From: Desulfarculus baarsii DSM 2075
Lineage (GTDB): Bacteria; Desulfobacterota; Desulfarculia; Desulfarculales; Desulfarculaceae
Direction of reading: 5' to 3'
Length of the DNA stretch: 64,000 bases
Assembly: GCF_000143965.1 (NCBI RefSeq)
Contig: NC_014365.1
Coordinates: 2,941,501-3,005,500 of the forward strand
Shown: positions 1 through 64,000 of the stretch, piece by piece
Position numbering within the stretch: position 1 is the first letter of the stretch
Layout: every line of letters begins with the position of its first letter
Position numbers and translations under genes: made by a program
The notes under the pieces: generated by a model
Seen by the model: the letters and a program-made list of their open reading frames with translations, nothing else
The model's database searches: none
What the model was told of the DNA's origin: nothing

Positions 1-310
1 CGGCCGCGTGGACCCGCTGGCCGTGGCGGTGATGGCCGAGTCCGGGGTGGACATCTCGGGCCAGCGCTCCAAGGACGTCGAGCAATTCATTGGCCAAAGC
101 TGGGACTGGGTGGTGACTCTCTGCGACAACGCCCGCGAGTCGTGCCCGTTTTTCCCCGGCCCGGCGCGGCGCGTCCACCGCGGCTTTGACGATCCGCCGT
201 TTTTGGCCCAAAGCGCCAAAAACGAGGACGAGGCCCTGGCCATCTACCGCCGCGTGCGCGACGAGATCAAGGCCATGGTCCTGGGCCTGCCCGGCTCCTT
301 GCAAGACTGA
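1..310 (+). CDS. arsC: arsenate reductase ArsC, LMW-PTP type, 3' part only
   Basis: This is the C-terminal part of a low-molecular-weight-phosphatase-fold arsenate reductase, which reduces arsenate to arsenite in the cytoplasm. The reading frame is open at the left edge of the window, so the N-terminal P-loop with the catalytic Cys is not visible. What is seen is the family's typical [20 protein letters not shown] segment followed by [10 protein letters not shown], where the two cysteines six residues apart match the relay cysteines of thioredoxin-coupled ArsC enzymes. It lies 26 bp upstream of the arsenite exporter gene on the same strand, which supports the assignment. Another LMW protein tyrosine phosphatase is possible but would not normally carry the second cysteine. 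Confidence 0.88.
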
Positions 311-336
311 AAACCGCAAAGCAACGGGAGGCGAAC

Positions 337-1428
337 ATGGCCGCCGGGGCCGGGGGCAAGCTGTCGTTTCTGGATCGCTATCTGACGCTGTGGATCTTCC
401 TGGCCATGGCCGTGGGCGTGGGTCTTGGCTATTGGCTGCCGGGGATCAAGCGGGCGGTGGATTATTTCTCGGTGGGCACGACCAACATCCCCATCGCCAT
501 CGGCTTGATTCTGATGATGTATCCGCCGCTGGCCAAGGTCCGCTACGAGCGCCTGGGCCAGGTCTTTAGCGACGGCAAGATTCTGGCCCTGTCGCTTGCG
601 CAAAACTGGCTCATCGGCCCGGCGCTGATGTTTCTGCTGGCCATCGCCTTTCTTTCGGGCCACCACGACTACATGGTCGGGCTGATCCTCATCGGCCTGG
701 CCCGCTGCATCGCCATGGTCATTGTCTGGAACGACCTGGCCGGAGGCGACCGCGAATACTGCGCGGGGCTGGTGGCCTTCAACAGCGTCTTTCAGGTGCT
801 GTTCTTTTCGGTCTACGCCTGGTTTTTCATCACCTTGCTGCCAGGCTGGCTGGGCCTGGGCGGCGTGGCCGTGGATATCTCCATGGGCCAGATCGCCCAG
901 AGCGTGTTCATTTATCTGGGCCTGCCCTTCATCGCCGGCCTGGCCAGCCGCCTCATCGGCCTGCGCCTGAAGGGCCACGATTGGTACGAGCGCGTCTTTA
1001 TCCCGCGCATCAGCCCCATCACCCTGACGGCGCTGCTTTTTACGATCGTGGTGATGTTTTCGCTCAAGGGCCAATACATCGTGCGGCTGCCCTTGGACGT
1101 GCTGCGGGTGGCCCTGCCGCTGTGCGTCTATTTTCTGGTGATGTTTCTGGTCAGTTTCTGGCTTGCGCTGAAGGCCAAGGCCACCTACGAGCAGGCGGCC
1201 ACCCTCTCCTTCACCGCCGCCAGCAACAACTTCGAGCTGGCCATCGCCGTGGCCGTGGCCGTGTTCGGTCTCGACAGCGGCCAGGCCTTCGCGGCGGTGA
1301 TCGGCCCTTTGGTGGAGGTGCCGGTGCTCATCGGCCTGGTGCGGGTGGCCTTGTGGCTGAGAGGGCGCTATTTCCCCCACGAAAAACTCTCGCCGACCGG
1401 GGTCTGCCATGTCTCGTGCAAGCCCTGA
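337..1428 (+). CDS. acr3: arsenite efflux permease, ACR3 family
   Basis: Integral membrane arsenite exporter of 363 residues, a normal length for the ACR3 family, with about ten hydrophobic segments. The N-terminal region ([18 protein letters not shown] near residues 16-33) and the segment [12 protein letters not shown] are typical of ACR3. It pumps out arsenite made by the upstream arsC product. An AACGGGAGG ribosome binding site precedes the ATG. The operon appears to continue into the thioredoxin gene 61 bp downstream. The family is clear; metalloid specificity (As versus Sb) cannot be read from sequence alone. Confidence 0.93.
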
Positions 1429-1489
1429 GCGCCGGCGAATAACCCCTTGACATCCGCGGCAACTTGACGACTTTGCAAAAGGCGCACAA

Positions 1490-1873
1490 ATGAAACGCAT
1501 CTCTTTGGCCGGCCTGATCATCGCCGCCAGTTTCGTCCTGATCTCCTGCCAGGCGGGCAACGCCCAGGACACGAAAAAATATCTGAGCCCCGGCATGGTC
1601 ACCCTGGTCGACCTGGGGGCCGACAAGTGCATCCCCTGCAAGATGATGAAGCCCATCCTCGAGGCGCTGAAGGTCCAATACCAAGGCAAGGCGGCGGTGG
1701 TGTTCATCGACGTGTGGGAAAACCAGGCCGCGGCCAAGGATTTTGGCGTCAGGGTCATCCCCACCCAGATCTTTTTCGACGCCGCCGGCCAGGAAGTCCA
1801 TCGCCACGAGGGCTTTCTGGACAAAAAAAGCATCGAGGACCAGTTGGCCAAAATGGGCGTGAAGGCCCGCTAG
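1490..1873 (+). CDS. thioredoxin-fold lipoprotein (CIPC active site)
   Basis: Exported thioredoxin-like protein of 127 residues. The N-terminus is a signal peptide ending in LISC, a plausible lipobox, so the mature protein should be tethered on the outer face of the inner membrane. The active site reads DKCIPCKMMKP, a CxxC with IP rather than the GP of classical thioredoxin, and the cis-proline region VIPTQIFF is present. The next gene encodes a CcdA-type membrane thiol transporter, which is the usual electron source for such periplasmic thioredoxins. I infer a role in reducing thiols of exported partners, perhaps the cytochrome encoded two genes downstream. A TTGACA hexamer at 1447-1452 has no good -10 partner. 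Confidence 0.88.
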   Translation: MKRISLAGLIIAASFVLISCQAGNAQDTKKYLSPGMVTLVDLGADKCIPCKMMKPILEALKVQYQGKAAVVFIDVWENQAAAKDFGVRVIPTQIFFDAAGQEVHRHEGFLDKKSIEDQLAKMGVKAR

Positions 1874-1898
1874 CGCCGGCCAAACCAGGAGCGAGGCG

Positions 1899-2603
1899 AT
1901 GGAAGAGCTTTTCCTTACCCTGCACGGCTGGCTGACCGCCGGCGGCGCGGCCGCCATGGTCGGGGCCTTTGTGTGGGGTGTGGTCAGCGTGGCGCTGAGC
2001 CCCTGCCACCTGGCCTCGATCCCGCTGATCGTGGGCTACGTGGCCGGCCAGGAAAAGGCCGTGCGCCCCGGCCAGGGCGTGTATTATTCGCTGTCGTTCA
2101 CGGCGGGGCTGTTTGTCTCCATCGCCCTGGTGGGGCTGATCTGCTCGTTGCTGGGCCTGATGCTGGGCGATATCGGCCCATATTGGACCATCGCCGTGGG
2201 CGCGGTTTTGCTGCTGGTGGCCCTGGACATGCTGGGCCTGCGGGCCATGTCCATGTCGGGCGGGCTGATGGCCAAGCTCAAGGTCAGGGGGCTGGGTGGG
2301 GCGCTGGTCCTGGGCCTGGCCTACGGCGTGCTCAGCGGGTCGTGCACCTTTGGTTTTTTGGCGCCGATCATGGCCGTGATCACCGTGCAGCAAGACTTGG
2401 CCGCGGGGCTGGTGTTGATCGGGCTGTTCGGCCTGGGCCACGCCCTGCCCATCGCCGTGGCCGGCAGTTCCACGGCGCTGGTGAGCGGCGTGCTGGAAAA
2501 CAGCGCCTTCCAGAGGGCCAGCCTGTGGTTCAAACGGGTGGCCGGGGTCGGCGTGGGTCTGCTGGGCGTTTACTTCATCGCCTCGCCGTTTTTCGGGGCC
2601 TAG
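1899..2603 (+). CDS. ccdA: CcdA/DsbD-type transmembrane thiol-electron transporter
   Basis: Polytopic membrane protein of 234 residues, a typical length for CcdA, with six hydrophobic segments. CcdA-family proteins move reducing equivalents from cytoplasmic thioredoxin to periplasmic thiol proteins through a membrane-embedded cysteine pair. Candidate cysteines are seen in SPCHLASIP near residue 38 and SGSCTFGFLAP near residue 150. It lies 25 bp after the thioredoxin gene and 4 bp before the multiheme cytochrome gene, so the three are probably cotranscribed and act together in thiol supply for cytochrome maturation or repair. Confidence 0.87.
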   Translation: MEELFLTLHGWLTAGGAAAMVGAFVWGVVSVALSPCHLASIPLIVGYVAGQEKAVRPGQGVYYSLSFTAGLFVSIALVGLICSLLGLMLGDIGPYWTIAVGAVLLLVALDMLGLRAMSMSGGLMAKLKVRGLGGALVLGLAYGVLSGSCTFGFLAPIMAVITVQQDLAAGLVLIGLFGLGHALPIAVAGSSTALVSGVLENSAFQRASLWFKRVAGVGVGLLGVYFIASPFFGA

Positions 2604-2607
2604 GGTC

Positions 2608-3819
2608 ATGGCCGCCAAGCGTCGCAACGCCCTCGCGTTCCGCGTCCTGGCCGTGGCCCTGGCCGTGGCCGCCGGCCAGGGCCTGGCCGCCTCCGGGGAG
2701 CCGTCCGCCCTGGAGGCCATGATCGCCCGCCACGATTCCGGCCGCTGCCAAAGCTGTCACCCGGAGATCTACGAGCAGTGGGCGCGCTCGCAGCACGCCC
2801 GGCCGTTGATGGGCCTGGGCGGATTCAACTTCATGGCCAAGTATCTGGCCGAGGGGCCCTTTGCCGTGGCCCGGCCCGAGGACGCCACCAGGGCCAATTT
2901 CCCCTGCGCCAAGTGCCACCTGCCCCAGTTGCTCACCGCCGATGATCAGGCGGCCAGCGAGTTGGCCCAGGTCGTCTGGCGCGACGACAAGGCGGTCATC
3001 GCCAAACTGGGCATCGGTTGCCTGGTCTGCCACCAAGACAAAGCCGTGGTCCATCACCCGCCACGGGCCGAGACGATCTACGCGCCCCAGGCCCAGGATG
3101 GCCCCCACGAAGGGGCCGTGGCCAGCCTGGAGCGCAGCCCTTTCATGGCCTCACCGGCCTTTTGCGGCCAGTGCCACGGCTTGGGGCCCAATTTCGAGTT
3201 CAGCCCGCCGGTGCAGTGCGCCACGCTCTACGGCAGCTACCTGCACGCCTACGTGGCTGGTGGTGGGACATCCACTTGCATCGATTGCCATATGCAAGGG
3301 GCCGATCACGAATTCAAACCCAATTTCGCCGACCGGCCGGCCACGGCCAAGCTCTACCAGGCGGCCTTGCCCATGGAGGCAAGCGTCCTGCCCCTGGTTT
3401 TCCAACCAGGCGACCGGCCGCGTCAGGCGCTCGTGGCCCTGGAGGTCGTCATCGCCAACAACGCCGGCCATCGCCTGCCCGACGGCTGACCGTCGCGGGC
3501 GCAAGCGGTCCTGGAGGCGACCGCCACCACCGACGACGGCCGACGGCTCTTGGAGGCCAGGCGCGTGTACATGCCCCAATGCACCGACTCGCTGGGGCCC
3601 AAGATGGTCTTGGGGCCCGACAAAAAACTGGGCATCGTCCGCGACACATCCTTCCAGCCCTTCCGGCCGACCAGCGAGCGCTTCGAGATCGTCCTCGACC
3701 AGCCGGCCAAAACGCTGGCCATCTCGTTGCGTCTGGTCTACAGCCTGCGGCCCGGCGACGAGATGGTCATCCACCACTGGCGGCGCGACTTGGACGTGAG
3801 GGCCGTCTCGCCCAAGTAA
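2608..3819 (+). CDS. multiheme c-type cytochrome with probable selenocysteine (UGA at 3487), ExtKL/cytochrome c554-like
   Basis: Read through the in-frame TGA at 3487-3489, this is a 403-residue exported multiheme cytochrome. It has an N-terminal signal peptide and five CxxCH heme motifs at about residues 47-51, 100-104, 138-142, 186-190 and 224-228, with further His residues as possible axial ligands. The TGA falls at residue 294 in the context GHRLPDG-(UGA)-PSRAQAVLE. The same frame then stays open for 109 codons of well-behaved protein sequence (residues 295-403) with GC-rich codon use like the first part. A stem-loop suited to a bacterial SECIS follows the TGA. From memory, the Geobacter ExtKL family of multiheme cytochromes has selenoprotein members; I could not check that here. 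The alternative is a nonsense mutation that splits the gene. Confidence 0.72.
3505..3524 (+). promoter_or_regulatory. candidate bacterial SECIS stem-loop after UGA 3487
   Basis: A six-base-pair stem (3505-3510 with 3519-3524) carries an eight-base apical loop, CTGGAGGC. The loop can tighten by a C-G pair with one bulged C to give the pentaloop UGGAG with G in second position. The loop starts 21 nt after the UGA, inside the spacing known for bacterial SECIS elements. This is a hand fold and was not computed. Confidence 0.5.
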
Positions 3820-3883
3820 GGCCGCCCGGCCGGCCGTTTCGTGTTACAATGGGGCCATAAGACGAACAGGCACGGTTTTGCAC

Positions 3884-4255
3884 ATGGCTCCGATCAAATC
3901 ATTGCTCACGGCCCTGGTCCTGGTCCTGGCCTTGGGCGCGGCCTGCCAGGCCCAAGCCATCGACGAGCAAAAGGCCAAACGCATCGTCACCGACTATCTG
4001 GCCGTTGCGCTGAAGTTTCCCCAGGGCTACAAGGCGATCGCCTGGAGCAAGTTGGTGGCCCATCCCTACGGCGGGGCCTATCAATGCTCCATCCGCCACC
4101 GCTACAGCTTCACCCTGGGCTTCGACAAGGCGGGGCGCGAGATCAAGGCCGTGGCCGACCAGGTCTTTTCCATCGATTACAACGGCTACGTGGTGGGGGC
4201 CGAGTCGCTGAGGCCCAGCGCGACCCATCCGCGCACCAACCCCTGGCGGCCCTGA
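3884..4255 (+). CDS. small exported protein of unknown function
   Basis: Protein of about 123 residues with a clear signal peptide ending ACQAQA. The mature part is mixed alpha/beta in character (AKRIVTDYLAVALKFPQGYK, then YQCSIRHRYSFTLGFDKAGR). No family is recognised. A TTG two codons earlier (3878) is an alternative start. It stands alone, 64 bp after the cytochrome and before the pyrB leader. A TACAAT hexamer at 3845-3850 could be a -10 box but no -35 is evident. Confidence 0.6.
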   Translation: MAPIKSLLTALVLVLALGAACQAQAIDEQKAKRIVTDYLAVALKFPQGYKAIAWSKLVAHPYGGAYQCSIRHRYSFTLGFDKAGREIKAVADQVFSIDYNGYVVGAESLRPSATHPRTNPWRP

Positions 4256-4268
4256 ACGATCACCCGAC

Positions 4269-4297
4269 TTGACAGCGGGGCCGGGGTTTGCTATCCA
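4269..4297 (+). promoter_or_regulatory. predicted sigma-70 promoter of pyrBC
   Basis: TTGACA at 4269-4274 and TATCCA at 4292-4297 are separated by 17 bp. Transcription would start near 4304, giving a leader of about 170 nt before the pyrB start, which holds the terminator-like element described separately. Confidence 0.5.
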
Positions 4298-4396
4298 ATG
4301 ACGCTGACCGCCCCAGCGGCCAAGTCGCCAAGGAGTTGCCCAATGGCCGTCACACCCCGCAAAGGGGAACCACGACAAGCCCAACGCAGGCCTTCG

Positions 4397-4432
4397 CCTC
4401 CGCGCCACATCCGGTGTCAGGAGGTTTTTTTT
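4397..4432 (+). terminator. terminator-like hairpin with T8 run in the pyrB leader (attenuator candidate)
   Basis: CCTCC at 4397-4401 pairs with GGAGG at 4420-4424, with an inner CAC/GTG pairing, and a run of eight T follows directly at 4425-4432. It ends 41 bp before the pyrB start codon, so it lies inside the transcribed leader. That position suggests attenuation control of pyrimidine synthesis. Confidence 0.5.
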
Positions 4433-4473
4433 GGGCCCTGGCCAGGGCGGACCGAGCACGGCGGAGGCGTTTT

Positions 4474-5400
4474 TTGAGCTGGAAGCGCAAACATCTTTTG
4501 GGCCTGGAGGGGCTGAGCGCCGAGGAGATCGGCGTGGTGCTCGACACCGCCGAATCGCTCAAGGAAATCAACGCCCGGCCCATCAAAAAAGTGCCCACCC
4601 TGCGCGGCCGGACAGTGGTGCTTTTTTTCTACGAGCCGTCCACGCGCACCAAAACGTCTTTTGACCTGGCCTGCAAGCGCCTCTCGGCCGACGCCGTGGC
4701 CCTGGCCCCCAAGACCAGCTCGCTGACCAAGGGCGAGACGCTCATCGACACCGCCCAGACCTTGCAGGCCATGTCGCCCGACCTCATCGTCATGCGCCAT
4801 TCGTCCTCGGGCGCGCCCCATCTGCTGGCCCGCCACGTCAACGTCTCCATCATCAACGCCGGCGACGGGGCCCACGAACACCCCACCCAGGCCCTGCTGG
4901 ACATGCTGACCATCCGCGAGAAAAAAGGCCGCGTCCAGGGCCTGGAGGTGGCCATCATCGGCGACATAACCCATTCGCGGGTGGCCCGCTCCAACATCAT
5001 CGGCCTGCGGACGATGGGCGCGCGGGTGCGCGTCTACGGCCCGCCGACCCTGCTGCCGCCCCACGCGGCCACGCTGGGCGCGCGCGTGGCCCGCTCGATG
5101 GACGAGGCCGTGGAGGGAGCCGACGTGGTGATGATGCTGCGCGTGCAGCAAGAGCGCCTGCACGACGTGCTGTTTCCGTCGTTGCGCGAATATTCGCGGC
5201 TCTACGGCCTGGGCGAAAGCCACCTGCGCCGCGCCGCCGAGGGCGTCATCGTCATGCATCCCGGGCCGATCAACCGCGGCGTGGAGATCGCGCCCCAGGT
5301 GGCCGACGGGCCCTATTCGGTGATCCTCGACCAGGTGGCCAACGGCGTGGCCGTGCGCATGGCCTTGTTGTATCTGATGATCGGCGCGGAGGGGCTGTGA
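4474..5400 (+). CDS. pyrB: aspartate carbamoyltransferase catalytic subunit
   Basis: PyrB condenses carbamoyl phosphate and aspartate in the first committed step of pyrimidine synthesis. The carbamoyl-phosphate motif [12 protein letters not shown] and the HPTQALLDM motif are both present. I chose the TTG at 4474, which follows a GGCGGAGG ribosome binding site and gives 308 residues, the usual family length, starting in the typical W-K-H-L-L-G-L-E region. A longer frame to 4288 would run through the leader hairpin and has no family similarity. It ends in a TGATG overlap with pyrC. No regulatory subunit gene (pyrI) is nearby. Confidence 0.96.
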
Positions 5401-6704
5401 TGCCGTCAACGGCCAACCAAGAGCTTTTGCTGAAAAACGGCCGCCTGCTCTGCCCGGCCGGCGGCCTCGACGAAGTGGGCGATCTGCTGATGGCCGGCGG
5501 GCGCATCGCCGCCGTGGGCGGGGACATCAATGCGCCCGGCGCCCGCGTGATCGACTGCGCCGGGCTGATCGTCGCGCCGGGGCTGATCGACATCCACGTG
5601 CATCTGCGCGAACCGGGCCAGGAATACAAAGAAGACATCGCCAGCGGCGCGCGGGCCGCCGCCGCCGGCGGCTTCACCGCCGTGGCCTGCATGCCAAACA
5701 CCAGCCCGACCAACGATTGCAAGGCCGTCACCGAGTTGATCCTGCGGCGGGCCGCCGCCGCCGGCCAGGCCAGGGTCTATCCCATCGGGGCCATCACCGT
5801 GGGCCTTGGCGGCGAGATGCTCAGCGAAATGGCCGACCTGCGCGACGCCGGCTGCCCGGCCGTCAGCGACGACGGCCGACCCGTGGCCGACAGCCGCCTG
5901 CTGCGCCGGGCCATGGAGTACGCCAGTGGCCTGGGCTTGGTTGTCGTCTGCCACAGCGAGGACATGCGGCTTTCGGCCGGCGGGGCCATGCACGAAGGGC
6001 CCACGGCCACCCGCCTGGGCCTGGCCGGCATCCCGGCCGAGGCCGAGGCTCTGGCCATCGAGCGCGACATCGCCCTGGCCGCCCTGGCCGGGGCCAGGGT
6101 TCACATCGCCCACGTCTCGTGCGCCGGCTCGGTGGCGGCCGTGCGCCGGGCCAAGGAGGCCGGGCAAAACGTCAGCGCCGAGACCTGCCCACACTATCTG
6201 ACCCTGTGCGACGAGGACGTGGGCGACTACGACACCCACCGCAAGATGAACCCGCCCCTGCGCTCGCGAGATGACGTGGCCGCCGTGCGCCAGGGCCTGG
6301 CCGACGGGACCATCGACGTCCTGGCCACCGATCACGCGCCCCACTCGTCGCTGGAAAAGCTGGTGGAGTTCGACAAGGCGCTGTTTGGCGTCACCGGCCT
6401 GGAGACGGCCCTGGGCGTGGGCCTGGAGCTGGTGGACGAAGGGGCGCTGAGCCTCAAGCGGCTCATCGAGGCCATGAGCGCCGCCCCGGCCAGGGCGCTG
6501 AATCTGCCCGGCGGCGCGCTGAAGCTAAACGAGCCGGCCGACGTGACGGTCATCGACGCCGCGCGGCCCTGGGTCGTCGAGCCGGCGCGCATGCTCTCCA
6601 AATCGCGCAACACGCCCTTTGCCGGCCGCCGGCTGCCCGGTCGGGCCGTGCTGACCATCCGCGATGGCCGCGTAATTTATCAACTGGAAGGATTTGCCGC
6701 ATGA
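5400..6704 (+). CDS. pyrC: dihydroorotase, multifunctional-complex type
   Basis: Zinc amidohydrolase of 434 residues that closes carbamoyl aspartate to dihydroorotate. The metal-binding motif DIHVHLREPGQEYKEDI lies near residues 63-79, AHVSCAGS supplies a further histidine, and LATDHAPHS carries the catalytic aspartate. The ATG overlaps the pyrB stop, so the two are translationally coupled; a GTG three bases earlier is an alternative. The bacterial type I length and motifs suggest a fully active enzyme rather than the inactive PyrC-like partner found in some ATCase complexes. Confidence 0.96.
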   Translation: MPSTANQELLLKNGRLLCPAGGLDEVGDLLMAGGRIAAVGGDINAPGARVIDCAGLIVAPGLIDIHVHLREPGQEYKEDIASGARAAAAGGFTAVACMPNTSPTNDCKAVTELILRRAAAAGQARVYPIGAITVGLGGEMLSEMADLRDAGCPAVSDDGRPVADSRLLRRAMEYASGLGLVVVCHSEDMRLSAGGAMHEGPTATRLGLAGIPAEAEALAIERDIALAALAGARVHIAHVSCAGSVAAVRRAKEAGQNVSAETCPHYLTLCDEDVGDYDTHRKMNPPLRSRDDVAAVRQGLADGTIDVLATDHAPHSSLEKLVEFDKALFGVTGLETALGVGLELVDEGALSLKRLIEAMSAAPARALNLPGGALKLNEPADVTVIDAARPWVVEPARMLSKSRNTPFAGRRLPGRAVLTIRDGRVIYQLEGFAA

Positions 6705-7063
6705 AGGGGGCCAAGGGTCTTTTCAAGCCGGGCGTGCTGGCCCTGCTCAGCGTGGCGGCCATCGCCGTGCTTTTGATTTTCGCCCATTTCGATCGCCAGG
6801 CCAAGTCGTTGGACCAACTGGCCCATCAAGCCGCCCTCCAAGCCCAGGCCATCATCGCCGCCCAGGCGGCCGAGGCCGGCGGCCAGGGCCCGGCGCTGAA
6901 CATGGCCGATCTGGCGGCCAAGGGCTGGAGCCCGCCGCCGGGGGTGCTGTGGGAGCTGTTGCCCGGCCCCGACGGCCAGCCGCGGGCCTTGCGCCTGTGG
7001 AACCCGGAAGGCGTGCGGCAATACGTGGCCAGCGCCCAGGGCGTCAAGGAAGGCTATCAATAA
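6701..7063 (+). CDS. single-pass membrane protein of unknown function
   Basis: Protein of 120 residues with one N-terminal membrane segment (VLALLSVAAIAVLLIFAHF), a short alpha-helical Ala/Gln-rich stretch, and a C-terminal part with WSPPPGVLWELLPGPDGQPR. The first residues are basic, so the soluble part is probably periplasmic. The ATG overlaps the pyrC stop (ATGA), and the next gene starts 5 bp after its stop, so it belongs to the pyrBC transcript. No family is recognised; a pilin-like or lipoprotein signature is absent. Confidence 0.72.
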   Translation: MKGAKGLFKPGVLALLSVAAIAVLLIFAHFDRQAKSLDQLAHQAALQAQAIIAAQAAEAGGQGPALNMADLAAKGWSPPPGVLWELLPGPDGQPRALRLWNPEGVRQYVASAQGVKEGYQ

Positions 7064-7068
7064 ACGCC

Positions 7069-7839
7069 ATGACCCGCCGCCTGGAACAAAAAGAAGAGGC
7101 CCTGGCGCGCATGCTGCGCTATATCCTGGGCGTTTGCCCGGCCGAACTGGCCCTGCTGCCCGACGCCGAGGGCTGGGTGCGCCAAAAAGACCTGCTGGCC
7201 GCCCTGCACGGCGAGGACGGCTGGAAACACGTGCGCCAGACCATGCTGACCGACATGGCCGACCGCCTGGCCAGCGACGTCTTCGAGGCCGACGACACGC
7301 GCATCCGCTGCCGCCAGCGCTCCTACGCCCCGCCCAACCCCGAGGCCAAACCGCCGGCACATCTTTATTATGGCGCGCGGCGCAGGGCCTACCCGGTCAT
7401 CAGGGAGCGCGGCCTCGACGCCGATGACGGCCCCGGCCTGATCGTCTGCGCCGACAGCCAACGCGCCCTGGCCATCGGCCGTCGCCGCGACGCCGAACCA
7501 GTCCTCGTCACCATCCAGGCCCGCCTGGCCCAGGAAAACGGCGCGGCCCTGGCCGCCTGGGGCGAGGAAGGCCTCTTTGTCGCCCAGTGGATCGACGCCC
7601 AGTTCCTGATGGGTCCGCCCCTGCCCGACAAGCCCCTGCCCAAGCCCGTATCGCGCGAAAAGAAAAAAGAAAAAGCCGCCCGCCTCGAGGAAGTGACCGT
7701 GGGCCAGCCCCAACAGCCGCCGGGCAGCTTCGTGGTCAACCTCATCGACGCCGAAAAGCCCTACAAGCAAAAAGGACTGCGCAAGGACATCGACTGGAAA
7801 AAAGAACGCCGCAAGGACCGTCGTCGCGGCGAGGACTAG
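7069..7839 (+). CDS. RNA 2'-phosphotransferase (Tpt1/KptA)-like protein
   Basis: Protein of 256 residues. The N-terminal segment LGVCPAELALLPDAEGWV with QKDLLAAL matches the winged-helix start of KptA proteins. The segment HLYYGARRRAYPVIRERGL, followed by IVCADSQRALAIGRRRD and PVLVTIQA, matches their NAD-binding catalytic half. KptA removes a 2'-phosphate from RNA using NAD; its bacterial role is unclear. Here the usual H-G-T of the active-site strand reads Y-G-A, so activity is uncertain. The last 60 residues are a Lys/Arg-rich tail not usual for the family. It closes the pyrBC operon and is convergent with recG, 2 bp apart. Confidence 0.7.
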   Translation: MTRRLEQKEEALARMLRYILGVCPAELALLPDAEGWVRQKDLLAALHGEDGWKHVRQTMLTDMADRLASDVFEADDTRIRCRQRSYAPPNPEAKPPAHLYYGARRRAYPVIRERGLDADDGPGLIVCADSQRALAIGRRRDAEPVLVTIQARLAQENGAALAAWGEEGLFVAQWIDAQFLMGPPLPDKPLPKPVSREKKKEKAARLEEVTVGQPQQPPGSFVVNLIDAEKPYKQKGLRKDIDWKKERRKDRRRGED

Positions 7840-7841
7840 CC

Positions 7842-9950
7842 TCAGCCGGCCTCCACCAGCTCCATCAGCCGGCCCCAGCGGCGCACGGCCTCGGCGACCA
7901 GGGCGGCCAAGGGCTCGTCGTCGGGCCGGCCCTGACCGAAAAGGCCATCCACCGCCCGGCTCACCTCGGGCAGCAGATCGACCTCGCCGGCAAAACGCAA
8001 CGGCGGTAAGCCCGCTTGGCCCGCGCCCAGGGCCTGGCCCGGCCCGCGCATGGCCAAATCGGCCTCGGCCACGGCCAGGCCATCGGCGGTGGCGGCCAGC
8101 ACCTCCAGGCGGCGACGACCCAACTCGCCCGGTTCCGGGCCGGTCACCAGGCAGCAACGCCCCGGCTTTTGGCCCCGGCCCACCCGGCCGCGCAACTGGT
8201 GCAACTGGCACAGACCAAAGCGCTCGGCCCCCAAGACGATCATCAGCGTGGCCGCCGGCACGTCCAGGCCCACCTCCACCACGGTGGTGGCCACCAGGGC
8301 CCTGGTCTGGCCGGCGCGAAAATCTTCCAGGGCCCGTTGCTGGGCGGCCGAATCCAGGCGGCCGTGCAGCAAGCCGATGGCCTGGCCGGGAAAATATTCG
8401 CCAAGCCGGCGGTGGGTCTCCACGGCGTCATGGGCCTGGATCTTGTCGGAGGCCTCCACCAGCGGGCAGATCACATAGACCTGCTCGCCGGCCGCGAGGG
8501 TGGCGGCCATGGCCTCCACGGCCTGGCGGCGTTGTTCAAAGGCCAGCACGGTGGTGGCGATCTTGGGCCGGCGGCCGGGCAGTTGGGGCAGCGGCGAAAT
8601 GTCCAGGTGGCCGGCCAGGGCCAGGGCCATGGTGCGGGGTATGGGCGTGGCCGAGAGCACCAGCAGGTGGGGATCGAGGCCCTTTGCCGCCAGGCGCAGG
8701 CGCTGGTGCACGCCAAAGCGCTGTTGTTCGTCGATGATCACCAGGCCCAGGCGCTCGAACTCCAGCCTGGCGGCGAGCATGGCCTGGGTGCCGATCAGCA
8801 GCGCGGCCCCGCCTTGGGCCGCCGCGCGGGCCTGCTTTTGACCCTGGGCGTCGGCCCCGCCCAGCACCAGGGCCGCCTTCAGGCCCAGGGGCTCCAGCAG
8901 GGCCTGGGCGCTGGCCAGGTGCTGACGGGCCAACACTTCCGTCGGGGCCATCAGGGCGGTCTGGGCCCCGGCCTCGGCCACGGCCGCGGCGGCGGCCAGG
9001 GCCACCACGGTCTTGCCCGAACCCACGTCGCCGGCCAACAGCCGCCCCATGGGCCGACCGCTGGCCATGTCGGCCAGGATCGCCGCCAGGGCCTGGTTCT
9101 GACCCTCGGTGAGGGCAAAGGGCAGCGCGGCCAGAAAGCGCTCGACCAGCGCGCCGGGTGGATCGACGACCAGGCCGGGCCGGCTCAGGCGCTGGCGGCG
9201 CTTGAGCCACAGGCCCAGTTGATAATAAAAAAGCTCGTTGACGGCCAGCACCCGTCGCCAGGCGCTGGTTGGCGGGTCCAGTTCGGCCGGGTCGCTCTCG
9301 GGGCCGGGCAGATGGGCCTGGCGCAGGGCCTGGCTCACGCTACACGGGTAGAGCCGGGCCGGCAGCAGGCCAAAGAGCGGATCGGGGATGAGATCGACGG
9401 TGCGGCCGGCCAGATCGGCCATGAAGCGCCGCACGCCGCCCTGGCCCAGGCTGGCCAGCTCGGGATAGACCGGCAGGATCACGCCCACCGCGCGGCCTTC
9501 GGCGGCCTTTTGTTCGTCGAAAACCTCGGGGTGAACCATCCGCCAGCCGCCCTCGGCCAGCTCGGCACGGCCCACGGCAAAAACCTCCCGCCCCACGGCG
9601 AAGGCCTCCAGGTGGGCTTTTTTGAAATGAAACCACAGCAGGTTCAGGCGGCCGGCCCCGTCGTCGAGGACCATGCGCCAGACCTTGCCCCGCCGGCCCC
9701 ACGGCCCGGAGCTCGTCAGCCGGCCGCGCGCCACGCACAAGCGGCCCTCTTCCAGGCCGTCCAGCGGCCAGACCCGGCGGCGGTCCTCGTAGCGCGGCGG
9801 CAGAAAAAACAGACCATCACCCCAGGTGCGCAAGCCCCGCGCGGCCAGGGCCTGGACCGTCTTGGGCCCCACGCCGGGCAACGCGCCCAGCGAGCGGGCC
9901 AGGGCCGGCAAGGCCCACGGCGTCACGCTCGGCGTATTTTTGGCCACCAC
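7842..9950 (-). CDS. recG: ATP-dependent DNA helicase RecG
   Basis: Helicase of 702 residues that rescues stalled replication forks. The N-terminal wedge/OB region contains LPGVGPKTVQALAARGL and FLPPRYEDRR. The helicase motifs are seen as LLAGDVGSGKTVVA (motif I), VIIDEQQRFGVHQR (DEQQ-type motif II), LVLSATPIPRT (motif III) and QLRGRVGRG (motif VI). Length and motif order are normal for RecG. The GTG at 9950 is the annotated start; a second GTG follows directly. It lies 16 bp downstream of the DegT aminotransferase gene on the same strand and may be cotranscribed. Confidence 0.96.
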   Translation of the reverse strand: MVAKNTPSVTPWALPALARSLGALPGVGPKTVQALAARGLRTWGDGLFFLPPRYEDRRRVWPLDGLEEGRLCVARGRLTSSGPWGRRGKVWRMVLDDGAGRLNLLWFHFKKAHLEAFAVGREVFAVGRAELAEGGWRMVHPEVFDEQKAAEGRAVGVILPVYPELASLGQGGVRRFMADLAGRTVDLIPDPLFGLLPARLYPCSVSQALRQAHLPGPESDPAELDPPTSAWRRVLAVNELFYYQLGLWLKRRQRLSRPGLVVDPPGALVERFLAALPFALTEGQNQALAAILADMASGRPMGRLLAGDVGSGKTVVALAAAAAVAEAGAQTALMAPTEVLARQHLASAQALLEPLGLKAALVLGGADAQGQKQARAAAQGGAALLIGTQAMLAARLEFERLGLVIIDEQQRFGVHQRLRLAAKGLDPHLLVLSATPIPRTMALALAGHLDISPLPQLPGRRPKIATTVLAFEQRRQAVEAMAATLAAGEQVYVICPLVEASDKIQAHDAVETHRRLGEYFPGQAIGLLHGRLDSAAQQRALEDFRAGQTRALVATTVVEVGLDVPAATLMIVLGAERFGLCQLHQLRGRVGRGQKPGRCCLVTGPEPGELGRRRLEVLAATADGLAVAEADLAMRGPGQALGAGQAGLPPLRFAGEVDLLPEVSRAVDGLFGQGRPDDEPLAALVAEAVRRWGRLMELVEAG

Positions 9951-9966
9951 GCCCGGCCCGTCCGGC

Positions 9967-11151
9967 CTAGCGGCCGTAGAAGTCGGCGATGACCTGAACC
10001 ACTCGCTCCTTTTGAGCCATGGTCAGCTCGGGGTAGACCGGCAACGCCAACACCTCGCGGCTGGCCTGCTCGGCCACCGGCAACTGCCCCTCGCGGCCGC
10101 CCAGATAGGCAAAGCACTCCAGCAAATGCATGGGGATGGGGTAGTAGACCGCGCAGCCCACGCCGGCCGCGCCGAGGGCGGCCAACAGGCCGTCGCGCTC
10201 CTTGACCCGCGGCACGAACTGATTGTAGATGTGGCCGCGCCAGTTTTCGGGCCAGAGCTCCACCGGCGGCGAGACCAGGCCGCGCTCCACCAGGCCGGCC
10301 TCGGTCAACAGCCGGCGATAATCGGCGGCGTTGGCCCGCCGCGCCCGCGACCAGTCGTCCAGATGGGGCAGCTTGGCCGAGACGACCACCGCTTGCAGGG
10401 CGTCCAGGCGGAAGTTGCCGCCGATGTGGATGTGGCGATATTTCTCGTTGGGGTGCGAGCCGTGGGTGCGCATGGAGAGCATGCGCCGGCCCAGTTCCTC
10501 GTCGTTGGTGGTGACCAGCCCGCCGTCGCCGGCCCCGCCCAGGTTCTTGGAGGGGAAAAAGCTGAAGCAGCCGGCGTGGCCCAGGCCGCCGATCATCGTG
10601 GGCCGCTCGTGGCCGGCCGTCGCGTAGGAGCAGCCGATGGCCTGGGCCGCGTCCTCGATGAGCTTCAGGTCGTGGGCCTGGGCCAGTTCCAGTAGGGGTG
10701 TCATGTCGGCGGGTTGGCCGAAAAGATGCACCGGGATCAGGGCCTTGGGCTTGACCGGCAGGTCGGAGGCCAACAGGCGCTCGACTTGGGCCGGGTCGAT
10801 GTTGAAGCTGACCGGATCGATGTCGGCAAACAGGGGCGTGGCCCCCAGGCGCACTATGGAGCCGACGGTGGCGAAAAACGTAAACGGCGTGGTGATCACG
10901 CCGTCGCCGGGGCCCACGCCCAGGGCCATCAGGGCCAGCAGCAGCGCGTCGGTGCCCGAGGAAACGCCCACGGCGCACTTGACGCCCAGATAGTCGGCCA
11001 ATTCGGCCTCGACGCCGCTGACCGCCGGCCCCAGAATGAACGACTGCTTTTCGAATATCTCTTGGACCCGGGGCATGATCTCGCCCCTCACGCTGGCGAA
11101 CTGGGCCTGAAGGTCGAGCATGGGCACTTTGATTTGGTCGGCCTGGGACAT
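9967..11151 (-). CDS. DegT/DnrJ/EryC1/StrS-family sugar aminotransferase
   Basis: PLP-dependent aminotransferase of 394 residues acting on nucleotide-linked keto-sugars for surface polysaccharides. The family motifs are visible: GVSSGTDALLLAL near residue 70, LIEDAAQAIG (PLP-ring aspartate), and CFSFFPSKNLGGAGDGG with the PLP-binding lysine. I chose the ATG at 11151 because it follows AAGGAG with nine bases of spacing; the ATG two codons earlier is too close. No other sugar-nucleotide gene is adjacent, so the exact substrate (for example a UDP-3-keto or dTDP-4-keto sugar) cannot be named. Confidence 0.93.
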   Translation of the reverse strand: MSQADQIKVPMLDLQAQFASVRGEIMPRVQEIFEKQSFILGPAVSGVEAELADYLGVKCAVGVSSGTDALLLALMALGVGPGDGVITTPFTFFATVGSIVRLGATPLFADIDPVSFNIDPAQVERLLASDLPVKPKALIPVHLFGQPADMTPLLELAQAHDLKLIEDAAQAIGCSYATAGHERPTMIGGLGHAGCFSFFPSKNLGGAGDGGLVTTNDEELGRRMLSMRTHGSHPNEKYRHIHIGGNFRLDALQAVVVSAKLPHLDDWSRARRANAADYRRLLTEAGLVERGLVSPPVELWPENWRGHIYNQFVPRVKERDGLLAALGAAGVGCAVYYPIPMHLLECFAYLGGREGQLPVAEQASREVLALPVYPELTMAQKERVVQVIADFYGR

Positions 11152-11240
11152 GATCATGTTCTCCTTGGCGGCCCCGGCCGCGCGGCGGCGATGGGGGAAA
11201 AAGCGCACAAGTGCGATTTTTGCTCAGGTCATGGTCTTTT

Positions 11241-11269
11241 TCTATCCACCAATGAACTGGTAAAGTCAA
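11241..11269 (-). promoter_or_regulatory. predicted promoter of the DegT aminotransferase gene
   Basis: On the minus strand TTGACT (11269-11264) and GATAGA (11246-11241) are separated by 17 bp, placing the start of transcription near 11234, some 80 nt before the start codon. A short GC-rich hairpin with flanking A/T runs (around 11200-11220) lies in the leader. Confidence 0.45.
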
Positions 11270-11336
11270 TAATTGTGAACATGCATTGGGTTTTCTCTGG
11301 CCGGCCGCGCGCCGGCCCCGACCGTGGAGGATCATC

Positions 11337-12086
11337 TTGCGCGAGCAAATCCAACGGGCGGCCGAGATGCTGGCCGCCGCCACCAGGGTCGCCGCGCTGA
11401 CCGGCGCGGGCGTCAGCGTCGAAAGCGGCATTCCGGCCTTTCGCGGCTCACAGGGCCTGTGGGAAAAATACGACCCCATGGACTTCGCCAGCATCGAGTC
11501 TTTCCGCGCCGACCCCGGCCGGGTCTGGGGCATGCTGGCCGAGCTCGACGGCGTCATCAGCGGCGCGCGGCCCAACGCCGCCCACCTGGCCATGGCCCGT
11601 CTGGAGGCCATGGGCAAGCTGCACACGCTGGTGACGCAAAACATCGACGGCCTGCACCAGGCCGCCGGCAGCGCGCGGGTGGTGGAGTTTCACGGCAACG
11701 GCGCGCAATTTCGTTGTCTGTCGTGCCACGGCCTGTTCGAGCGCGATCAGGTCGACTTTCGCGCCCTGCCGCCCCGCTGCCAGTGCGGCGGGCTGATCAA
11801 GCCCGACGTGGTCTTCTTTGGCGAGCCCATCCCCGAGCGCCAGGCCATGGAGGCCTTCAACGCCGCCCAGAACTGCCAGGCCATGCTGGTGGTGGGCACC
11901 AGCGCCGTGGTGGCCCCGGCCAGCATGCTGCCCGGCCTGGCCAAACGCCACGGCGCCAAGATCATCGAGGTGAACATGGAGCCCACCGGCCTCACCGGCA
12001 ACCTGGCCGACATCAGCCTGATGGGCGGGGCCGGCCAGATCATGCCCGAGTTGGCCGAGGCCGTGGCCCGGCTGCTGGACGCCTGA
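11337..12086 (+). CDS. cobB: NAD-dependent protein deacylase, sirtuin family
   Basis: Sirtuin of 249 residues. The NAD-binding motif GAGVSVESGIPAFRG, the TQNIDGLHQAAG motif and the catalytic histidine in VVEFHGN are present, as is a zinc site formed by the CLSC and CQCGG cysteines. It removes acyl groups from lysines, producing nicotinamide and O-acyl-ADP-ribose. I chose the TTG at 11337, which has GGAGG six bases upstream; the longer frame to 11286 adds unrelated residues. It is divergent from the DegT gene. Confidence 0.94.
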   Translation: MREQIQRAAEMLAAATRVAALTGAGVSVESGIPAFRGSQGLWEKYDPMDFASIESFRADPGRVWGMLAELDGVISGARPNAAHLAMARLEAMGKLHTLVTQNIDGLHQAAGSARVVEFHGNGAQFRCLSCHGLFERDQVDFRALPPRCQCGGLIKPDVVFFGEPIPERQAMEAFNAAQNCQAMLVVGTSAVVAPASMLPGLAKRHGAKIIEVNMEPTGLTGNLADISLMGGAGQIMPELAEAVARLLDA

Positions 12087-12172
12087 GGCCCCAACCCAGC
12101 GCCCGACCGCCAACCAACCAGCGCCGGCCCGCCCCCCGGCCGGCGTCAACTCAACCCCGGGAGGACTTTCGC

Positions 12173-12712
12173 ATGAACCAGGCCGAGATCGAAAAGCTCA
12201 TCGACGAGCGCGTGCGCGCCGAAGTGGAAAAACGCCTGGCCCAGGCCGAGGCCCGAGCCATGACCATCATCCTGACCAAAGGCACCCTGGACATGGCCTA
12301 TCCGGCCCTGATCCTGGCCACCACCGGCGCGGCCATGGACCTGGACACCACCGTGTTTTTCACTTTCTACGGCCTGGACGTGATCCGCAAGGACAAAATG
12401 GGCAAACTTCAGGTCTCGCCGGTGGGCAACCCGGCCATGCCCGTGCCCGTGCCCAACATCATCGGCATGCTGCCGGGCATGACGGCCATGGCCACGACGA
12501 TGATGCAAAGCTGGCTGAAACGCGAAAACGTGGCCACCATCCCCGAACTGCTCGACATGGCCATCGAGGGCGGGGTCAAGCTCATCGGCTGCCAGATGAC
12601 CATGGACGTCATGGGCGTCAAGCGCGAGCAGCTCATCGACGAAATCGACGTGGGCGGCGCGGCCACCTACATGGGCATCGCCACCAAGGCCCAGATCAAC
12701 CTCTTCATCTAG
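12173..12712 (+). CDS. DsrE/DsrF/DrsH-like family protein
   Basis: Protein of 179 residues. Residues 1-30 form a charged helix likely to be a coiled coil. The rest has the DsrE-like fold seen in sulfur-relay proteins: MTIILTKGTLDMAYPALILA, then the conserved VFFTFYGLDVI, and the C-terminal motif GVKLIGCQMTMDVMGV with a single conserved cysteine. This subgroup (large DsrE-like) is common in sulfur-metabolising bacteria and may bind persulfide, though its function is not settled. A GGGAGGA ribosome binding site precedes the ATG. It is 86 bp after the sirtuin gene. Confidence 0.88.
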   Translation: MNQAEIEKLIDERVRAEVEKRLAQAEARAMTIILTKGTLDMAYPALILATTGAAMDLDTTVFFTFYGLDVIRKDKMGKLQVSPVGNPAMPVPVPNIIGMLPGMTAMATTMMQSWLKRENVATIPELLDMAIEGGVKLIGCQMTMDVMGVKREQLIDEIDVGGAATYMGIATKAQINLFI

Positions 12713-12746
12713 CCGCGCCGGCGGGCCCCGCCACGAGGCCCCGGGC

Positions 12747-13490
12747 CTAACGGCCCAGCGAATCCAGCCAGCGCCGGCGCTGGGCCAGCAAGGCCTGGGC
12801 CGCCGCGCGCTCGCGCCGGCAGGCTTGGCGTTGTTCTTTCCTCAGCCCCGCGCGGACCTCGGCCGGCGGGCGGGGCCGCTCGGGCGGTTGCTCCAGGTGC
12901 AAAAACGCCACGCTCAGCGGCCGGAAGGAAAGCTGGGCCGCGGCGGCCGATGTCTCGCCGTGGCCGAAGTTGACGCCCATGATCTTGCGGCGTTGCAGCT
13001 CCTGGGGGTCCATGGAGCGCATGTAACTCATCAAAGCCAACAGGTCGTGGTTGGCCTCGAAGCGCTTGATGTCGGCGTTGACCTCATCCAGCAGGGCCAG
13101 CAAACGCCCGTGCTCCTCGCGCAACCGCTCGGCCGCCCGCCATGTTTCCTCGTAAAGCGCCCGGACCAACCTCCAGTGACGGCCGCAAGTGGTCAACCCG
13201 CCCAGGGCGCGGCCGGGCAGCGGCGGCCCCAGACGACGCGCGGCCCAACCCTCGGGCAGAGCCATCGCGGCCATGGCGAAGGCGCGCTCGGCCGCCTCTG
13301 GCGTGAGCAGGGCCTGGGCCAGCTGGGCTTTTAGGCCGTCGCAGGCCGCCTCCTGGCCGTGATAGGCGCTCGTCTCCTCCAGGAGCATGGCCCGCTCTTC
13401 CTCGAGCACGCGCCGCTCGTGAAAGTAGGTCTCGGCGATCTCCTGCCGGACGGCCTGCTGCAGGGCGGCGATCAGATCGTCCTGGGCCAT
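12747..13490 (-). CDS. coiled-coil protein of unknown function
   Basis: Protein of 247 residues, largely alpha-helical and charged, with predicted coiled coils at residues 12-45 (HERRVLEEERAMLLEE) and 115-140, and a basic, Arg-rich C-terminal helix. A short region with KIMGVNFGHGE breaks the helices. No signal peptide or membrane segment is seen, so it is probably cytoplasmic. An ATGGAGGGCCC ribosome binding site precedes the ATG. No family is recognised. It is divergent from nadK across 72 bp. Confidence 0.75.
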   Translation of the reverse strand: MAQDDLIAALQQAVRQEIAETYFHERRVLEEERAMLLEETSAYHGQEAACDGLKAQLAQALLTPEAAERAFAMAAMALPEGWAARRLGPPLPGRALGGLTTCGRHWRLVRALYEETWRAAERLREEHGRLLALLDEVNADIKRFEANHDLLALMSYMRSMDPQELQRRKIMGVNFGHGETSAAAAQLSFRPLSVAFLHLEQPPERPRPPAEVRAGLRKEQRQACRRERAAAQALLAQRRRWLDSLGR

Positions 13491-13562
13491 GGGCCCTCCA
13501 TTCCCCTGGCGACTTGTGCTAAATTGCGCTTTCTGATAGCGTGCACTCCAGGAGGCATAACA

Positions 13563-14420
13563 TTGAATAACATTTTAGTCATCCATAAAGCCAACACGCC
13601 GGTCGCCCGCGACCAGGCCCAGGAGCTCAGGGGCTGGCTGGAGGCCAGGGGCAAGGCCGTCACCGTCCGCGAGGCCCAGGGCGGCGAGCCGGCGGCCCGG
13701 GGCGCCGCGGGCGAAGCGGCGCTTCCCGCCCGGGCCGATCTGGCCGTGGTCATGGGCGGCGACGGCACCATGCTGGGGGCGGTGCGCGACATGGTCGCCG
13801 CCGGGCTGGAGCGCACGCCGATCCTGGGGGTGAACCTGGGCGGGCTGGGCTTTTTGACGGCGGTGTCGTCGGAAGAGATGCTGCCGGCCATGGAGCGGGC
13901 GCTGCAAGGCCGCTTCGAGGCCCCGCCGCGCATGATGCTGCGCGCCGAGGTGCGGCGCGACGGCCGGGCCGTGGCCCAGTTCGTGGCCCTCAACGACCTG
14001 GTGATCAACAAGGCCGCCCTGGCCCGCATCATCGAGTTGCACCTGGACGTGGATCAACGCCACCTGACCACCTTCCGGGCCGACGGCCTGATCGTGGCCA
14101 CGCCCACCGGTTCGACGGCCTACAACCTCTCGGCCGGCGGGCCCATCTGCCACCCGGAGTTGGACTGCGTGCTGGTCACGCCCATCTGCTCGTTCGCCCT
14201 GAGCAACCGGCCGCTGTTGCTGGGGCCGTTCATGGTGCTGCGCGTGGCCATGGGCGAGCGCGCCGCCCAGACCACCCTCACCTGCGACGGCCAGGTGGGC
14301 CTGGAACTGCAACCGGCCGACGAAATAATCATCGGCCGCGCGGCCAAGACGGTGAGGGTGATCCAATCGCCGTTCAAGGATTATTATCAAATATTGCGCA
14401 CCAAGCTGCGCTGGGGTTAG
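13563..14420 (+). CDS. nadK: NAD kinase
   Basis: Kinase of 285 residues that phosphorylates NAD to NADP. The GGDGT motif is at residues 65-69, and the LNDLVINK, DGLIVATPTGSTAY and SAGGPI motifs follow in order. I chose the TTG at 13563, which follows an AGGAGG ribosome binding site at good spacing and gives the usual length; the longer frame to 13359 would overlap the divergent neighbour. A possible promoter is TTGTGC-17 bp-TAGCGT just upstream. The stop codon overlaps the convergent histidine kinase gene by 4 bp. Confidence 0.96.
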   Translation: MNNILVIHKANTPVARDQAQELRGWLEARGKAVTVREAQGGEPAARGAAGEAALPARADLAVVMGGDGTMLGAVRDMVAAGLERTPILGVNLGGLGFLTAVSSEEMLPAMERALQGRFEAPPRMMLRAEVRRDGRAVAQFVALNDLVINKAALARIIELHLDVDQRHLTTFRADGLIVATPTGSTAYNLSAGGPICHPELDCVLVTPICSFALSNRPLLLGPFMVLRVAMGERAAQTTLTCDGQVGLELQPADEIIIGRAAKTVRVIQSPFKDYYQILRTKLRWG

Positions 14421-15481
14421 GCCGCCGGGGCGGTGGGTTCGGCCGGGCCGGCCAGGGGCAGGCGCACGGTGAAGGAGCTGCCTTGGCCAGGGGCGCTGCG
14501 CGACTCGATGCCGCCGCCGTGGGCCTGGACGATCTTTTGGGCCACGGCCAGGCCCAGGCCGGTGCCCTGGCGCTTGGTGGTGAAAAAGGGGTTGAAGATC
14601 CTGGCCAGATCCTCGGCGGCGATGCCGCAGCCTTGGTCGCCGACGGTGATCAGACCGAAATCGCCTTCGCGGGCGGTGGAGACGATCACCCGCGCGCCGC
14701 GCGGCGAGGCCTGGATGGCGTTTTGCATCAGGTTCAAAAGCACCTGGCGCAGGCGGCCCTTGTCGATGAGGGCCTCCACCGGCTGGGGAGGCAGCTCCAG
14801 CTCCAGGCTCACGCCCGATTGCTCGGCGAAAAGCGAGGCCAGGCTGCGCGCCTCCTCGACCACCTCGCGCAGATAGGCCCGCTCCAGGCGCAGTTGCATG
14901 GGCCGCGCGTAGTCGAGCACCTCGCGCATGAGTTGCTCCATGTGGGCCACCTGGTCGACGATGATCTTGAGCTTGGCCCGGTGGGGGTGGTCGTCCTCCA
15001 GGGTGCGGTAGATCTGCTGGGCGAAGCCGCCGATGGCGATCAGGGGCGTTTTCATCTCGTGGGCCAGGGCGGCGGCGGCCTGGCCCAGGGCGGCCATCTC
15101 CTGCATGTGCTTGAGGCGCTGGGCCTCGCGCTTTTCGCGGTCGACGAGAAAACCGGTGACGCCGCCGACCAGGAAATAGACCCCCACCCCGGCGGCCATG
15201 TAGAGCCGCTGGGTCAGGTCGACGCTACGCTGGCCCACCACGTCCTCGAAAAAATTGAACGAGATGGCCAGGGCGCAGAGCAGGCCGCCACGCAGACCAA
15301 ACAGCACCGAAGCCATGAACAGGGGCAGGTAATAGGCATGGCGCATCAGGGGAACCAGATCGGGCCGGTGGTGCTCCAGGTAGGCCTGCAACAGCGGCAG
15401 GCCCGCCAACAGCACGATCATCGGCGCGACCTTGAGCCACAGCGGCACGACCTTCCAGCCTCGCAGCAGTTGTTTGACCAT
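14417..15481 (-). CDS. membrane sensor histidine kinase
   Basis: Kinase of 354 residues. About four hydrophobic segments fill residues 12-112, with little periplasmic exposure, so the stimulus is probably sensed in or near the membrane. The HisKA box ALAHEMKTPLIAIGG has the phospho-acceptor at about His141, followed by an HATPase domain with LMQNAIQAS (N box), GDQGCGI (G1) and GTGLGLAV (G2). I chose the ATG at 15481, preceded by an AAGGGGG-type ribosome binding site; a longer frame to 15550 has none. No cognate response regulator is adjacent. TTGGCC-18 bp-TATCCT upstream is a possible promoter. Confidence 0.9.
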   Translation of the reverse strand: MVKQLLRGWKVVPLWLKVAPMIVLLAGLPLLQAYLEHHRPDLVPLMRHAYYLPLFMASVLFGLRGGLLCALAISFNFFEDVVGQRSVDLTQRLYMAAGVGVYFLVGGVTGFLVDREKREAQRLKHMQEMAALGQAAAALAHEMKTPLIAIGGFAQQIYRTLEDDHPHRAKLKIIVDQVAHMEQLMREVLDYARPMQLRLERAYLREVVEEARSLASLFAEQSGVSLELELPPQPVEALIDKGRLRQVLLNLMQNAIQASPRGARVIVSTAREGDFGLITVGDQGCGIAAEDLARIFNPFFTTKRQGTGLGLAVAQKIVQAHGGGIESRSAPGQGSSFTVRLPLAGPAEPTAPAA

Positions 15482-15672
15482 GCCGAACCCCCTTGTCGCC
15501 AACGTCTCGCCCAAGGATACACTAGGCCCATGCCGTCGGCCAAGGCGCACTTGACCGGCTTTTTTGTTGGCGCTGGAGCCCTTGGCGTGCTACCAAATAT
15601 GCTAGCGTGGCCAGTCGGCCCGCGCCGTGACCGCCCGATCAAACCACGGACCACGCCAATAGGAGCGCCGCA

Positions 15673-16101
15673 GTGTCCAAAACCACGCGCCTGTTTTCCA
15701 CGTTGCTGATTGTCGTCTGCCTGCCGCTGGTCATGGCCATGAGCCCCGGCGACAGCGAGGGCCCCACCCGCATCCCCGAGCCGGAAAAGGCCTTCAGCGC
15801 CACGCTGGTCGACATCAGCGGCAAGACCATGAACTTGACTCAGTTCTCGCTGGAAGGCCAGGTCTTTTTGCTGGGCGACATGGGCGATGGCCAAGTGGCC
15901 GTGCCTTTCGAAAAAATCGACCGCGTGGACCTGGTCAACGGCCAAGACGGCCTGGTGGCCACGGCCAAGCTCAAGGACGGCCAGAGCGTGGCCCTGACGA
16001 TGCGGCCCAAGCAAAAGGCCTTTGGCAAGGCCGAGTTCGGCTTCTATCGCATCGAACTGGGCGACGTCGCCTCTTTCACCGTGCGCCCGTCCATGCCCTG
16101 A
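15673..16101 (+). CDS. small exported protein of unknown function
   Basis: Protein of 142 residues with a signal peptide (LFSTLLIVVCLPLVMA). The mature part is beta-rich, including FSATLVDISGKTMNL, VPFEKIDRVDLVNG and DGQSVALTMRP, which suggests a small beta-barrel or sandwich. The GTG start follows AATAGGAGC. No family is recognised with confidence. The gene is monocistronic, closed by a strong terminator 20 bp after the stop. Confidence 0.78.
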   Translation: MSKTTRLFSTLLIVVCLPLVMAMSPGDSEGPTRIPEPEKAFSATLVDISGKTMNLTQFSLEGQVFLLGDMGDGQVAVPFEKIDRVDLVNGQDGLVATAKLKDGQSVALTMRPKQKAFGKAEFGFYRIELGDVASFTVRPSMP

Positions 16102-16121
16102 CCCGCCGCCCGCGCCGGCCC

Positions 16122-16149
16122 AAAGGACGCTCTCGACGCGTCCTTTTTT
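16122..16149 (+). terminator. rho-independent terminator
   Basis: Nine-base-pair stem AAAGGACGC / GCGTCCTTT with a seven-base loop, running into six T residues. It separates the small exported protein gene from the globin-coupled kinase gene. Confidence 0.9.
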
Positions 16150-16181
16150 GTTGAGCCGGGCCGCGCCAAGGAGCCTTCGTC

Positions 16182-17357
16182 ATGCCGCAAACGTGCCCGC
16201 CGCCGCGCCGGCGGTTGGAGTATCTGCTGGAAAAAGTCGGCCTGGGGCCCGACGATTACCAGACAATCGCCCCGCACAAGGAGCTTTTCGCTAGCCGGGC
16301 CGAGGAGTTCGGCCGGTATTTCCTGGAGTTTTTCCTGGCCATCGACGCCACGAGCCTGGTCCTGCGCCGCCAGAGCGACCCCCAGCGCCTGGCCGCCGTG
16401 CTGGGCCATTGGTTCGGCGCACTGTTTCGCCAGGCGATGAGCCCGAGCTTTCTGGTCGAAATGTGGCAAAGCGGCGTGCGCCACGTGGAGCTCAACCTCG
16501 ACCAACGCTACGTCAACCTGGGCTACAGCGTGGCCCGTCAGTTCTGCCAGCGCATCGCCGCCGAAGGCCTGCCGCCCGGCGCGCGCGCCGGCGTGCTGGC
16601 GGTGATCGACAAACTCCTCGACGCCTGCGTGCTGGTGGCCACCGATTCTTTCATCACCTGCACCTCGCGCTGCGACAACCAGGTCATCGCCGGCATCGCC
16701 CACCAGGTGCGCAACCCCGTGACCATCATCGGCGGCAACATCAGCCGCCTGCAACGCCAGGCCCAGCGCGACAGCGGGGCCTGGCGGGCCTTTGAGACGG
16801 TCTTGGCCGAGAACCGTCGCCTGGAGCGAATGCTGGGCGATATCGCCGCCTACAGCGAGCTTTACCGGGCCGAGCCCCGGCCCGAGGCCTGCCCTCTGGA
16901 GCCCATCCTGCGTCAGGCCGCCGGCCGGCTGACCGAGCACGACCAAAGCCCCCGGCCCGAGCAATGGTTGGCGATCGAACTCGATCCGGCCCACGCCGTC
17001 GCCTTCGCCGACCGCGCCGAGATGACGCTCATGTTTTTTCATCTGCTGGAAAACGCCGCCCAGGCCAGCGACCCGGCCGAGCCCATCGTCCGCGTGGTCA
17101 GCGGCCCCGGCCCCCGGCCCGATTTTCTGCGCGTGAGCATCCAAAACAGCGGCAAATCGCCCGATCCGGCCCAGATCGACACGTTGTTCCAGCCGTTTAC
17201 CTCATCGCGGCCCATGGGCACCGGCTTTGGCCTGCCCATCGCCGCCCTGGCCGCCCGGCGTAATCTGGGCGGCCTGAGCCTGCAACCGGCCCCGCAAGGC
17301 GGCGCGCTGTGCCTGGTGGATCTGCCCACGCCCGAAGATCGGGCCATGGCTCAATGA
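16182..17357 (+). CDS. globin-coupled sensor histidine kinase
   Basis: Soluble kinase of 391 residues. Residues 10-165 look like a protoglobin-type sensor domain: helices with EEFGRYFLEFFLAIDAT, then SGVRHVELNLDQRYVNLGY with a likely heme-ligating histidine. The kinase half has the phospho-acceptor box IAGIAHQVRNPVTIIGG and an HATPase domain with FHLLENAAQAS, IQNSGKSPD and MGTGFGLPIA. It should sense oxygen or another heme ligand in the cytoplasm. AAGGAG lies eight bases before the ATG. No response regulator gene is adjacent. The kinase assignment is firm, the globin domain less so. Confidence 0.82.
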   Translation: MPQTCPPPRRRLEYLLEKVGLGPDDYQTIAPHKELFASRAEEFGRYFLEFFLAIDATSLVLRRQSDPQRLAAVLGHWFGALFRQAMSPSFLVEMWQSGVRHVELNLDQRYVNLGYSVARQFCQRIAAEGLPPGARAGVLAVIDKLLDACVLVATDSFITCTSRCDNQVIAGIAHQVRNPVTIIGGNISRLQRQAQRDSGAWRAFETVLAENRRLERMLGDIAAYSELYRAEPRPEACPLEPILRQAAGRLTEHDQSPRPEQWLAIELDPAHAVAFADRAEMTLMFFHLLENAAQASDPAEPIVRVVSGPGPRPDFLRVSIQNSGKSPDPAQIDTLFQPFTSSRPMGTGFGLPIAALAARRNLGGLSLQPAPQGGALCLVDLPTPEDRAMAQ

Positions 17358-18043
17358 TAGGTCGGGCCACCGCCGCCGGGCCGCGCGCCCGGCCAGCGCG
17401 GCCGGCCAGGCGGCAAAAAGACCCGCGCCAACACCAGCCCGGCCACGAAACCGCCGATATGGGCCATCCAGGCCACGCCCTCGGCCGAACCCAGCACCTG
17501 AAAGAAAAACCACAGGCCCAAAAATATCACCGCCGGCACGCGAATGACGCGCACGAAAAAGATCAGCCATAGCAAGATCAACACGTTGCGCCGGGGGAAA
17601 AGCGCCAAATAGCCGCCCAGGACCATGGCCACCGCGCCGCTGGCCCCGATGATCGGCACGACCTCGCCGGGGCCGCTGAGCGCCTGGGCCAGGCCCGAGA
17701 GCACCCCGCCCAGCAGATAAAAGGCCACGAAGCGCCCCCGGCCCAGGGCGTCCTCCAGGCTGGCCCCGAAGATCCACAGATAGAGCATGTTGCCGGCCAG
17801 ATGCCAGAAACCGCCGTGGACGAACTGATAGCTGAGCAGGGTCGCCAGCGGTGGCAGGGGCAGTTCGGCCGGGGCCGGGCCCAGGATGAAGGCCGGCACC
17901 GCGCCAAAGATATAATTGAAGGCCATCTCGGCCTGGCGGCTCAGGGTCAGGCAATAGAGCCAGACGCCCACGTTGACGGCGATGATGACCATGGTCGCCA
18001 GCGCCGGCCGGCGGTTGGGCGTTTCGTCGCGGATGGGGATCAA
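17351..18043 (-). CDS. rhomboid-family intramembrane serine protease
   Basis: Membrane protein of 230 residues with about six or seven hydrophobic segments. The catalytic serine lies in IIGASGAVAMVLG and the catalytic histidine in WMAHIGGFVAGL; the conserved FWHLAGNMLYLWIFG segment with its H and N residues is also present. Rhomboids cut membrane-protein substrates within the bilayer. The start is a TTG at 18043 with GGAGG at proper spacing. The C-terminus is Pro/Gly-rich, and the stop overlaps the convergent globin-kinase gene by 7 bp. Confidence 0.93.
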   Translation of the reverse strand: MIPIRDETPNRRPALATMVIIAVNVGVWLYCLTLSRQAEMAFNYIFGAVPAFILGPAPAELPLPPLATLLSYQFVHGGFWHLAGNMLYLWIFGASLEDALGRGRFVAFYLLGGVLSGLAQALSGPGEVVPIIGASGAVAMVLGGYLALFPRRNVLILLWLIFFVRVIRVPAVIFLGLWFFFQVLGSAEGVAWMAHIGGFVAGLVLARVFLPPGRPRWPGARPGGGGPTYH

Positions 18044-18163
18044 TGGGCCGCCTCCGAATGGTGACGAGTCGACGCGAGTCCGCCGGTCGGGCGAAGGCCC
18101 TTGCGCCGCGGCCGGGGGCGGTATATTTGTTTTAGGTTACATCCAAACCCCCTGGGATGCGAA

Positions 18164-19507
18164 ATGCATAGTGCCGACCAACGCCTGAAGGCCCACATCG
18201 CCACCTTCGGCTGCCAGATGAACGAATACGATTCGGCGCGCATGGCCCGGATGCTGGGCCAGATGGGCTATATCGCCGAGGCCGACCCGCAAAAGGCCGA
18301 CCTGGTGATTTTCAACACCTGTAGCGTGCGCGACAAGGCCGAGCAAAAGCTCTATTCGGCCCTGGGGCCCCTGGTCAAAATCAAGCGCCAGCGCGATCTG
18401 ATCATCGGCGTGACCGGCTGCGTGGCCCAGCAGGAGGGCCGGCGGCTGTTGCGGCGGGTGGCCCACCTGGATTTTGTTTTGGGCACGGCCCAGATCGACA
18501 AGCTGCCCGAGTTGGTCCACGACGCGGCCAAGGGCCTGCGCCGCGCCGAACTGAGCCTCAAGCGCGCCAGCGAGCCGGCGCCCATCGTCCTGCCGCCCCA
18601 GGTGGGGCTTTCGGCCAACGTGACGGTGATGCGCGGTTGCGACAACTTTTGCAGCTATTGCGTGGTACCATATGTCAGGGGCCGCGAACAGAGCCGGCCA
18701 GCCGATCAGGTGCTGGAGGAGATCGCCGCGCTGGTGGCCGCCGGCGCGCGAGAGGTCGTCCTGCTGGGCCAGAACGTCGACTCCTACCGCGATCCGGGGC
18801 GGGGGATCGGCTTCGCGGAGCTGCTGCGCCTGGCCGCCGGCGTCGAGGGCCTGTGGCGGGTGCGCTTTCTGACCAGCCACCCCAAGGATCTCTCGCCGGA
18901 GCTGATCGAGACCCTGGCCGCCGAACCCAAGGTAATGGAGCAGATGCACCTGCCCATCCAGTCGGGCGACGACAGCGTGCTGGCGGCCATGAACCGGGGC
19001 TACACGACCGGGCAATACCTGGCCAAGGTCGAGGCCTTGCGCCGGGCCGCGCCGGAGGTGACCCTGGGCGGCGACATCATCGTGGGCTTTCCCGGCGAAA
19101 GCGCGGACGCCTTCGCGCGGACGCTGGAGTTGGTCGAACGGGTGGGCTACGACACGCTGTTTTGCTTCATCTACTCCGACCGGCCCTTCACCAAGGCCAG
19201 CCGCATGACCGGCAAGATCGATCAAGATGTCAAGGCCAGCCGGGTCAATCAGCTTTTGGAGCTGCACCGTCGCCTGGGCCGGGAGCGCAACCGGGCGCGG
19301 GTGGGCACGATCCGCGAGGTGCTGGTGGAAGGGCCGGCCAAAAAGGGCCAGGGCATGCTGGCCGGCCGCGATCGCGGGGGCCTGGCGGTGAATTTCGCCG
19401 GCGAGGCCGCGCTCGTCGGCACGATCCAACGGGTGTTGGTCACCCAGGGCCTGACCAACTCGCTCATCGGCAGGCTGGCCGGCCAGCCGGAAGGGGGCAA
19501 TCGATGA
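18164..19507 (+). CDS. miaB: tRNA-2-methylthio-N6-dimethylallyladenosine synthase
   Basis: Radical-SAM methylthiotransferase of 447 residues that modifies A37 of tRNAs. The N-terminal domain has its three cluster cysteines in FGCQMN, NTCSVRDKAEQK and TGCVAQQ. The radical-SAM motif CDNFCSYCVVPYVRGRE follows, and a C-terminal TRAM domain (residues about 375-440) ends the protein. The VRDKAEQK signature separates MiaB from MtaB and RimO. The ATG at 18164 gives the normal length; the ribosome binding site is weak. The stop overlaps the next start (ATGA). Confidence 0.96.
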   Translation: MHSADQRLKAHIATFGCQMNEYDSARMARMLGQMGYIAEADPQKADLVIFNTCSVRDKAEQKLYSALGPLVKIKRQRDLIIGVTGCVAQQEGRRLLRRVAHLDFVLGTAQIDKLPELVHDAAKGLRRAELSLKRASEPAPIVLPPQVGLSANVTVMRGCDNFCSYCVVPYVRGREQSRPADQVLEEIAALVAAGAREVVLLGQNVDSYRDPGRGIGFAELLRLAAGVEGLWRVRFLTSHPKDLSPELIETLAAEPKVMEQMHLPIQSGDDSVLAAMNRGYTTGQYLAKVEALRRAAPEVTLGGDIIVGFPGESADAFARTLELVERVGYDTLFCFIYSDRPFTKASRMTGKIDQDVKASRVNQLLELHRRLGRERNRARVGTIREVLVEGPAKKGQGMLAGRDRGGLAVNFAGEAALVGTIQRVLVTQGLTNSLIGRLAGQPEGGNR

Positions 19508-19989
19508 TTCGCATGACCGTACAGGGGTTGACCCTGGATCCGGGCACCAACTCGCCTATCCTCATCCTCAAAAGCGCCGACGGGGCTCAGACCCTGCCCA
19601 TCTGGATCGGCCTGATGGAGGCCACGGCCATCGCCAGCGAGCTTGAGCAGATTCATTTTTCGCGGCCCATGACCCACGATCTGCTGAAAAACCTCATCGA
19701 CGGCCTGGGCCACAGCGTGGTCAAGGTCGAGGTGGTCGACCTGCGCGACAACACTTTCTATGCCCTGATCCACCTGCTGGGGCCGGGCGGCGAGTTTTCC
19801 ATGGACTGCCGGCCCAGCGACGCCATCGCCCTGGGCCTGCGCGCCGGCGCGCCCATTTACGTGGCCGAGGGCGTCATCGCCGAGGCCGCGCCCAAGACCA
19901 GCGCCGAGATGGCCAGCACTTCCGACGACAAATGGAAAGACATCCTCGAGCGGATGAAACCCGAGGATTTCGGCAAATACAAGATGTGA
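19504..19989 (+). CDS. bifunctional nuclease family protein (DUF151)
   Basis: Protein of 161 residues of the bifunctional nuclease (BFN) family, whose plant founder has DNase and RNase activity; the bacterial role is not established. The family signatures PILILKSADGAQTLPIWIG, the RPMTHDLLKNLI segment and CRPSDAIALGLR are all present. The ATG overlaps the miaB stop, so the two genes are translationally coupled, which hints at a shared link to tRNA or RNA handling. The C-terminal 40 residues are charged and possibly flexible. Confidence 0.93.
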   Translation: MIRMTVQGLTLDPGTNSPILILKSADGAQTLPIWIGLMEATAIASELEQIHFSRPMTHDLLKNLIDGLGHSVVKVEVVDLRDNTFYALIHLLGPGGEFSMDCRPSDAIALGLRAGAPIYVAEGVIAEAAPKTSAEMASTSDDKWKDILERMKPEDFGKYKM

Positions 19990-20011
19990 GCGCCAGCGAA
20001 AGGCCCTTGCC

Positions 20012-20671
20012 GTGATCGATCTGCACAACCACACCCTCTTCAGCGACGGCGCGCTGGTGCCGGCCGAACTGATCCAGCGCCACCACGCCCTGGGCAACCG
20101 GGCCGTGGCCATCACCGACCACGTCGACCCCAGCAACATCGACCTGGTCCTGCCCCGCGTGATCACCGCCTGCCAGCAGCTCAACCGCCACAACCGCGTC
20201 CAGGCCCTGGCCGGCGTGGAGTTGACCCACGTGCCGCCGGCCCTGATCGGGCCGATGATCCGCCAGGCCCGCGACATGGGGGCCCAGATCGTGGTCGTCC
20301 ATGGCCAGACCATCGTCGAGCCCGTGCCGCCGGGCACCAATCTGGCCGCCATCCAGGCCGGGGCCGACATCCTGGCCCATCCGGGCCTGCTCACCGCCGA
20401 GGAGGCCGCCCTGGCCGCCGCCCGCGGCGTGGCCCTGGAGATCAGCGCCCGCAAAGGCCACTGCCTGACCAATGGCCACGTGGCCCGCCTGGCCCTGGCC
20501 CACGGCGCGGCCCTGGTCATCAACACCGACGGCCACGCCCCCGGCGACCTGATCGACCGCGCCCGGGCCCGTCAGGTCGGTCTGGGCGCGGGGCTGGACG
20601 AGGCCCAGGTCCAGACCGCCTTTGAAAACGCGGCGCGCATCGCCACCCGGGCCGGCCTGATTCTGGCCTGA
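20012..20671 (+). CDS. histidinol-phosphatase-like PHP-domain phosphoesterase
   Basis: PHP-fold metal-dependent phosphoesterase of 219 residues. The metal-binding motifs are DLHNHTLFSDG at residues 3-13, ITDHVD, the middle histidine in VVVHGQT, and the C-terminal NTDGHAPGD. It starts at GTG 20012, 22 bp after the nuclease gene, and probably belongs to the miaB operon. The group has been linked with histidinol phosphate or similar phosphate esters, but its substrate here is not determined. Confidence 0.88.
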   Translation: MIDLHNHTLFSDGALVPAELIQRHHALGNRAVAITDHVDPSNIDLVLPRVITACQQLNRHNRVQALAGVELTHVPPALIGPMIRQARDMGAQIVVVHGQTIVEPVPPGTNLAAIQAGADILAHPGLLTAEEAALAAARGVALEISARKGHCLTNGHVARLALAHGAALVINTDGHAPGDLIDRARARQVGLGAGLDEAQVQTAFENAARIATRAGLILA

Positions 20672-20687
20672 AGGCCGGCCGCCGCCC

Positions 20688-21542
20688 ATGGACCGCGCCA
20701 AAACCCTGCAAGCCATCGCCACGGCCCTGGACGCCGGTCCAACGGCCGCCCTGGCCGCCTGCGCCGAAGCGTTGATGCGGCTGCGGCCCATGGCCGCCGA
20801 CGGAGCCCAGCGCCTGTGCCGGCCGCTGCTGGCCGCCGGCCTGGGCGCGGCCGCCCTGCTGGAGCGCCTGGAATCCCTGGCCGTCCGCCAGGCCTGCCTG
20901 GGCTGCGCCACCTGCTGCCAGGCGTCCAGCCCCACACTGTATCTGGCCGATCTGGCCCTGCTGGGCCCCGATGGTCCGGGACGCGGGCACTTCTACACCC
21001 TGCGCGCCGGCGAGATGGTCAGCTCGGCGCGACTGGGGAGCCGGCAGGCCCTGGTTGCCGAACTGATCAAAATCCGCGAGGCCCCCGGCGGTGGCTGCGT
21101 TTTTCTGGAGCCCGGCGGCGGCTGCGCCATCTACGACCGGCGGCCGTTGCAGTGCCGCAACCTGGAGTGCTGGTCGGGCCGCGACGCCAGCACCCTGGCC
21201 CTCAAGCCGCGCCTTGGCCGGGCCGAGATCCTCTGCGACGACGACACAGCCCTGACCCTGGCCGCCGAATACGACGTCAAGCTGCCCGCCGCCGAGTTGA
21301 CCCAGGCCCTGGAACAAGCCAAGGCCGGCTCGCAGGTCGCCGCGGCCGCGGCCCTGCAAATGATCGAACTGGACCACCGCCTGCGCGGGGCCATCAGTCG
21401 GCGCTACGGCTACGACGCCCCGGCCCTGGAGCTGATCATCGGCCGCGCGGCCCAGGTCGTGGCCCGCGCCCACGGCCTGGCCCTGGGCCTGGACCGCCTG
21501 GGCCGGCCCAGGCTGGAGAGGCTGCATTTCGGGCCGGCCTGA
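20688..21542 (+). CDS. YkgJ-type cysteine cluster protein
   Basis: Protein of 284 residues. The first 75 residues are a helical Ala/Leu-rich extension. The YkgJ-type cysteine cluster follows with CLGCATCCQASSPTLY, then GGGCVFLEPGGGCAIYDRRP and LQCRNLECW. Such proteins probably coordinate zinc or an iron-sulfur cluster and are of unknown function. The C-terminal 100 residues are helical. It follows the PHP gene by 16 bp and is likely the last gene of the miaB operon. Confidence 0.85.
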   Translation: MDRAKTLQAIATALDAGPTAALAACAEALMRLRPMAADGAQRLCRPLLAAGLGAAALLERLESLAVRQACLGCATCCQASSPTLYLADLALLGPDGPGRGHFYTLRAGEMVSSARLGSRQALVAELIKIREAPGGGCVFLEPGGGCAIYDRRPLQCRNLECWSGRDASTLALKPRLGRAEILCDDDTALTLAAEYDVKLPAAELTQALEQAKAGSQVAAAAALQMIELDHRLRGAISRRYGYDAPALELIIGRAAQVVARAHGLALGLDRLGRPRLERLHFGPA

Positions 21543-21664
21543 GCAATTGTTGCCGGCAAGCGCTGCCCAGCTCCCGCCGGCCGGCCGACTCCGCCACGGG
21601 GCGTCATTTGCATTTTTCTTGAATCTTCGGCATATTGCCCGACCACGCCGCGCCACCATGCGGC

Positions 21665-21679
21665 TGGCACCTCTTTTGC
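21665..21679 (+). promoter_or_regulatory. sigma-54 (RpoN) promoter of flgL
   Basis: TGGCAC at 21665-21670 and TTGC at 21676-21679 form the -24/-12 elements. The invariant GG and GC are separated by exactly 10 bp. Transcription should start near 21691, which leaves a short leader to the flgL ATG at 21717. Class-III style sigma-54 control of hook-associated genes is known in many flagellated Proteobacteria. Confidence 0.75.
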
Positions 21680-21716
21680 TTCACCATGGTCGATCCCTTG
21701 GCCATGGAGCAAAAAG

Positions 21717-24170
21717 ATGCGCACGTCCAACGCCAATCAATATCGTTTGATCAGCAGTGACCTCTCCAACCTGCTGGCGGCCCAATACAAGCTGCAAAAG
21801 CAGGTGCTCACCGGCCAGGTGGGCACCACGCCCTCGGAGCAGGGCGGCGCGTCCAACGCCATCATGCGCACCAATCTGCAAATGGACTTGATCAGCCAGT
21901 ATCGCGTCAACCTGGAGTCGGCCGACTCGTGGCTGACGTCATCGGAAACGGCCATGCAGAACATGGTCAATATCCTCACCCAGGCCAAGACCGTGGCCGA
22001 AAAGATGTCCACCGGCACCCAGCAATCGCTGGAGCAGCAGACCGCCGCCGAGGAAGTGAGCAATATTTTCGCCCAGTTGGTCACCCTGAGCAACACCAAG
22101 GTCAACGGGCTCTATATCTTCGGCGGCACCTCCACCAACTCGCGGCCGGTGATCACCGCCCTGGCCGCGGCCGGGCCGTCCAGCCTGACCAGGACCGTCG
22201 CCGCCGGCCACGACTCCACCGCCGACGTGGTGGCCAACCCCCTGACCAGCGGGGCCTACGCCTTCCAGATCGGCCGCAACAGCGTCGGAACGTCGTCGAC
22301 GATCACCATCTCGGCCAACAACACCCTGGGCGAGACGGGCATCGTCCCGCCGCTGAGTTTCGACGCCGGCGCGGCCAACTGGATCACCACCCAGACCGCC
22401 CAGGACTATCAGGCCCAGTTACTGACCCTGCGCTACGCCTTCGCCTCGTCTTCCAGCGAGGTCTCGGCGCGCATCGGCGAGACGTTTTCGTGGACGGGCG
22501 ACAGCGCCGCCGGCGAGCAGACGTTTCATTCCTACGCCAAGGTTTCTTTCAGCGGCGCGGGCACGGCCACCATCGACATCGACGGCGCGCCGACCTACAC
22601 CGCCGATTCGGCCCAAGAGCTGGTCGAGGCGGTCAACGCCTCTGGCGGCGACTACTTTGCCTGGGCCGAAGGCGACGACGTCTATTTCATGATCAAGGAC
22701 GGCGTGGCCCCAGGCACGGTGCACGAGGTCTCGGCCAGTGGCGGGCCCGTCAGCGTCAGCTACCCCACCCTGGACGACCTGACCGACCAGATCAACAACG
22801 GCAACCAGGCCACGGGCATGGTCAGCATCGACAACGCCAGCCTGCCCGGCCTGGACGACACCATCACCCTGGGTGACCATCGCTGGACATGGTCGGAGAT
22901 AACCGGCGGCTCGCTGCCCGCCGACGCCGACGGCTACGCCAGCGCCCTGGCCAGTTGGGTCTCGGCCCACACCGACGAGTATTCGGCCACGGCCACCACC
23001 GGCGCGGCCAGCGCCGGCGCCTCGGTGATCATCACCGCCAGGGCCGCCGGCGACGCCGGCAACGTGGAGCTCAGCGGAACCAACGTCATCACCTCCGGCG
23101 CGCTGATGGGCGGCGTGCAAGGCTCCAGCCCCGTGGCCACCGGCAGCCTCTACGCCGCCGGCGAAAGCGACTACAAGTACGAAACGACCCTCAAGTGCAC
23201 CGTCCTGGAAGCCGACGCCGACAATCTCACCGTGCGCATGCGTTGGTACGACGACGAGGGCGCCTTGCATCAGCAAGACCTGACCATGCCCGCCGCCGGC
23301 GAGGACAACGGCGTGGCCATCCCCGGCCTGGACGGCGTCACCCTTTACCGTGACGACCTCGTCTTCCAGGAGGGGACGGAGCTTTCCATCAAGCTGGGCC
23401 ACTATCAGGGCAACGAAGAGGATATCGCCGTCAGCTTCAGCAGCAACACGCACATGCGCTACAACTGGAACGCCAGCCAACTGCTGGGCGACAGCCTCAC
23501 CGTCGACCTGTACGGCGAAACGGCCAAGCGGGCCACCGGCGGCGGCAGCGGCGACATCAACCTGATGGGGGCCTATCGCGGGCTCTACAGCCAGCAGTTC
23601 GATTTCGACGTGGTCGACGGCGGCCAGGTGCCCGGCGACGAGGTCACCGTGCGCGTGCGCTGGACCGACCAGAACGGCAACGAACACGAGGAGTTGATGA
23701 CCTTCGACGGCGCCGGGCCGGAAAACGCCCAGGCCATCCCCGGCGCCGACGGGGCCCAATTCTATCTCGACAGCGGAACCTACGTGGTCGACGACTCTTT
23801 CACCTACACCGTGGAAAAGAGCACCGTCCAGTTGATGGACATGTTCGTCATGTGGGAGGAGGCCCTGGCCAGCGGCGATCAGGAGTACGCCCAGACCGTC
23901 AGCCAGCAGGCCCTGGACGTGTTGACGGCGGCCATGGAGCAGATTCTGGATTACGTCGCCGACTCGGGCGCGCGCCAAGACCGCATCGCCGTGCGCGGGG
24001 CGGTCATGGACGACCAGGAGCTCTATCACATCGGCGTGCTGGAAGACCTCGACGGCGTGGACACGACCCAGGCCTTCATAGATCTGAGCATGCTGCAGAC
24101 GGCCTACAACACCAGCCTCAAGGTCACTTCGACCATCTCTGAGATGTATCTGGTCAACTACATCAGCTAG
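21717..24170 (+). CDS. flgL: flagellar hook-associated protein 3 (hook-filament junction), enlarged
   Basis: FlgL caps the hook and joins it to the filament. Residues 1-150 are the flagellin-like N-terminal helices, with ISSDLSNLLAAQYKLQKQ, AIMRTNLQMDLISQY and NTKVNGLYIFGGT. Residues 700-817 are the matching C-terminal helices, ending in TSTISEMYLVNYIS. At 817 residues it is far longer than the 300-400 usual for FlgL. The extra 550 residues are beta-rich and Gly/Asp/Thr-rich, with two similar stretches (LTVRMRWYDDEG near 505 and VTVRVRWTDQNG near 645), which suggests repeated surface domains. No other flagellar structural gene is adjacent. Confidence 0.9.
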   Translation: MRTSNANQYRLISSDLSNLLAAQYKLQKQVLTGQVGTTPSEQGGASNAIMRTNLQMDLISQYRVNLESADSWLTSSETAMQNMVNILTQAKTVAEKMSTGTQQSLEQQTAAEEVSNIFAQLVTLSNTKVNGLYIFGGTSTNSRPVITALAAAGPSSLTRTVAAGHDSTADVVANPLTSGAYAFQIGRNSVGTSSTITISANNTLGETGIVPPLSFDAGAANWITTQTAQDYQAQLLTLRYAFASSSSEVSARIGETFSWTGDSAAGEQTFHSYAKVSFSGAGTATIDIDGAPTYTADSAQELVEAVNASGGDYFAWAEGDDVYFMIKDGVAPGTVHEVSASGGPVSVSYPTLDDLTDQINNGNQATGMVSIDNASLPGLDDTITLGDHRWTWSEITGGSLPADADGYASALASWVSAHTDEYSATATTGAASAGASVIITARAAGDAGNVELSGTNVITSGALMGGVQGSSPVATGSLYAAGESDYKYETTLKCTVLEADADNLTVRMRWYDDEGALHQQDLTMPAAGEDNGVAIPGLDGVTLYRDDLVFQEGTELSIKLGHYQGNEEDIAVSFSSNTHMRYNWNASQLLGDSLTVDLYGETAKRATGGGSGDINLMGAYRGLYSQQFDFDVVDGGQVPGDEVTVRVRWTDQNGNEHEELMTFDGAGPENAQAIPGADGAQFYLDSGTYVVDDSFTYTVEKSTVQLMDMFVMWEEALASGDQEYAQTVSQQALDVLTAAMEQILDYVADSGARQDRIAVRGAVMDDQELYHIGVLEDLDGVDTTQAFIDLSMLQTAYNTSLKVTSTISEMYLVNYIS

Positions 24171-24178
24171 CGGCGGGC

Positions 24179-25105
24179 CTAATCCAGGCGCGCCGTGGGC
24201 CGATGGGCCAACAGAAAGGCGACCCCACCGAGCCGGCCATCGGCGAAGGCGCGGTAGTCCTGCGGCGCGGCCTCGATGACCAGGCGACGCACCCGGGGCA
24301 TGGCATGGGGGTCGTTCTCGGCCGGCGCTTCGTCCAGGATCACCAGCACCAGCATCCGCACCTCGGGCAGGGCGGCCAGATCCTCACCCATGGCCACGGC
24401 CATGGGCAAGGCCGCCGACGCCAACACCTGGCCTTCGACCGGGGCCACGTCCAGGCCGATCCAGGCCGGACGTCGCCAGCGCATGATCACGCTGAGCCGG
24501 CCATCGGCGAAGCCGAACGACGGCGCGGCCATGTCGCAGCCCATCAACGGCGCGACTCGCTGATATTTATCAAAAAAACGCCTCAAGCCCGCGCGCAGGG
24601 GGTCGTCCTTGGGCCGCGAGACGATCTCGGGCGGCAGGATCGAGTCGACTCCGCGCAACTGCACGTCCTGCATGGCCGGCAAAAGCCGGGCCGGGCGAGA
24701 GAGCTTCAGCACGTCTTCGTCGGCCACCTGGCGGCCCTGGTTGACTTCGTCGATCTCGCCGCCGCCGGGCAGGAAGCCCTGGGCGGTGACCACGTAGCGC
24801 AGGCGCGTGGCCATGGTGGTGACCACGTCGCCGCCGTGCGCGGTGACCTTGCGCTTGGTCGTCTCGGGCAGCCAGCGCAGGCGCAGTTCGCCGTCGATGT
24901 CGGTGACGTAGGGCGGCTGTTTCTCGGCCTGGCCGCGCATGGGCGTGATGACGATCTGGGCCCCTTCCAGGGGCATGCCGTCGCCGTCGAGCACGCGGAT
25001 GACCACTTCCTGGAACAACGGCTCGCCCTTGGCCCAAACCGCCTGGCCAGGCTGCAGCAGGCAGATGGCCGCCAAAATCAAAACGCCCGCCCTGAAAACG
25101 CCCAT
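24179..25105 (-). CDS. exported protein with a carboxypeptidase-regulatory-like domain
   Basis: Protein of 308 residues with a signal peptide ending AVWAKG. Residues 33-120 resemble an Ig-like carboxypeptidase-regulatory domain: VVIRVLDGDGMPLEGAQIVI, then YVTDIDGELRLRW. The C-terminal half is of unknown type. GGGGAGG precedes the ATG. It is convergent with flgL (8 bp between stops) and has no obvious operon partner. A structural role in the periplasm or outer membrane is a guess. Confidence 0.72.
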   Translation of the reverse strand: MGVFRAGVLILAAICLLQPGQAVWAKGEPLFQEVVIRVLDGDGMPLEGAQIVITPMRGQAEKQPPYVTDIDGELRLRWLPETTKRKVTAHGGDVVTTMATRLRYVVTAQGFLPGGGEIDEVNQGRQVADEDVLKLSRPARLLPAMQDVQLRGVDSILPPEIVSRPKDDPLRAGLRRFFDKYQRVAPLMGCDMAAPSFGFADGRLSVIMRWRRPAWIGLDVAPVEGQVLASAALPMAVAMGEDLAALPEVRMLVLVILDEAPAENDPHAMPRVRRLVIEAAPQDYRAFADGRLGGVAFLLAHRPTARLD

Positions 25106-25299
25106 GAATCCTCCCCGCTCAATGCGCGCGGCCCGCCCGCGCCGACGATATCATTGTAACATTGTATTGCCTGGGCCGCCGACGTCAAGGCCGCTTTGAC
25201 GCCGGCCGATTGACTTGACGCCGGGGGCGTGTTAGTTTTCCTCTGCCGAGTTGGGCCCCGAAGCCACGATCAACGCCGAACTTTTTGGAGCAGGCCGAC

Positions 25300-27249
25300 A
25301 TGTTGGAGCTGATGCGCAGACAAGCGGGCAACTGGATCATCAAGATCATCCTGGGCCTGATCGCCCTGGCCTTTGCCCTTTCATTCGGGCTCAGCCCCAA
25401 CTTCGGCTCCAATCCGGGCGTGGCCATGAAGGTCAACGATCAACCAATCATGGAAGACGCCGTTTCCGAGCTTTACGGCCGCATGACCGAGCAGGCCCGC
25501 CAGCAGTTCGGCGACAACTTCGACAAGCTGGCCCCCATGCTCAACCTGCGCCAACAGGCCCTTTACAGCCTGATGGACCGCTTGCTCCTGGCCCAGGCAG
25601 CCCAACGCATGGGCCTGGGGGTCAGCAACCGCGAGTTGGCCTCCTCGATCCAGGACATGGCCGCTTTCCAGGTCGAGGGCAAATTCGACATGCGGCTCTA
25701 CCAGCAGCGCCTGGCCGCCAACCGCCTGACCGAGGAACGCTTCGAAAACAGCGTGCGCGCCGACCTGCTGCAAGGCAAAATCGCCGCCATGGTCGGCGGT
25801 TCGGGCCAGGTGACGCCGTTGCAGGTCGATCAGGCCCTGCAAGAGGCCCTCAGCCGGGCCGACGCCGTCTACCTGCTTGTCAAGCCCGAGGATCTGCTCG
25901 ACAGCGTCAAGGTCGGCGAAGACGAAATCGCCGAGCACTACGAGTCGCACAAGGGCCTCTACATGAATCCGGCCACCCTGCGCGTCGACTACGTGGCCCT
26001 GCCCGTGTCCGCTTTCCGCGACAAGGCCGACGTCGCCGAAGACGAGATCATCGACGCCTACGAGATGGACTGGCGGCAATACAGCCGGCCCGAGGAGGTC
26101 CGCGCCCGGCACATTCTAATCGAACTGGCCCCCGAGGCCGACGAGGCGCAAAAGGCCAAAGCCAAGGCCCAGGCCCTGGCCCTGCTCGAAAAAGCCCGCG
26201 CCGGCGAGGATTTCGCCAAGATGGCCAAGGAATATTCCAAAGGCCCCTCGGCCGACAAGGGCGGCGATCTGGGTTATTTCCAGCGCGGCCAGATGGTCGG
26301 GCCCTTCGACGAGCTGGTCTTCAAGATGACCCCCGGCCAGATCGAGGTGGTCGAGACCGAGTTCGGCTGGCACGTGGTCAAGCTGGAAGACAAAAAGAAG
26401 GCCCGCATCGTCCCGCTGGAGGAGGCGCGCGGCGAGATCAAGGCCCGACTGGCCGAGCAGCAAGCCAAGGATTTGGCCATGCAGGCGGCCGAAGGCCTCT
26501 TCGACGCCCTGGCCGCGGGTCAGCCCCTGGAGGCGGCGGCCAAGGAGCGCAAGCTTGTCGTCGAGCAGCCGCCGGCCGTCACCGCCGATCAGCCCGTGCC
26601 CGGCCTCACCGGCCTCAAGGACTTGTTCGCCGCCGCCCAGGGCCTGGAGGCCGGCCAGCCCCTGCGGCCCATGACCTTTGACGGCGGCGCCGTGGTGGCC
26701 GTTATCCGCCAGCGCACCGCGCCCCAGCCCAAGCCCCTGGATAAGGTCCGCGAGCAGGTCGAGATGGCCGTGCGCTCCGAAAAGGCCAACCAACTGGCCC
26801 AGGTCCAGGCCAAGGAGATCATCGCCAAGCTCAACGCCGCCAAGGATCCCGCCGCGGCCCTGAGCAAACTGGGTGGCAAACCCACCGGTCCGCTCACCTC
26901 ATCCGAGCCGATCGAGGGCCTGCCCGGCAGCGAACAACTGCAACAAGCCATCCACGCCTTGGCCCAGGACAAAACCGTGTTGGCCCAGCCCGTGCCCGTG
27001 GCCGGCGGCTTTGCCGTGGCCGTGGTCACCAAGCGCCAGCCGCCCGAGCCAGGGGCCATGGATCAGATGCGCGAAGGCATGACCCAGCAACTGCGCCGGA
27101 CCATGCAAAACCAGACCTATCAACGCTTCCTGGCCGACCTGCGCAACAACGCCGACATCCTGGCGCCCCAGCAGACCAGCGGCGGCGGTTGGAAGATTCC
27201 TGGCTGCGACCGCGGCGTGGACTTGGAGTGGGTCCGGCCGGCCATCTAG
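25300..27249 (+). CDS. ppiD: SurA/PpiD-type membrane-anchored peptidyl-prolyl isomerase
   Basis: Periplasmic folding factor of 649 residues. It has one N-terminal membrane anchor (WIIKIILGLIALAFALSFG), a SurA-type chaperone region (VNDQPIMEDAVSELYGRM to about residue 200), a parvulin domain at about 265-365 (ARHILIELAPEADEAQ, GGDLGYFQRGQMVGPFDELV, TEFGWHVVKLED), and a C-terminal helical part. The order and length fit PpiD. I chose the ATG at 25300, with GGAG nine bases upstream, over the TTG at 25285. It precedes the trmO operon by 38 bp. Confidence 0.92.
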   Translation: MLELMRRQAGNWIIKIILGLIALAFALSFGLSPNFGSNPGVAMKVNDQPIMEDAVSELYGRMTEQARQQFGDNFDKLAPMLNLRQQALYSLMDRLLLAQAAQRMGLGVSNRELASSIQDMAAFQVEGKFDMRLYQQRLAANRLTEERFENSVRADLLQGKIAAMVGGSGQVTPLQVDQALQEALSRADAVYLLVKPEDLLDSVKVGEDEIAEHYESHKGLYMNPATLRVDYVALPVSAFRDKADVAEDEIIDAYEMDWRQYSRPEEVRARHILIELAPEADEAQKAKAKAQALALLEKARAGEDFAKMAKEYSKGPSADKGGDLGYFQRGQMVGPFDELVFKMTPGQIEVVETEFGWHVVKLEDKKKARIVPLEEARGEIKARLAEQQAKDLAMQAAEGLFDALAAGQPLEAAAKERKLVVEQPPAVTADQPVPGLTGLKDLFAAAQGLEAGQPLRPMTFDGGAVVAVIRQRTAPQPKPLDKVREQVEMAVRSEKANQLAQVQAKEIIAKLNAAKDPAAALSKLGGKPTGPLTSSEPIEGLPGSEQLQQAIHALAQDKTVLAQPVPVAGGFAVAVVTKRQPPEPGAMDQMREGMTQQLRRTMQNQTYQRFLADLRNNADILAPQQTSGGGWKIPGCDRGVDLEWVRPAI

Positions 27250-27287
27250 ATCGCGGCCCGCGGGCCGGGAAAGGTGGGATAGACGTC

Positions 27288-27716
27288 ATGGAGCCGATCG
27301 AACTGACGCCCATCGGGGTCATCCATTCGCCCTTTGCCGAGCCCGGCGAGGCCCCCCACCAGGGCGCGGAGGCCGACGCGCCGGCCGAGATCGTCCTTGC
27401 CGACGGCATGGCCGAAGGCTTGCAAGGCCTGGAGGCCGGCGACTGGCTGTGGGTGCTCTATCATTTTCATCTGTCCGGCCCGGCGCGGATGCTGGTCCAC
27501 CCCCGGGGCGACCGTTCGCGGCCGCTGAAAGGCGTTTTCGCCACCCGCGCGCCGATCCGCCCCTGCCCCATTGGCCTGAGCCTGGCGCGGCTGGAGGCCA
27601 TCGACGGCCAGGTCATGCGCGTGCGCGGCCTGGAGGCCATCGACGGCACGCCGGTTTTCGACATCAAACCCTACGCGGCCGGCCTGGACCGCCCGCGCCC
27701 GGAGAAAAAACCGTGA
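27288..27716 (+). CDS. trmO: tRNA (N6-threonylcarbamoyladenosine37-N6)-methyltransferase, TsaA/VirR family
   Basis: Single-domain TrmO of 142 residues. It should use S-adenosylmethionine to methylate t6A37 in threonine tRNAs. The signatures PIGVIHSPF at the N-terminus, HPRGDRSRPLKGVFATRAPIR (shown in part: RPLKGVFATRAPIRPCPIGL) and DIKPYAAGLD at the C-terminus are diagnostic of the family. The ATG at 27288 fits the domain start. It is the first of five overlapping genes that end with cobQ. Some family members act on other substrates, so the tRNA role is by homology. Confidence 0.92.
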   Translation: MEPIELTPIGVIHSPFAEPGEAPHQGAEADAPAEIVLADGMAEGLQGLEAGDWLWVLYHFHLSGPARMLVHPRGDRSRPLKGVFATRAPIRPCPIGLSLARLEAIDGQVMRVRGLEAIDGTPVFDIKPYAAGLDRPRPEKKP

Positions 27717-27988
27717 GCGCCCTGGAATCCCACGACCAGGTGCTGCATTTCTGGTGCCCCATGCTGGGCCAGACCATGCATTTCGGCTATTGCCGCAAGA
27801 TGCAAGGCGGCCTGCCCTGTCACCGGGTGCTGGTTTGCTTTGGACCCCACTTCGACGTGCAAGGCTTTTTGAACGAGCACTTCACGCCCCAGCAGCAAGA
27901 GCAGTTCCTGGCCGCGCCCAAAAGCCGCCTGGAGCGCATCCTCGACGCCGCCGATCAGGTCCGCCAAAAGCAGGATCAAGGCCAATGA
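27713..27988 (+). CDS. small cysteine-rich protein of unknown function
   Basis: Protein of 91 residues. The first half holds four cysteines in FWCPMLGQTMHFGYCRKM and LPCHRVLVCF, spaced C-x11-C-x8-C-x5-C, which could bind zinc or an iron-sulfur cluster. The second half is helical and charged. The GTG start overlaps the trmO stop (GTGA), and its own stop overlaps the next ATG. No family name is recognised. The tight coupling to trmO and the TtcA-like gene makes a role in tRNA modification or metal handling possible. Confidence 0.72.
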   Translation: MSALESHDQVLHFWCPMLGQTMHFGYCRKMQGGLPCHRVLVCFGPHFDVQGFLNEHFTPQQQEQFLAAPKSRLERILDAADQVRQKQDQGQ

Positions 27989-28809
27989 CCAGCCTGACGG
28001 TGGTGGTGGAAAACCACTCCGACCGGCCCGAGTTGGCCGCCGAGTATGGCCTGGCCCTGTGGCTGGAGCACGAAGGCGCGGCCTTTCTCTACGACGCCGG
28101 GGCCGGCGGGGCGCTTTTGCCCAATCTGGCCGCCCTGGGCCTGGACCCGGCCCGGCTGACGGCGGCCGTGTTCAGCCATGGCCATCTGGATCACATCGGC
28201 GGCCTGCCCGGCCTGCTGCGATCCAGGGCCGGCGCGCCCCTGGACGTCTGGCTGCACCGGGCGGCCTTCGCCTCGCACCTGGCGCGGCGAGGCGACGCGC
28301 TGGTCGACATCGGCCCGCCCCTGGATCAACCCGGCTTCGAGGCCCTGGGCGCGCGCTTTCACTTCGTCACGGGCCTGAGTGAACCCTGGCCGGGCCTGAG
28401 GATTCTGGCAGACATCCCCCGGCGCACGGCCTTCGAGGGCCCCGCGCCAAACCTGGTGGCCATGATCGACGGCCGCGTGGTCGACGACCCCTTTGACGAC
28501 GACCTGGCCCTGATCGTCGACACGCCCGGCGGCCCGGCCCTGATCACCGGCTGCGCCCACGCCGGGGTGGTCAACATCCTTTTGGCCGCCGAACGGGCCC
28601 TGGGCCGCACCCCGGCCTGGCTGATCGGCGGCACGCACCTGGGCCCGGCCCCCCAGGGCCAACGCCAGGCGGCCGCGGCCGAACTGGCCGCCCGGCCGGC
28701 GCTGCGCGTGGCCAGCGGCCACTGCACCATGGACGCGGCCAAGGATCTGCGCCAAAGCCTGGGCCAGCGCTACGTGGATTTGATCAGCGGCCTGCGCCTG
28801 GAATTCTAG
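27985..28809 (+). CDS. metallo-beta-lactamase-fold hydrolase
   Basis: Soluble MBL-fold protein of 274 residues. The metal-binding motif is FSHGHLDHIGGLPGLL near residue 65. The later metal ligands are seen in ITGCAHAGVVNIL and ASGHCTMDA. The ITGCAHAG motif places it with the group that includes the 7,8-dihydropterin-6-methyl-4-(ribofuranosyl)-aminobenzene 5'-phosphate synthase-like proteins. The ATG overlaps the preceding stop. The substrate is not known. Confidence 0.88.
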   Translation: MTSLTVVVENHSDRPELAAEYGLALWLEHEGAAFLYDAGAGGALLPNLAALGLDPARLTAAVFSHGHLDHIGGLPGLLRSRAGAPLDVWLHRAAFASHLARRGDALVDIGPPLDQPGFEALGARFHFVTGLSEPWPGLRILADIPRRTAFEGPAPNLVAMIDGRVVDDPFDDDLALIVDTPGGPALITGCAHAGVVNILLAAERALGRTPAWLIGGTHLGPAPQGQRQAAAAELAARPALRVASGHCTMDAAKDLRQSLGQRYVDLISGLRLEF

Positions 28810-28812
28810 CCG

Positions 28813-29583
28813 GTGGCCTATCTCGAACGCCAGATGATCAGCCTCTGCGGCAAGGCCATCCACGGCTGGCGCATGATCGCCGAGGGCGACAAGGTGGCCT
28901 TGGGCCTCAGCGGCGGCAAGGATTCGCTGGGCCTGCTGTGGCTGCTGCGCGAACGCATGCGCCGCATCCCCATCGAGTTCGAGCTGACGCCCATGCATAT
29001 CGACATGGGCTTTGGCAACGTGGACGTGGCCGCGTTGCGGCGGTTCTGCGCGGAGTTGGGCCTGGATCTGCTGGTCTTTGAAAGCGACTTCGGCCCCCGC
29101 GCCCACAGCCCCGAAAATCGCAAGAACAGCCCCTGCTTTTTCTGCGCCCTCAAGCGCCGCGCCCAGATGTTCAAGATGTGCCGCGAACACGGCTGCAACA
29201 AGCTGGCCCTGGCCCATCACCAGGACGACATCTTCGAGACGTTTCTGATGAATATCCTGCACGCCGGCAACATCTCGACCATGCTGCCGGTGCAGGCGCT
29301 TTTTCGCGGCGAGTTGAAGATCATCCGCCCCTTGAGCCTGATCGGCGCCGATCAAACCAGGCGTTTCGCCCAAGTCAAGGAACTGCCCGTGCAGCCGCCC
29401 TGCTGCCCCTCGGCCGGCCAGACCACGCGGGCCCAGGCCGGCCGGGCGTTGGATGGCTTTTTCCGCGACAACAAAAAGTCGCGCGCCAACCTGTGGCGCG
29501 CCCTGACCCACGCCGGGCTGGCCTCGCTGCCCGCCCCACCCACGACCATGCGCCTTGGCCGCAAGAAATCCGACAGCAAATGA
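28813..29583 (+). CDS. TtcA-like PP-loop tRNA thiolation protein
   Basis: ATP-pyrophosphatase of 256 residues related to TtcA, which makes 2-thiocytidine in tRNA. The PP-loop is LGLSGGKDSLGLLWLL at about residues 30-45. The first cluster cysteines are in NSPCFFCALKRR and the catalytic region is LALAHHQDDIFET. Where TtcA has its second CxxC this protein has the pair in VQPPCCPSAGQ, so cluster ligation may differ. The start is GTG, 3 bp after the MBL gene, and the stop overlaps cobQ (ATGA). It could also act on another small molecule or tRNA position. Confidence 0.85.
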   Translation: MAYLERQMISLCGKAIHGWRMIAEGDKVALGLSGGKDSLGLLWLLRERMRRIPIEFELTPMHIDMGFGNVDVAALRRFCAELGLDLLVFESDFGPRAHSPENRKNSPCFFCALKRRAQMFKMCREHGCNKLALAHHQDDIFETFLMNILHAGNISTMLPVQALFRGELKIIRPLSLIGADQTRRFAQVKELPVQPPCCPSAGQTTRAQAGRALDGFFRDNKKSRANLWRALTHAGLASLPAPPTTMRLGRKKSDSK

Positions 29584-31106
29584 CCGGCGAACCCAAAACG
29601 AAATATCGGCCGATCATGGTGGTGGGCACCGGCTCCCACGTGGGCAAGAGCGTCGTCGCCGCCGCCCTTTGCCGAGCCCTGGCCAGGCGCGGGTTGGACG
29701 TGGCCCCGTTCAAGGCCCAGAACATGGCCCTCAACTCGGGCATCACCGCCGACGGCGGCGAGATGGGCCGGGCCCAGATCACCCAGGCCGAATGCGCCGG
29801 CCTCGCGCCCCACGTGGACATGAACCCCATCCTGCTCAAGCCCACCTCCGACATGGGCTCGCAGGTCATCGTGCTGGGCCGGGCCGTGGGCAATTTTCGC
29901 GCCGCCGAATATTATCGCCACAAGCCCAAGCTTACGCGCACGGTCATGGCCGCCTTCCGCCGGCTGCAAGGGGCCCATCAGCTCATCGTCCTGGAGGGCG
30001 CGGGCTCGTGCGCCGAGGTCAATCTCAAAAAGCATGATCTGGTCAACATGGCCATGGCCAAGCGGGCCCAGGCCGCGGTGGCGTTGGTGGCCGACATCGA
30101 CGCCGGCGGCGTCTTCGGCCAGATCATCGGCTCGCTTGGCCTGCTGCCGCCCTCCGAACGCAAGCTGGTGCGCGGGCTGATCGTCAACAAGTTTCGCGGC
30201 GATCCGGCGCTTTTCGCCTCGGGCGTGGAGTTTCTGGAGCGGCGGACGGGCCGGCCCGTGCTGGGCGTGTTGCCCCATTTTTCGCACATCAGCTTGCCCC
30301 AGGAAGACGGCGTGGCCCTGGAGCGGGGCCAGATGACCTCAGCCGGCGGCGGCAGGATCCGCATCGGCGTGGCGCGGCTTTCGCACATCAGCAACTACAC
30401 CGACGCCGACGTGCTGGCCGCCGAGCCGGCCGTGGAGCTGCGTTGGGTCAGCCGGCCCGAGGAGTTGGCCGGGTTGGATCTTCTGATCTTGCCCGGCACC
30501 AAAAACACCCTGGCCGCCCTGCGGACCATGGTCGAGTCGGGGCTGGACCAGGCGGTGCGGGCCTATCACGCCTTGGGCGGGCGGGTGCTGGGCGTCTGCG
30601 GCGGCTATCAGCTCCTGGGCCAGGTCATCGCCGATCCCCACGGCGTGGAAGGCCCGCCGGGCCAGGCCCAGGGCTTGGGGCTGCTGGCCGTGGCCACGGT
30701 CATGGCCAAAAAGAAAACCACCAGCCAGGCCCTGGCCGTGGCCGCGGCCGGCCTGCCGCTGAGCGCGTCGGGTCTCTTGGCCGGCTACGAGATTCACATG
30801 GGCCAGACCAACGCCTTGGAGGCCGATCGGCCGGCCTTCGTGGTCACCAGCCGCTCGGGCCGGGCGGTGGATGTGGCCGACGGCCAGGTCAGCGCCGACG
30901 GCCGCGTGCTGGGCACCTACCTACACGGCGTCTTCGACAACGACCAACTGCGACGCGGCCTGTTGGCCTGGGCCGGCGGCCACGACGCGGCGGCCCAGAG
31001 CCTGGACTACGCCGCCTTCAAACAGCGCCAATACGACCTGCTGGCCGATCATCTGGAGGCCCACGTGGCCATCGAGCCCCTGCTGGAGCCCCTGGGGCCA
31101 AAATGA
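29580..31106 (+). CDS. cobQ: cobyric acid synthase
   Basis: Glutamine-dependent amidase of 508 residues (CobQ/CbiP) that amidates adenosylcobyrinic a,c-diamide in B12 synthesis. The N-terminal ATPase half has VVGTGSHVGKSVVAAALCR and PFKAQNMALNSG. The C-terminal glutaminase half has ILPGTKNTLAAL, the nucleophile in GVCGGYQLLG, and the GYEIHMG and GTYLHGVFDN motifs. It is the last gene of the trmO operon and the nearest to the nickel transporter operon. No other cobalamin gene is in the window. Confidence 0.96.
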   Translation: MTGEPKTKYRPIMVVGTGSHVGKSVVAAALCRALARRGLDVAPFKAQNMALNSGITADGGEMGRAQITQAECAGLAPHVDMNPILLKPTSDMGSQVIVLGRAVGNFRAAEYYRHKPKLTRTVMAAFRRLQGAHQLIVLEGAGSCAEVNLKKHDLVNMAMAKRAQAAVALVADIDAGGVFGQIIGSLGLLPPSERKLVRGLIVNKFRGDPALFASGVEFLERRTGRPVLGVLPHFSHISLPQEDGVALERGQMTSAGGGRIRIGVARLSHISNYTDADVLAAEPAVELRWVSRPEELAGLDLLILPGTKNTLAALRTMVESGLDQAVRAYHALGGRVLGVCGGYQLLGQVIADPHGVEGPPGQAQGLGLLAVATVMAKKKTTSQALAVAAAGLPLSASGLLAGYEIHMGQTNALEADRPAFVVTSRSGRAVDVADGQVSADGRVLGTYLHGVFDNDQLRRGLLAWAGGHDAAAQSLDYAAFKQRQYDLLADHLEAHVAIEPLLEPLGPK

Positions 31107-31150
31107 TTGACGAGCCCGTCGATTGAGTTTAGGTTTGATCACATAACTCA
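31107..31150 (+). promoter_or_regulatory. predicted nickel-operon promoter overlapped by a palindromic operator
   Basis: TTGACG (31107-31112) and TAGGTT (31130-31135) are separated by 17 bp, so transcription would start near 31142. An inverted repeat, TGAGTT (31124-31129) and AACTCA (31145-31150) with a 15-bp gap, spans the -10 region and start point. Arms of six bases about two helical turns apart resemble the layout of NikR operators, though the arm sequence is not the Escherichia coli one. No nikR gene is in view. Confidence 0.4.
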
Positions 31151-31284
31151 GACGCCGCCGGCGGCCCAGGAAGGGCGCACGGGATAGGCCGGAAAAACCG
31201 GAGAGGCCAGCCTCGCCGCGCCGAAGCGCGGACGCGGGGCGCGCCTTGGCCGCCGGCCCAACAGAAGCCCCGACCAGCGGCGTC
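31151..31284 (+). ncRNA. structured 5' leader of the nickel operon
   Basis: An eight-base-pair outer stem, GACGCCGC (31151-31158) with GCGGCGTC (31277-31284), encloses several local hairpins. These include CCGG-AAAAA-CCGG near 31189-31201 and CCGCGC-CGAA-GCGCGG at 31216-31231. With the terminator further down this looks like a cis-acting regulatory RNA. It lacks the conserved core of the cobalamin riboswitch and I could not match it to a NiCo riboswitch. Confidence 0.4.
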
Positions 31285-31328
31285 AGGGGGCCAAAAGCCC
31301 GGCCGGCCTGAAGGCTGGAGGGCCGATC

Positions 31329-31369
31329 ATGCCCGCGCTCCGCCCAAGGAGCCCGGGCATCGCCTTTTT
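31329..31369 (+). terminator. terminator hairpin between leader and first gene of the nickel operon
   Basis: ATGCCCG pairs with CGGGCAT (31329-31335 with 31354-31360), and inside that GCTCC pairs with GGAGC around a six-base loop. A T5 run follows at 31365-31369 after four bases. It lies 25 bp before the porin start codon, which fits an attenuator better than a terminator for cobQ, whose stop is over 220 bp upstream. Confidence 0.55.
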
Positions 31370-31394
31370 CAGCCGACAATTCAGGGGAGAGCGT

Positions 31395-32666
31395 ATGATA
31401 AGCAAACGTGTTTTGGCCGTCATGGCGGCGCTGGCCCTGTGCCTGACGGCGCTGCCGGCGGCGGCGGCGGAAGACCGGCAAGACGAGTTGGTGCGGCAAC
31501 TGCTCGAGGAAGTCAAGGCCCTCAAGGCCAGGGTCGGCGAACTTGAAAGCAAGCTGGCCCAGACCAGCCAGGCCGCCGAGCAGGCCGGCCAGCAGGCCCA
31601 GGAGGCTCAGGCGACCAGCGCGCATTCGCTGAAGATGTCCGAGCAGGCTCAAAAGGCCAAGGGCGAACAAGTGGCCGGCGGGCTGCTCAGCGACGCTGGC
31701 AAGCGCCTGAAGATCTACGGCGCCATCGAGGTTGAGGGCCAATACGCCAACCTCAAGCCCAAAAATGGTCCCAGCAGCAGCGTAAGCGACTTCACCCTGG
31801 CCACCGCCGAGGTGTTCATTGAGGCCGACATCAACAAGTACGTCAAGGGCCTGGTGCACATGCTCTATGAAGAGGGCGACACCGACCCCATGAACATCGA
31901 CGAGGCCTACATTCTGTTGGGCCAGACCGACGACGTGCCGGCCTATTTCCTGGGCGGCCGCATGTATCCGGCCATCGGCCTTTTCGAGACCAGCATGGTC
32001 AGCGACCCGATCACCCAGGACATGTTCGAGACCCAGGCCACCGCCGCCGAGGTTGGCTGGGCCCAGGACTGGTTCAACGTGGGCGTGGGCGCCTTCAACG
32101 CCGACGTGCATCAGTATGACGACGGTGCCGACAACACCATCAACACCTTCTACGCCCGCGCCCAGTTCGACGCCCCCGAAGGCGCCCTCGGCAAGGACGT
32201 CGACCTCAACTTCGGCCTGGCCTACATCAACAACATCGCCGCCGGCAACCTGCGCGAAGGCCTGCTCACCGAATACGACCAGATCCAGGATCTGGTGGCC
32301 GGCTGGTCGGCGATGATCAGCGCCCAGTACGAAATGGTCGCCTTCACCGCCGAGTACATCTCGGCCCTGGACGACTTCAAGGCCGGCGAGCTCTACCCCG
32401 ACGACAAGCTCAAGCCCTACGCCTACAGCCTGGAGCTGGCCTTCATGCCCTTTGACGAATGGACCTTCGCGGCCCGTTTCGAGGGCGCCGAGGGACCCAC
32501 CGCCGACAAGGGCTCGGACATGGACACCCCCGACCACCGCTGGGGTCTGACCGCCTCCTGGGAATTCCTGGAAGACACCGTGCTGAGCGTGGAGTACATG
32601 CGCTTCGAGTTTGACGACGAAAGCGAAGAGGACTGCGTGACCACGCAATTGGCCGTGGGCTTCTAA
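31395..32666 (+). CDS. outer-membrane beta-barrel porin with coiled-coil N-terminus (LbtU-like)
   Basis: Protein of 423 residues. It has a signal peptide (MISKRVLAVMAALALCLTAL), a coiled coil at about 30-90 (LLEEVKALKARVGELESKL), and then a series of amphipathic strands ending in a C-terminal phenylalanine (TTQLAVGF), as expected for a beta-barrel inserted by BAM. The layout resembles LbtU-type siderophore porins. Its place as the first gene before nikK suggests it passes nickel or a nickel chelate through the outer membrane. The ATG at 31395 follows GGGGAGA; a longer frame would run through the terminator. Confidence 0.83.
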   Translation: MISKRVLAVMAALALCLTALPAAAAEDRQDELVRQLLEEVKALKARVGELESKLAQTSQAAEQAGQQAQEAQATSAHSLKMSEQAQKAKGEQVAGGLLSDAGKRLKIYGAIEVEGQYANLKPKNGPSSSVSDFTLATAEVFIEADINKYVKGLVHMLYEEGDTDPMNIDEAYILLGQTDDVPAYFLGGRMYPAIGLFETSMVSDPITQDMFETQATAAEVGWAQDWFNVGVGAFNADVHQYDDGADNTINTFYARAQFDAPEGALGKDVDLNFGLAYINNIAAGNLREGLLTEYDQIQDLVAGWSAMISAQYEMVAFTAEYISALDDFKAGELYPDDKLKPYAYSLELAFMPFDEWTFAARFEGAEGPTADKGSDMDTPDHRWGLTASWEFLEDTVLSVEYMRFEFDDESEEDCVTTQLAVGF

Positions 32667-32712
32667 ACGTGTTTGACCGGGCGGCGCGGTCGCCCGGACT
32701 GGAGAAATAATC

Positions 32713-33471
32713 ATGCGCGCGCGCGAACTGTTCATCGGCGCTTTGCTGACCCTGAGCCTGGCCGCCCCGGCCTGGGCCCATTTTGGCATGGTCATCCCCG
32801 AGCAAAACATCACGGCCAAGGCGGGCACCGTCTCGGCGCGGCTGCTGTTCTGGCATCCTTTCGAGGGCAATGGCATGGACCTGGTCAAACCGGCCGAGGT
32901 CGGCGTGTTCCGCCAGGGCGAAAAAACCGACCTGCTGCCGGCGCTCAAGGAGCGAAAGCAGGACGGCCACCAGGCCTGGACGGTGGATTACAAGATCAAA
33001 AAGCCTGGCGATTACTATATTTACATGGTGCCCCAGCCCTATTGGGAGCCGGCCGAGGACTGCTTCATCATCCACTACACCAAGTCTCCCATCAGCGCCA
33101 TGGGCGCCGAGGAAGGCTGGGACGAACCCCTGGGGCTCAAGATGGAAATCGTGCCCCTCAGCAAGCCTTACGGCCTTTATGCCGGCAACGGCTTCTGCGG
33201 TCAGGTGCTCTACAAGGGCAAACCCCTGGCCGGGGCCGAGGTCGAGGTGGAGTATTACAACCAGGACGGCAAGCGCAAGGCCCCGGCCGACGCCTACGTG
33301 ACCCAACTGGTCAAGGCCGACCAGAACGGCGTGTTCAACTTCACCATGCCCTGGTCGGGCTGGTGGGGCTTCGCCGCCCTGCACACCGACGACGATCGCA
33401 AGATCGCCCACGACGGCCAGGACAAGGACGTGGAAGTCGGCGGCGTGATCTGGGTCTTTGCCCACGAGTAA
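32713..33471 (+). CDS. nikK: periplasmic nickel ECF-transporter component NikK (DUF4198)
   Basis: Exported protein of 252 residues with a DUF4198-type beta-sandwich. The signal peptide ends in AWA, so the mature protein would begin with His (HFGMVIPEQ), a residue conserved in the family and suited to metal binding. Further conserved features are FWHPFEG, GDYYIYMVPQPYWEP and the C-terminal FAALHTDDDRK with GVIWVFAHE. The gene order nikK-M-L-Q-O matches nickel transporters described in Proteobacteria, where K and L replace NikN. Metal specificity is inferred from this order. Confidence 0.85.
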   Translation: MRARELFIGALLTLSLAAPAWAHFGMVIPEQNITAKAGTVSARLLFWHPFEGNGMDLVKPAEVGVFRQGEKTDLLPALKERKQDGHQAWTVDYKIKKPGDYYIYMVPQPYWEPAEDCFIIHYTKSPISAMGAEEGWDEPLGLKMEIVPLSKPYGLYAGNGFCGQVLYKGKPLAGAEVEVEYYNQDGKRKAPADAYVTQLVKADQNGVFNFTMPWSGWWGFAALHTDDDRKIAHDGQDKDVEVGGVIWVFAHE

Positions 33472-33520
33472 ACCAATCTGGCCCGGGCGGGGGCGTCCCC
33501 GTCCGGGCGAGGAAGCATCG

Positions 33521-34129
33521 ATGCATATTTCAGAAGGAGTTCTTTCCGCGCCGGTTTTGGCCAGCGGGGCCGTGCTGGCCGCCACCGGCGTGGCCATGGG
33601 CCTGGCCAGGCTCGATTATCAGAAATTGCCGCGGGTGGCGGTGTTGTCGGCGGCGTTTTTCGTGGCCAGCCTGATCCACGTGCCGGTGGGCCCGGTGAGC
33701 GTGCATCTGGTCTTGAACGGCGTGGTGGGCCTGTTGCTGGGTTGGGCGGCGTTTCCGTCGATATTGGTGGCGCTGGCGTTGCAGGCCATCCTGATGCAGT
33801 TTGGCGGGCTGATCGTTTTGGGGGTCAACACCTTTTCCATGGCCATGCCGGCGGTGATCTGCCACTATCTTTTTCGGTCGATGGTCGCCAGCCAAAACCG
33901 CGTCGTGGCCTTTGCCGGCGGGGCCTTGGCCGGGGCGCTGGCCGTGGCCCTGGCTGGCCTTTTCGTGGCGTTGGCCCTGTTTGGCGGTGGCGAGGATTTC
34001 GCCACGGTGGCGGCGGCGGTGGGCCTGGCCCACGTGCCGATCTTCATCGCCGAGGGCGTGTTGACCGGGCTTGCGGTATTGTTTATCAAAAGGGTGCGGC
34101 CGGCCATGCTGGACCGCGACCAGGCTTGA
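33521..34129 (+). CDS. nikM: ECF-type nickel/cobalt transporter substrate-binding membrane subunit
   Basis: Membrane protein of 202 residues, the S-component of the transporter. It begins MHISEGVLS; the N-terminal Met-His pair is known from solved NikM structures to coordinate the metal. The FVASLIHVPVGPVSVHLVLN segment supplies the other metal-site histidines, and ALQAILMQFGGL and GVNTFSMAMPA are family signatures. The ATG at 33521 follows GAGGAAG. CbiM (cobalt) and NikM (nickel) are close relatives; the neighbouring K and L genes favour nickel. Confidence 0.93.
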   Translation: MHISEGVLSAPVLASGAVLAATGVAMGLARLDYQKLPRVAVLSAAFFVASLIHVPVGPVSVHLVLNGVVGLLLGWAAFPSILVALALQAILMQFGGLIVLGVNTFSMAMPAVICHYLFRSMVASQNRVVAFAGGALAGALAVALAGLFVALALFGGGEDFATVAAAVGLAHVPIFIAEGVLTGLAVLFIKRVRPAMLDRDQA

Positions 34130-34140
34130 GGGGGTTTGGC

Positions 34141-34758
34141 ATGCAAAATAAATTCGCAATCGGTTTCATTTTCGCGCTGGCCGTGTCAATCTTGTGCTGC
34201 GCGCCGGCCTGGGCCCACAAGGTGGGCGTCTACGCCTACGCCGAGGGCGACAAACTCATGGGCGAGGGCTATTTCTCGGGCGGCGACAAGGCCATGCACT
34301 GCCCGGTGAAGCTCTACGACAACCAGGGCAAGCTCATCGCCGAGGGCCAGACCGACGCGAACGGCGCTTTCGCCCTGCCCCTGCCCCAGGCCGCCCCGCC
34401 GCTGAAACTCCTGCTCGACGCCGGCGAGGGCCACCGGGCCGAATACGAAGTGACCGCCGAGGATCTGGGCCAGAGCGCCGAGCAGGCCGCCACCCCGGCC
34501 GCGCAGCAAGCGTCGCCGGCCCCGGCCACGGAGCAAAACGCCTCGACGCCGGCCGCCGGAGCCATGGCCATCGACGCGGCCCAGTTGGAGCGGATCGTCA
34601 GCCAGGCGGTCGAACAAAAAGTCGGGCCGCTTCGCGCCCAGTTGACCAAGTTGGCCGCCAACCAGCCGTCGCTGCTCAACCAGATCATCGGCGGGCTGGG
34701 CTGGATTCTGGGCCTGGTGGGCATCGCCGCCTTTTTCCTGGGCCGTCGGCAAAAATAG
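34141..34758 (+). CDS. nikL: nickel ECF-transporter accessory membrane protein NikL
   Basis: Protein of 205 residues. The signal peptide ends in AWA and the mature protein would start with His (HKVGVYAYAEGDKLMGEGY). A small beta-sandwich follows (VKLYDNQGKLIAEGQTDANG), then a Pro/Ala/Gln-rich linker and a helix (residues about 110-175), and one C-terminal membrane segment (IIGGLGWILGLVGIAAFFLG) with a basic tail. This arrangement matches the NikL component that takes the place of NikN. It lies 11 bp after nikM. Confidence 0.82.
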   Translation: MQNKFAIGFIFALAVSILCCAPAWAHKVGVYAYAEGDKLMGEGYFSGGDKAMHCPVKLYDNQGKLIAEGQTDANGAFALPLPQAAPPLKLLLDAGEGHRAEYEVTAEDLGQSAEQAATPAAQQASPAPATEQNASTPAAGAMAIDAAQLERIVSQAVEQKVGPLRAQLTKLAANQPSLLNQIIGGLGWILGLVGIAAFFLGRRQK

Positions 34759-34787
34759 GAGCACGCGCATGATCATCGGCCTGGGCC

Positions 34788-35585
34788 ATGTCGGCTGAGC
34801 GGCATTCGCCACGCGCCAAGCCCGAGGCGTCGATCCTCGACGGGGCCAATGGCCAGGGCCGGGGGCCCCTCACCAGGCTGGACCCCAGGGCCAAGCTGCT
34901 GGCGGCCTTGGGCTTCAGCCTGGTGACGTCGTTGTGCGCCAGCCCCTGGGCGGCGACGGCGGCGCTGAGCCTGGGCCTGGGCCTGACGCTGGCGGCGCGG
35001 CTGGGCCTGGGGCCGGTGCTGCGGCGCACGGCCACGGTCAATGTGTTCGTGCTGTTTTTGTGGGCCTTTTTGCCCTGGCGGCTGGAGATCGCCCCCGACG
35101 TGCTGGAGGCCTCGCTCGTCTTCAACCCGCCGGGGCTGTCGCTGGCCTGGCTGATCACGCTCAAGGTCAACGCCATCTTTTTCGCGCTGACCGGGCTATT
35201 GGCCACCAGCCGGGTCAACGACCTGTTGCACGCCATGGCTCACCTGCGGCTGCCGGGCAAGCTGGTCACGCTTTTTCTTTTGTTTTTTCGCTATCTTTTC
35301 GTGTTGCACCGCGAATATCAGCGCCTGACGCTGGCCATGCGCGTACGCTGCTTCACGCCGGGCAACAATCTGCACACCTACCGATCCTACGCCAACGTGG
35401 TGGGCATGCTCCTGGTGCGCAGCTTCGACCGGGCCGAGCGAGTCTTTCAGGCCATGCTCTGCCGGGGCTTCAACGGCACCTTCTGGGTGTTGGACCATTT
35501 TGCCTGGCGTCGCCAGGACACCATCTTCTGCGCCGGCGCGGCCATGGCCCTGGCCGGCCTGATCGTGCTTCAGTGGGGAATCTGA
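34788..35585 (+). CDS. nikQ: ECF-type nickel/cobalt transporter transmembrane T-component
   Basis: Membrane protein of 265 residues of the CbiQ/NikQ family, which couples the S-component to the ATPase. The first 35 residues are hydrophilic. Hydrophobic segments follow, with the conserved LTRLDPRAKLL near residue 28 and the coupling motifs AMRVRCF and FQAMLCRGFNG in the C-terminal cytoplasmic part. The best ribosome binding site (TAGGAGC) serves an ATG at 34769 in another frame, whose nine-codon reading frame ends in the nikQ start region, so nikQ may be translated by coupling. Confidence 0.92.
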   Translation: MSAERHSPRAKPEASILDGANGQGRGPLTRLDPRAKLLAALGFSLVTSLCASPWAATAALSLGLGLTLAARLGLGPVLRRTATVNVFVLFLWAFLPWRLEIAPDVLEASLVFNPPGLSLAWLITLKVNAIFFALTGLLATSRVNDLLHAMAHLRLPGKLVTLFLLFFRYLFVLHREYQRLTLAMRVRCFTPGNNLHTYRSYANVVGMLLVRSFDRAERVFQAMLCRGFNGTFWVLDHFAWRRQDTIFCAGAAMALAGLIVLQWGI

Positions 35586-35587
35586 TC

Positions 35588-36238
35588 TTGGAATTGCTGC
35601 GCCTGGAAGACGTCACCTTCGCCTACCCCGGCCGCCCGCCGGTGCACCAGGGCCTCAACTTCACCCTCAACAAAGGCGACCGCCTGGGCATTTGGGGACC
35701 AAACGGCGCGGGCAAATCGACCATGTTCCTGCTGGCCATGGGCCTGGTCGCGCCCAGCCAGGGCCGGATCCACGGCCTGGGCCAACTCTGCCAAAGCGAA
35801 AATGATTTCCGCCGTCTGCGCCGCCAGGTGGGCCTGCTGTTCCAAGACCCCGACGACCAGCTCTTTTGCCCCACCGTGGCCGAGGACGTGGCCTTTGGCC
35901 CGCGCAACCTGGGCCTGGGCAAGGACGAGGCCCTGCGCGTGGTCGATCGCACGCTGGCCGATCTGGGCCTGGAAGGCTATCAAAAGCGCGTGACCTATCA
36001 GCTTTCGGGCGGCGAAAAACGCCTGGTCTCGCTGGCGGCGGTGCTGGCCATGGAGCCCCAGGCCATCCTGCTCGACGAGCCCAGCAACGGCCTGGACGAG
36101 GAACACTCCGTGCGCCTGGAGCGCCGCTTGCTGGATAGTCCGCTCTCGTGGGCCATCGTCTCCCACGACCGCGGCTTTCTCCAGCGGCTGTGCCAGCGCA
36201 TTCTGGTGATGCAAGATGGCGCGTTGGTGGAACAATAA
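35588..36238 (+). CDS. nikO: ECF-type nickel/cobalt transporter ATPase
   Basis: ABC ATPase of 216 residues. Walker A is GPNGAGKST near residue 39, the Q loop is VGLLFQDPDDQLF, the signature is LSGGEKRLVSLA, Walker B is AILLDEPSNGLD and the switch histidine is in AIVSHDRGF. QDPDDQLF is typical of CbiO/NikO proteins. I chose the TTG at 35588, 2 bp after the nikQ stop; no ATG exists in the first part of the frame. At 216 residues it is slightly shorter than many CbiO proteins, lacking the C-terminal extension. Confidence 0.94.
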   Translation: MELLRLEDVTFAYPGRPPVHQGLNFTLNKGDRLGIWGPNGAGKSTMFLLAMGLVAPSQGRIHGLGQLCQSENDFRRLRRQVGLLFQDPDDQLFCPTVAEDVAFGPRNLGLGKDEALRVVDRTLADLGLEGYQKRVTYQLSGGEKRLVSLAAVLAMEPQAILLDEPSNGLDEEHSVRLERRLLDSPLSWAIVSHDRGFLQRLCQRILVMQDGALVEQ

Positions 36239-36250
36239 CGCCCGCCGCCC

Positions 36251-36278
36251 TCAAGAAACCCGCTCCCACCGCCGATAA
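36251..36278 (+). promoter_or_regulatory. sigma-28 (FliA) promoter of the SprA-type gene
   Basis: TCAAGAAA (36251-36258) and GCCGATAA (36271-36278) are separated by 12 bp. The -10 element is a perfect match to the flagellar sigma-28 consensus, and the same spacing and TCAAG start recur in the promoter at 60196-60223. Transcription would start near 36285, before the ATG at 36312. Confidence 0.7.
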
Positions 36279-36311
36279 GACAATCAGAATCATTGAACGA
36301 GGAGCCGCGCC

Positions 36312-37070
36312 ATGACGACTCTCGCCCCCCTCGGCGGCCCAGGCTGGAGCGCCGGGCCGCTGGAGCAACCGCGCCAGGATCCGCCCAAGGCCGTGCCCGC
36401 CCAGGCCGAACAATCCCCGGCCGCCAGCGGCCAGGGCCAGGCCGAGCTGGTGCCCGGGCCGGGCTGCCTGGAGGAAAATCCCCAACAGCCCGGATCGGGC
36501 AACGAGGACCAAAGCGACCGGAGCGACCAGCGCGGCGGCTGTTCCTGCGGCCAATGCCCCTCGTGCCTGGCCGGCGCGGCCCAAAACCTCGACCAGCAAG
36601 AGCAGCAGGCGCTGAGCAAGCTCCAGGCCCGCGACCGCGAAGTGCGCGCCCACGAGCAGGCCCACAAGGCCGCCGGCGGCCGCCACGCCGGCAGCCCCAG
36701 CTATCAATACGAAACCGGCCCCGACGGCCGGCAATACGCCGTGGGCGGCGAGGTGCCCATCGACGTCTCCAAGGTGCCCGGCGACCCCCAGGCCACCATG
36801 CAAAAGGCCGCCCAGATCCGCCGCGCCGCCCTGGCCCCGGCCAAACCATCGACCCAAGACCACCAGGTGGCGGCCAAGGCCTCGCAGATGGCCGCCGAGG
36901 CGCGCCGCGAACTGGCCCAAGAGCAAAGCCAGGCCGTGCAGCACGCCGGCCAGGGCCTGATGCGGGCCGGTCAGGTGGCCGACGCCTCGGGCCTGCTGCC
37001 CGATCCCCGCGCGGCCAGCGCCCCGCCGCCCATCGAAGCGCGCCTGAAAAGCACCCACGTGGTGGCCTGA
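36312..37070 (+). CDS. SprA-related putative metalloprotease (CJM1_0395 family)
   Basis: Protein of 252 residues. Residues 1-65 are Pro/Gln-rich and probably disordered. A cysteine patch, GGCSCGQCPSCLAG, lies near 75-88. The conserved domain follows with VRAHEQAHKAAGG, a zinc-protease-like HExxH motif, and the family signature YQYETGPDGRQYAVGGEVPI (about 135-155). The C-terminal third is helical. Activity has not been shown for the family as far as I know. GAGGAGC precedes the ATG. The sigma-28 promoter upstream suggests expression with late flagellar genes. Confidence 0.85.
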   Translation: MTTLAPLGGPGWSAGPLEQPRQDPPKAVPAQAEQSPAASGQGQAELVPGPGCLEENPQQPGSGNEDQSDRSDQRGGCSCGQCPSCLAGAAQNLDQQEQQALSKLQARDREVRAHEQAHKAAGGRHAGSPSYQYETGPDGRQYAVGGEVPIDVSKVPGDPQATMQKAAQIRRAALAPAKPSTQDHQVAAKASQMAAEARRELAQEQSQAVQHAGQGLMRAGQVADASGLLPDPRAASAPPPIEARLKSTHVVA

Positions 37071-37099
37071 GGCGGCCGGATGAAATTTGTCGCCACCCG

Positions 37100-37128
37100 T
37101 TGCCGGCCAGGGGGGATGGCGTTATAAT
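37100..37128 (+). promoter_or_regulatory. strong sigma-70 promoter of the free-standing RNA gene
   Basis: TTGCCG (37100-37105) and a perfect TATAAT (37123-37128) are separated by 17 bp. Transcription should begin near 37135. No open reading frame of useful size follows before the terminator at 37338, so the promoter appears to serve a noncoding RNA. Confidence 0.75.
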
Positions 37129-37156
37129 CTCTAGCAAGAGCTAGGATTATAACGCC
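37118..37156. repeat. long palindrome spanning the -10 box and start point of the RNA gene
   Basis: GGCGTTATAATC (37118-37129) is the exact reverse complement of GATTATAACGCC (37145-37156). Inside, CTAGC pairs with GCTAG around an AAGA loop, with one unpaired T. The left arm contains the TATAAT of the promoter, so a protein bound here would occlude RNA polymerase; alternatively the right half could fold in the RNA. Confidence 0.85.
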
Positions 37157-37338
37157 GGGCGTAGGACAAGCCTACCCCCCGGGCTCAGGTAAAGCGCTTG
37201 GGCCCGGCCGCCAGCCCCCAAGAGCGCCAGGCAACAAAACGCCGCCACAGTCGCTGGGCGGCGCAAACGCAGCATCCGGGGCTCGAAAAAGCAGATCGCC
37301 CGCTTCCGCCTTATCGGGGGAGACGGGCGATTTGTTTT
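37135..37338 (+). ncRNA. candidate noncoding RNA of about 200 nt
   Basis: The stretch has a consensus promoter upstream and an intrinsic terminator at its end, and codes for nothing recognisable. Hand folding gives several hairpins: GTAGG/CCTAC near 37161-37176, GCGC-TTGGG with CCCAA-GAGCGC (about 37188-37225), and a seven-base-pair CGCCGCC/GGCGGCG stem at 37240-37263. A partial closing stem pairs GAGC and GGAT (37138-37147) with ATCC and GCTC (37274-37284). The size suits 6S RNA, but I could not fit the single long rod with a central bubble. It lies between the SprA-type gene and the convergent PilZ gene. Confidence 0.6.
37293..37338 (+). terminator. intrinsic terminator, probably bidirectional
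   Basis: ATCGCCCG (37295-37302) pairs with CGGGCGAT (37324-37331), extended by a CTTCC/GGGAG inner stem, and is followed by TTTGTTTT on the plus strand. On the minus strand the hairpin is followed by a T5 run (the A5 at 37286-37290), so it can also end the PilZ transcript that stops at 37357. Confidence 0.8.
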
Positions 37339-37356
37339 GCGGCGGGCGGCCGGCGC

Positions 37357-37779
37357 TCAGATCGCCAAGCGGCAAGCCTCGGGGTCAAGGGACTCCAACG
37401 CTCCCGAACGGAGGAATTCGCCCAGCAGCTCGATTTTGGCTTGCTGGCCGGGCGCGTCGAGGAAGCGCACGCCGCACGTCTGCCGCTCGCCGCGAAGTGG
37501 GGCCTTGGAGCCTGACGCGGACCCCTGCCGCCAGACCATCTCGCAGCGCATCTCGGCCAGAAAAAAGCCGACCGGCTTGACCATGATGTCCACGGACAGC
37601 TCGCCCGACGCCTCTTCCCAGCGGCCAAAGCGCTCCAAGCGCAGGCCGCCCAGACTGATGTCTTTGATGCGCGCCACGGCCGAAAGGCCAGATTGAACTA
37701 TGGCCACGGCCTCGGCCGGCGCCTGGTGGCGCGGCAGCCCCCGGCGCTCGGTTGGCGATGTGCGAGCCGAAAACATCAT
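37357..37779 (-). CDS. PilZ-domain protein, probable c-di-GMP receptor
   Basis: Protein of 140 residues consisting mainly of a PilZ domain. The N-terminal RRGLPRHQAP supplies the arginines of the c-di-GMP-binding RxxxR motif and ARIKDISLGGLRLE the D/NxSxxG motif. FLAEMRCEMVWRQ and CGVRFLDAP are the later strands. It probably acts as a small cytoplasmic adaptor for motility or surface control, alongside the HD-GYP protein encoded at 58565. The start region lies in a hairpin (see 37775-37808). A TTGACC/TATATC pair with only 15 bp spacing is a weak promoter candidate upstream. Confidence 0.85.
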   Translation of the reverse strand: MMFSARTSPTERRGLPRHQAPAEAVAIVQSGLSAVARIKDISLGGLRLERFGRWEEASGELSVDIMVKPVGFFLAEMRCEMVWRQGSASGSKAPLRGERQTCGVRFLDAPGQQAKIELLGEFLRSGALESLDPEACRLAI

Positions 37780-37808
37780 CCCCCCATTATTGAAGCCGTG
37801 GGGATGAT
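37775..37808 (-). promoter_or_regulatory. hairpin covering the PilZ gene's ribosome binding site and start codon
   Basis: On the minus strand ATCATCCCC (37808-37800) pairs with GGGGATGAT (37783-37775), nine perfect base pairs around a 16-base loop. The 3' arm holds the G-run that should act as ribosome binding site and the two adjacent ATG codons. In an mRNA it would mask translation start. Confidence 0.6.
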
Positions 37809-37857
37809 ATACGTTTTCGCGGCGGCGGTCAACCGTCGGCGCGGGCCGCGGCCGGCT

Positions 37858-40800
37858 TCAGCCCTCGTCCAGCACCTGGCGCACCAGGGTCAGCAGGTCG
37901 TAGGCCCGGAAGGGCTTGGCCACGTAGCCCGAGGCGCCCACGGCGGCGATCTCCTTTAGCTGCGTCTCGCGGGAATAGCCGCTGGCGATGATCACCTTGA
38001 CCTGGGGATCGGCTTCGCGCAGCTTGCGCAGGCAGGCGTGGCCGCCCATGCCGGGCATGCTCACATCGAGGATGACCAGATCGATGGCCGAGGGATCGGC
38101 GTCGAAAATCTCCAGGGCCTCCTCGCCGCTGGCGGCCCTGGTCACGTGATAACCTCGGCGCGCCAGCATCTTGGCGCCGATCTCGCGCAGGGCCGGTTCG
38201 TCGTCGACCAGCAGGATCGTCTCCGTGCCGCCGGGGCCGTTGATTTGGGTTGGCAGCTCGCCGGACGCGCCCTCCTGGCCGGCCGGGCTGACCGGCAGGT
38301 AGACACGGAAGATCGTGCCCCGTCCCGGTTCGCTGTAGCAACTGATGTGGCCACGGTGGCCCTTGACGATGCCGTAGACCGTGGACATGCCCAGGCCCGT
38401 GCCCCTGCCGACTTCCTTGGTCGAAAAAAACGGGTCGTACATGCGCGAAAGCGTCTTGGCGTCCATGCCGTGGCCAGTGTCCGAGACCTTCAACAGCACG
38501 TAGGCCCCAGGCTCCAGCCCAACGTGATGCTGGCAGAATTCGTCGTCGAGCATGGCGCTTTCGGTCTCGAAGATCAGGCGGCCGCCCTCGGGCATGGCGT
38601 CGCGGGCGTTGTTGGCCAGGTTCAAAAGCAGTTGCTCGATCTGGTTGTTGTTGGCCAGCACCAGGGGCGCATCGCCGGACAGGATCGTCTCGACGCTGAT
38701 CATCTTGGGCAGGGTGCACTTGAGCAGCTCAACGGTCTGGCCCAGTTGCTTGTTCAGGTCCATGGGGCGCAGTTCGGCCTCGGTCTGGCGACTGAAGGCC
38801 AGGATCTGACGCACCAGTTCACGGGCTCGCTCGGCCGAGCGCAGCACCTGCTTCAGGTCGGCCGGATTGACCTGGCCCTCTTGATGGCCCTCCACGGCCA
38901 GTTCGGTAAAGCCGATGATCGCGGCCAAAATATTGTTGAAATCGTGGGCGATGCCGCCGGCCAGGGTGCCCAGGGCCTCCATTTTCTGGGCGTGGCGGAG
39001 TTGGCTTTCCAGACGGGCCTTCTCCTCGGCGGCCTTTGTTTCCTCGGTCACGTCGCGCAGCAGCCACAGCTCGTTTTCGCCCTCCTTGCTGGAGGAGAAC
39101 TCCACCGCGCGGCGCTGGCCATCCCGGCGCGTGATGTTGACGACCATCTTGGACGGCCCGTCGCTGCTCCTGAATTTGTCATAGAGCGCGGCAAAGCGTT
39201 CGGGCTCCTCGACAAAGATCCGGGCGAAGCAATCCGCGACCGTGGCCAGATCAGCCCTGGCCCAGCCGGTGATGTCCTCGACGGCCTTGTTGGCGTAGAG
39301 CCGATCGCCATCGCGCAGCACCGCGCCCAGGGGCAGGCCCTCGACGATCTTGCGCAGGCGCTCTTCGTTGTCCTTGAGGGCCTGCTCGGTCTTTTTGCGC
39401 TGGGTGATGTCCAGGGCGGTGTAGACCAGGCCGTCGGCCATGTCGTCGGGGTTCAAAAGGGCGCCGCTTAAAAGCACGTCGATCAGCGCGCCGTCCTTGC
39501 GCCGCCAGACCGTCTCGCCCGAACCCAGGCCGGTGGCGGGCAGCAGTTCCCGGCGCAGGCGGCCGACGCGCTCGTATTCCTGGCTGTCGGGGTAGAGCCC
39601 GCTGGCGGGCATGCCTTCCAACTCCTCGACGGAAAAGCCGGTCATCTCCGACATCATCTTGTTGGACCAGCCCAAGACCCGTTCGGCGCCGACCATGATG
39701 CCGATGGCGATGGGCGCGGCGTTGAGGATGCCGCGGATGGTGGCCTCGCTGCGGCGCAACTCGATCTGGGCCGTCTTGTTGGCGGTGACGTCGCGCACGG
39801 CGCAGACAGTCACCGCCTGGCCCTGATAACTGGCCTGGCGGCAGCAGACCTCGGCCCAGAAAAAACCGCCGTCGCCACGCCTGGCCTCGGCCTCCATGGG
39901 CTCGGCCGAGCCGCTTTGCATGAAGCGGCGGATTTCCTGGCAGGCGGTGTCGGCGAACAGATCGCAGAAATCACGCTCGAGCAGTTGATCGTGGTCGTAG
40001 CCAAACATGGCCAGGGCCGTCTTGTTGGCCTCGACGCAGCGGCCGCGCTCGACAATCAAAACCGACTCGAAGGTGGCGTCGGCCAGGGCCTGATAGCGCC
40101 GCTCGCCGTCGCGCAGGGCCTGTTCGATGTTGCGCCGGTCGGTGATGTCGCGCATCAGGTTGAGGGTGGCCGGACGGCCTTCCCAGTCGATGATGACGGT
40201 TTTCAACTCGGCCCAGCGCACCCGGTTGTCCTTGGCCACCAGCCGGAAGGGATAGACGTTGGGCGGCGAACCGCCGCGCAGACGCGAATAGTGGCGCTCC
40301 AGGACAATGGGCAGGTCGGCCGGGTGGATCAGTTCGTGAAAGCCGTGGCCCAGAAGCTCCTCGGGCTCGTAGCCAAGCATGGCGGCCATGGATTTGTTCA
40401 GATAGCACAGGCGGCCCTCCTGGGCCACGTTGATGCCTTCCACCGCGCTGTCGACCAGGGTGTGAAACTTCTCCTCGGAGATCCTCAGGGCCGTCTCGGC
40501 CGCCCGCCGCCCGCTGACGTCGACGCCGACCACCCACGAGGCCCAGCCTTCCACCGGAAAGCTCCGCGAGATGTTGGACCAGGCGATGGTCTTCAACGCG
40601 CCGTCTTTGGTTTTCAGCGAAAACTCGCGCTCGTGAAAATCGTCCTCGGGAGTGACGAGGATCTCGCGCAGACGCTGGCGGTCGTGACCTTCCGGGCAGA
40701 GCCGGGCCGCCATGTCGCGGTTGGCCATGGCTTCGACGGCGTCGTAGCCGGTGACGCGCGCGCATTCGTCGTTCCAGAAAGTCACCAGGCCGTCCAGCCC

Positions 40801-40941
40801 GAAGCCCAACAGCAGGATGGGCATCTGCCGGGCCATGCGCAAGATCCCGCCCGTGAGGCGCTCGGCCCCGTTGCCTTGGCGCGGCTCACCAGACGCGCCC
40901 CCCACCATCCGCTCGATTTTCTCGTCAACCACTTCGGCCAT
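37858..40941 (-). CDS. multi-PAS hybrid sensor histidine kinase with receiver domain
   Basis: Soluble hybrid kinase of 1,027 residues with no membrane segment. Five PAS domains can be counted from about residue 35 to 640 (for example [82 protein letters not shown]). The kinase core has [19 protein letters not shown] as its phospho-acceptor box, [10 protein letters not shown] (N box), VSDTGHGMD and [13 protein letters not shown] receiver domain at about 905-1027 has [14 protein letters not shown] and the phospho-accepting aspartate in [10 protein letters not shown]. The cytoplasmic cue is unknown. No partner regulator is adjacent. Confidence 0.95.
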
Positions 40942-41138
40942 GGCCAGGCTCCGTATGGTGGGCGATTTTCATATCATCAGCTTAAACTTGTCGCCAGGCG
41001 CTTGGCAACAACTCCCGATAAACACCTGTGACTTGCCGTTGTTTTATGGCGAAGCGGCGGCGGTTTTTACGCGCCGGCCCGCCAAAGTCGGCCGATATCG
41101 TGTAAGATGCCCCTGAGTACCGCGGAGTGTGTTGGTTC

Positions 41139-44100
41139 ATGGGCATGATCTTCTCGATGGCTCCCCGCCGCTTGATCTTGCTGGCCCTTTTCGTGCTGGG
41201 GCTGTGCCTGCGCCTGTGGGGCCTGGCCTGGGGCCGGGGCGAGGCCGCCAGCCCGCACCCCGACGAATGGGCTTGGCGCATCCTTGAGAGCCTCTCGCCG
41301 AGCCAACCCGCCTACGCCGGCCTGTTCAACCAATTTTTCTATTCGCTGGCCGCCCTGGGCAAGGGCCTGGCGGAGATCGTGGCCGGATCGGCCAAGCTTC
41401 TGCTGGGCGAGGCGCGTTTCGTGGCCGAAGGCGTGGTTCCCTCGCTGATGGCCGGCCGCTTTTTGGTGGCCCTTTTCGGCGCGGCTCAAGCGCCGCTGGC
41501 CTATTCGCTGGCCCGTGGGGCCTTTGGCAGCGTGGGCGCCGGCCTCCTGGCGGCGGCCATGATCGCCGTCAGCCCCTTGCTGGTGACCCAGAGCCATTTC
41601 TTCTCCCTGGCCACGCCGCTGGCCACGATGATCATGCTCTGCCTTCTGGCCGCCCACGACTTGGCCAAGCGGCCGGGGGCGCGTTCCTGCGCCGTGGCCG
41701 GCCTGGCCTGCGGCCTGACCGTCACCACCGAGCCCATGGGCGTCTGGGCCTTGGCCTATCCGGCCCTGGCCCTGGCCTTGGGCTTATGGCGACGCGTGGC
41801 CGCGCCCAGACGGCTGCTGGCCTATTGGCCGGCGGTGTTCGCCCTGGGCCTGGCGGCCGGGGTGATCGTCGGCAGCCCATGGTTGGTCTGGCCCGACGAC
41901 GCCCAGGGCCGGGGTCCGTGGGCGCTTTGGGCCATCAGCCAGCCGCCCGAAGGCTGGTGGGCCCACCTTGCCCGGCGCGGCGGCCAGCTGTGGGAGCTTC
42001 TCGCGGAGATGGGCGGGCTGGAGATCACCGGGCTCTGGTTGGCGGCGGCCGCGCTGAGCCTGGGCCGCGACAGGCCCCTGGCCCTGCTGATCGTGACGGC
42101 CCCCTTGCCTTTTCTGGCCGCCGGCCTGGCCGCTCAAAACATGTCCATCGAAAGCGTGGCCGTTTGCTGGACGCCGTTGGCGACGGCCAGCGCCGGCTGG
42201 CCGCTGGCGCTGATCTGCCGGCGGTTGCCTCGCTACAACCTGCAAGTGGCCGCGGCGCTGGCCCTGGGGCTGTTGCTGTGCCTGACGCCCCTGTGGCGCT
42301 CGCTGGGCTTGGCCTATATCTTCTGGCAGACCGACACCGTGGCCGCCGCCAAGACGTGGCTGGCCGACAATCTGCCCGCCGACGCCCCTCTGTTGGCCGG
42401 GCCGGGTTGCCCGCCGACGATTTTTCAACAGGCCGAGCCGGCGGCCAAGGGCCTGGCCGCCGAGCGCCTGATCGAAAACGGGGCCTATCTGCTCTGGAAC
42501 CGACAGGCGGCCGACGCCCAAGCTCCGCCGCCCGGCTTGCAGCGGGTGGCCTCCTTCGCGCTCAGCGACCGCTGGTCGCCCATGGCGGCCGCGCCCGGCG
42601 CGGCCAATCCGCGCTGGATCAACCCCGTGATGGAGATCTACGGCCCGGCCCGCGCCGCCGCCGTGACCAGACCGTTGGCCCTGTTCCGCCCCTCGGCCGA
42701 CGTCCAGCGCGACTACGACATGATCTACGTCGGCAACGCCACCTACGGCCAGAACTCGCAGACCATGCTGCTGCGTGGCCACACCTGGCGCGAGCGGGTC
42801 TTGCGCGGGCCGGGGCCGCTGGACAGCATCGCCGTGCACCTGCGCAACATGGGCGCCGATCTGGCCCTTGTCGAGGTGCGCCAGGGCCCCGGCCTGGGCC
42901 GGGTGTTTGGCGTCTTCCCCGGCCAGGACGAAGAATTGATCGTGGAGGCCAAGGCGTGGCCGCCCATGTCCGGCGGCGTCTATCCGGTCAAGGCGCGGCT
43001 GCTGCGCGGCGACGCGGTGCTGGCCCGCATCGACTGGGATCCGTTGATCATCGGCCGCCGCGCCCTGGAGCGCGAAGACCTCGACGACGCCCGGCGTTTT
43101 CTGGCCAAGGCCCTGGCCCAGCAGCCGGGCAGCTTCGACGCCGGCGCGCTGTTGGCCGGCGCGCTGACGGAGTTGGGCCTGTTGGACCAGGCCCGCAAGG
43201 TCATGGACGCCCTCGACGGCGAAGACGGCGGGCCGGCCAAGGACTTCATCGAGTTGGCCAGCCGAAAGCCCGACGCGGCCTGGCTGGAAAAATTGCGCCG
43301 TCTGACCGGCTACGACCCCGCCCTGCTGCTGGAGTCACTGGGCCACGCCTACCAGATCGACGGGCCGCCCTGCCTGCCCAAGGAGCGTGAAGCGCCCTTC
43401 AGCGGCCCCGGCTTCAGCGGCGTGTTGCGTCGCACGCCCGGCGGCGGCGAGCTGAAGATCTGGCTGGACCAACCCATGCCCGCCGGCCACGGCGAGGTGT
43501 GGCTGGACTTCGCCGAGGATCGCTCCGCGCCCGAGGGTTGGGCGGGCCGGGCCCAGGTCTGGGGCCACGGGCCCGAGGGCTCGCGGTTGCTGGCCCAACA
43601 TGGCGTCGACGCCCGGACCGTGGCCCGGGGCAAATCCATGCGCCTGAGTTTTGTCTGCCCCAAGATCGGCCAATCGCTGGAAATCAGGCTGGAGGGCCAC
43701 GGCGGCGAGCCGACCCTGCAACGCCTGCGCGTGGGCGTGGACCTGGCCGGCCATATCGCCGGCGTCTTGCGCTGGTATCACGACGCCAAGGGCCGCCTGG
43801 CCCTGGGCGAGGGCCGCTACGCCCAGGCCGTGGAGGCCTTCGAGGCCGCCTTGGCCAGCGACCCCGGCTTCGACCGCGTCCAACTGCCCCTGGCCAGGGC
43901 CCTGAGCGACGCCGGCCAGGCCGAACGCGCCGCCCATATCGCCCGCCTGGCCGAAAAAACCTTCACCGCCCAGCCCGACATTCTGGCCCAACTGCGTGAG
44001 CTTTACCTGGCGCTGCGCCTGGCCGACGACGCGGCCAGAGTCGAAAAGAGCCTGGCCTATCTGCGGCCATCGCTAAAGTTCGAAAGCCGTTTCGAGGGCG

Positions 44101-44477
44101 GCCTGACCCTGCTGGGCTACGACCTGCCCAAGGCCGAGGTTAGCCCGGGTGGCCAGCTCGACGTCAATTATTATTGGCGGGCGTGGAGCAGGCCGCCGAC
44201 CAACTTTTTCATCTTCGTCCACCTGGAGGGCGAAGGCCGCATCATCAACTTCGACCACCTGCTCGACCACGGCCGGGTGGACATGACCAGCCTGACCCCC
44301 GGCCAGGTCGTGCGCGAGGACTATCAACTCAGCATCCCCACCGACGCCAAGCCCGGCCAATACAGGCTGGTGGTGGGCCTGTGGGATCCGCGCTTCACCG
44401 GCAAGGGCGCCCGCGTCATCGAAGGTCAGGGCAATGGGGCCAAGGAAGTCGTTTTGGCCACGATCACGATCAAATAA
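41139..44477 (+). CDS. GT-C-type membrane glycosyltransferase with periplasmic and TPR regions
   Basis: Protein of about 1,112 residues. The first 400 residues contain roughly ten membrane segments. An acidic motif, HPDEWAW, sits in the first periplasmic loop, as in PMT/ArnT-type enzymes that use polyprenyl-linked sugars. Residues 400-600 form a soluble domain. After that come TPR-like helices (RALEREDLDDARRFLAKALA near 640, and LALGEGRYAQAVEAFEAALA near 900), with a beta-rich C-terminal domain (FFIFVHLEGEGRIINFDHLL). The ATG at 41139 is the likely start; GTG 41127 and ATG 41157 are alternatives. Its target is unknown. Confidence 0.78.
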   Translation: MGMIFSMAPRRLILLALFVLGLCLRLWGLAWGRGEAASPHPDEWAWRILESLSPSQPAYAGLFNQFFYSLAALGKGLAEIVAGSAKLLLGEARFVAEGVVPSLMAGRFLVALFGAAQAPLAYSLARGAFGSVGAGLLAAAMIAVSPLLVTQSHFFSLATPLATMIMLCLLAAHDLAKRPGARSCAVAGLACGLTVTTEPMGVWALAYPALALALGLWRRVAAPRRLLAYWPAVFALGLAAGVIVGSPWLVWPDDAQGRGPWALWAISQPPEGWWAHLARRGGQLWELLAEMGGLEITGLWLAAAALSLGRDRPLALLIVTAPLPFLAAGLAAQNMSIESVAVCWTPLATASAGWPLALICRRLPRYNLQVAAALALGLLLCLTPLWRSLGLAYIFWQTDTVAAAKTWLADNLPADAPLLAGPGCPPTIFQQAEPAAKGLAAERLIENGAYLLWNRQAADAQAPPPGLQRVASFALSDRWSPMAAAPGAANPRWINPVMEIYGPARAAAVTRPLALFRPSADVQRDYDMIYVGNATYGQNSQTMLLRGHTWRERVLRGPGPLDSIAVHLRNMGADLALVEVRQGPGLGRVFGVFPGQDEELIVEAKAWPPMSGGVYPVKARLLRGDAVLARIDWDPLIIGRRALEREDLDDARRFLAKALAQQPGSFDAGALLAGALTELGLLDQARKVMDALDGEDGGPAKDFIELASRKPDAAWLEKLRRLTGYDPALLLESLGHAYQIDGPPCLPKEREAPFSGPGFSGVLRRTPGGGELKIWLDQPMPAGHGEVWLDFAEDRSAPEGWAGRAQVWGHGPEGSRLLAQHGVDARTVARGKSMRLSFVCPKIGQSLEIRLEGHGGEPTLQRLRVGVDLAGHIAGVLRWYHDAKGRLALGEGRYAQAVEAFEAALASDPGFDRVQLPLARALSDAGQAERAAHIARLAEKTFTAQPDILAQLRELYLALRLADDAARVEKSLAYLRPSLKFESRFEGGLTLLGYDLPKAEVSPGGQLDVNYYWRAWSRPPTNFFIFVHLEGEGRIINFDHLLDHGRVDMTSLTPGQVVREDYQLSIPTDAKPGQYRLVVGLWDPRFTGKGARVIEGQGNGAKEVVLATITIK

Positions 44478-44548
44478 GTCACGCTCCGCCCACCGGCCGC
44501 CGGGCGATATTGCTTGCATCCGGGGCCTGGCCGGTTCAAACTTTGATC

Positions 44549-47137
44549 ATGTCAAGCCAACCTCTAGACGAGAGAATTCAAGTGCGACCCACCATTAGCT
44601 TTGAAGTGCGACCCAAGCTGCCGCCGGCCCTGGAGCCGCTGAAGAAATTGGCCTCCAACCTGTGGTTTGTTTGGAACCCCGAAGCCCAAGAGCTGTGGCA
44701 ACGCATCGATGTCGACCTGTGGCGCAAATCGCGCTACAACCCGGTGGCCCTGCTCAACCAGGTGCACCAGGAGCGCTTGGCCAGCCTGGCCGAGGACGGC
44801 GGCTTCATCGCCCAGATGGAGCGGGCGGCCTCGCAGCTTTCACAATACATGTCCACCGACTACTGCCCCTTCCTGGGCGGCCGCGCGCCGGAAAACTTCA
44901 CGGTGGCCTATTTTTCGGCCGAATACGGCATGGCCAACTGCCTGCCCATCTATTCCGGCGGCCTGGGCATGCTCAGCGGCGATCACCTCAAAAGCGCCAG
45001 CGACCTCAACATCCCCCTGGTCGGCGTGGGCCTGGCTTATCGCCAGGGCTATTTCACCCAATACCTCGACCACGACGGCTGGCAGCAGGAAGAATACGCG
45101 GCCAACGACTTCTGGAACATGCCCATGAAGTTGCTGCACGACGACCAGGGCCAGGAGATCCGCATCAGCGTCGACATCGAGGGCCGGCCGCTGATCGCCC
45201 GGGCCTGGCGCATCGACGTGGGCCGCGTGCCGCTGTATCTGCTCGATTCGGGCATCGAGGAAAACCCGCCGGATCTGCGCGACATCACCTTCCAGCTCTA
45301 CGGCGGCGACACCCAGATGCGCATCCGCCAGGAGATCCTGCTGGGCATCGGCGGCGTGCGGCTTTTGGACAAGCTGGGCATAACCTACAGCGTCATCCAC
45401 ATGAACGAGGGCCACAGCGCCTTCGCCGCCCTGGAGCGCATCCGTCTGCTGCGCCAAAAGCACGGCCTCAACTTCGACCAGGCCCGCGAGATCGTCCGGG
45501 CCACCGGCTGCTTCACCACCCACACCCCGGTGCCCGCCGGCAACGACTACTTCGACACCGACTTGGTGCGCCGTCATTTCCAGGGCTACGTGGGCGAGTT
45601 GGGCATCTCGATGCCGGTGCTTCTGGGCTATGGCCGGGTGCACCCCACCGATCAGAACGAACCCCTGTGCATGACCGTGCTGGCCCTGCGCCTGAGCGCC
45701 TTCAACAACGGCGTCAGCGAGTTGCATGGCCAGGTCAGCCGCCAGATGTGGAAAGACGTCTGGCCCCACTTCCCCGAGGAGGACGTGCCCATCGGCCACA
45801 TCACCAACGGCGTGCACACCTCCACCTGGATCAACCCCGACATCGCCTACCTCTACAACCGCTATCTGGGCCCCGGCTGGATGGAAGACCCCGACTCCGA
45901 CGCCGTCTGGCAGGGCGTGGACCAGATCCCCGACAGCGAGCTGTGGCAGATGCACGAACGCCGCCGGGCCCAGATGGTCTCGGAAGTGCGCCAGCGCCTG
46001 GTCCGGCAGTTCAAACGCCGTGGCGGCTCGGCCCGCGAACTGGCCGTCTGCGCCGAATCTTTGCGCCCCGACCGGCTGACCATCGTCTTTGCCCGGCGTT
46101 TCGCCACCTACAAGCGCGCCGTGCTCTTGCTCTACGACATCGACCGCCTGGCCGCCATCGTCAACCACCCCGAGCGGCCCGTGCAGTTCATCTTCGCCGG
46201 CAAGGCCCACCCCAAGGACAACGAGGGCAAGGAGTTCATTCGCCGCATCGTCAACCTGACCCACGACGAGCGTTTCCGCGGCAAGATCGTCTTTGTCGAG
46301 GACTACGACATGGGCCTGGCCCGCTATCTGGTCCAGGGGGCCGACGTCTGGCTCAACAACCCCCGCCGGCCCTTGGAGGCCTGCGGCACCAGCGGCATGA
46401 AGGCCGCCGCCAACGGCGCGCTCAACCTCAGCGTGCTCGACGGCTGGTGGGCCGAGGCCTTCCAGCCTGGCATCGGCTGGCAGATCGGCCAGGGCGAGGA
46501 GTACGAAGACGAAGGCGTGCAGAACATGCTCGAGGCCGGGGCGCTCTATCGTCTGCTCGAAAACGACGTGCCCTCGATGTTCTACTATCGCGACGACCAG
46601 GGCCTGCCCCGCGAGTGGATCAAGCACATGAAAAACTGCCTGCGCGTGGTCTGCCCGGCCTTCAACAGCCACCGCATGGTCGAGGATTACGTCGAAATGG
46701 CCTACCTGCCCGGCGGCCTGCGCTACGCCCAGTTGTCGCGCGATGATTTCGCCGGGGCCAGGGAGTTGGGCGGTTGGGTCTCGATGGTCATGGAAAACTG
46801 GAGCCAGGTGCAGGTGCAAGATGTGACCAGCCCCATCCAGGGCCCGTTGACCTGGGGCCAGGAGGTGGAGGTGCGGGCCAAGGTGCGCCTGGGCCAACTC
46901 ACGCCAAGCGACGTGGTCTGCGACATCTACACCGGCCAGTTGGGGCCTTTCGGCCTGTTCACCGACCGCCGCACCTTCGGCATGCAACCCGAGAGCGAAA
47001 TCGAACCCGGACTGTGGCTGTTCAAAGGCTCCTTTGCCTGCGACGCCACCGGCCGCATGGGCCTGCGCGTGCGCCTGGCGCCTTATCACGCCGGCCTGGG
47101 CTCGAAGTATTCGCTGGGCCTGGCCGCCTGGGGCTAG
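44549..47137 (+). CDS. glgP: alpha-glucan (glycogen) phosphorylase
   Basis: Enzyme of 862 residues that releases glucose-1-phosphate from glycogen. It belongs to the shorter bacterial/archaeal phosphorylase type with an N-terminal DUF3417 region (LPPALEPLKKLASNLWFVWN). Catalytic signatures include FSAEYGMANCLPIYSGGLG, IHMNEGHSAFAALE, IGHITNGVHTSTW and the PLP-binding lysine in CGTSGMKAAANGALN. The ATG at 44549 has no strong ribosome binding site. A GTG at 44582, 11 codons later, is another option. It is 71 bp after the glycosyltransferase gene. Confidence 0.95.
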   Translation: MSSQPLDERIQVRPTISFEVRPKLPPALEPLKKLASNLWFVWNPEAQELWQRIDVDLWRKSRYNPVALLNQVHQERLASLAEDGGFIAQMERAASQLSQYMSTDYCPFLGGRAPENFTVAYFSAEYGMANCLPIYSGGLGMLSGDHLKSASDLNIPLVGVGLAYRQGYFTQYLDHDGWQQEEYAANDFWNMPMKLLHDDQGQEIRISVDIEGRPLIARAWRIDVGRVPLYLLDSGIEENPPDLRDITFQLYGGDTQMRIRQEILLGIGGVRLLDKLGITYSVIHMNEGHSAFAALERIRLLRQKHGLNFDQAREIVRATGCFTTHTPVPAGNDYFDTDLVRRHFQGYVGELGISMPVLLGYGRVHPTDQNEPLCMTVLALRLSAFNNGVSELHGQVSRQMWKDVWPHFPEEDVPIGHITNGVHTSTWINPDIAYLYNRYLGPGWMEDPDSDAVWQGVDQIPDSELWQMHERRRAQMVSEVRQRLVRQFKRRGGSARELAVCAESLRPDRLTIVFARRFATYKRAVLLLYDIDRLAAIVNHPERPVQFIFAGKAHPKDNEGKEFIRRIVNLTHDERFRGKIVFVEDYDMGLARYLVQGADVWLNNPRRPLEACGTSGMKAAANGALNLSVLDGWWAEAFQPGIGWQIGQGEEYEDEGVQNMLEAGALYRLLENDVPSMFYYRDDQGLPREWIKHMKNCLRVVCPAFNSHRMVEDYVEMAYLPGGLRYAQLSRDDFAGARELGGWVSMVMENWSQVQVQDVTSPIQGPLTWGQEVEVRAKVRLGQLTPSDVVCDIYTGQLGPFGLFTDRRTFGMQPESEIEPGLWLFKGSFACDATGRMGLRVRLAPYHAGLGSKYSLGLAAWG

Positions 47138-47144
47138 GCCCTAA

Positions 47145-47181
47145 ACGCCCCGTCCCCCTCTTGGCGCGGGGGGCGGGGCGT
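47145..47181. terminator. long GC hairpin between convergent genes
   Basis: ACGCCCCG (47145-47152) pairs with CGGGGCGT (47174-47181), continued inside by a T-G and five C-G pairs, for about 14 base pairs. It sits between the stops of glgP and the minus-strand lipoprotein gene. T-tracts are short on both sides, so it is a probable but not classical bidirectional terminator. Confidence 0.6.
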
Positions 47182-47187
47182 CGCGGT

Positions 47188-48099
47188 TTATTCGGTCAAC
47201 ACCACCTGGCCCGGCTCGAAGGGGCCGGGCGCTTGTTCACCCTCCTCGGGCTGCATCGGCGTGGCCCAGGAAGTGCGCGGACCAAGCTCCACCAGCCGCA
47301 CCACGCCGGCCGGCCGGCCCAGCAGATAGACCACGTTGCCCGAACCGGTGACGATCTTTTCGCCCTTGGTGTAGACGACGACCTCGTCGCCGACGGTCAT
47401 GCCGGTGTCGCGGCCGATGGTGACCTCCAGGCGCGGGCCGTCCACCGACAGCACGAAGCCGCTCCAGCGCATGGCCGAGATGTTGGACCATGTCCATTTC
47501 ATGGCCGGCGCGACAAGGTCGGCCTCGAGTTGGGCCTCCAGGGCCTTGGACGGCGCCTGGCCCATGCGCAGATTGGTGGCGTCGATATCGCTGAGTTCCT
47601 GGCTCGATTGCAAGGCCTTGTCGGCCATGACCGAGCCGGTGGAAACGTCGATCAACTGCAGGTCGAGCTCCATGGCCAAAAACGGCGTATTCTCGCGGAA
47701 ACCATAGATGCCGGTTTTTTGGCTCTGCACGCTCAGGTCGGTCAGCGTGCCGATGACCATGCACGAAACGCCCAACTGGCGGCAAGCCAGGACCACCCGC
47801 TCGCGCTGATCGCGCACCGCCGGGTCCACCGCCGCCATGGCCTCCTCGACCTTGGCGAACTCCACCACCACGATGCCGCCGTGGGTCTTCAGATCGGCCT
47901 CCACGGCCGCGCCGATCTTGGCGGACGATTTGTCCAGGCTGGCCAAGCCGCTGGTGAAGGGCGCGACAGCCACCCGCTTGCGCAGATTGCCGTCCTTGGC
48001 GTCCATGAACTCGTCGACCTTTTCCTTGACCACGCAGCCCGAGGCCATCAGCATGACCACGACCAACAACAGAATCGGCCGCATCAGCGCGCTTTTCAT
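47188..48099 (-). CDS. FlgT/CsgG-like lipoprotein
   Basis: Lipoprotein of 303 residues with the lipobox MASGC near residue 22. A CsgG/TolB-like alpha/beta domain follows: RVAVAPFTSGLASLDKSS, then VEFAKVEEAMAA and CRQLGVSCMVIGTLTDLSV. The C-terminal part (about 205-280) is SH3-like, with GFVLSVDGPRLEVTIGRDTG and VGDEVVVYTKGEKI. This order resembles FlgT, an outer-membrane-associated flagellar basal-body protein, but a general envelope role is possible. I chose the ATG at 48099 because GGAG lies eight bases before it. Confidence 0.75.
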   Translation of the reverse strand: MKSALMRPILLLVVVMLMASGCVVKEKVDEFMDAKDGNLRKRVAVAPFTSGLASLDKSSAKIGAAVEADLKTHGGIVVVEFAKVEEAMAAVDPAVRDQRERVVLACRQLGVSCMVIGTLTDLSVQSQKTGIYGFRENTPFLAMELDLQLIDVSTGSVMADKALQSSQELSDIDATNLRMGQAPSKALEAQLEADLVAPAMKWTWSNISAMRWSGFVLSVDGPRLEVTIGRDTGMTVGDEVVVYTKGEKIVTGSGNVVYLLGRPAGVVRLVELGPRTSWATPMQPEEGEQAPGPFEPGQVVLTE

Positions 48100-48150
48100 C
48101 AGAACAAACTCCATGAAACGTTTTTACGTTTTTCAGCCGTCAATGGCCAG

Positions 48151-48179
48151 ATTATGGCCTCTGCGCCGACAAAAGTAAA
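48151..48179 (-). promoter_or_regulatory. predicted promoter of the FlgT/CsgG-like lipoprotein gene
   Basis: On the minus strand TTTACT (48179-48174) and CATAAT (48156-48151) are separated by 17 bp, placing transcription start near 48144 and a 45-nt leader before the ATG at 48099. Confidence 0.5.
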
Positions 48180-48199
48180 CAAATCGCGAGTTGGACGGC

Positions 48200-48478
48200 C
48201 TATTGGCGTATCTCAAAGCCCTCCAGATCGTCGGCCGGATCTTGCCAACGCAGATCCAGGTCGTCGACCCTGGCCAGGGCCGGACCCTGGCGGCACCAGC
48301 CAATGGCTTGCTCGACCAACGGCCGCGGCCCCTGAAACAAGGCCTCCACCCGGCGCAAAGGCAGATTGCGCACGTAGCCCTTCAGGCCAAGGCCGTCGGC
48401 CATGCGCTTGGTATAGTGCCGAAACGCCACGCCCTGCACCCGGCCGCGGATCAACACCAGCGCCCTGACTTCCTCCAT
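48200..48478 (-). CDS. acyP: acylphosphatase
   Basis: Small enzyme of 92 residues that hydrolyses acyl phosphates. The substrate-binding loop GRVQGVAFRHYTKRMA holds the catalytic arginine, and GLKGYVRNLPLRRVEALFQG holds the catalytic asparagine. The length is typical. GGGAGG lies seven bases before the ATG. It lies 16 bp downstream of ligA on the same strand and may be cotranscribed with it. Confidence 0.95.
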   Translation of the reverse strand: MEEVRALVLIRGRVQGVAFRHYTKRMADGLGLKGYVRNLPLRRVEALFQGPRPLVEQAIGWCRQGPALARVDDLDLRWQDPADDLEGFEIRQ

Positions 48479-48494
48479 GGCTCATCCTCCCGCG

Positions 48495-50576
<2,082 letters not shown>

Positions 50577-50690
50577 CTAAAATATAAACAGGCCCACGGC
50601 CCGATGGGATATATTTGATGGCCGCGACGCTGGCCGTCACCCGGCCGGCGGGGCTACAATTATTTTATGCGCCCAAGCCGGAGAACGGCC

Positions 50691-51302
50691 ATGATAATCG
50701 AGATCGACCCCCAGCGCATCCAGCCGCGCAAGATAGCCCAAGTCACGGCCGCCCTGCGCGAAGGCGGCGTGGTGGCCTACCCCACCGACACGTCATACGG
50801 CCTGGGTTGCGACATCTTCAGCCAAAAGGCCCTGCGCCGCCTGCATCAGATCAAGGCCCAGCCCGAGAGCAAGCCCTTTTCGTTCATCTGCCCGGACCTG
50901 AAAGACCTTTCGACCTACGCCAACGTGACCAATTACGCCTACAAGACCCTGCGCCGCCTGCTGCCGGGGCCATATACGTTCGTGCTCGAGGGCAGCCGCC
51001 ACGCGCCCAAGATGGTCCTGACCAAGCGCAAGACCGTGGGCATCCGCGTGCCCGATCACCCCGTCTGCCTGGCCATCGTCCAGGAACTGGGCCACCCCAT
51101 CGCCAGCACCACGGCCATGGACGGCCAGGGCCGGGCGCTCAACACGCCCTGGGAGATCGAATCGGAGCTGGGCCACGCCCTGGACCTGGTTGTCGACGGC
51201 GGGCCCGCGCCGGGTCTGCTCTCCAGCGTGATCGGCCTGATCGGCGACGAGCCCCAGATCATCCGCGAAGGGGCCGGCGACGTGGAGGAATTCCGCGTCT
51301 AG
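50691..51302 (+). CDS. Sua5/YciO/YrdC-family protein (threonylcarbamoyl-AMP synthase-like)
   Basis: Protein of 203 residues with the YrdC fold. The nucleotide-binding features [31 protein letters not shown] and the [11 protein letters not shown] strand are present, together with [12 protein letters not shown]. Members make threonylcarbamoyl-AMP for t6A37 of tRNA. The F-S-F-I-C-pattern and short length fit the YciO-like subgroup, whose in vivo role is less certain than that of TsaC/Sua5. I chose the ATG at 50691, with GGAG seven bases upstream. The stop overlaps the convergent phosphomannomutase gene by 4 bp. Confidence 0.9.
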
Positions 51303-52654
51303 GCCCCGACTTCTTTCTTGGCCCGCTCCACCGCCCCCTCGATGAGCTCGCGGATGCGCTCCAGGCCCTCCTGGCTGGTGGCCTCGAAGCGCAGCACCAG
51401 CGCCGGCTGGGTGTTGCTGGCCCGCGCCAGGCCCCAGCCGTCGGCGAAGTTGACCCGCACGCCGTCGACATCGACCACGTCGTGGCCGGCCATGCGCCGG
51501 GCCACGGCCGCCACCACGGCGAACTTGTGTTCGTCGGGGCAGTCGACGCGGATCTCGGGCGTGTTGACCACCGGCGGCAGGCCGTCGAGCCAGGTCGAAA
51601 GCGGCTTGTCGGTCCGGGACATCAGCTCCAGCAGGCGTAGCGCCGCGTAGAGCCCGTCGTCAAAGCCGAACCAGCGGTGTTTGAAAAAGATATGCCCGCT
51701 CATCTCGCCGGCCAGGGCCGCGCCGGTCTCGGCCATTTTCTGCTTGATCAGGCTGTGGCCGGCCTTCCACATGATGGGCCGGCCGCCGTGGGCGGCGATG
51801 TCGTCGTAGAGGTTTTTGCTGCACTTGACCTCGCCGATGATCGTGGCCCCCGGTTGTTGGCGCAGCACGTCGCGGGCCAGGATGGCCAGCAGCATGTCGC
51901 CAAAAATGGGCCGGCCCTTTTCATCGACCACGCCCACCCGGTCGCAGTCGCCGTCAAAGGCGACGCCGGCCTCCAGGCCTTGCGCGACCACCAGCTTTTG
52001 CAGGTCGACCAGATTTTTCATCACCGTGGGGTCGGGCTCGTGGTTGGGAAAGGCGCCGTCCACCTGGCAATAGAGCGGCGCGACTTCCACGCCCATGCGC
52101 GCCAACAGTTGGGGGGCCACCAGGCCGCCGGTGGCGTTGCCGCAGTCGAGCCCGATGCGCAGGCGTCTTGCGAGGCGGATATTGTTGGCGACGTGGTCCA
52201 TGTAGTCGGTGATGATGTCGTGCTGGCTGACCTTGCCTCGGCCCGAGGGGAATTGGCCGGCCTGGGCCAGGTCGTGGATGCGCTGGATCTGCGCGCCGTG
52301 GATGGTCGATTTGCCCAGCACCACCTTGAAGCCGTTATATTCCGGCGGATTATGGCTGGCGGTGATCATCACGCCGCCGCCGGCGTTCAGGTGAAACACC
52401 GAAAAATACAAGATCGGCGTGGTGCAGACGCCGCAGTCGATCACCGTCAGGCCGGTGGACAGCAGGCCCTCCAGCAGCAGGTCGCGGTAGCGGTCGGAGC
52501 TGAGGCGCACGTCGCGGCCCAGGGTGAGACGCTCCACGCCGTTGGCCAGAAAGTGCGCGCCCATGGCCCGGCCCAGCAACGATACGTCGCCGTCGGTGAT
52601 CTCTTTATCGACCACGGCGCGGATGTCATACTCGCGGAAGATGTTGCGCTGCAT
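51299..52654 (-). CDS. phosphomannomutase/phosphoglucomutase
   Basis: Alpha-D-phosphohexomutase of 451 residues that interconverts mannose 6- and 1-phosphate. The catalytic phosphoserine is in [15 protein letters not shown] near residue 96, the magnesium loop is [14 protein letters not shown], the sugar-binding motif is GEMSGHIFF, and the phosphate-binding end is [20 protein letters not shown] at the start is typical of the AlgC/ManB type. I chose the ATG at 52654 behind GGGAGA. It is the last gene of the uppP-manC-DUF368-manA operon and supplies mannose-1-phosphate to it. Confidence 0.94.
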
Positions 52655-52688
52655 CGGTTCTCCCAAAAAAGATGGAGCCCCGCCGGCC

Positions 52689-53672
52689 TCAGTGGGCCGC
52701 CGACTCCAGGATGATCAATTCGTTTTCGGCCATGGCCCGTAACACCGGCCGGGGGCCCAGCGCCGGCAAGACCCAACACTGGCCCGGCTCCACTGGCCTG
52801 GGCGGGCCGTCGGCCTCCAGATGACCCCGGCCGGCCAGCACGAACCAGACCCTGGGCCGGCCCTCCGCCGGCGGAATGAACAATTGCGCCACCCGCCGCC
52901 GCCACAGGCTGAAGGCCGGCATGCGCGCCAGCATTTCCGAGACGCAGCCAGGCCGCTCGACGACCTGGGCCACGGGCTCGGGCCGACCGGGGCCGCTGGG
53001 CCGCAAGGCCTCCAGGGCCTTGTCCACGTGCAGGGCGCGGGGCCGACCGTCGTCGCCGGGGCGGTCCCAGTCATAAAATCGATAGGTCACGTCCGAGGCC
53101 TGTTGGACTTCGAAGATGGTCAGCCCCGGGCCGGTGGCGTGGATCGTGCCCGCCGGGATGGCGAAGGTCTGGCCCGTGGCGGCCGGCACACGGGCCAGCA
53201 GCCCGGCCAACGTCCCTTGGGCCAGGGCGCGGCGCAGTTCATCGGGCCCAGCCGGGTGGCCGAGGCCGTGGATGATCTGGGCCTCGGGCGCGGCCTCCAG
53301 CACGCGCCAAACCTCGGACTTGCCCCAGGGCTCGCCCTCCAGGCGGCGGGCGGTCTCGTCGTCGGGGTGGACCTGGACGCTGAGCCACTGGCCCACGCAG
53401 AGGATCTTGGCCAACAGCGGGAAATGCCCCGTCGCCCCTTGGCCCAGCAACTCGGCCGGACGACGGCTGGCCACTTCATCGAGCCCCAGGCCCTCGAAAG
53501 GCCCGCCGATGACGGTGGTGACGTGATGGCGGGCGGAGGCCAGCCAGATCTCGCCCACGCCGGTCGGCGCCTCGGCGAACAGCTCGGCCAGGCCTGGCGG
53601 CAGACTGGCCACGCCCCAGACCTTGGGCAGAAAAACCGGCCGCAACAACAACGGACGCAACGCGCCGTCCAT
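52689..53672 (-). CDS. manA: mannose-6-phosphate isomerase, class I
   Basis: Zinc isomerase of 327 residues linking fructose-6-phosphate to mannose-6-phosphate. The cupin metal site is seen in [17 protein letters not shown], with [11 protein letters not shown] and [20 protein letters not shown] following. The arginine region [14 protein letters not shown] is also present. The length fits the shorter bacterial class I enzymes. I chose the ATG at 53672 behind GGGAGA; the upstream T6-GGGAGA sequence is the same as that before the mutase gene. Confidence 0.92.
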
Positions 53673-53689
53673 GGATTCTCCCAAAAAAG

Positions 53690-54670
53690 CTAACGCTCCG
53701 GGTGCAAAGCGGCCCGGCGCGAGGAAACACGCTCCAGGATCAGCACGGCGATCAGGCCCACCAGCGCCATGGCCACGGCCAGCCAAAACTCGCCGTCAAA
53801 GTCGGGCGGCCAGACATTTTGCTCCTGGACGACATACACTTTACCCGAAACCACCCGGCTCTCCACAACCTCTTTCCACGGCCAGATCTTGCGCATGGCC
53901 CCGATCATGAACCCGGTCAGGGCGGCGACGGTCAGGTCGTGCCAACGGGCCAGCAGCCACTTGAGCACCCGCGAAAAGCCGGCCAGGCCCAGGGCCGCGC
54001 CACAGGCGAACACCACGATGATGAGCATGTTGCGCGGGTCGAAGGGATCGCGCAGGGCGCTGGTGACATAGACATATTTGCCCAGCAAAAGCAGGATGAA
54101 CGCCCCGGAGATGCCCGGCAAAATCATCGCGCAGATGGCCACCATCGCCGCCAGGAAAATGAACCAGAGTTCATCTGGCGTGGTCACCGGGATCAAACCC
54201 ACGACGACGAAACCGGCCGCCGCGCCCAGGGCCAGGCTCAGCCACCAGTCCGCCCCACGCCGCTCGGCCCGCCGGCCGATCACCACGATCGAGGCGGCGA
54301 TCAGCCCGAAAAACAGCGCCCACACCGGCACCGGGTGATATTCCAGCAGATAGTGCATCAGCCGGGCCATGGAGACAAGGGCCACGCCCACGCCCAGCAT
54401 AAGCGGCAGCAAAAACCGCAGATGAACCTCGCGCAGGGCCCCGACCAGATCCAAGCGCAGCAAACGGCCGAAGAACCGCCCGCCAAAGGAGGTGATGGCC
54501 TCTAGCAGATCGCCGTAGATGCCGGTGATGAAGGCCATGGTCCCGCCGGAAACGCCGGGAATGATGTCGGCCACGCCCATGCACAGGCCCTTGAGCCACA
54601 ACAACCCGGCCTGACGCCAGGTGTTTGGTCCGGGGCTGGCCATGAAGGCGTCGCGATATTTGTTAGGCAT
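53690..54670 (-). CDS. DUF368 membrane protein, predicted polyprenyl-phosphate translocase
   Basis: Membrane protein of 326 residues with about eight hydrophobic segments. The DUF368 signature GVADIIPGVSGGTMAFITGI is near residue 33, and a second copy-like motif CAMILPGISGAFILLLLGKY is near residue 150. DUF368 proteins (PopT) have been reported to return undecaprenyl phosphate across the inner membrane. That agrees with uppP at the head of this operon, which makes undecaprenyl phosphate. The start is ATG 54670; ATG 54643 is an alternative. Confidence 0.92.
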   Translation of the reverse strand: MPNKYRDAFMASPGPNTWRQAGLLWLKGLCMGVADIIPGVSGGTMAFITGIYGDLLEAITSFGGRFFGRLLRLDLVGALREVHLRFLLPLMLGVGVALVSMARLMHYLLEYHPVPVWALFFGLIAASIVVIGRRAERRGADWWLSLALGAAAGFVVVGLIPVTTPDELWFIFLAAMVAICAMILPGISGAFILLLLGKYVYVTSALRDPFDPRNMLIIVVFACGAALGLAGFSRVLKWLLARWHDLTVAALTGFMIGAMRKIWPWKEVVESRVVSGKVYVVQEQNVWPPDFDGEFWLAVAMALVGLIAVLILERVSSRRAALHPER

Positions 54671-54718
54671 GATTTCGTTCGGATTCCGCTGAAGGCCGCC
54701 TTGATCGGCGATCGATGT

Positions 54719-55795
54719 TTATAGGTGTTCGTCCAGGCCGGCCGCGCGCAGTTGGTCGATGATCTGGCGCACGTCCTGGCAGCGGTCACGGGGCACGATC
54801 ATCAGCACGTCGTCGGTGACCACGGCCACGAGGTCGTTGACGCCCAACAGCGCGCCCAGCCGGCCGCCGGCCGCCACCACGTTGCCCGAGGACTCGATGG
54901 CCAGAATGCGGCCGTCCTGGCAGACGTTGCCAGCCGCGTCGGCCGGCCACAGCTCGCCCATGGCCTCCCACGAGCCCACGTCCGACCAGCCGAAATCGGC
55001 CCGCACCACCCGCAGGCGGCTGGTTTTCTCCAAAACGCCGTAATCGACGCTGATCGACGGCAACGCCGGATAAATCCGGGCCAGCCACTCGTCGCGCCCG
55101 TCCCCGGCCAAGTGGGGGGCCAGGCGGGCCAGGCCTTGGGCCAGCTCGGGCAGCAGCCGCTCGACCTCCGCCAAAAACACGCCGGCCGACCAGGCGAACA
55201 TGCCAGAATTCCAGAAATGCCGACCGCTATGCAAATACTCCTCGGCCTTGGCCAGGGCCGGTTTTTCGTGAAAAGCCGCCACCTGGCTGACTTGGGGCGC
55301 TTGCCCATCGACGAGCGCGCCGGCCTCGATGTAGCCGAAGCCGGTGGCCGGATAACGCGGCGTCAGGCCCAGGGTGACCAACTGGCCCTGGGCGTGGGCC
55401 ACTTGGCCGGCCTTTGCCAGGGTTTGCAGAAAAAGGCTCTCGTCGGTGATCAAATGGTCGGCCGGCAAGACCACGCAGACGCCATCCTGGTCTTGGCCGG
55501 CCACCCACAGCGCGCCCACGGCGGCGGCGGCGGCGGTGTTGCGGGCCAGGGGCTCGGCCAGGATCTGGCCGGGGGCCAGATGGGGCAGTTGAGCCGCCAC
55601 CTCGGCGGCGTGGCCGGCCCCGGTGACCACCAGCACCCGCTCGGCCGGAATCAACGGCGCGACGCGGTCGATGGTCTGCTGCAAAAGGCTGCGGCCGCCG
55701 GTGAGGGCCAAGAGTTGTTTGGGCCGGCGCTGACGGCTGGCCGGCCAAAAGCGCGTGCCGCTGCCGCCGGCCATGACCACGGCGTATAGCTTCAT
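54719..55795 (-). CDS. manC: mannose-1-phosphate guanylyltransferase
   Basis: Nucleotidyltransferase of 358 residues that makes GDP-mannose from GTP and mannose-1-phosphate. The pyrophosphorylase motif MAGGSGTRFWPASR lies at residues 8-21. LAEPLARNTAAA, VCVVLPADHLI, GYIEAGAL, FHEKPALAKAEEYL and WNSGMFAW follow in family order. It lacks the C-terminal isomerase domain of bifunctional AlgA/ManC proteins, which agrees with a separate manA in the operon. The ATG lies 4 bp after the uppP stop. Confidence 0.95.
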   Translation of the reverse strand: MKLYAVVMAGGSGTRFWPASRQRRPKQLLALTGGRSLLQQTIDRVAPLIPAERVLVVTGAGHAAEVAAQLPHLAPGQILAEPLARNTAAAAAVGALWVAGQDQDGVCVVLPADHLITDESLFLQTLAKAGQVAHAQGQLVTLGLTPRYPATGFGYIEAGALVDGQAPQVSQVAAFHEKPALAKAEEYLHSGRHFWNSGMFAWSAGVFLAEVERLLPELAQGLARLAPHLAGDGRDEWLARIYPALPSISVDYGVLEKTSRLRVVRADFGWSDVGSWEAMGELWPADAAGNVCQDGRILAIESSGNVVAAGGRLGALLGVNDLVAVVTDDVLMIVPRDRCQDVRQIIDQLRAAGLDEHL

Positions 55796-55799
55796 GGAA

Positions 55800-56597
55800 T
55801 CAGTTCCCAAAAGTGGTCCAAGCCAGGGCCGCGAGGCCCAGCGCCCAGCAATAATAGGCAAAATAGCTGATCTTGCCCTGATTGACCACCCGCAGCAGCA
55901 GGCGCAGGCAGACGTATCCCACCAGCCCCGCCGTCAGCGCGCCGGCCAAAAGGATCGACGTCTCCGGCGCGGCCGAGGCCTCGGCGTCCAACAGTTGCAA
56001 CAGCAGCGCGCCCGAGATAGCCGGGATGAACAGCAAAAACGAAAGCCGCGCGGCCAGTTGGCGCTCCAGGCCCAACAACAGGCCCACGGCGATGGTTGAA
56101 CCCGAGCGGCTCACGCCCGGCGTGATGGCCACGCCCTGGGCCAGGCCGATCAGCAGCGCCCGGCCGGGGCCGACCTCCGACAGGCCCAGGCCGCGCCCCG
56201 AAGCCAGGCGGGTGAGCATCAGCAGGCACCCGGTGAAGAGTAGCGCCGCGCCCACCGCCGCCACCGAGGCGAACAGCGACTCGAAAAAATCCTTGAGCAA
56301 AAAGCCCATCAGCGCCGTGGGCACGCTGCCCACGGCCACCAGCATGATCAGCCGACGGCCCTCGCGGCCACGATCATCGCCGGCCCACAGGCCGCGAATC
56401 ATGGCCAGCAGGTCGTCGCGAAAGACGATCAGCACCGCCGCCAGCGTGCCCACGTGCACGGCCACGTCGAACATCAACTGGGGCTCGCGCAGGCCCAGCA
56501 GATGCTGGCCCAGAACCAGATGGCCCGATGAACTCACGGGCAGAAATTCGGTCAACCCCTGGACAGCGCCTAAAAATATGGCTTGGTAGAAATTCAT
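55800..56597 (-). CDS. uppP: undecaprenyl-diphosphate phosphatase
   Basis: Membrane enzyme of 265 residues (BacA/UppP) that dephosphorylates undecaprenyl diphosphate to recycle the lipid carrier of cell-wall and polysaccharide synthesis. The catalytic motifs are LGAVQGLTEFLPVSSSGHLV (residues 9-28) and GVAITPGVSRSGSTIAVGL. About eight membrane segments are present. I chose the ATG at 56597, with GGAGG eleven bases upstream. It is the first gene of the five-gene operon. Confidence 0.96.
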   Translation of the reverse strand: MNFYQAIFLGAVQGLTEFLPVSSSGHLVLGQHLLGLREPQLMFDVAVHVGTLAAVLIVFRDDLLAMIRGLWAGDDRGREGRRLIMLVAVGSVPTALMGFLLKDFFESLFASVAAVGAALLFTGCLLMLTRLASGRGLGLSEVGPGRALLIGLAQGVAITPGVSRSGSTIAVGLLLGLERQLAARLSFLLFIPAISGALLLQLLDAEASAAPETSILLAGALTAGLVGYVCLRLLLRVVNQGKISYFAYYCWALGLAALAWTTFGN

Positions 56598-56739
56598 GCT
56601 TGCGTTACCCTCCAAGGCTGCTGGAATATAGCCCGAGCAGGGGGGCAAGTCGAGCCTTTTCCGCCCCCCCCGGCGGCGCAAGCGGCCAGGCCGTCAATTA
56701 AGCGATAGCATATTCGGAAAATTGGGCTAAGATAGGCCC

Positions 56740-56768
56740 TTGACATAGCAACCGAAATTTCATATAAA
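56740..56768 (+). promoter_or_regulatory. strong sigma-70 promoter of the HU/IHF gene
   Basis: A perfect TTGACA (56740-56745) and TATAAA (56763-56768) are separated by 17 bp. Transcription should start near 56775. A GGTCGT/ACGACC inverted repeat (56772-56798 region) lies at the 5' end of the leader. Confidence 0.85.
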
Positions 56769-56830
56769 CAGGTCGTTAACTGCACTTTGCGCACGACCCT
56801 GGCGGGGTGGCACGTGAGGAGCGCCCGTAT

Positions 56831-57109
56831 ATGAACAAGTCGCAGCTGATTGAGGCCCTGGCGAAGGCCGAAAACCTCACGATCAAAAAGGCGGAGATGG
56901 TCGTCAACACACTGTTCGGCGCCATCGAGGAGGCCCTGGTCCAGGGCGACCGCGTCGAGATCCGAGGTTTCGGTAGCTTCAAGGTAAAAAATTACGATGG
57001 CTATCAAGGGCGCAACCCCAAGACTGGCGAAATAATCCAGGTGGGCCAGAAAAAACTGCCCTTCTTCAAGGTGGGCAAAGAGCTCAAGGATCGCGTCGAC
57101 GGCAAATAG
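56831..57109 (+). CDS. HU/IHF-family DNA-binding protein
   Basis: Nucleoid protein of 92 residues. The helical N-terminal dimerisation part MNKSQLIEALAKAENLTIKK and the beta-arm signature GFGSFKVKNYDGYQGRNPKT are diagnostic; the P in GRNPKTGE sits at the arm tip that intercalates DNA. The sequence style is closer to IHF-beta than to HU. I chose the ATG at 56831, behind GAGGAGC, because it matches the family start; the frame could extend to 56807. Strong promoter and near-optimal spacing suggest high expression. Confidence 0.95.
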   Translation: MNKSQLIEALAKAENLTIKKAEMVVNTLFGAIEEALVQGDRVEIRGFGSFKVKNYDGYQGRNPKTGEIIQVGQKKLPFFKVGKELKDRVDGK

Positions 57110-57146
57110 CCGACGGCGGCCCGGCCGCCTCGGTGACATAAGCCGC

Positions 57147-57183
57147 TCACCCCGCTGTAAATCGCGGCGGGGTGAAGTTGTTT
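57147..57183 (+). terminator. probable terminator of the HU/IHF gene
   Basis: TCACCCCGC (57147-57155) pairs with GCGGGGTGA (57167-57175), nine base pairs around an 11-base loop, followed by AGTTGTTT. The T-tract is imperfect. Confidence 0.65.
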
Positions 57184-57208
57184 GGCAAGCCCGCCGCGGC
57201 GGCGCGAT

Positions 57209-57328
57209 GGGCTCTGGGCGAGTTGGACACCGCGCAACGGACGGTCGTGAACCCCGTCAGGTCCGGAAGGAAGCAGCGGTAAGCAATGCGGTTCGTGTCG
57301 CGGATCGTTCCAGCCACGCCCAGGGCCC
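57209..57328 (+). ncRNA. ffs: signal recognition particle RNA (4.5S type)
   Basis: The conserved domain IV core GTCAGGTCCGGAAGGAAGCA, which binds Ffh and SRP receptor, lies at about 57258-57277. The ends close as GGGCTCTGGGCG (57209-57220) with CGCCCAGGGCCC (57317-57328), with one G-T pair, giving an RNA of about 120 nt. The length is typical of the small bacterial SRP RNA. No clear promoter was found between it and the HU terminator. Confidence 0.92.
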
Positions 57329-57360
57329 TTCCCGCCGCCGCGTTTTTCCGTGGCCCTTTT

Positions 57361-57660
57361 ATGGAAAAGACCATCCGCCAAGCCATCGTCGAGGCCCTGG
57401 AGGGCCGGCCGCATAGCGCCCGTCAACTGGCCGAGGCGCTGCTGTTGCGCCCGGCCGAAGTCGAGGAGCACCTGGAACACATCGGCCGGAGCATGGGCGG
57501 CCGGCTGCGCCTGACGCCGGCCCGCTGCCTGGCCTGCGGCTATCGATTCACTGAGCGCAAGCGCCTGAGCGCGCCGGGCAGATGCCCCCGCTGCCGCGGT
57601 CAAAAGATCGCCGGGCCCTGGTTCCAGGTCGACGGCAGAGCGAGCCAGCGCCGGGTCTAG
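57361..57660 (+). CDS. small helix-turn-helix/zinc-ribbon protein
   Basis: Protein of 99 residues. Residues 1-50 look like a winged helix-turn-helix (IRQAIVEALEGRPHSARQLA, then LLRPAEVEEHLEHIGRSM). Residues 56-85 form a zinc ribbon with CLACGYRF and CPRCRGQK. Such proteins are common in sulfate reducers and are annotated as transcriptional regulators. It starts 32 bp after the SRP RNA with no visible ribosome binding site. Its last codons lie in the 36-bp repeat whose second copy is at 58386. Confidence 0.82.
   Translation: MEKTIRQAIVEALEGRPHSARQLAEALLLRPAEVEEHLEHIGRSMGGRLRLTPARCLACGYRFTERKRLSAPGRCPRCRGQKIAGPWFQVDGRASQRRV
57601..57636. repeat. 36-bp direct repeat, copy 1 (inside the zinc-ribbon gene)
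   Basis: This copy encodes QKIAGPWFQVDG in the zinc-ribbon protein. It matches 58386-58421 at 35 of 36 positions in the same orientation. The copies bracket 749 bp that hold the ATC-hydrolase-like gene. Confidence 0.95.
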
Positions 57661-57838
57661 CCTCGGACCGCGCGGCGGTCGTCACGCGATCGTCATAATA
57701 TTTCAGGCGACACCACCCGGTAACAACTCTAGAATAAGTCTTTATCCATGACGCTCGCGGCGATTGCTGGCGGCAACCTCGACGCGGCCGCCGGTCACGG
57801 GGGGCGTCGACGACGTGGCCACCCAGGGAGGATAAAGC

Positions 57839-58324
57839 ATGAAACGGCTGCTGAGGACAACCGTCGGTCTGATGACCGCCCTGCCTTTCCATGCGCTCAT
57901 CCATCTGTGCGCGCTTTTCACGGGCAAGGACAGGGCCGTGGAGATATTCGGGCCGGTGGCCTCGGCCCTGATCACCAGGACGGCCGAGTTCATCCTCATC
58001 CCCAGGGTGGACGATCCCGACAAGTTCGACGAATTCCGCGCGAAAATAACCCGCAACGCGGCGTTTCTCCGGCCGCTTTACGATGTCTCCGTCGTCTATC
58101 AAGACTCCGACCGCATCGTTTTCAATTATCGCAACTGCCCTCACTGCGAAGCCTTCAGGGCGTTGGGGCTGGCCCAGGTCAATCCATACATCTGCGACGG
58201 CGACTGGCAAATCGCCAAAAGGCACGCTTCGGCCTGGGATTTTCAGCGCAGCCATCAGATCGGCGCCGGCGACGATCATTGCGATCATACATACCTCAGA
58301 AAACAACGCCCGCCCTTGGCCTGA
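57839..58324 (+). CDS. L-2-amino-thiazoline-4-carboxylate (ATC) hydrolase-like protein
   Basis: Protein of 161 residues. The C-terminal half has the ATC-hydrolase family pattern: FNYRNCPHCEAFRALGL, then NPYICDGDWQIAKRHASAWD and SHQIGAGDDHCDHTYLRK, with conserved cysteines and histidines. ATC hydrolase opens a thiazoline ring on a path to cysteine, but most family members are uncharacterised. The N-terminus is hydrophobic (LMTALPFHALIHLCALF). GGGAGG precedes the ATG. The gene lies between two 36-bp direct repeats and seems less GC-rich than its neighbours, hinting at later arrival. Confidence 0.75.
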   Translation: MKRLLRTTVGLMTALPFHALIHLCALFTGKDRAVEIFGPVASALITRTAEFILIPRVDDPDKFDEFRAKITRNAAFLRPLYDVSVVYQDSDRIVFNYRNCPHCEAFRALGLAQVNPYICDGDWQIAKRHASAWDFQRSHQIGAGDDHCDHTYLRKQRPPLA

Positions 58325-58385
58325 CGCCTGGCCCGCGGCCGCCAACGTCTGGACGCGCCAAACAAACGCCTCCGTCCGGCGCGGC

Positions 58386-58421
58386 CAAAAGAACGCCGGG
58401 CCCTGGTTCCAGGTCGACGGC
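58386..58421. repeat. 36-bp direct repeat, copy 2 (fragment of the zinc-ribbon gene end)
   Basis: Copy of 57601-57636 with one base changed. In frame it reads RRGQKNAGPWFQVDGR, so it appears to be a stray 3' end of the zinc-ribbon gene with similarity decaying upstream. The rest of 58325-58564 holds no gene I can support. Confidence 0.95.
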
Positions 58422-58564
58422 CGGCGTGGTTGGGGCTATCTTTTTATCCCACGCATTTTCGCGGTGGACGAAGCGGCCTTTTTGCCGCCAAAATTATTTA
58501 TTGTGTGAAGACCGATGAAAACGTTGACGCAAACCGGCCGCGAGGCTCGTGAACAGAGGCGTTG

Positions 58565-59551
58565 ATGGGCATCCTGGCGCGAGACACCCCCCTGCGGGAA
58601 AAAGACTTTTTCGCCACTTCGCCCTTGATGATCTTTCCCAGGACACAGGGTGATTTCAGCGTATACCTAAAGATAAAAAACAATTTCGTGCTCTATTCCA
58701 ACGCCAGCACGACCTTTACCGAAGGCCACCGCCAGCGGCTCTACGATCACGGCGTCGACGAGATTTACATCCTCACCGATCAGAAATCGGCCTACGAGCA
58801 ATACGTCGAGCGCAACCTGGGCGAGATCCTGCACAACGAAAACCTGCCCATGACCGAGCGGGCCAAGGTGCTCTACAAGTCGTCGGTGGACATCATCAAG
58901 CAGACCTTCGAGGAGCGCCTGCCCACCTGCCTGGATCGGCGTCATTTCGACCGCATCGCCCACTTCGTCGAGCAGGGCATCGGCTTTCTGGCCAAGGACG
59001 GCTCGCTCAAGAGCATGGCCTCGTTGATCAACCACGACTACCAGACCTACAGCCACTGCGTGCAGGTCTTCGTCTTCACCACCGCCGTGCTGCACACCTA
59101 CGAAATGCCCAGGGACGAGATCATCCAGTGCGGGTTGGGGGCCATGCTGCACGACCTGGGCAAGGCGCGCATCCCTCGGCGCATCATCACCAAGCCAGGC
59201 CCCCTGACCAAGGACGAACGCCAGATCATCAATCAGCACCCCCTGCACGGCGTGGCCATGACCGCCCAAGCGCCGCTGAGCCGCCAGGCCTACAACGCCA
59301 TCCTTTTCCACCACGAGCGCATGGACGGCGGTGGCTATCCGGCGGGCATGCAGGGCGAAGACATCCCCCTGCCGGTGCGCGTGCTCTCGGTCTGCGATGT
59401 CTACGACGCCCTGACCTCCGATCGGCCATACGCCAAAAAGATCACGCCTTTCGAGGCGTTGCAAATAATGCGCGACGACATGGAGGGCGCCTTTGATCAG
59501 CGGGTGTTCAAACGGCTGGTGATGGTGCTCAGCGGCGCGGAGATCGTCTAG
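58565..59551 (+). CDS. HD-GYP-domain protein, probable c-di-GMP phosphodiesterase
   Basis: Soluble protein of 328 residues. Residues 1-130 form an N-terminal domain of the type often found before HD-GYP (FSVYLKIKNNFVLYSNAS). The HD-GYP domain follows at about 145-325: the metal-binding AMLHDLGKARIPRRI, the ILFHHERMDGGGYPAGM motif and CDVYDALTSDRPYAKK. All catalytic residues expected are present, so it should hydrolyse c-di-GMP. I chose the ATG at 58565, behind AGAGG. It has no receiver domain. Confidence 0.93.
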   Translation: MGILARDTPLREKDFFATSPLMIFPRTQGDFSVYLKIKNNFVLYSNASTTFTEGHRQRLYDHGVDEIYILTDQKSAYEQYVERNLGEILHNENLPMTERAKVLYKSSVDIIKQTFEERLPTCLDRRHFDRIAHFVEQGIGFLAKDGSLKSMASLINHDYQTYSHCVQVFVFTTAVLHTYEMPRDEIIQCGLGAMLHDLGKARIPRRIITKPGPLTKDERQIINQHPLHGVAMTAQAPLSRQAYNAILFHHERMDGGGYPAGMQGEDIPLPVRVLSVCDVYDALTSDRPYAKKITPFEALQIMRDDMEGAFDQRVFKRLVMVLSGAEIV

Positions 59552-59605
59552 CGGCCTTTCAGCCCGGCAAACTGGACAAAACAACGTATTGGTCCGGAAA
59601 CGGGC

Positions 59606-59634
59606 TTGTCACGGCGCGCGAATTTCTTTAGCCT
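59606..59634 (+). promoter_or_regulatory. possible promoter of the small membrane protein gene
   Basis: TTGTCA (59606-59611) and TAGCCT (59629-59634) are separated by 17 bp. The same -10 hexamer at the same spacing precedes the SPOR-domain gene at 60607, which adds some weight. Confidence 0.35.
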
Positions 59635-59679
59635 GATGATCAGCGGCGCTACAACTCGCCATGACGCGAGGAGGGTCTT

Positions 59680-59910
59680 TTGTCCGACTGGAAGCTTGGC
59701 CTATGGCGAGTCACTTCGGTGTTGTTGATCATCATGGGCCTGGGCCTGATGATGACCGGGGTGATCATGGCCGACAATCCCGGCGGCCTGTTCACCGGTG
59801 GCGGCGGGGCCTGGGTGCTGGCCCTGATCGCCGAGGTGGTCGGCTTGGCCGCCTTTGTCTGGGGCATGTATCTGCATCGCCGGATCAAAATCCGCCGCTA
59901 CTTTTCCTGA
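59680..59910 (+). CDS. small membrane protein, two predicted helices
   Basis: Protein of 76 residues with two membrane segments (VTSVLLIIMGLGLMMTGVIM and WVLALIAEVVGLAAFVWGMY) joined by a Gly-rich loop and ending in a basic tail, HRRIKIRRYFS. The TTG start at 59680 follows GAGGAGG. No family is recognised. It is monocistronic. Confidence 0.75.
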   Translation: MSDWKLGLWRVTSVLLIIMGLGLMMTGVIMADNPGGLFTGGGGAWVLALIAEVVGLAAFVWGMYLHRRIKIRRYFS

Positions 59911-59947
59911 TGCGCGGTTCGTCAACTCCTTGACGGCCGCGCCCGGC

Positions 59948-59984
59948 AAATTTTGACGCGGCGTCCGCGAACGGGAAAATTTTT
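59948..59984. terminator. bidirectional terminator
   Basis: AAATTTT (59948-59954) pairs with AAAATTT (59976-59982) around an inner GCGG/CCGC stem, and T runs follow on both strands. It separates the convergent small membrane protein gene and the 63-residue minus-strand gene, whose stop codon touches it. Confidence 0.7.
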
Positions 59985-60175
59985 CAGGCGTAACGGCTCA
60001 GTCCCCGCTCGTCGGGCTGGGGCGATTCACCCTCCTGGCCATGGCGGCCCAGGGGCTCGATGCGGCGGCTGGGCTGAACCTTGCCGGACTGACGCTTGAC
60101 CCGCCGATCAGCCGCTTGATCCCTGGGCTTTTCGGGCGTCTTGAGCAGTCCGCCGATGTTCAGATCGACCAACAT
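59984..60175 (-). CDS. small basic protein under sigma-28 control
   Basis: Protein of 63 residues: a short hydrophobic start (MLVDLNIGGLLKTPEKPRD), then a highly charged, probably disordered tail rich in Arg, Gln and Ser. AGGAGG lies seven bases before the ATG at 60175, and a textbook sigma-28 promoter lies just upstream, so it is very likely a real gene expressed with the flagellar regulon. It is not recognisable as FlgM or any other known flagellar protein, though its size and promoter would suit a small regulator or chaperone. Confidence 0.72.
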   Translation of the reverse strand: MLVDLNIGGLLKTPEKPRDQAADRRVKRQSGKVQPSRRIEPLGRHGQEGESPQPDERGLSRYA

Positions 60176-60195
60176 GGGGTTTCCTCCTGTCCCCC

Positions 60196-60223
60196 TTATC
60201 GGCCAACCCCGCATGAAACTTGA
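60196..60223 (-). promoter_or_regulatory. sigma-28 (FliA) promoter of the 63-residue gene
   Basis: On the minus strand TCAAGTTT (60223-60216) and a perfect GCCGATAA (60203-60196) are separated by 12 bp, the same layout as at 36251-36278. Transcription would start near 60189, right before the ribosome binding site. Confidence 0.78.
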
Positions 60224-60232
60224 GCTAATTCG

Positions 60233-60460
60233 TCAGCGTGGATGTTGGGCGGGGCGCCGTCCGGGCGCTTTGGGCGGCTCGGCCGCCAATCGGCCGGCCA
60301 TGTCCTCCACGAAAAGAGCGCAATCCTCGCGGCGGCTCTGGGAGCACGGCGGCCGCGAACTGTTCCAGGCGCTACGCTGGCAACTGAGGCAAAGCAGTTC
60401 GGGGCAGAGCATGGCCTCTTGGTAGAATCTTCTGAGTTTGTCGCGCGCTGATGGCTGCAT
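60233..60460 (-). CDS. small cysteine-containing protein of unknown function
   Basis: Protein of 75 residues. Five cysteines lie in the middle (MLCPELLCLSCQR, PPCSQSRREDCALF), enough for a metal site. AGGAG stands five bases before the ATG at 60460. The tail is Pro/Arg-rich. Its stop is 10 bp upstream of the sigma-28 promoter of the next minus-strand gene. No family is recognised; the ribosome binding site is the main support. Confidence 0.5.
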   Translation of the reverse strand: MQPSARDKLRRFYQEAMLCPELLCLSCQRSAWNSSRPPCSQSRREDCALFVEDMAGRLAAEPPKAPGRRPAQHPR

Positions 60461-60547
60461 TTGGTCTCCTGCTCAAGCCGAGTGAAGGCGATGTGGCCAT
60501 CCATTATGCACAGACAATGCCAAAATGCCCCACTTTTGCCGGAGGGC

Positions 60548-60576
60548 TTGCCATGGCCGCCGCGACGTGCTAGCCT
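60548..60576 (+). promoter_or_regulatory. predicted promoter of the SPOR-domain operon
   Basis: TTGCCA (60548-60553) and TAGCCT (60571-60576) are separated by 17 bp, with the start of transcription near 60583 and the ATG at 60607. Confidence 0.4.
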
Positions 60577-60606
60577 AAGCCGTTAACTTCGCGGGATAGT
60601 TGGCCC

Positions 60607-61536
60607 ATGAACGCCATATTGCTGATGACCTTGTTGGGGGCGACGGCCCTATGCCTGCTCGGCGGGCTGATCTGCCTGTATCGCTACCTGGAGCGCAAGG
60701 TTCTGTTTCCACAGTTGCCGCGCCTCTGGCGAGGCGACCGCAACCGCTTTTTCGTTTTCGGGGCGTTGTGCTGCCTCTGCGGCGCGGCCTTCGTGGCCGT
60801 CAGCGTCCTGACGGCGACCCAGGCCCCGCCCGACGAGCCGACCCCTAAAAGCCCGTTGGACAGCTTCGCCGCCGCCGCGCCCGAGACGGCGGCCGATTGG
60901 CGTCAGGAAACGGCCGCCCCCGCCCAGGTCGAGCCCCCGGCCCAAGCGCCGGAGGAGCCAGGCCAGGACCTACCCCAAGCCGAACCGCGGCCCGAGCCTC
61001 AACCCACGGCCCAGCCCGAACCGCAGCCCATGACGCCCGCCCAGCAAACGGATTTTCTGCTGGATCAACCGCCCGCGCCCGGATCGCCCGCCGATCAGGA
61101 TGCGGCCAAACGGGCCGAAGCCATGGCCATCGCCCTGAGCCAACCGCCCCAACCCACGCCGGAGCCGGCCGGCCCCGTAGCGCCGGCGGCGACGCCGCCG
61201 ACCGCCGCGCCAAGCCAACCCACCTCAGCCGACCCGGAGCCCACGCCCGCGCCGACCACCGCGCCAGAGCCATCGCCCACCGCGCAACCGGCCGCCACCG
61301 GCGCCTGGACCGTCTGCCTGGCCAGCTTCCCCAGCGCCAAGGAGGCCAAGGCCCACGTCGAACGCCTGGCCCAACAGGGCGTCCAGGCCCAGGTGCACGA
61401 GGCCCAGGTCAAGGGCCGGCAGTGGTGGCGCGTCTGCGTGGGCGGCCACGAAAGCCTGGCCGATTCGCTCAAGGCGGCCAAGGAGCTGAAAGCCCAGGGG
61501 CTTTCCGACACGCCCTTCAGCGTGCGCGCGCGCTAG
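60607..61536 (+). CDS. SPOR-domain membrane protein
   Basis: Protein of 309 residues. Two hydrophobic segments (LLMTLLGATALCLLGGLICL and FFVFGALCCLCGAAFVAVSV) anchor it, followed by a Pro/Ala/Gln/Glu-rich linker of about 155 residues. A C-terminal SPOR domain (about 235-309) has WTVCLASFPSAKEAKAHVER and WWRVCVGGHESLADSLKAAK. SPOR domains bind denuded glycan strands at septa, so a role in division or envelope is likely, with the linker crossing the periplasm. It is the first of five cotranscribed genes. Confidence 0.87.
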   Translation: MNAILLMTLLGATALCLLGGLICLYRYLERKVLFPQLPRLWRGDRNRFFVFGALCCLCGAAFVAVSVLTATQAPPDEPTPKSPLDSFAAAAPETAADWRQETAAPAQVEPPAQAPEEPGQDLPQAEPRPEPQPTAQPEPQPMTPAQQTDFLLDQPPAPGSPADQDAAKRAEAMAIALSQPPQPTPEPAGPVAPAATPPTAAPSQPTSADPEPTPAPTTAPEPSPTAQPAATGAWTVCLASFPSAKEAKAHVERLAQQGVQAQVHEAQVKGRQWWRVCVGGHESLADSLKAAKELKAQGLSDTPFSVRAR

Positions 61537-61546
61537 GGGGCCGGTC

Positions 61547-61828
61547 GTGGAGCGGGCCGGCCTCTGGAGCCTGTTGCGCGCGGCGGCCGAGCAACTGGGC
61601 CTGGAGGTGCGCCTCGACGCCCTCGATGGCGGCGAGCAGTATCAGGTGCGCTCCGGCGTTTGCCGTTTGGGGACCAGGATGGTAGCCTTCATCGACAAAA
61701 GAGCCGACGAAAACGGCCGTTGCCGCCAACTGGGCCGGGCCCTGCTGGGCCTGGATCTCGAAGGCGTCTATCTGCGGCCGGCCGTGCGCCAGTTCCTCGA
61801 GGAGCTGGCGCGCGCCAAGGAAGACTGA
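61547..61828 (+). CDS. small protein of unknown function, paralogue of the next gene
   Basis: Protein of 93 residues. The core VRSGVCRLGTRMVAFIDKRA, then RQLGRALLGLDLEGVYLRP, resembles the core of the following protein (LKSGLCWFRGDYYLFIDRLK). The shared pattern S-G-x-C, F-I-D and a helix with A-L-x-x-L-D suggests a common fold. The start is GTG 61547, 10 bp after the SPOR gene. No family is recognised. Confidence 0.72.
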   Translation: MERAGLWSLLRAAAEQLGLEVRLDALDGGEQYQVRSGVCRLGTRMVAFIDKRADENGRCRQLGRALLGLDLEGVYLRPAVRQFLEELARAKED

Positions 61829-61829
61829 C

Positions 61830-62117
61830 GTGGTCAAACGCCGAGCGTCCAAGGATTATCTGGCCGAGTTGGAGCGCGAGGTCAAGGGTCGCGGCGTGCG
61901 CGTGGCCTACGAGCGCCTCAGTTACGCCGGGCTGATGCTCAAAAGCGGCCTGTGCTGGTTTCGCGGCGATTATTACCTGTTCATCGACCGCCTCAAATCG
62001 CCGTCCGAGCGCCGCGACCTGTTGGAGGCGGCCCTGGACGAGCTGGACGAGTTGGACGCCCAAAACCGCCTGGACCGGCCGGGCGACGACCCGGGAGAAC
62101 AAATTGAACCCGCGTGA
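61830..62117 (+). CDS. small protein of unknown function, paralogue of the preceding gene
   Basis: Protein of 95 residues, starting at a GTG one base after the preceding stop. The middle, MLKSGLCWFRGDYYLFIDRL, is predicted beta-strands with a conserved Ser-Gly-x-Cys, followed by a helix (ERRDLLEAALDELDELDAQN). Its 3' end overlaps the aldolase-cupin gene by 14 bp. Tandem position and similarity to the gene before suggest a heteromeric pair. No family is recognised. Confidence 0.72.
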   Translation: MVKRRASKDYLAELEREVKGRGVRVAYERLSYAGLMLKSGLCWFRGDYYLFIDRLKSPSERRDLLEAALDELDELDAQNRLDRPGDDPGEQIEPA

Positions 62118-63171
62118 GCAACTGGTGCAGGTCTGCCGCCTGGCCTATCAGCGAGGCTACATGGCCGCCAGCGACGGCAACGTCTCGCTGCGCCTGGACG
62201 ACGGCAACGTCTTGATCACCCCCAGCGGCCGCAGCAAGGCCTTCATCCAGCCCGAGGACATCCTCTGCGTCGACCTGGAGGGCGGGGTGATCAGCGGCCA
62301 AGGCAAACCCAGCAGCGAGGGCCAACTGCACTATCTAGTATATAAAGAGCGCCCCGACGTGGCCGCCGTGGTCCACGCCCATCCGCCCACGGCCACCGCC
62401 TTCAGCCTGGCCGGCCGCCATTTGGACTGCCGCGCGCTGCCCGAGTTGATGATCCACCTGGGGGCGGCGCCCACCGCGCCCTACGCCACGCCCACCACCG
62501 CCGACCTGCCGGCGGCGGTCAAACCCTACGTGGCCGGCTGCAACGCCATGCTTCTGGCCCACCACGGCTCGCTGACCATGGCCGCCAACCTGGAGCGGGC
62601 CTGGGCCCTGACCGAAAAGCTCGAACACGCCGCCATCACCCTTTTGGCCGCCGAACAACTGGGTGGGGCCCGGCCCCTGGCCCAGCATGATCTGGACCGG
62701 CTGACCGAGTTGGGCCGAAGCTACGGCCTGCGCCGCGACGCCGCCGTTCAAGCGCCGCCGCCGCCCCTGGCCCAGCGCCTGAAGGTGGAGCATCTGCCCG
62801 AGACCACGGAGTTCGCCACCGCCAAGCGTCACCCCGACGCCCGGGGCATGGCCCACCTCATCGTCGACGACAGGCCCCTGCGCCGGGTCTGCCTGTTGAC
62901 GCTGGAGCCGGGCAAGGGCTTTCGCGGGGGGCATGTGCATAACCGCAAGACCGAGGGCTTTTACGTGGCCCAGGGCGCGGCCGTGCTGGAGGCCGTCTGC
63001 GCGCTCAGCGGCGAGAAAACGCGCCTGGAGTTGGGCGTGGGCGACCTGGTCTGGCTGCCGCCGGGCGTGGCCCACCGCATTTGGGCCAGCCAGCCGCTTG
63101 TGTTTGTGGAATTGACCGACAGGCCCTATGATAAAAACGACGACGCGCCCTTTAACTTCGAGGAGGCTTGA
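62104..63171 (+). CDS. class II aldolase fused to a C-terminal cupin domain
   Basis: Fusion protein of 355 residues. Residues 1-205 form a class II aldolase/adducin domain with SDGNVSLRLDDGNVLITPSG, the catalytic glutamate region and zinc histidines in VVHAHPPTATAFS and MLLAHHGSLTM. Residues about 230-350 form a cupin of the WxcM/sugar 3,4-ketoisomerase-like kind, with RGGHVHNRKTEGFYV and WLPPGVAHRIWAS. The pairing suggests cleavage or isomerisation of a phosphorylated sugar, but neither substrate can be named. The TTG start follows GGGAGA. Confidence 0.88.
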   Translation: MNPREQLVQVCRLAYQRGYMAASDGNVSLRLDDGNVLITPSGRSKAFIQPEDILCVDLEGGVISGQGKPSSEGQLHYLVYKERPDVAAVVHAHPPTATAFSLAGRHLDCRALPELMIHLGAAPTAPYATPTTADLPAAVKPYVAGCNAMLLAHHGSLTMAANLERAWALTEKLEHAAITLLAAEQLGGARPLAQHDLDRLTELGRSYGLRRDAAVQAPPPPLAQRLKVEHLPETTEFATAKRHPDARGMAHLIVDDRPLRRVCLLTLEPGKGFRGGHVHNRKTEGFYVAQGAAVLEAVCALSGEKTRLELGVGDLVWLPPGVAHRIWASQPLVFVELTDRPYDKNDDAPFNFEEA

Positions 63172-63177
63172 CAAGCC

Positions 63178-63624
63178 ATGTTGGACGAGATGCGCAAATT
63201 CATACGCAGCCGCCGAAACTGCGTCATGGCCACCGTCGATGGCGACAGCCCCCACTGCTCTTTGATGAGCTACCTGGTGGAGGACGACTGCCGCTTCATC
63301 TACGTGGTCTCCAAAATCAACACCAAGAAGTATCAGAGTATATTAAAAAACCCCAAGGTCAGCCTGCTCATCGACGACCGGGCCAGCATCGCCGGCGGCG
63401 GGCAGATCGGCTTGGGCGAAGTGAAAGCCCTGACCATCCACGGCGAGTGCTTCCCCCTGGAAGACCCCGGCCGGGCCGGCTCGATCAAGCGGTTGTTTTC
63501 CATCCGCTATCCGCACCTGGAGGGCCTGCTGGCCGAACAGGACATCGCCGTGCTCTACATCGAGGTCCACGATCTGCGGATGATGGAAGGGGCGCTGAAG
63601 GCCAACTACGTCAACATGGATTAG
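63178..63624 (+). CDS. pyridoxamine 5'-phosphate oxidase-family flavoprotein
   Basis: Protein of 148 residues with the split-barrel FMN-binding fold. The N-terminal region MRKFIRSRRNCVMATVDGDS, the strand FIYVVSKINTKKYQSILKNP and VSLLIDDR are typical. Such small proteins bind FMN or F420-like cofactors and reduce varied substrates; true PNP oxidase activity is unlikely at this length. It starts 6 bp after the aldolase-cupin gene and ends that operon. Confidence 0.88.
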   Translation: MLDEMRKFIRSRRNCVMATVDGDSPHCSLMSYLVEDDCRFIYVVSKINTKKYQSILKNPKVSLLIDDRASIAGGGQIGLGEVKALTIHGECFPLEDPGRAGSIKRLFSIRYPHLEGLLAEQDIAVLYIEVHDLRMMEGALKANYVNMD

Positions 63625-63880
63625 CCACGTCCGCCGCGCCGGGGCGGGCAAAAATCGCTTCGAGCCAGCCAAGGCGCGTTGCATCCCGCCCTGAAGGACG
63701 CCTGATTGGCCGAGGTCAAGCGCGCCGTCCAGGCCATTGATCGTCGCGCGGACATCCTGGAGCCCGTGGCCAAGCTCGATGCGGAGGCCTCCGCAATGAA
63801 GCGCCTCGATCTTGCCGTGGCCGTGATTTTTTTGCCAGGCAACGGCCCGCGACGGCTGGGGCTTTTTTTTGGGAGACAAC
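63625..63880. other. 256-bp gap before hisC with no gene assigned
   Basis: No coding frame here has a ribosome binding site or family similarity. Visible features are a perfect 16-bp palindrome, TGCGGAGGCCTCCGCA, at 63780-63795, a T7 run at 63828-63834, and a GCCC/GGGC hairpin followed by T8 just before the hisC ribosome binding site. The leader could carry a hisC control element or a small RNA. Confidence 0.4.
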
Positions 63881-64000
63881 ATGACCGACACTAGCAACCT
63901 GCCCCCCATCCCGCCCGAGATCGCGGCGCTGACGCCCTACGAGCCGGGCAAGCCCATCGAGGAGTTGGAGCGCGAGTTGGGCATCAGCGGGGCCATCAAG
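63881..64000 (+). CDS. hisC: histidinol-phosphate aminotransferase, 5' part only
   Basis: The first 40 residues of a PLP aminotransferase that runs off the right edge. IAALTPYEPGKPIEELEREL followed by GISGAIK is the usual HisC opening. GGGAGA stands before the ATG, and the same T-run plus GGGAGA context occurs before manA and the phosphomannomutase gene. The catalytic part is outside the window, so HisC is inferred from the N-terminus alone. Confidence 0.88.
   Translation, partial: MTDTSNLPPIPPEIAALTPYEPGKPIEELERELGISGAIK

Follow-up and report, generated by a model that had tools for sequence, protein, structure and literature searches.

Positions 2608-3819 of the window (the whole 64,000-nucleotide stretch of the Desulfarculus baarsii DSM 2075 genome analysed here) hold one real gene in which an in-frame UGA is almost certainly read as selenocysteine (Sec). 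With a confidence close to certainty, its product is a Sec-containing member of the ExtKL/MccSep family. This family of five-heme selenoprotein cytochromes is already described (listed in PMC13188914), and the modest new lead lies in the clade to which the D. baarsii protein belongs, an ExtKL branch that sits inside arsenic-resistance (ars) gene clusters. The explanation that we consider probable for the locus as a whole is that of an ExtKL/MccSep selenoprotein acting as a Sec-bearing periplasmic reductase in an ars operon. Features of the locus are collected in Table 1.

Table 1. Features of the ars-linked ExtKL locus, in window coordinates.
Feature	Position	Strand	Basis
ArsC-like (LMWPc) gene, 3' part	1..310	+	Pfam LMWPc
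ACR3 arsenite efflux transporter	337..1428	+	TIGR00832, 462.7 bits
Thioredoxin, CIPC motif, apparent lipobox (LISC), probably periplasmic	1490..1873	+	PF00085, 55.7 bits; lipobox by eye
CcdA/DsbD-type membrane electron carrier	1899..2603	+	PF02683, 50 bits; ends 4 nt before ExtKL start
ExtKL-type pentaheme cytochrome selenoprotein gene, full read-through	2608..3819	+	403 aa, Sec294; ATG 2608, TAA 3817-3819
Probable signal peptide, residues 1-27	2608..2688	+	By eye only; helix 2-23 in model
Heme motif 1, CQSCH, residues 47-51	2746..2760	+	Cys/Cys/His invariant, 66-sequence alignment
Heme motif 2, CAKCH, residues 100-104	2905..2919	+	Invariant, 66-sequence alignment
Heme motif 3, CLVCH, residues 138-142	3019..3033	+	Invariant, 66-sequence alignment
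Heme motif 4, CGQCH, residues 186-190	3163..3177	+	Invariant, 66-sequence alignment
Heme motif 5, CIDCH, residues 224-228	3277..3291	+	Invariant, 66-sequence alignment
Cys204, invariant non-heme cysteine (QCATLYGS), candidate Sec294 partner	3217..3219	+	Alignments
Invariant His288 in the AGHRLPDG-U-P motif; probably a distal heme ligand	3469..3471	+	Aligns with 5ze8 His
In-frame TGA as selenocysteine, residue 294	3487..3489	+	TGA in 80/80 named homologues, Cys in four others
Coding part after TGA, bulk of C-terminal Ig-like domain	3490..3816	+	Model; Ig-like half of 5ze8
Bacterial SECIS-like stem-loop	3505..3524	+	Stem 3505-3510/3519-3524 (6 bp), 8-nt loop 3511-3518

One gene across an in-frame TGA

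The sequence-only reading had described a frame with five CxxCH motifs that meets a TGA at 3487 and then continues for 109 sense codons to a TAA at 3817, all of which was borne out. Since spurious ORFs of more than 200 residues are common in the GC-rich DNA around the gene, the openness of the downstream frame is itself little proof, and this part was judged real from homology. The read-through product matched NF040886, the NCBI model for "multiheme c-type cytochrome (seleno)protein ExtKL", with 422.3 bits, where the curated cut-off is 250, and aligned from residue 9 to 397 with positions 7-422 of the 423-position profile, in keeping with the ExtKL family that had been guessed. Taken separately, the part before the TGA scored 310 bits on the proper half of the profile, and the 109 residues after it scored 87 bits (E 7e-25) on the C-terminal part. 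No further ExtKL gene accompanies this one in the 3,655,731-base genome.

Purifying selection and codon-position composition both run on past the TGA. In comparisons with close relatives, dN/dS was 0.17 and 0.11 before the TGA and 0.16 and 0.11 after it. GC content by codon position was 0.70/0.50/0.86 before and 0.64/0.47/0.93 after, similar values on the two sides; DNA beyond the TAA is unlike both gene parts (0.75/0.62/0.48). The splitting of the gene that had been expected of standard gene callers holds for plain ORF callers; a dedicated model for the family is now available at NCBI. A gene cut in two by such callers is corrected here, and its Sec reading is backed by several independent lines of evidence.

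The Sec site among homologues

A scan of named genomes, mainly Thermodesulfobacteriota and Nitrospirota, found a single in-frame TGA in every one of the 80 retained loci, placed within GH..PDG-U-P wherever the motif was printed. Exactly one internal TGA was likewise found in 42 of 49 matches above the family cut-off in a phylum sample, which shares some genomes with the named-genome scan. At aligned residue 294 most homologues carry Sec (TGA) and four carry Cys (L057, L058, L060 and L061), and the sequence beyond this position is conserved. Sec and Cys thus exchange at residue 294, the pairing customarily looked for at a selenocysteine site.

Ile or Val was found to replace Sec/Cys in heme-retaining paralogues from two genomes (L058 and L028/L059). 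These are tandem ExtKL paralogues with PDS-I/V-SS at the site, which also keep Cys204; in L058, the copy beside the Ile/Val-type paralogue retains Cys.

Selenocysteine machinery and the SECIS-like stem-loop

The same genome encodes the components for Sec insertion whose presence had been proposed as a check: selA (607 bits), selB (406 bits), selD (376 bits; genome positions 3511511-3512437, L040) and tRNA-Sec (selC; 72.8 bits against a gathering threshold of 47). The selD gene contains one in-frame TGA of its own, and the encoded selenophosphate synthetase is probably itself a selenoprotein. The machinery, the TGA/Cys homologues and the downstream conservation agree with the earlier placement of Sec at residue 294 in GHRLPDG-U-PSR, and neither of the two observations named beforehand as refuting that placement was made.

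As the sequence-only reading had described, a SECIS-like stem (GCGGUC/GACCGC) begins 15 nt past the TGA, with its loop 21 nt past it. The folding energy of this region is not exceptional in the D. baarsii gene alone (z -1.0 to 0.6), and single-sequence folding was therefore set aside in favour of a comparison across the family. Across 106 distinct sequences, 94% of cells pair in register, falling to 22-57% when the register is slid, and the inner 5 bp are whole in 99 of the 106. Relative to synonymous-codon shuffles, in which every protein and its particular codon usage were left unchanged, the SECIS region gave a mean z of -1.23 (t -13, a value that overstates independence since the sequences are related), compared with -0.22 to 0.02 for five control windows taken from these genes; the D. 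baarsii gene by itself gave a z of about 0. In the four Cys homologues 2 to 5 of the 6 pairs remain, but four sequences are too few to weigh heavily. Together, these comparisons show that the stem-loop has been preserved beyond protein-coding need, a signal carried by the family and not by the single gene. At gathering thresholds, Rfam gave no match over the SECIS region of the gene; elsewhere in the window (57221-57318) it identified a bacterial small SRP RNA gene (RF00169, 62.3 bits).

Were the TGA instead a true stop, the locus would consist of a truncated pentaheme cytochrome followed by a dead or separately translated fragment, as a result of pseudogene formation or sequencing error. The 293-residue product would in that case retain all five hemes, and the stem-loop is unexceptional when this gene is taken by itself. 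Given the in-frame TGA in all 80 named homologues with Cys in others, the selection acting past the TGA, the Sec machinery in the genome, and the naming of relatives in the PDB as selenoproteins, we regard a true stop as extremely improbable.

Hemes, fold and conserved residues

An AlphaFold model built with 66 relatives (pLDDT 85.8, pTM 0.82) places the start of beta strands near residue 256, and the C-terminal domain matches Ig-like domains. The gene product is a cytochrome c that carries five hemes and, at its C-terminus, an Ig-like domain, and is probably exported to the periplasm. Outside the CxxCH motifs, His 63, 149, 167, 234 and 288 are invariant or nearly so in the 66-sequence alignment. 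These five residues suffice for five bis-His hemes, so that Sec294 would not be needed as a heme ligand, although it may still serve as one. A selenenylsulfide between Sec294 and Cys204 was also considered, and is unsupported by co-loss: Cys204, invariant in the 66-sequence alignment and retained in almost all rows of a second one, stays where Sec/Cys294 has become Ile or Val.

An ExtKL clade within arsenic-resistance clusters

Combining window positions 1-3819 with the adjoining genome stretch (L062), the gene order on the same strand is FeS-domain protein, arsC-like, arsR, arsC-like, ACR3, thioredoxin, CcdA and ExtKL, with arsR and the other arsC-like gene lying upstream of the window; the arsC-like and arsR genes gave Pfam matches to LMWPc (65 bits), HTH_5 (ArsR; 53.5 bits) and LMWPc (67.6 bits). 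ArsR, ArsC, ACR3, thioredoxin and CcdA are closely spaced on the one strand, as in an ars operon with CcdA and thioredoxin. The immediate neighbours of ExtKL comprise ars, trx, ccdA and pyrB/pyrC-like genes, and no ExtH-, ExtI-, ExtM- or ExtN-type genes (porin, multiheme cytochromes) were found among them.

The same gene set recurs around related ExtKL genes. A quick tree of 94 proteins places the D. baarsii protein within a 27-row clade (SH-aLRT 99), and ACR3 and/or thioredoxin plus CcdA lie nearby in 19 of the 22 clade members with enough flanking DNA, compared with 1 of 46 elsewhere. Among the other genes of these related ars islands are those for an ArsP-type permease and for small thioredoxins. 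Since clade members span several bacterial families, the ars linkage is not one recent event. Outside the clade, one ExtKL locus (L080, in G017) also has ACR3, thioredoxin and CcdA nearby, possibly an independent association. No link between ExtKL and arsenic, nor a cytochrome in such an operon, was reported in the literature searched, a search that did not extend to the 2025 study of selenoprotein gene neighbourhoods by Haft and Tolstoy.

We also considered that the ExtKL proteins of this clade are electron-transfer cytochromes belonging to a conduit for extracellular electrons, in line with the proposal made for Geobacter, with the ars genes incidental. Geobacter extKL lies within the extHIJKLMNOPQS cluster, beside a porin and multiheme cytochromes (PMC5877670), and cable-bacteria homologues have been discussed in the light of extracellular conduits (PMC11976967). 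Conversely, by a simple count none of the 16 long ars-clade loci contains a further ORF with at least four CxxCH motifs, and the ars linkage recurs in several bacterial families, so that a conduit role for this clade seems distinctly unlikely.

Proposed function

In the mechanism that we propose, SelB, guided by the stem-loop after the UGA, would insert Sec at residue 294 in AGHRLPDG-U-P, six residues past the invariant His288, which probably ligates heme. Sec would then be the substrate-facing residue of a reductase, with the hemes delivering electrons to it, and the adjoining lipoprotein thioredoxin and CcdA may keep Sec or Cys reduced. As the ExtKL gene lies in an ars operon in this clade, its product most likely acts in the periplasm to reduce a metalloid or chalcogen oxyanion, whether an arsenic species or selenite.

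The chances that the ExtKL protein is a reductase are, in our view, about even. No enzymatic activity of the ExtKL/MccSep family was reported in the literature searched; G. sulfurreducens ExtKL has been named a candidate selenite-reduction selenoprotein from preliminary data (PMC5877670). Some observations count against the proposed mechanism. First, the existence of heme-keeping Ile/Val paralogues suggests that the scaffold is useful without Sec or Cys. Second, ars linkage does not establish arsenic as the substrate. Third, CcdA and thioredoxin have been described in ars operons without mention of a cytochrome (PMC2963123), and so may act here independently of ExtKL. An arsenic-linked function for this ExtKL clade is put forward as tentative, at somewhat less than an even chance.

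Proteins of the CcdA type have an established part in cytochrome c biogenesis. It could be that CcdA and thioredoxin here act in cytochrome c maturation, where they would keep the thiols of the CxxCH motifs in the reduced state, and have no part in Sec or metalloid chemistry; PF02683 is named for this role, and ExtKL requires the attachment of five hemes. Against this, both proteins have been recorded in ars operons (PMC2963123), and other ExtKL clades are without CcdA or thioredoxin nearby. On balance, we consider a maturation role rather unlikely.

Returning to the Sec-bearing reductase, these ExtKL proteins may form a separate clade that is a dedicated part of Thermodesulfobacteriota arsenic-resistance islands, functioning in the periplasm as a reductase (or a binder) of an arsenic species, dependent on Sec, driven by heme and fed via CcdA and the lipoprotein thioredoxin, a scenario that we hold to be possible but slightly less than evenly balanced. 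The clade-wide tie to arsenic genes offers a lead that can be tested, both on what the ExtKL selenoproteins do, a family for which the literature searched establishes no function, and on the reason for selenocysteine in a cytochrome.

Comparison with known systems

G. sulfurreducens ExtKL (GSU2937-GSU2936) resembles the D. baarsii protein in having five hemes and a predicted Sec (PMC5877670, PMC6148476), with the in-frame TGA likewise separating the cytochrome part from the C-terminal one; the two differ in genomic context, the Geobacter genes belonging to the ext porin-cytochrome cluster and the gene described here to an arsenic-resistance operon instead.

A solved member of the same family is MccSep, deposited in the PDB as "Multiheme cytochrome c selenoprotein" (9wt8, 9wta and 9wtb; mutant U325A, 9wt9 and 9wtc), which aligns over its full length (profile E about 1e-141). 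These chains were found by sequence search only, being absent from the Foldseek list. At the Sec site the deposited sequence has a non-standard residue (X), in AGHSIPDG-X-P as compared to AGHRLPDG-U-P here, and MccSep has QCCTSY where the D. baarsii protein has QCATLY.

The same fold is shared, along almost the entire protein, with the penta-heme cytochrome c552 of Thermochromatium tepidum (5ze8; Z 21.5, 3.3 A over 304 residues, 21% identity), in which the His equivalent to His288 is conserved. Its conservation in ExtKL, MccSep and 5ze8 suggests that this His is a likely heme ligand. At the site where ExtKL has Sec or Cys, 5ze8 has Ala (HAMPTG-A-P), which suggests that Sec was introduced into a motif that the scaffold already possessed.

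With regard to its neighbourhood, the D. baarsii locus contains every element of the known ars operon with CcdA and thioredoxin (PMC2963123), namely arsR, arsC, ACR3, thioredoxin and CcdA, and differs from it in the addition of a pentaheme selenoprotein cytochrome at the operon end.

Follow-up and report, generated by a model that had tools for sequence, protein, structure and literature searches.

A predicted small RNA gene of Desulfarculus baarsii with conserved C-rich segments around a covarying hairpin

The Xanthomonas small RNA sX13 comes from a GC-rich genome, carries C-rich motifs in three hairpin loops and does not need Hfq; its mRNA targets have G-rich motifs near the start codon, and the same paper also names C-rich RNAs from Staphylococcus and Helicobacter (PMC3771888). 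For a different sulfate reducer, a survey of its non-coding RNAs reports members of 18 Rfam families (PMC11124144). Little seems to be known of small RNAs in the Desulfarculus lineage, and none of the papers searched mentions 'Desulfarculus baarsii' together with 'small RNA'. The Staphylococcus and Helicobacter RNAs use a C-rich seed against G-rich ribosome-binding sites, and sX13 is an Rfam family.

A locus at about position 2,978,600 of the D. baarsii genome (G000:C1; a single contig of 3,655,731 bases) is very probably a real, conserved small RNA gene. The locus was studied within a window of 64 kb (C1:2941501-3005500), which is the whole stretch of DNA analysed and to which the coordinates below refer. 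The RNA is a new small RNA family, matched by no Rfam family, and as far as searched it is restricted to one bacterial family. As would be expected of an independent gene, the locus has its own promoter and an intrinsic terminator, and its structure is kept by compensatory changes. The best explanation overall, to which we assign a probability of roughly one half, is that a trans-acting RNA of a new family is encoded here by a free-standing gene and would act by C-rich pairing on ribosome-binding sites.

The locus lies between an SprA-related gene (PF12118; 36312-37070, plus strand) and a convergent gene for a PilZ-domain protein (PF07238; 37357-37779, minus strand), both Pfam matches being over the cut-off. 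Upstream of the SprA-related gene, CbiQ and ABC transporter genes (Pfam; 32713-36238, plus strand) follow a CbiM-like frame identified by eye and form a cobalt or nickel uptake operon. The PilZ gene has a strong promoter-like site of its own, TTGACC-17-TATCAT, directly upstream (37804-37832, minus strand). A sigma-70-type promoter, TTGCCG-17-TATAAT, was found by sequence scan at 37100-37128 on the plus strand, where it is the window's sole plus-strand site scoring at least 10/12; one of 20 dinucleotide-shuffled windows contained such a site. Both the promoter and the position between unrelated genes, with a convergent neighbour, had been claimed in a sequence-only reading of the window and are confirmed here.

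From the promoter and terminator sequences, RNA polymerase would start about 7 nt past the -10 box and stop at a hairpin near 37338. The predicted RNA (37135-37340, plus strand) is about 200 nt long and contains three TTG codons but no ATG or GTG. Its predicted fold is a chain of separate hairpins with an energy of -101.3 kcal/mol, compared with -80.7 ± 4.3 kcal/mol for shuffled sequences (z -4.82; 0 of 200 shuffles as good). The last hairpin (37288-37338) has an energy of -33.7 kcal/mol by itself; its 3' side leads into TTTGTTTT, and on the minus strand CTGCTTTTTC comes next. As the tails are T-rich on both strands, the hairpin, which would end the RNA on the plus strand, can serve the convergent PilZ gene as a terminator too, and probably does. 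It is absent from the list of a strict terminator scan, so that the tail is regarded as imperfect and the terminator call rests on the fold. An additional GC-rich hairpin at 37239-37263 (plus strand), followed on the minus strand by GTTTTG, was not seen in relatives of the RNA. The stretch of about 200 nt, rich in hairpins and devoid of an open frame, thus stands as first described, and so does the intrinsic terminator, a strong hairpin with a T-rich tail, though one that the strict scan did not list.

The -10 box TATAAT is inside a near-perfect dyad of 39 nt, GGCGTTATAATC-T-CTAGC-AAGA-GCTAG-GATTATAACGCC (37118-37156), in which GGCGTTATAATC and GATTATAACGCC are the outer arms and CTAGC and GCTAG the inner arms. 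It is the window's only perfect inverted repeat with arms of at least 12 nt and a gap of 3-30 nt. The 12-nt arms are unremarkable by themselves since 7 of 20 shuffled windows also had such a repeat (0 or 1 each); their extension to 17 pairs, interrupted by a single bulge, does appear remarkable. A 14-letter pattern, with at most one mismatch allowed, detected no second copy in the genome, and no comparable dyad was seen in the relatives of the RNA locus, so far as these go a feature of D. baarsii only. The dyad is a possible operator.

The sequence-only reading had put forward two identities, the 6S RNA of the lineage or a new small RNA, and had named an Rfam search, especially for 6S, as a check. 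No family reached its gathering score at the locus in this search, and with E-values up to 10 there were sub-threshold matches only, none of them to 6S or to sX13. The best was RcsR1 (RF02552), which at 28.8 bits is far below its gathering score of 60 and lies on the opposite (minus) strand, over two terminator-like hairpins. Other Rfam families were rejected in the same way, with nothing at gathering score in the locus, and the related copy from genome G009 (below) gave weak matches that were all under threshold. Elsewhere in the window, the bacterial small SRP RNA was matched above its gathering score (57221-57318, plus strand; 62.3 bits). A free-standing gene of near 200 nt is what a 6S RNA would look like. 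The 6S covariance model (RF00013), however, places the 6S RNA of this genome far from the locus, at G000:C1:327902-328084 (66.5 bits; cut-off 46.4), and the fold of the locus is without the long interrupted stem with central bubble of the 6S type. The 6S identity is rejected on these grounds and is left with next to no probability.

Relatives of the RNA were found in three further genomes. BLAST of 266 nt against 98 genomes returned, besides the genome itself, a match of 52 nt in G009 and one of 28 nt in G023, the latter lacking the core described below. G009 belongs to the same family but another genus and has the exact 20-mer GCCTACCCCCCGGGCTCAGG in common with D. baarsii; an exact pattern scan of genome contigs likewise returned the G009 contig (MAG SKS1.bin11) only. 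A covariance model built from these two sequences (R1) and run over 63 genomes of the class gave G013 (33.5 bits), and a three-sequence model (R2) run over 20 genomes of the family gave G003 (35.6 bits). Per-genome E-values for G013 and G003 were about 2e-4 to 3e-4, which are rough values that become modest after multiplying by the genomes searched; scored on extracted loci, G003 had an E-value of 4.1e-6 with R2. The same model has one match in the D. baarsii genome itself. When the G009 copy was compared by BLAST with 19 family genomes there was nothing but itself under E 0.03, and the G013 match, at 0.032, proved real.

In the covariance searches the core, corresponding to window positions 37170-37218, was thus present in four of the 20 family genomes, in three genera and always between genes. 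It was not found in G006, a genome of the same genus that is 99% complete, although it is present in G009 and G013. Among 395 genomes of the phylum nothing outside the family survived reading: there were weak model matches in five genomes, none with GCCTACCCC and four of the five in coding-like frames. These absences hold at the sensitivity of the searches, in which the first look scored at most 150 candidates per genome in the 20 family genomes and at most 14 in the 395 phylum genomes. No match to the RNA was found in phages and plasmids. A mobile-element origin was rejected; two IMG/VR pattern matches proved to be a low-complexity tandem repeat in a long reading frame. This short tandem repeat, common to the two contigs (L149:5620-5730 and L150:7850-7980), contains GCCTACCCCCC and is unrelated to the RNA.

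The core begins with the C-rich segment GCCUACCCC (37170-37178, plus strand), identical in all four members. It is followed by a hairpin of 12 bp, CCGGGCUCAGGU-AAAGC-GCUUGGGCCCGG (37179-37207, plus strand), and by a second conserved C-rich segment, GCCAGCCCCC (37210-37219, plus strand), which the alignment gives as GYYGCCCCA in the relatives. The order in all is GCCUACCCC, the 12-bp hairpin, two bases, G, two or three bases and GCCCC; the hairpin loop measures 4-7 nt, and in G009 one base is bulged. The core folds of G009 and G013 leave GCCUACCCC unpaired; in the D. baarsii fold its predicted partner is GUAGG of the leader, and in the G003 core fold it is partly paired, with GGUAG.

The helix aligns as 12 pairs in four members, of which 47 of 48 cells are paired (G013 has one pair broken), and 6 of the 12 pairs have changes on both sides. 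The covariation score is 0.653, compared with 0.245 ± 0.098 for shuffles, none of 500 reaching it; the covariation is partly ascertained, because the models that detected G013 and G003 already contained the pairs. Counting was done on the model-fitted alignment with the register checked by hand, since an alignment by sequence only (MAFFT) misplaces the 3' arm of G003; a hand-made pair table gave the same result, and shifting the partner by 1-3 columns lowers pairing to 18-56%. The covariation shows that the core hairpin keeps its shape and not its sequence. Among the invariant positions are unpaired bases and the three outermost pairs, CCG/CGG. Covariance analysis in relatives, also proposed at the outset, therefore found the structure kept, though not in all close relatives, which goes against the refuting condition named there, a want of structural conservation.

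These data bear on the reading that the locus consists of terminators and chance hairpins and that the likeness of the cores is coincidental. The region is GC-rich and hairpin-prone, and the core is present in just 4 of the 20 family genomes. Sequence alone is moreover at chance level as a pattern: a sequence-only pattern matched 13 of 63 genomes, no more commonly than a reversed control, and gave no new member on reading, while a 19-mer with up to two mismatches occurred in 10 of 108 genomes (six matches for the reversed control) and was exact only in D. baarsii and G009. Coincidence is nevertheless very unlikely in view of the compensatory changes in the helix, of the exact 20-mer in G009, where the RNA adjoins a relative of the same gene, and of the location of the members, none of the four being in a coding-like frame; among 41 other weak matches examined, 32 are coding-like and the remaining 9 lack GCCTACCCC. 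The suggestion of a new small RNA is accordingly supported by conserved sequence and compensatory changes in 4 of 20 family genomes, between genes and beside different neighbours.

Of the other members, G003 has the promoter-like site TTGCCA-17-TAGAAT 23 nt upstream of the core motif and, by eye, a possible end in the hairpin CCATGCC-CAAC-GGCATGG-TTTT about 180 nt past the core, which the terminator scan does not list. G009 has a promoter-like site, TTGTCA-16-TAATAT, and directly past the core a perfect terminator ending in seven T. G013 also has a perfect terminator directly past the core, with no promoter-like site by the same scan, so that among the three relatives two have a promoter-like site and two a scanned terminator. 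The inferred ends give RNAs of about 100-130 nt in G009 and G013, and of about 200-250 nt in D. baarsii and G003. In G009 and G013 the RNA faces a convergent tRNA-Ser (L003:1309-1401, GGA; L067:1722-1927, GCT and TGA), the isoacceptors being different; no tRNA-Ser is near the RNA in D. baarsii or G003.

In D. baarsii only about 30 nt separate the end of the SprA-related gene from the -35 box, and the scan lists no terminator in this gap, so read-through from this gene is possible. The RNA might then belong to the SprA-related mRNA, as its 3' untranslated end or as a fragment cleaved from it, with a bidirectional terminator shared with the PilZ gene; that the terminator hairpin serves both strands agrees with this. 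A relative of the SprA-related gene also adjoins the RNA in G009, but there the RNA is upstream of it and divergent from it, and no SprA-related gene is beside the RNA in the stretches examined of G013 and G003. A fixed location beside an SprA-related gene was rejected, as it is not found in G003 or G004. Together with the presence of a promoter belonging to the locus, this makes a 3' untranslated origin distinctly improbable. Since the neighbours differ among the four members, the RNA is better taken as a free-standing, trans-acting RNA than as a leader or a fixed 3' untranslated region, and the earlier statement that it is not a leader holds.

No match to Hfq (PF17209) was found in the D. 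baarsii genome, while the same search was positive in 5 of 14 control genomes. With no Hfq detectable in the genome, the RNA most likely base-pairs without it. It would present two C-rich segments, GCCUACCCC and GNNGCCCC, around the 12-bp hairpin, and these strands may pair with G-rich ribosome-binding sites and so repress translation. A pairing RNA fits the pattern of conservation, in which the C-rich flank is invariant in sequence and the hairpin is conserved in shape only. Given a real small RNA, we adopt this mechanism tentatively, at slightly less than even odds.

Targets were sought in about 13% of the genome, made up of the window and 20 further stretches of 20 kb each, with 250 genes from a crude caller whose choice of start is biased to Shine-Dalgarno-like sites. 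In this sample 64 of 250 initiation regions contain GGGG, compared with 177 of 1250 coding stretches. For the seed GCCUACCCCCC, 12% of initiation regions were under the 5% level of coding stretches, i.e. bound better than coding. The exact seed was not enriched over shuffled C-rich seeds, which had a mean of 9.5% and of which 40 of 150 were equal or better. The test thus indicates only that C-rich strands in general favour initiation regions in this genome; it does not single out this seed, and it leaves the mechanism at the level of inference.

The main rival to C-rich pairing is a protein site, in which the RNA would titrate or scaffold a regulator that reads GCCUACCCC and the base of the hairpin, after the manner of CsrB-type RNAs, which titrate CsrA. 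Invariance of unpaired bases and of the outer CCG/CGG pairs is as expected of a protein site. The failure to see target enrichment for the exact seed also agrees with it, as do the single match within the D. baarsii genome and the change of neighbours among the relatives. On the other hand, there is one site per RNA, where the titrating RNAs known carry many, and no partner protein is encoded alongside in all members. CsrB and RsmZ have repeated GGA in their hairpin loops, whereas no GGA is conserved in the core in the four-member alignment, so the protein would not be CsrA. We consider this rival doubtful, if worth keeping in mind. A composite scheme, in which GCCUACCCC, the 12-bp hairpin and GCCCC form a fixed module that acts with an RNA-binding protein in place of Hfq while a regulator at the dyad controls synthesis, is unlikely.

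If transcribed, the RNA would be a conserved small RNA, not listed in Rfam, in an organism without detectable Hfq, and would offer a test case for how targets are found via C-rich strands where this chaperone is lacking. Further members can be sought directly with the covariance model built from the known ones.

Compared with known systems, the locus shares with 6S RNA its length and free-standing gene, and differs in that the 6S RNA of the genome sits elsewhere. The C-rich RNAs of Staphylococcus and Helicobacter are like it in the proposed action of the seed; they belong to different phyla, and the likeness is one without a sequence relation shown. The nearest described case is sX13, which is likewise free-standing, about 100-200 nt long and equipped with C-rich motifs; in sX13 these are in three hairpin loops, whereas those of the D. 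baarsii RNA flank one hairpin (PMC3771888).
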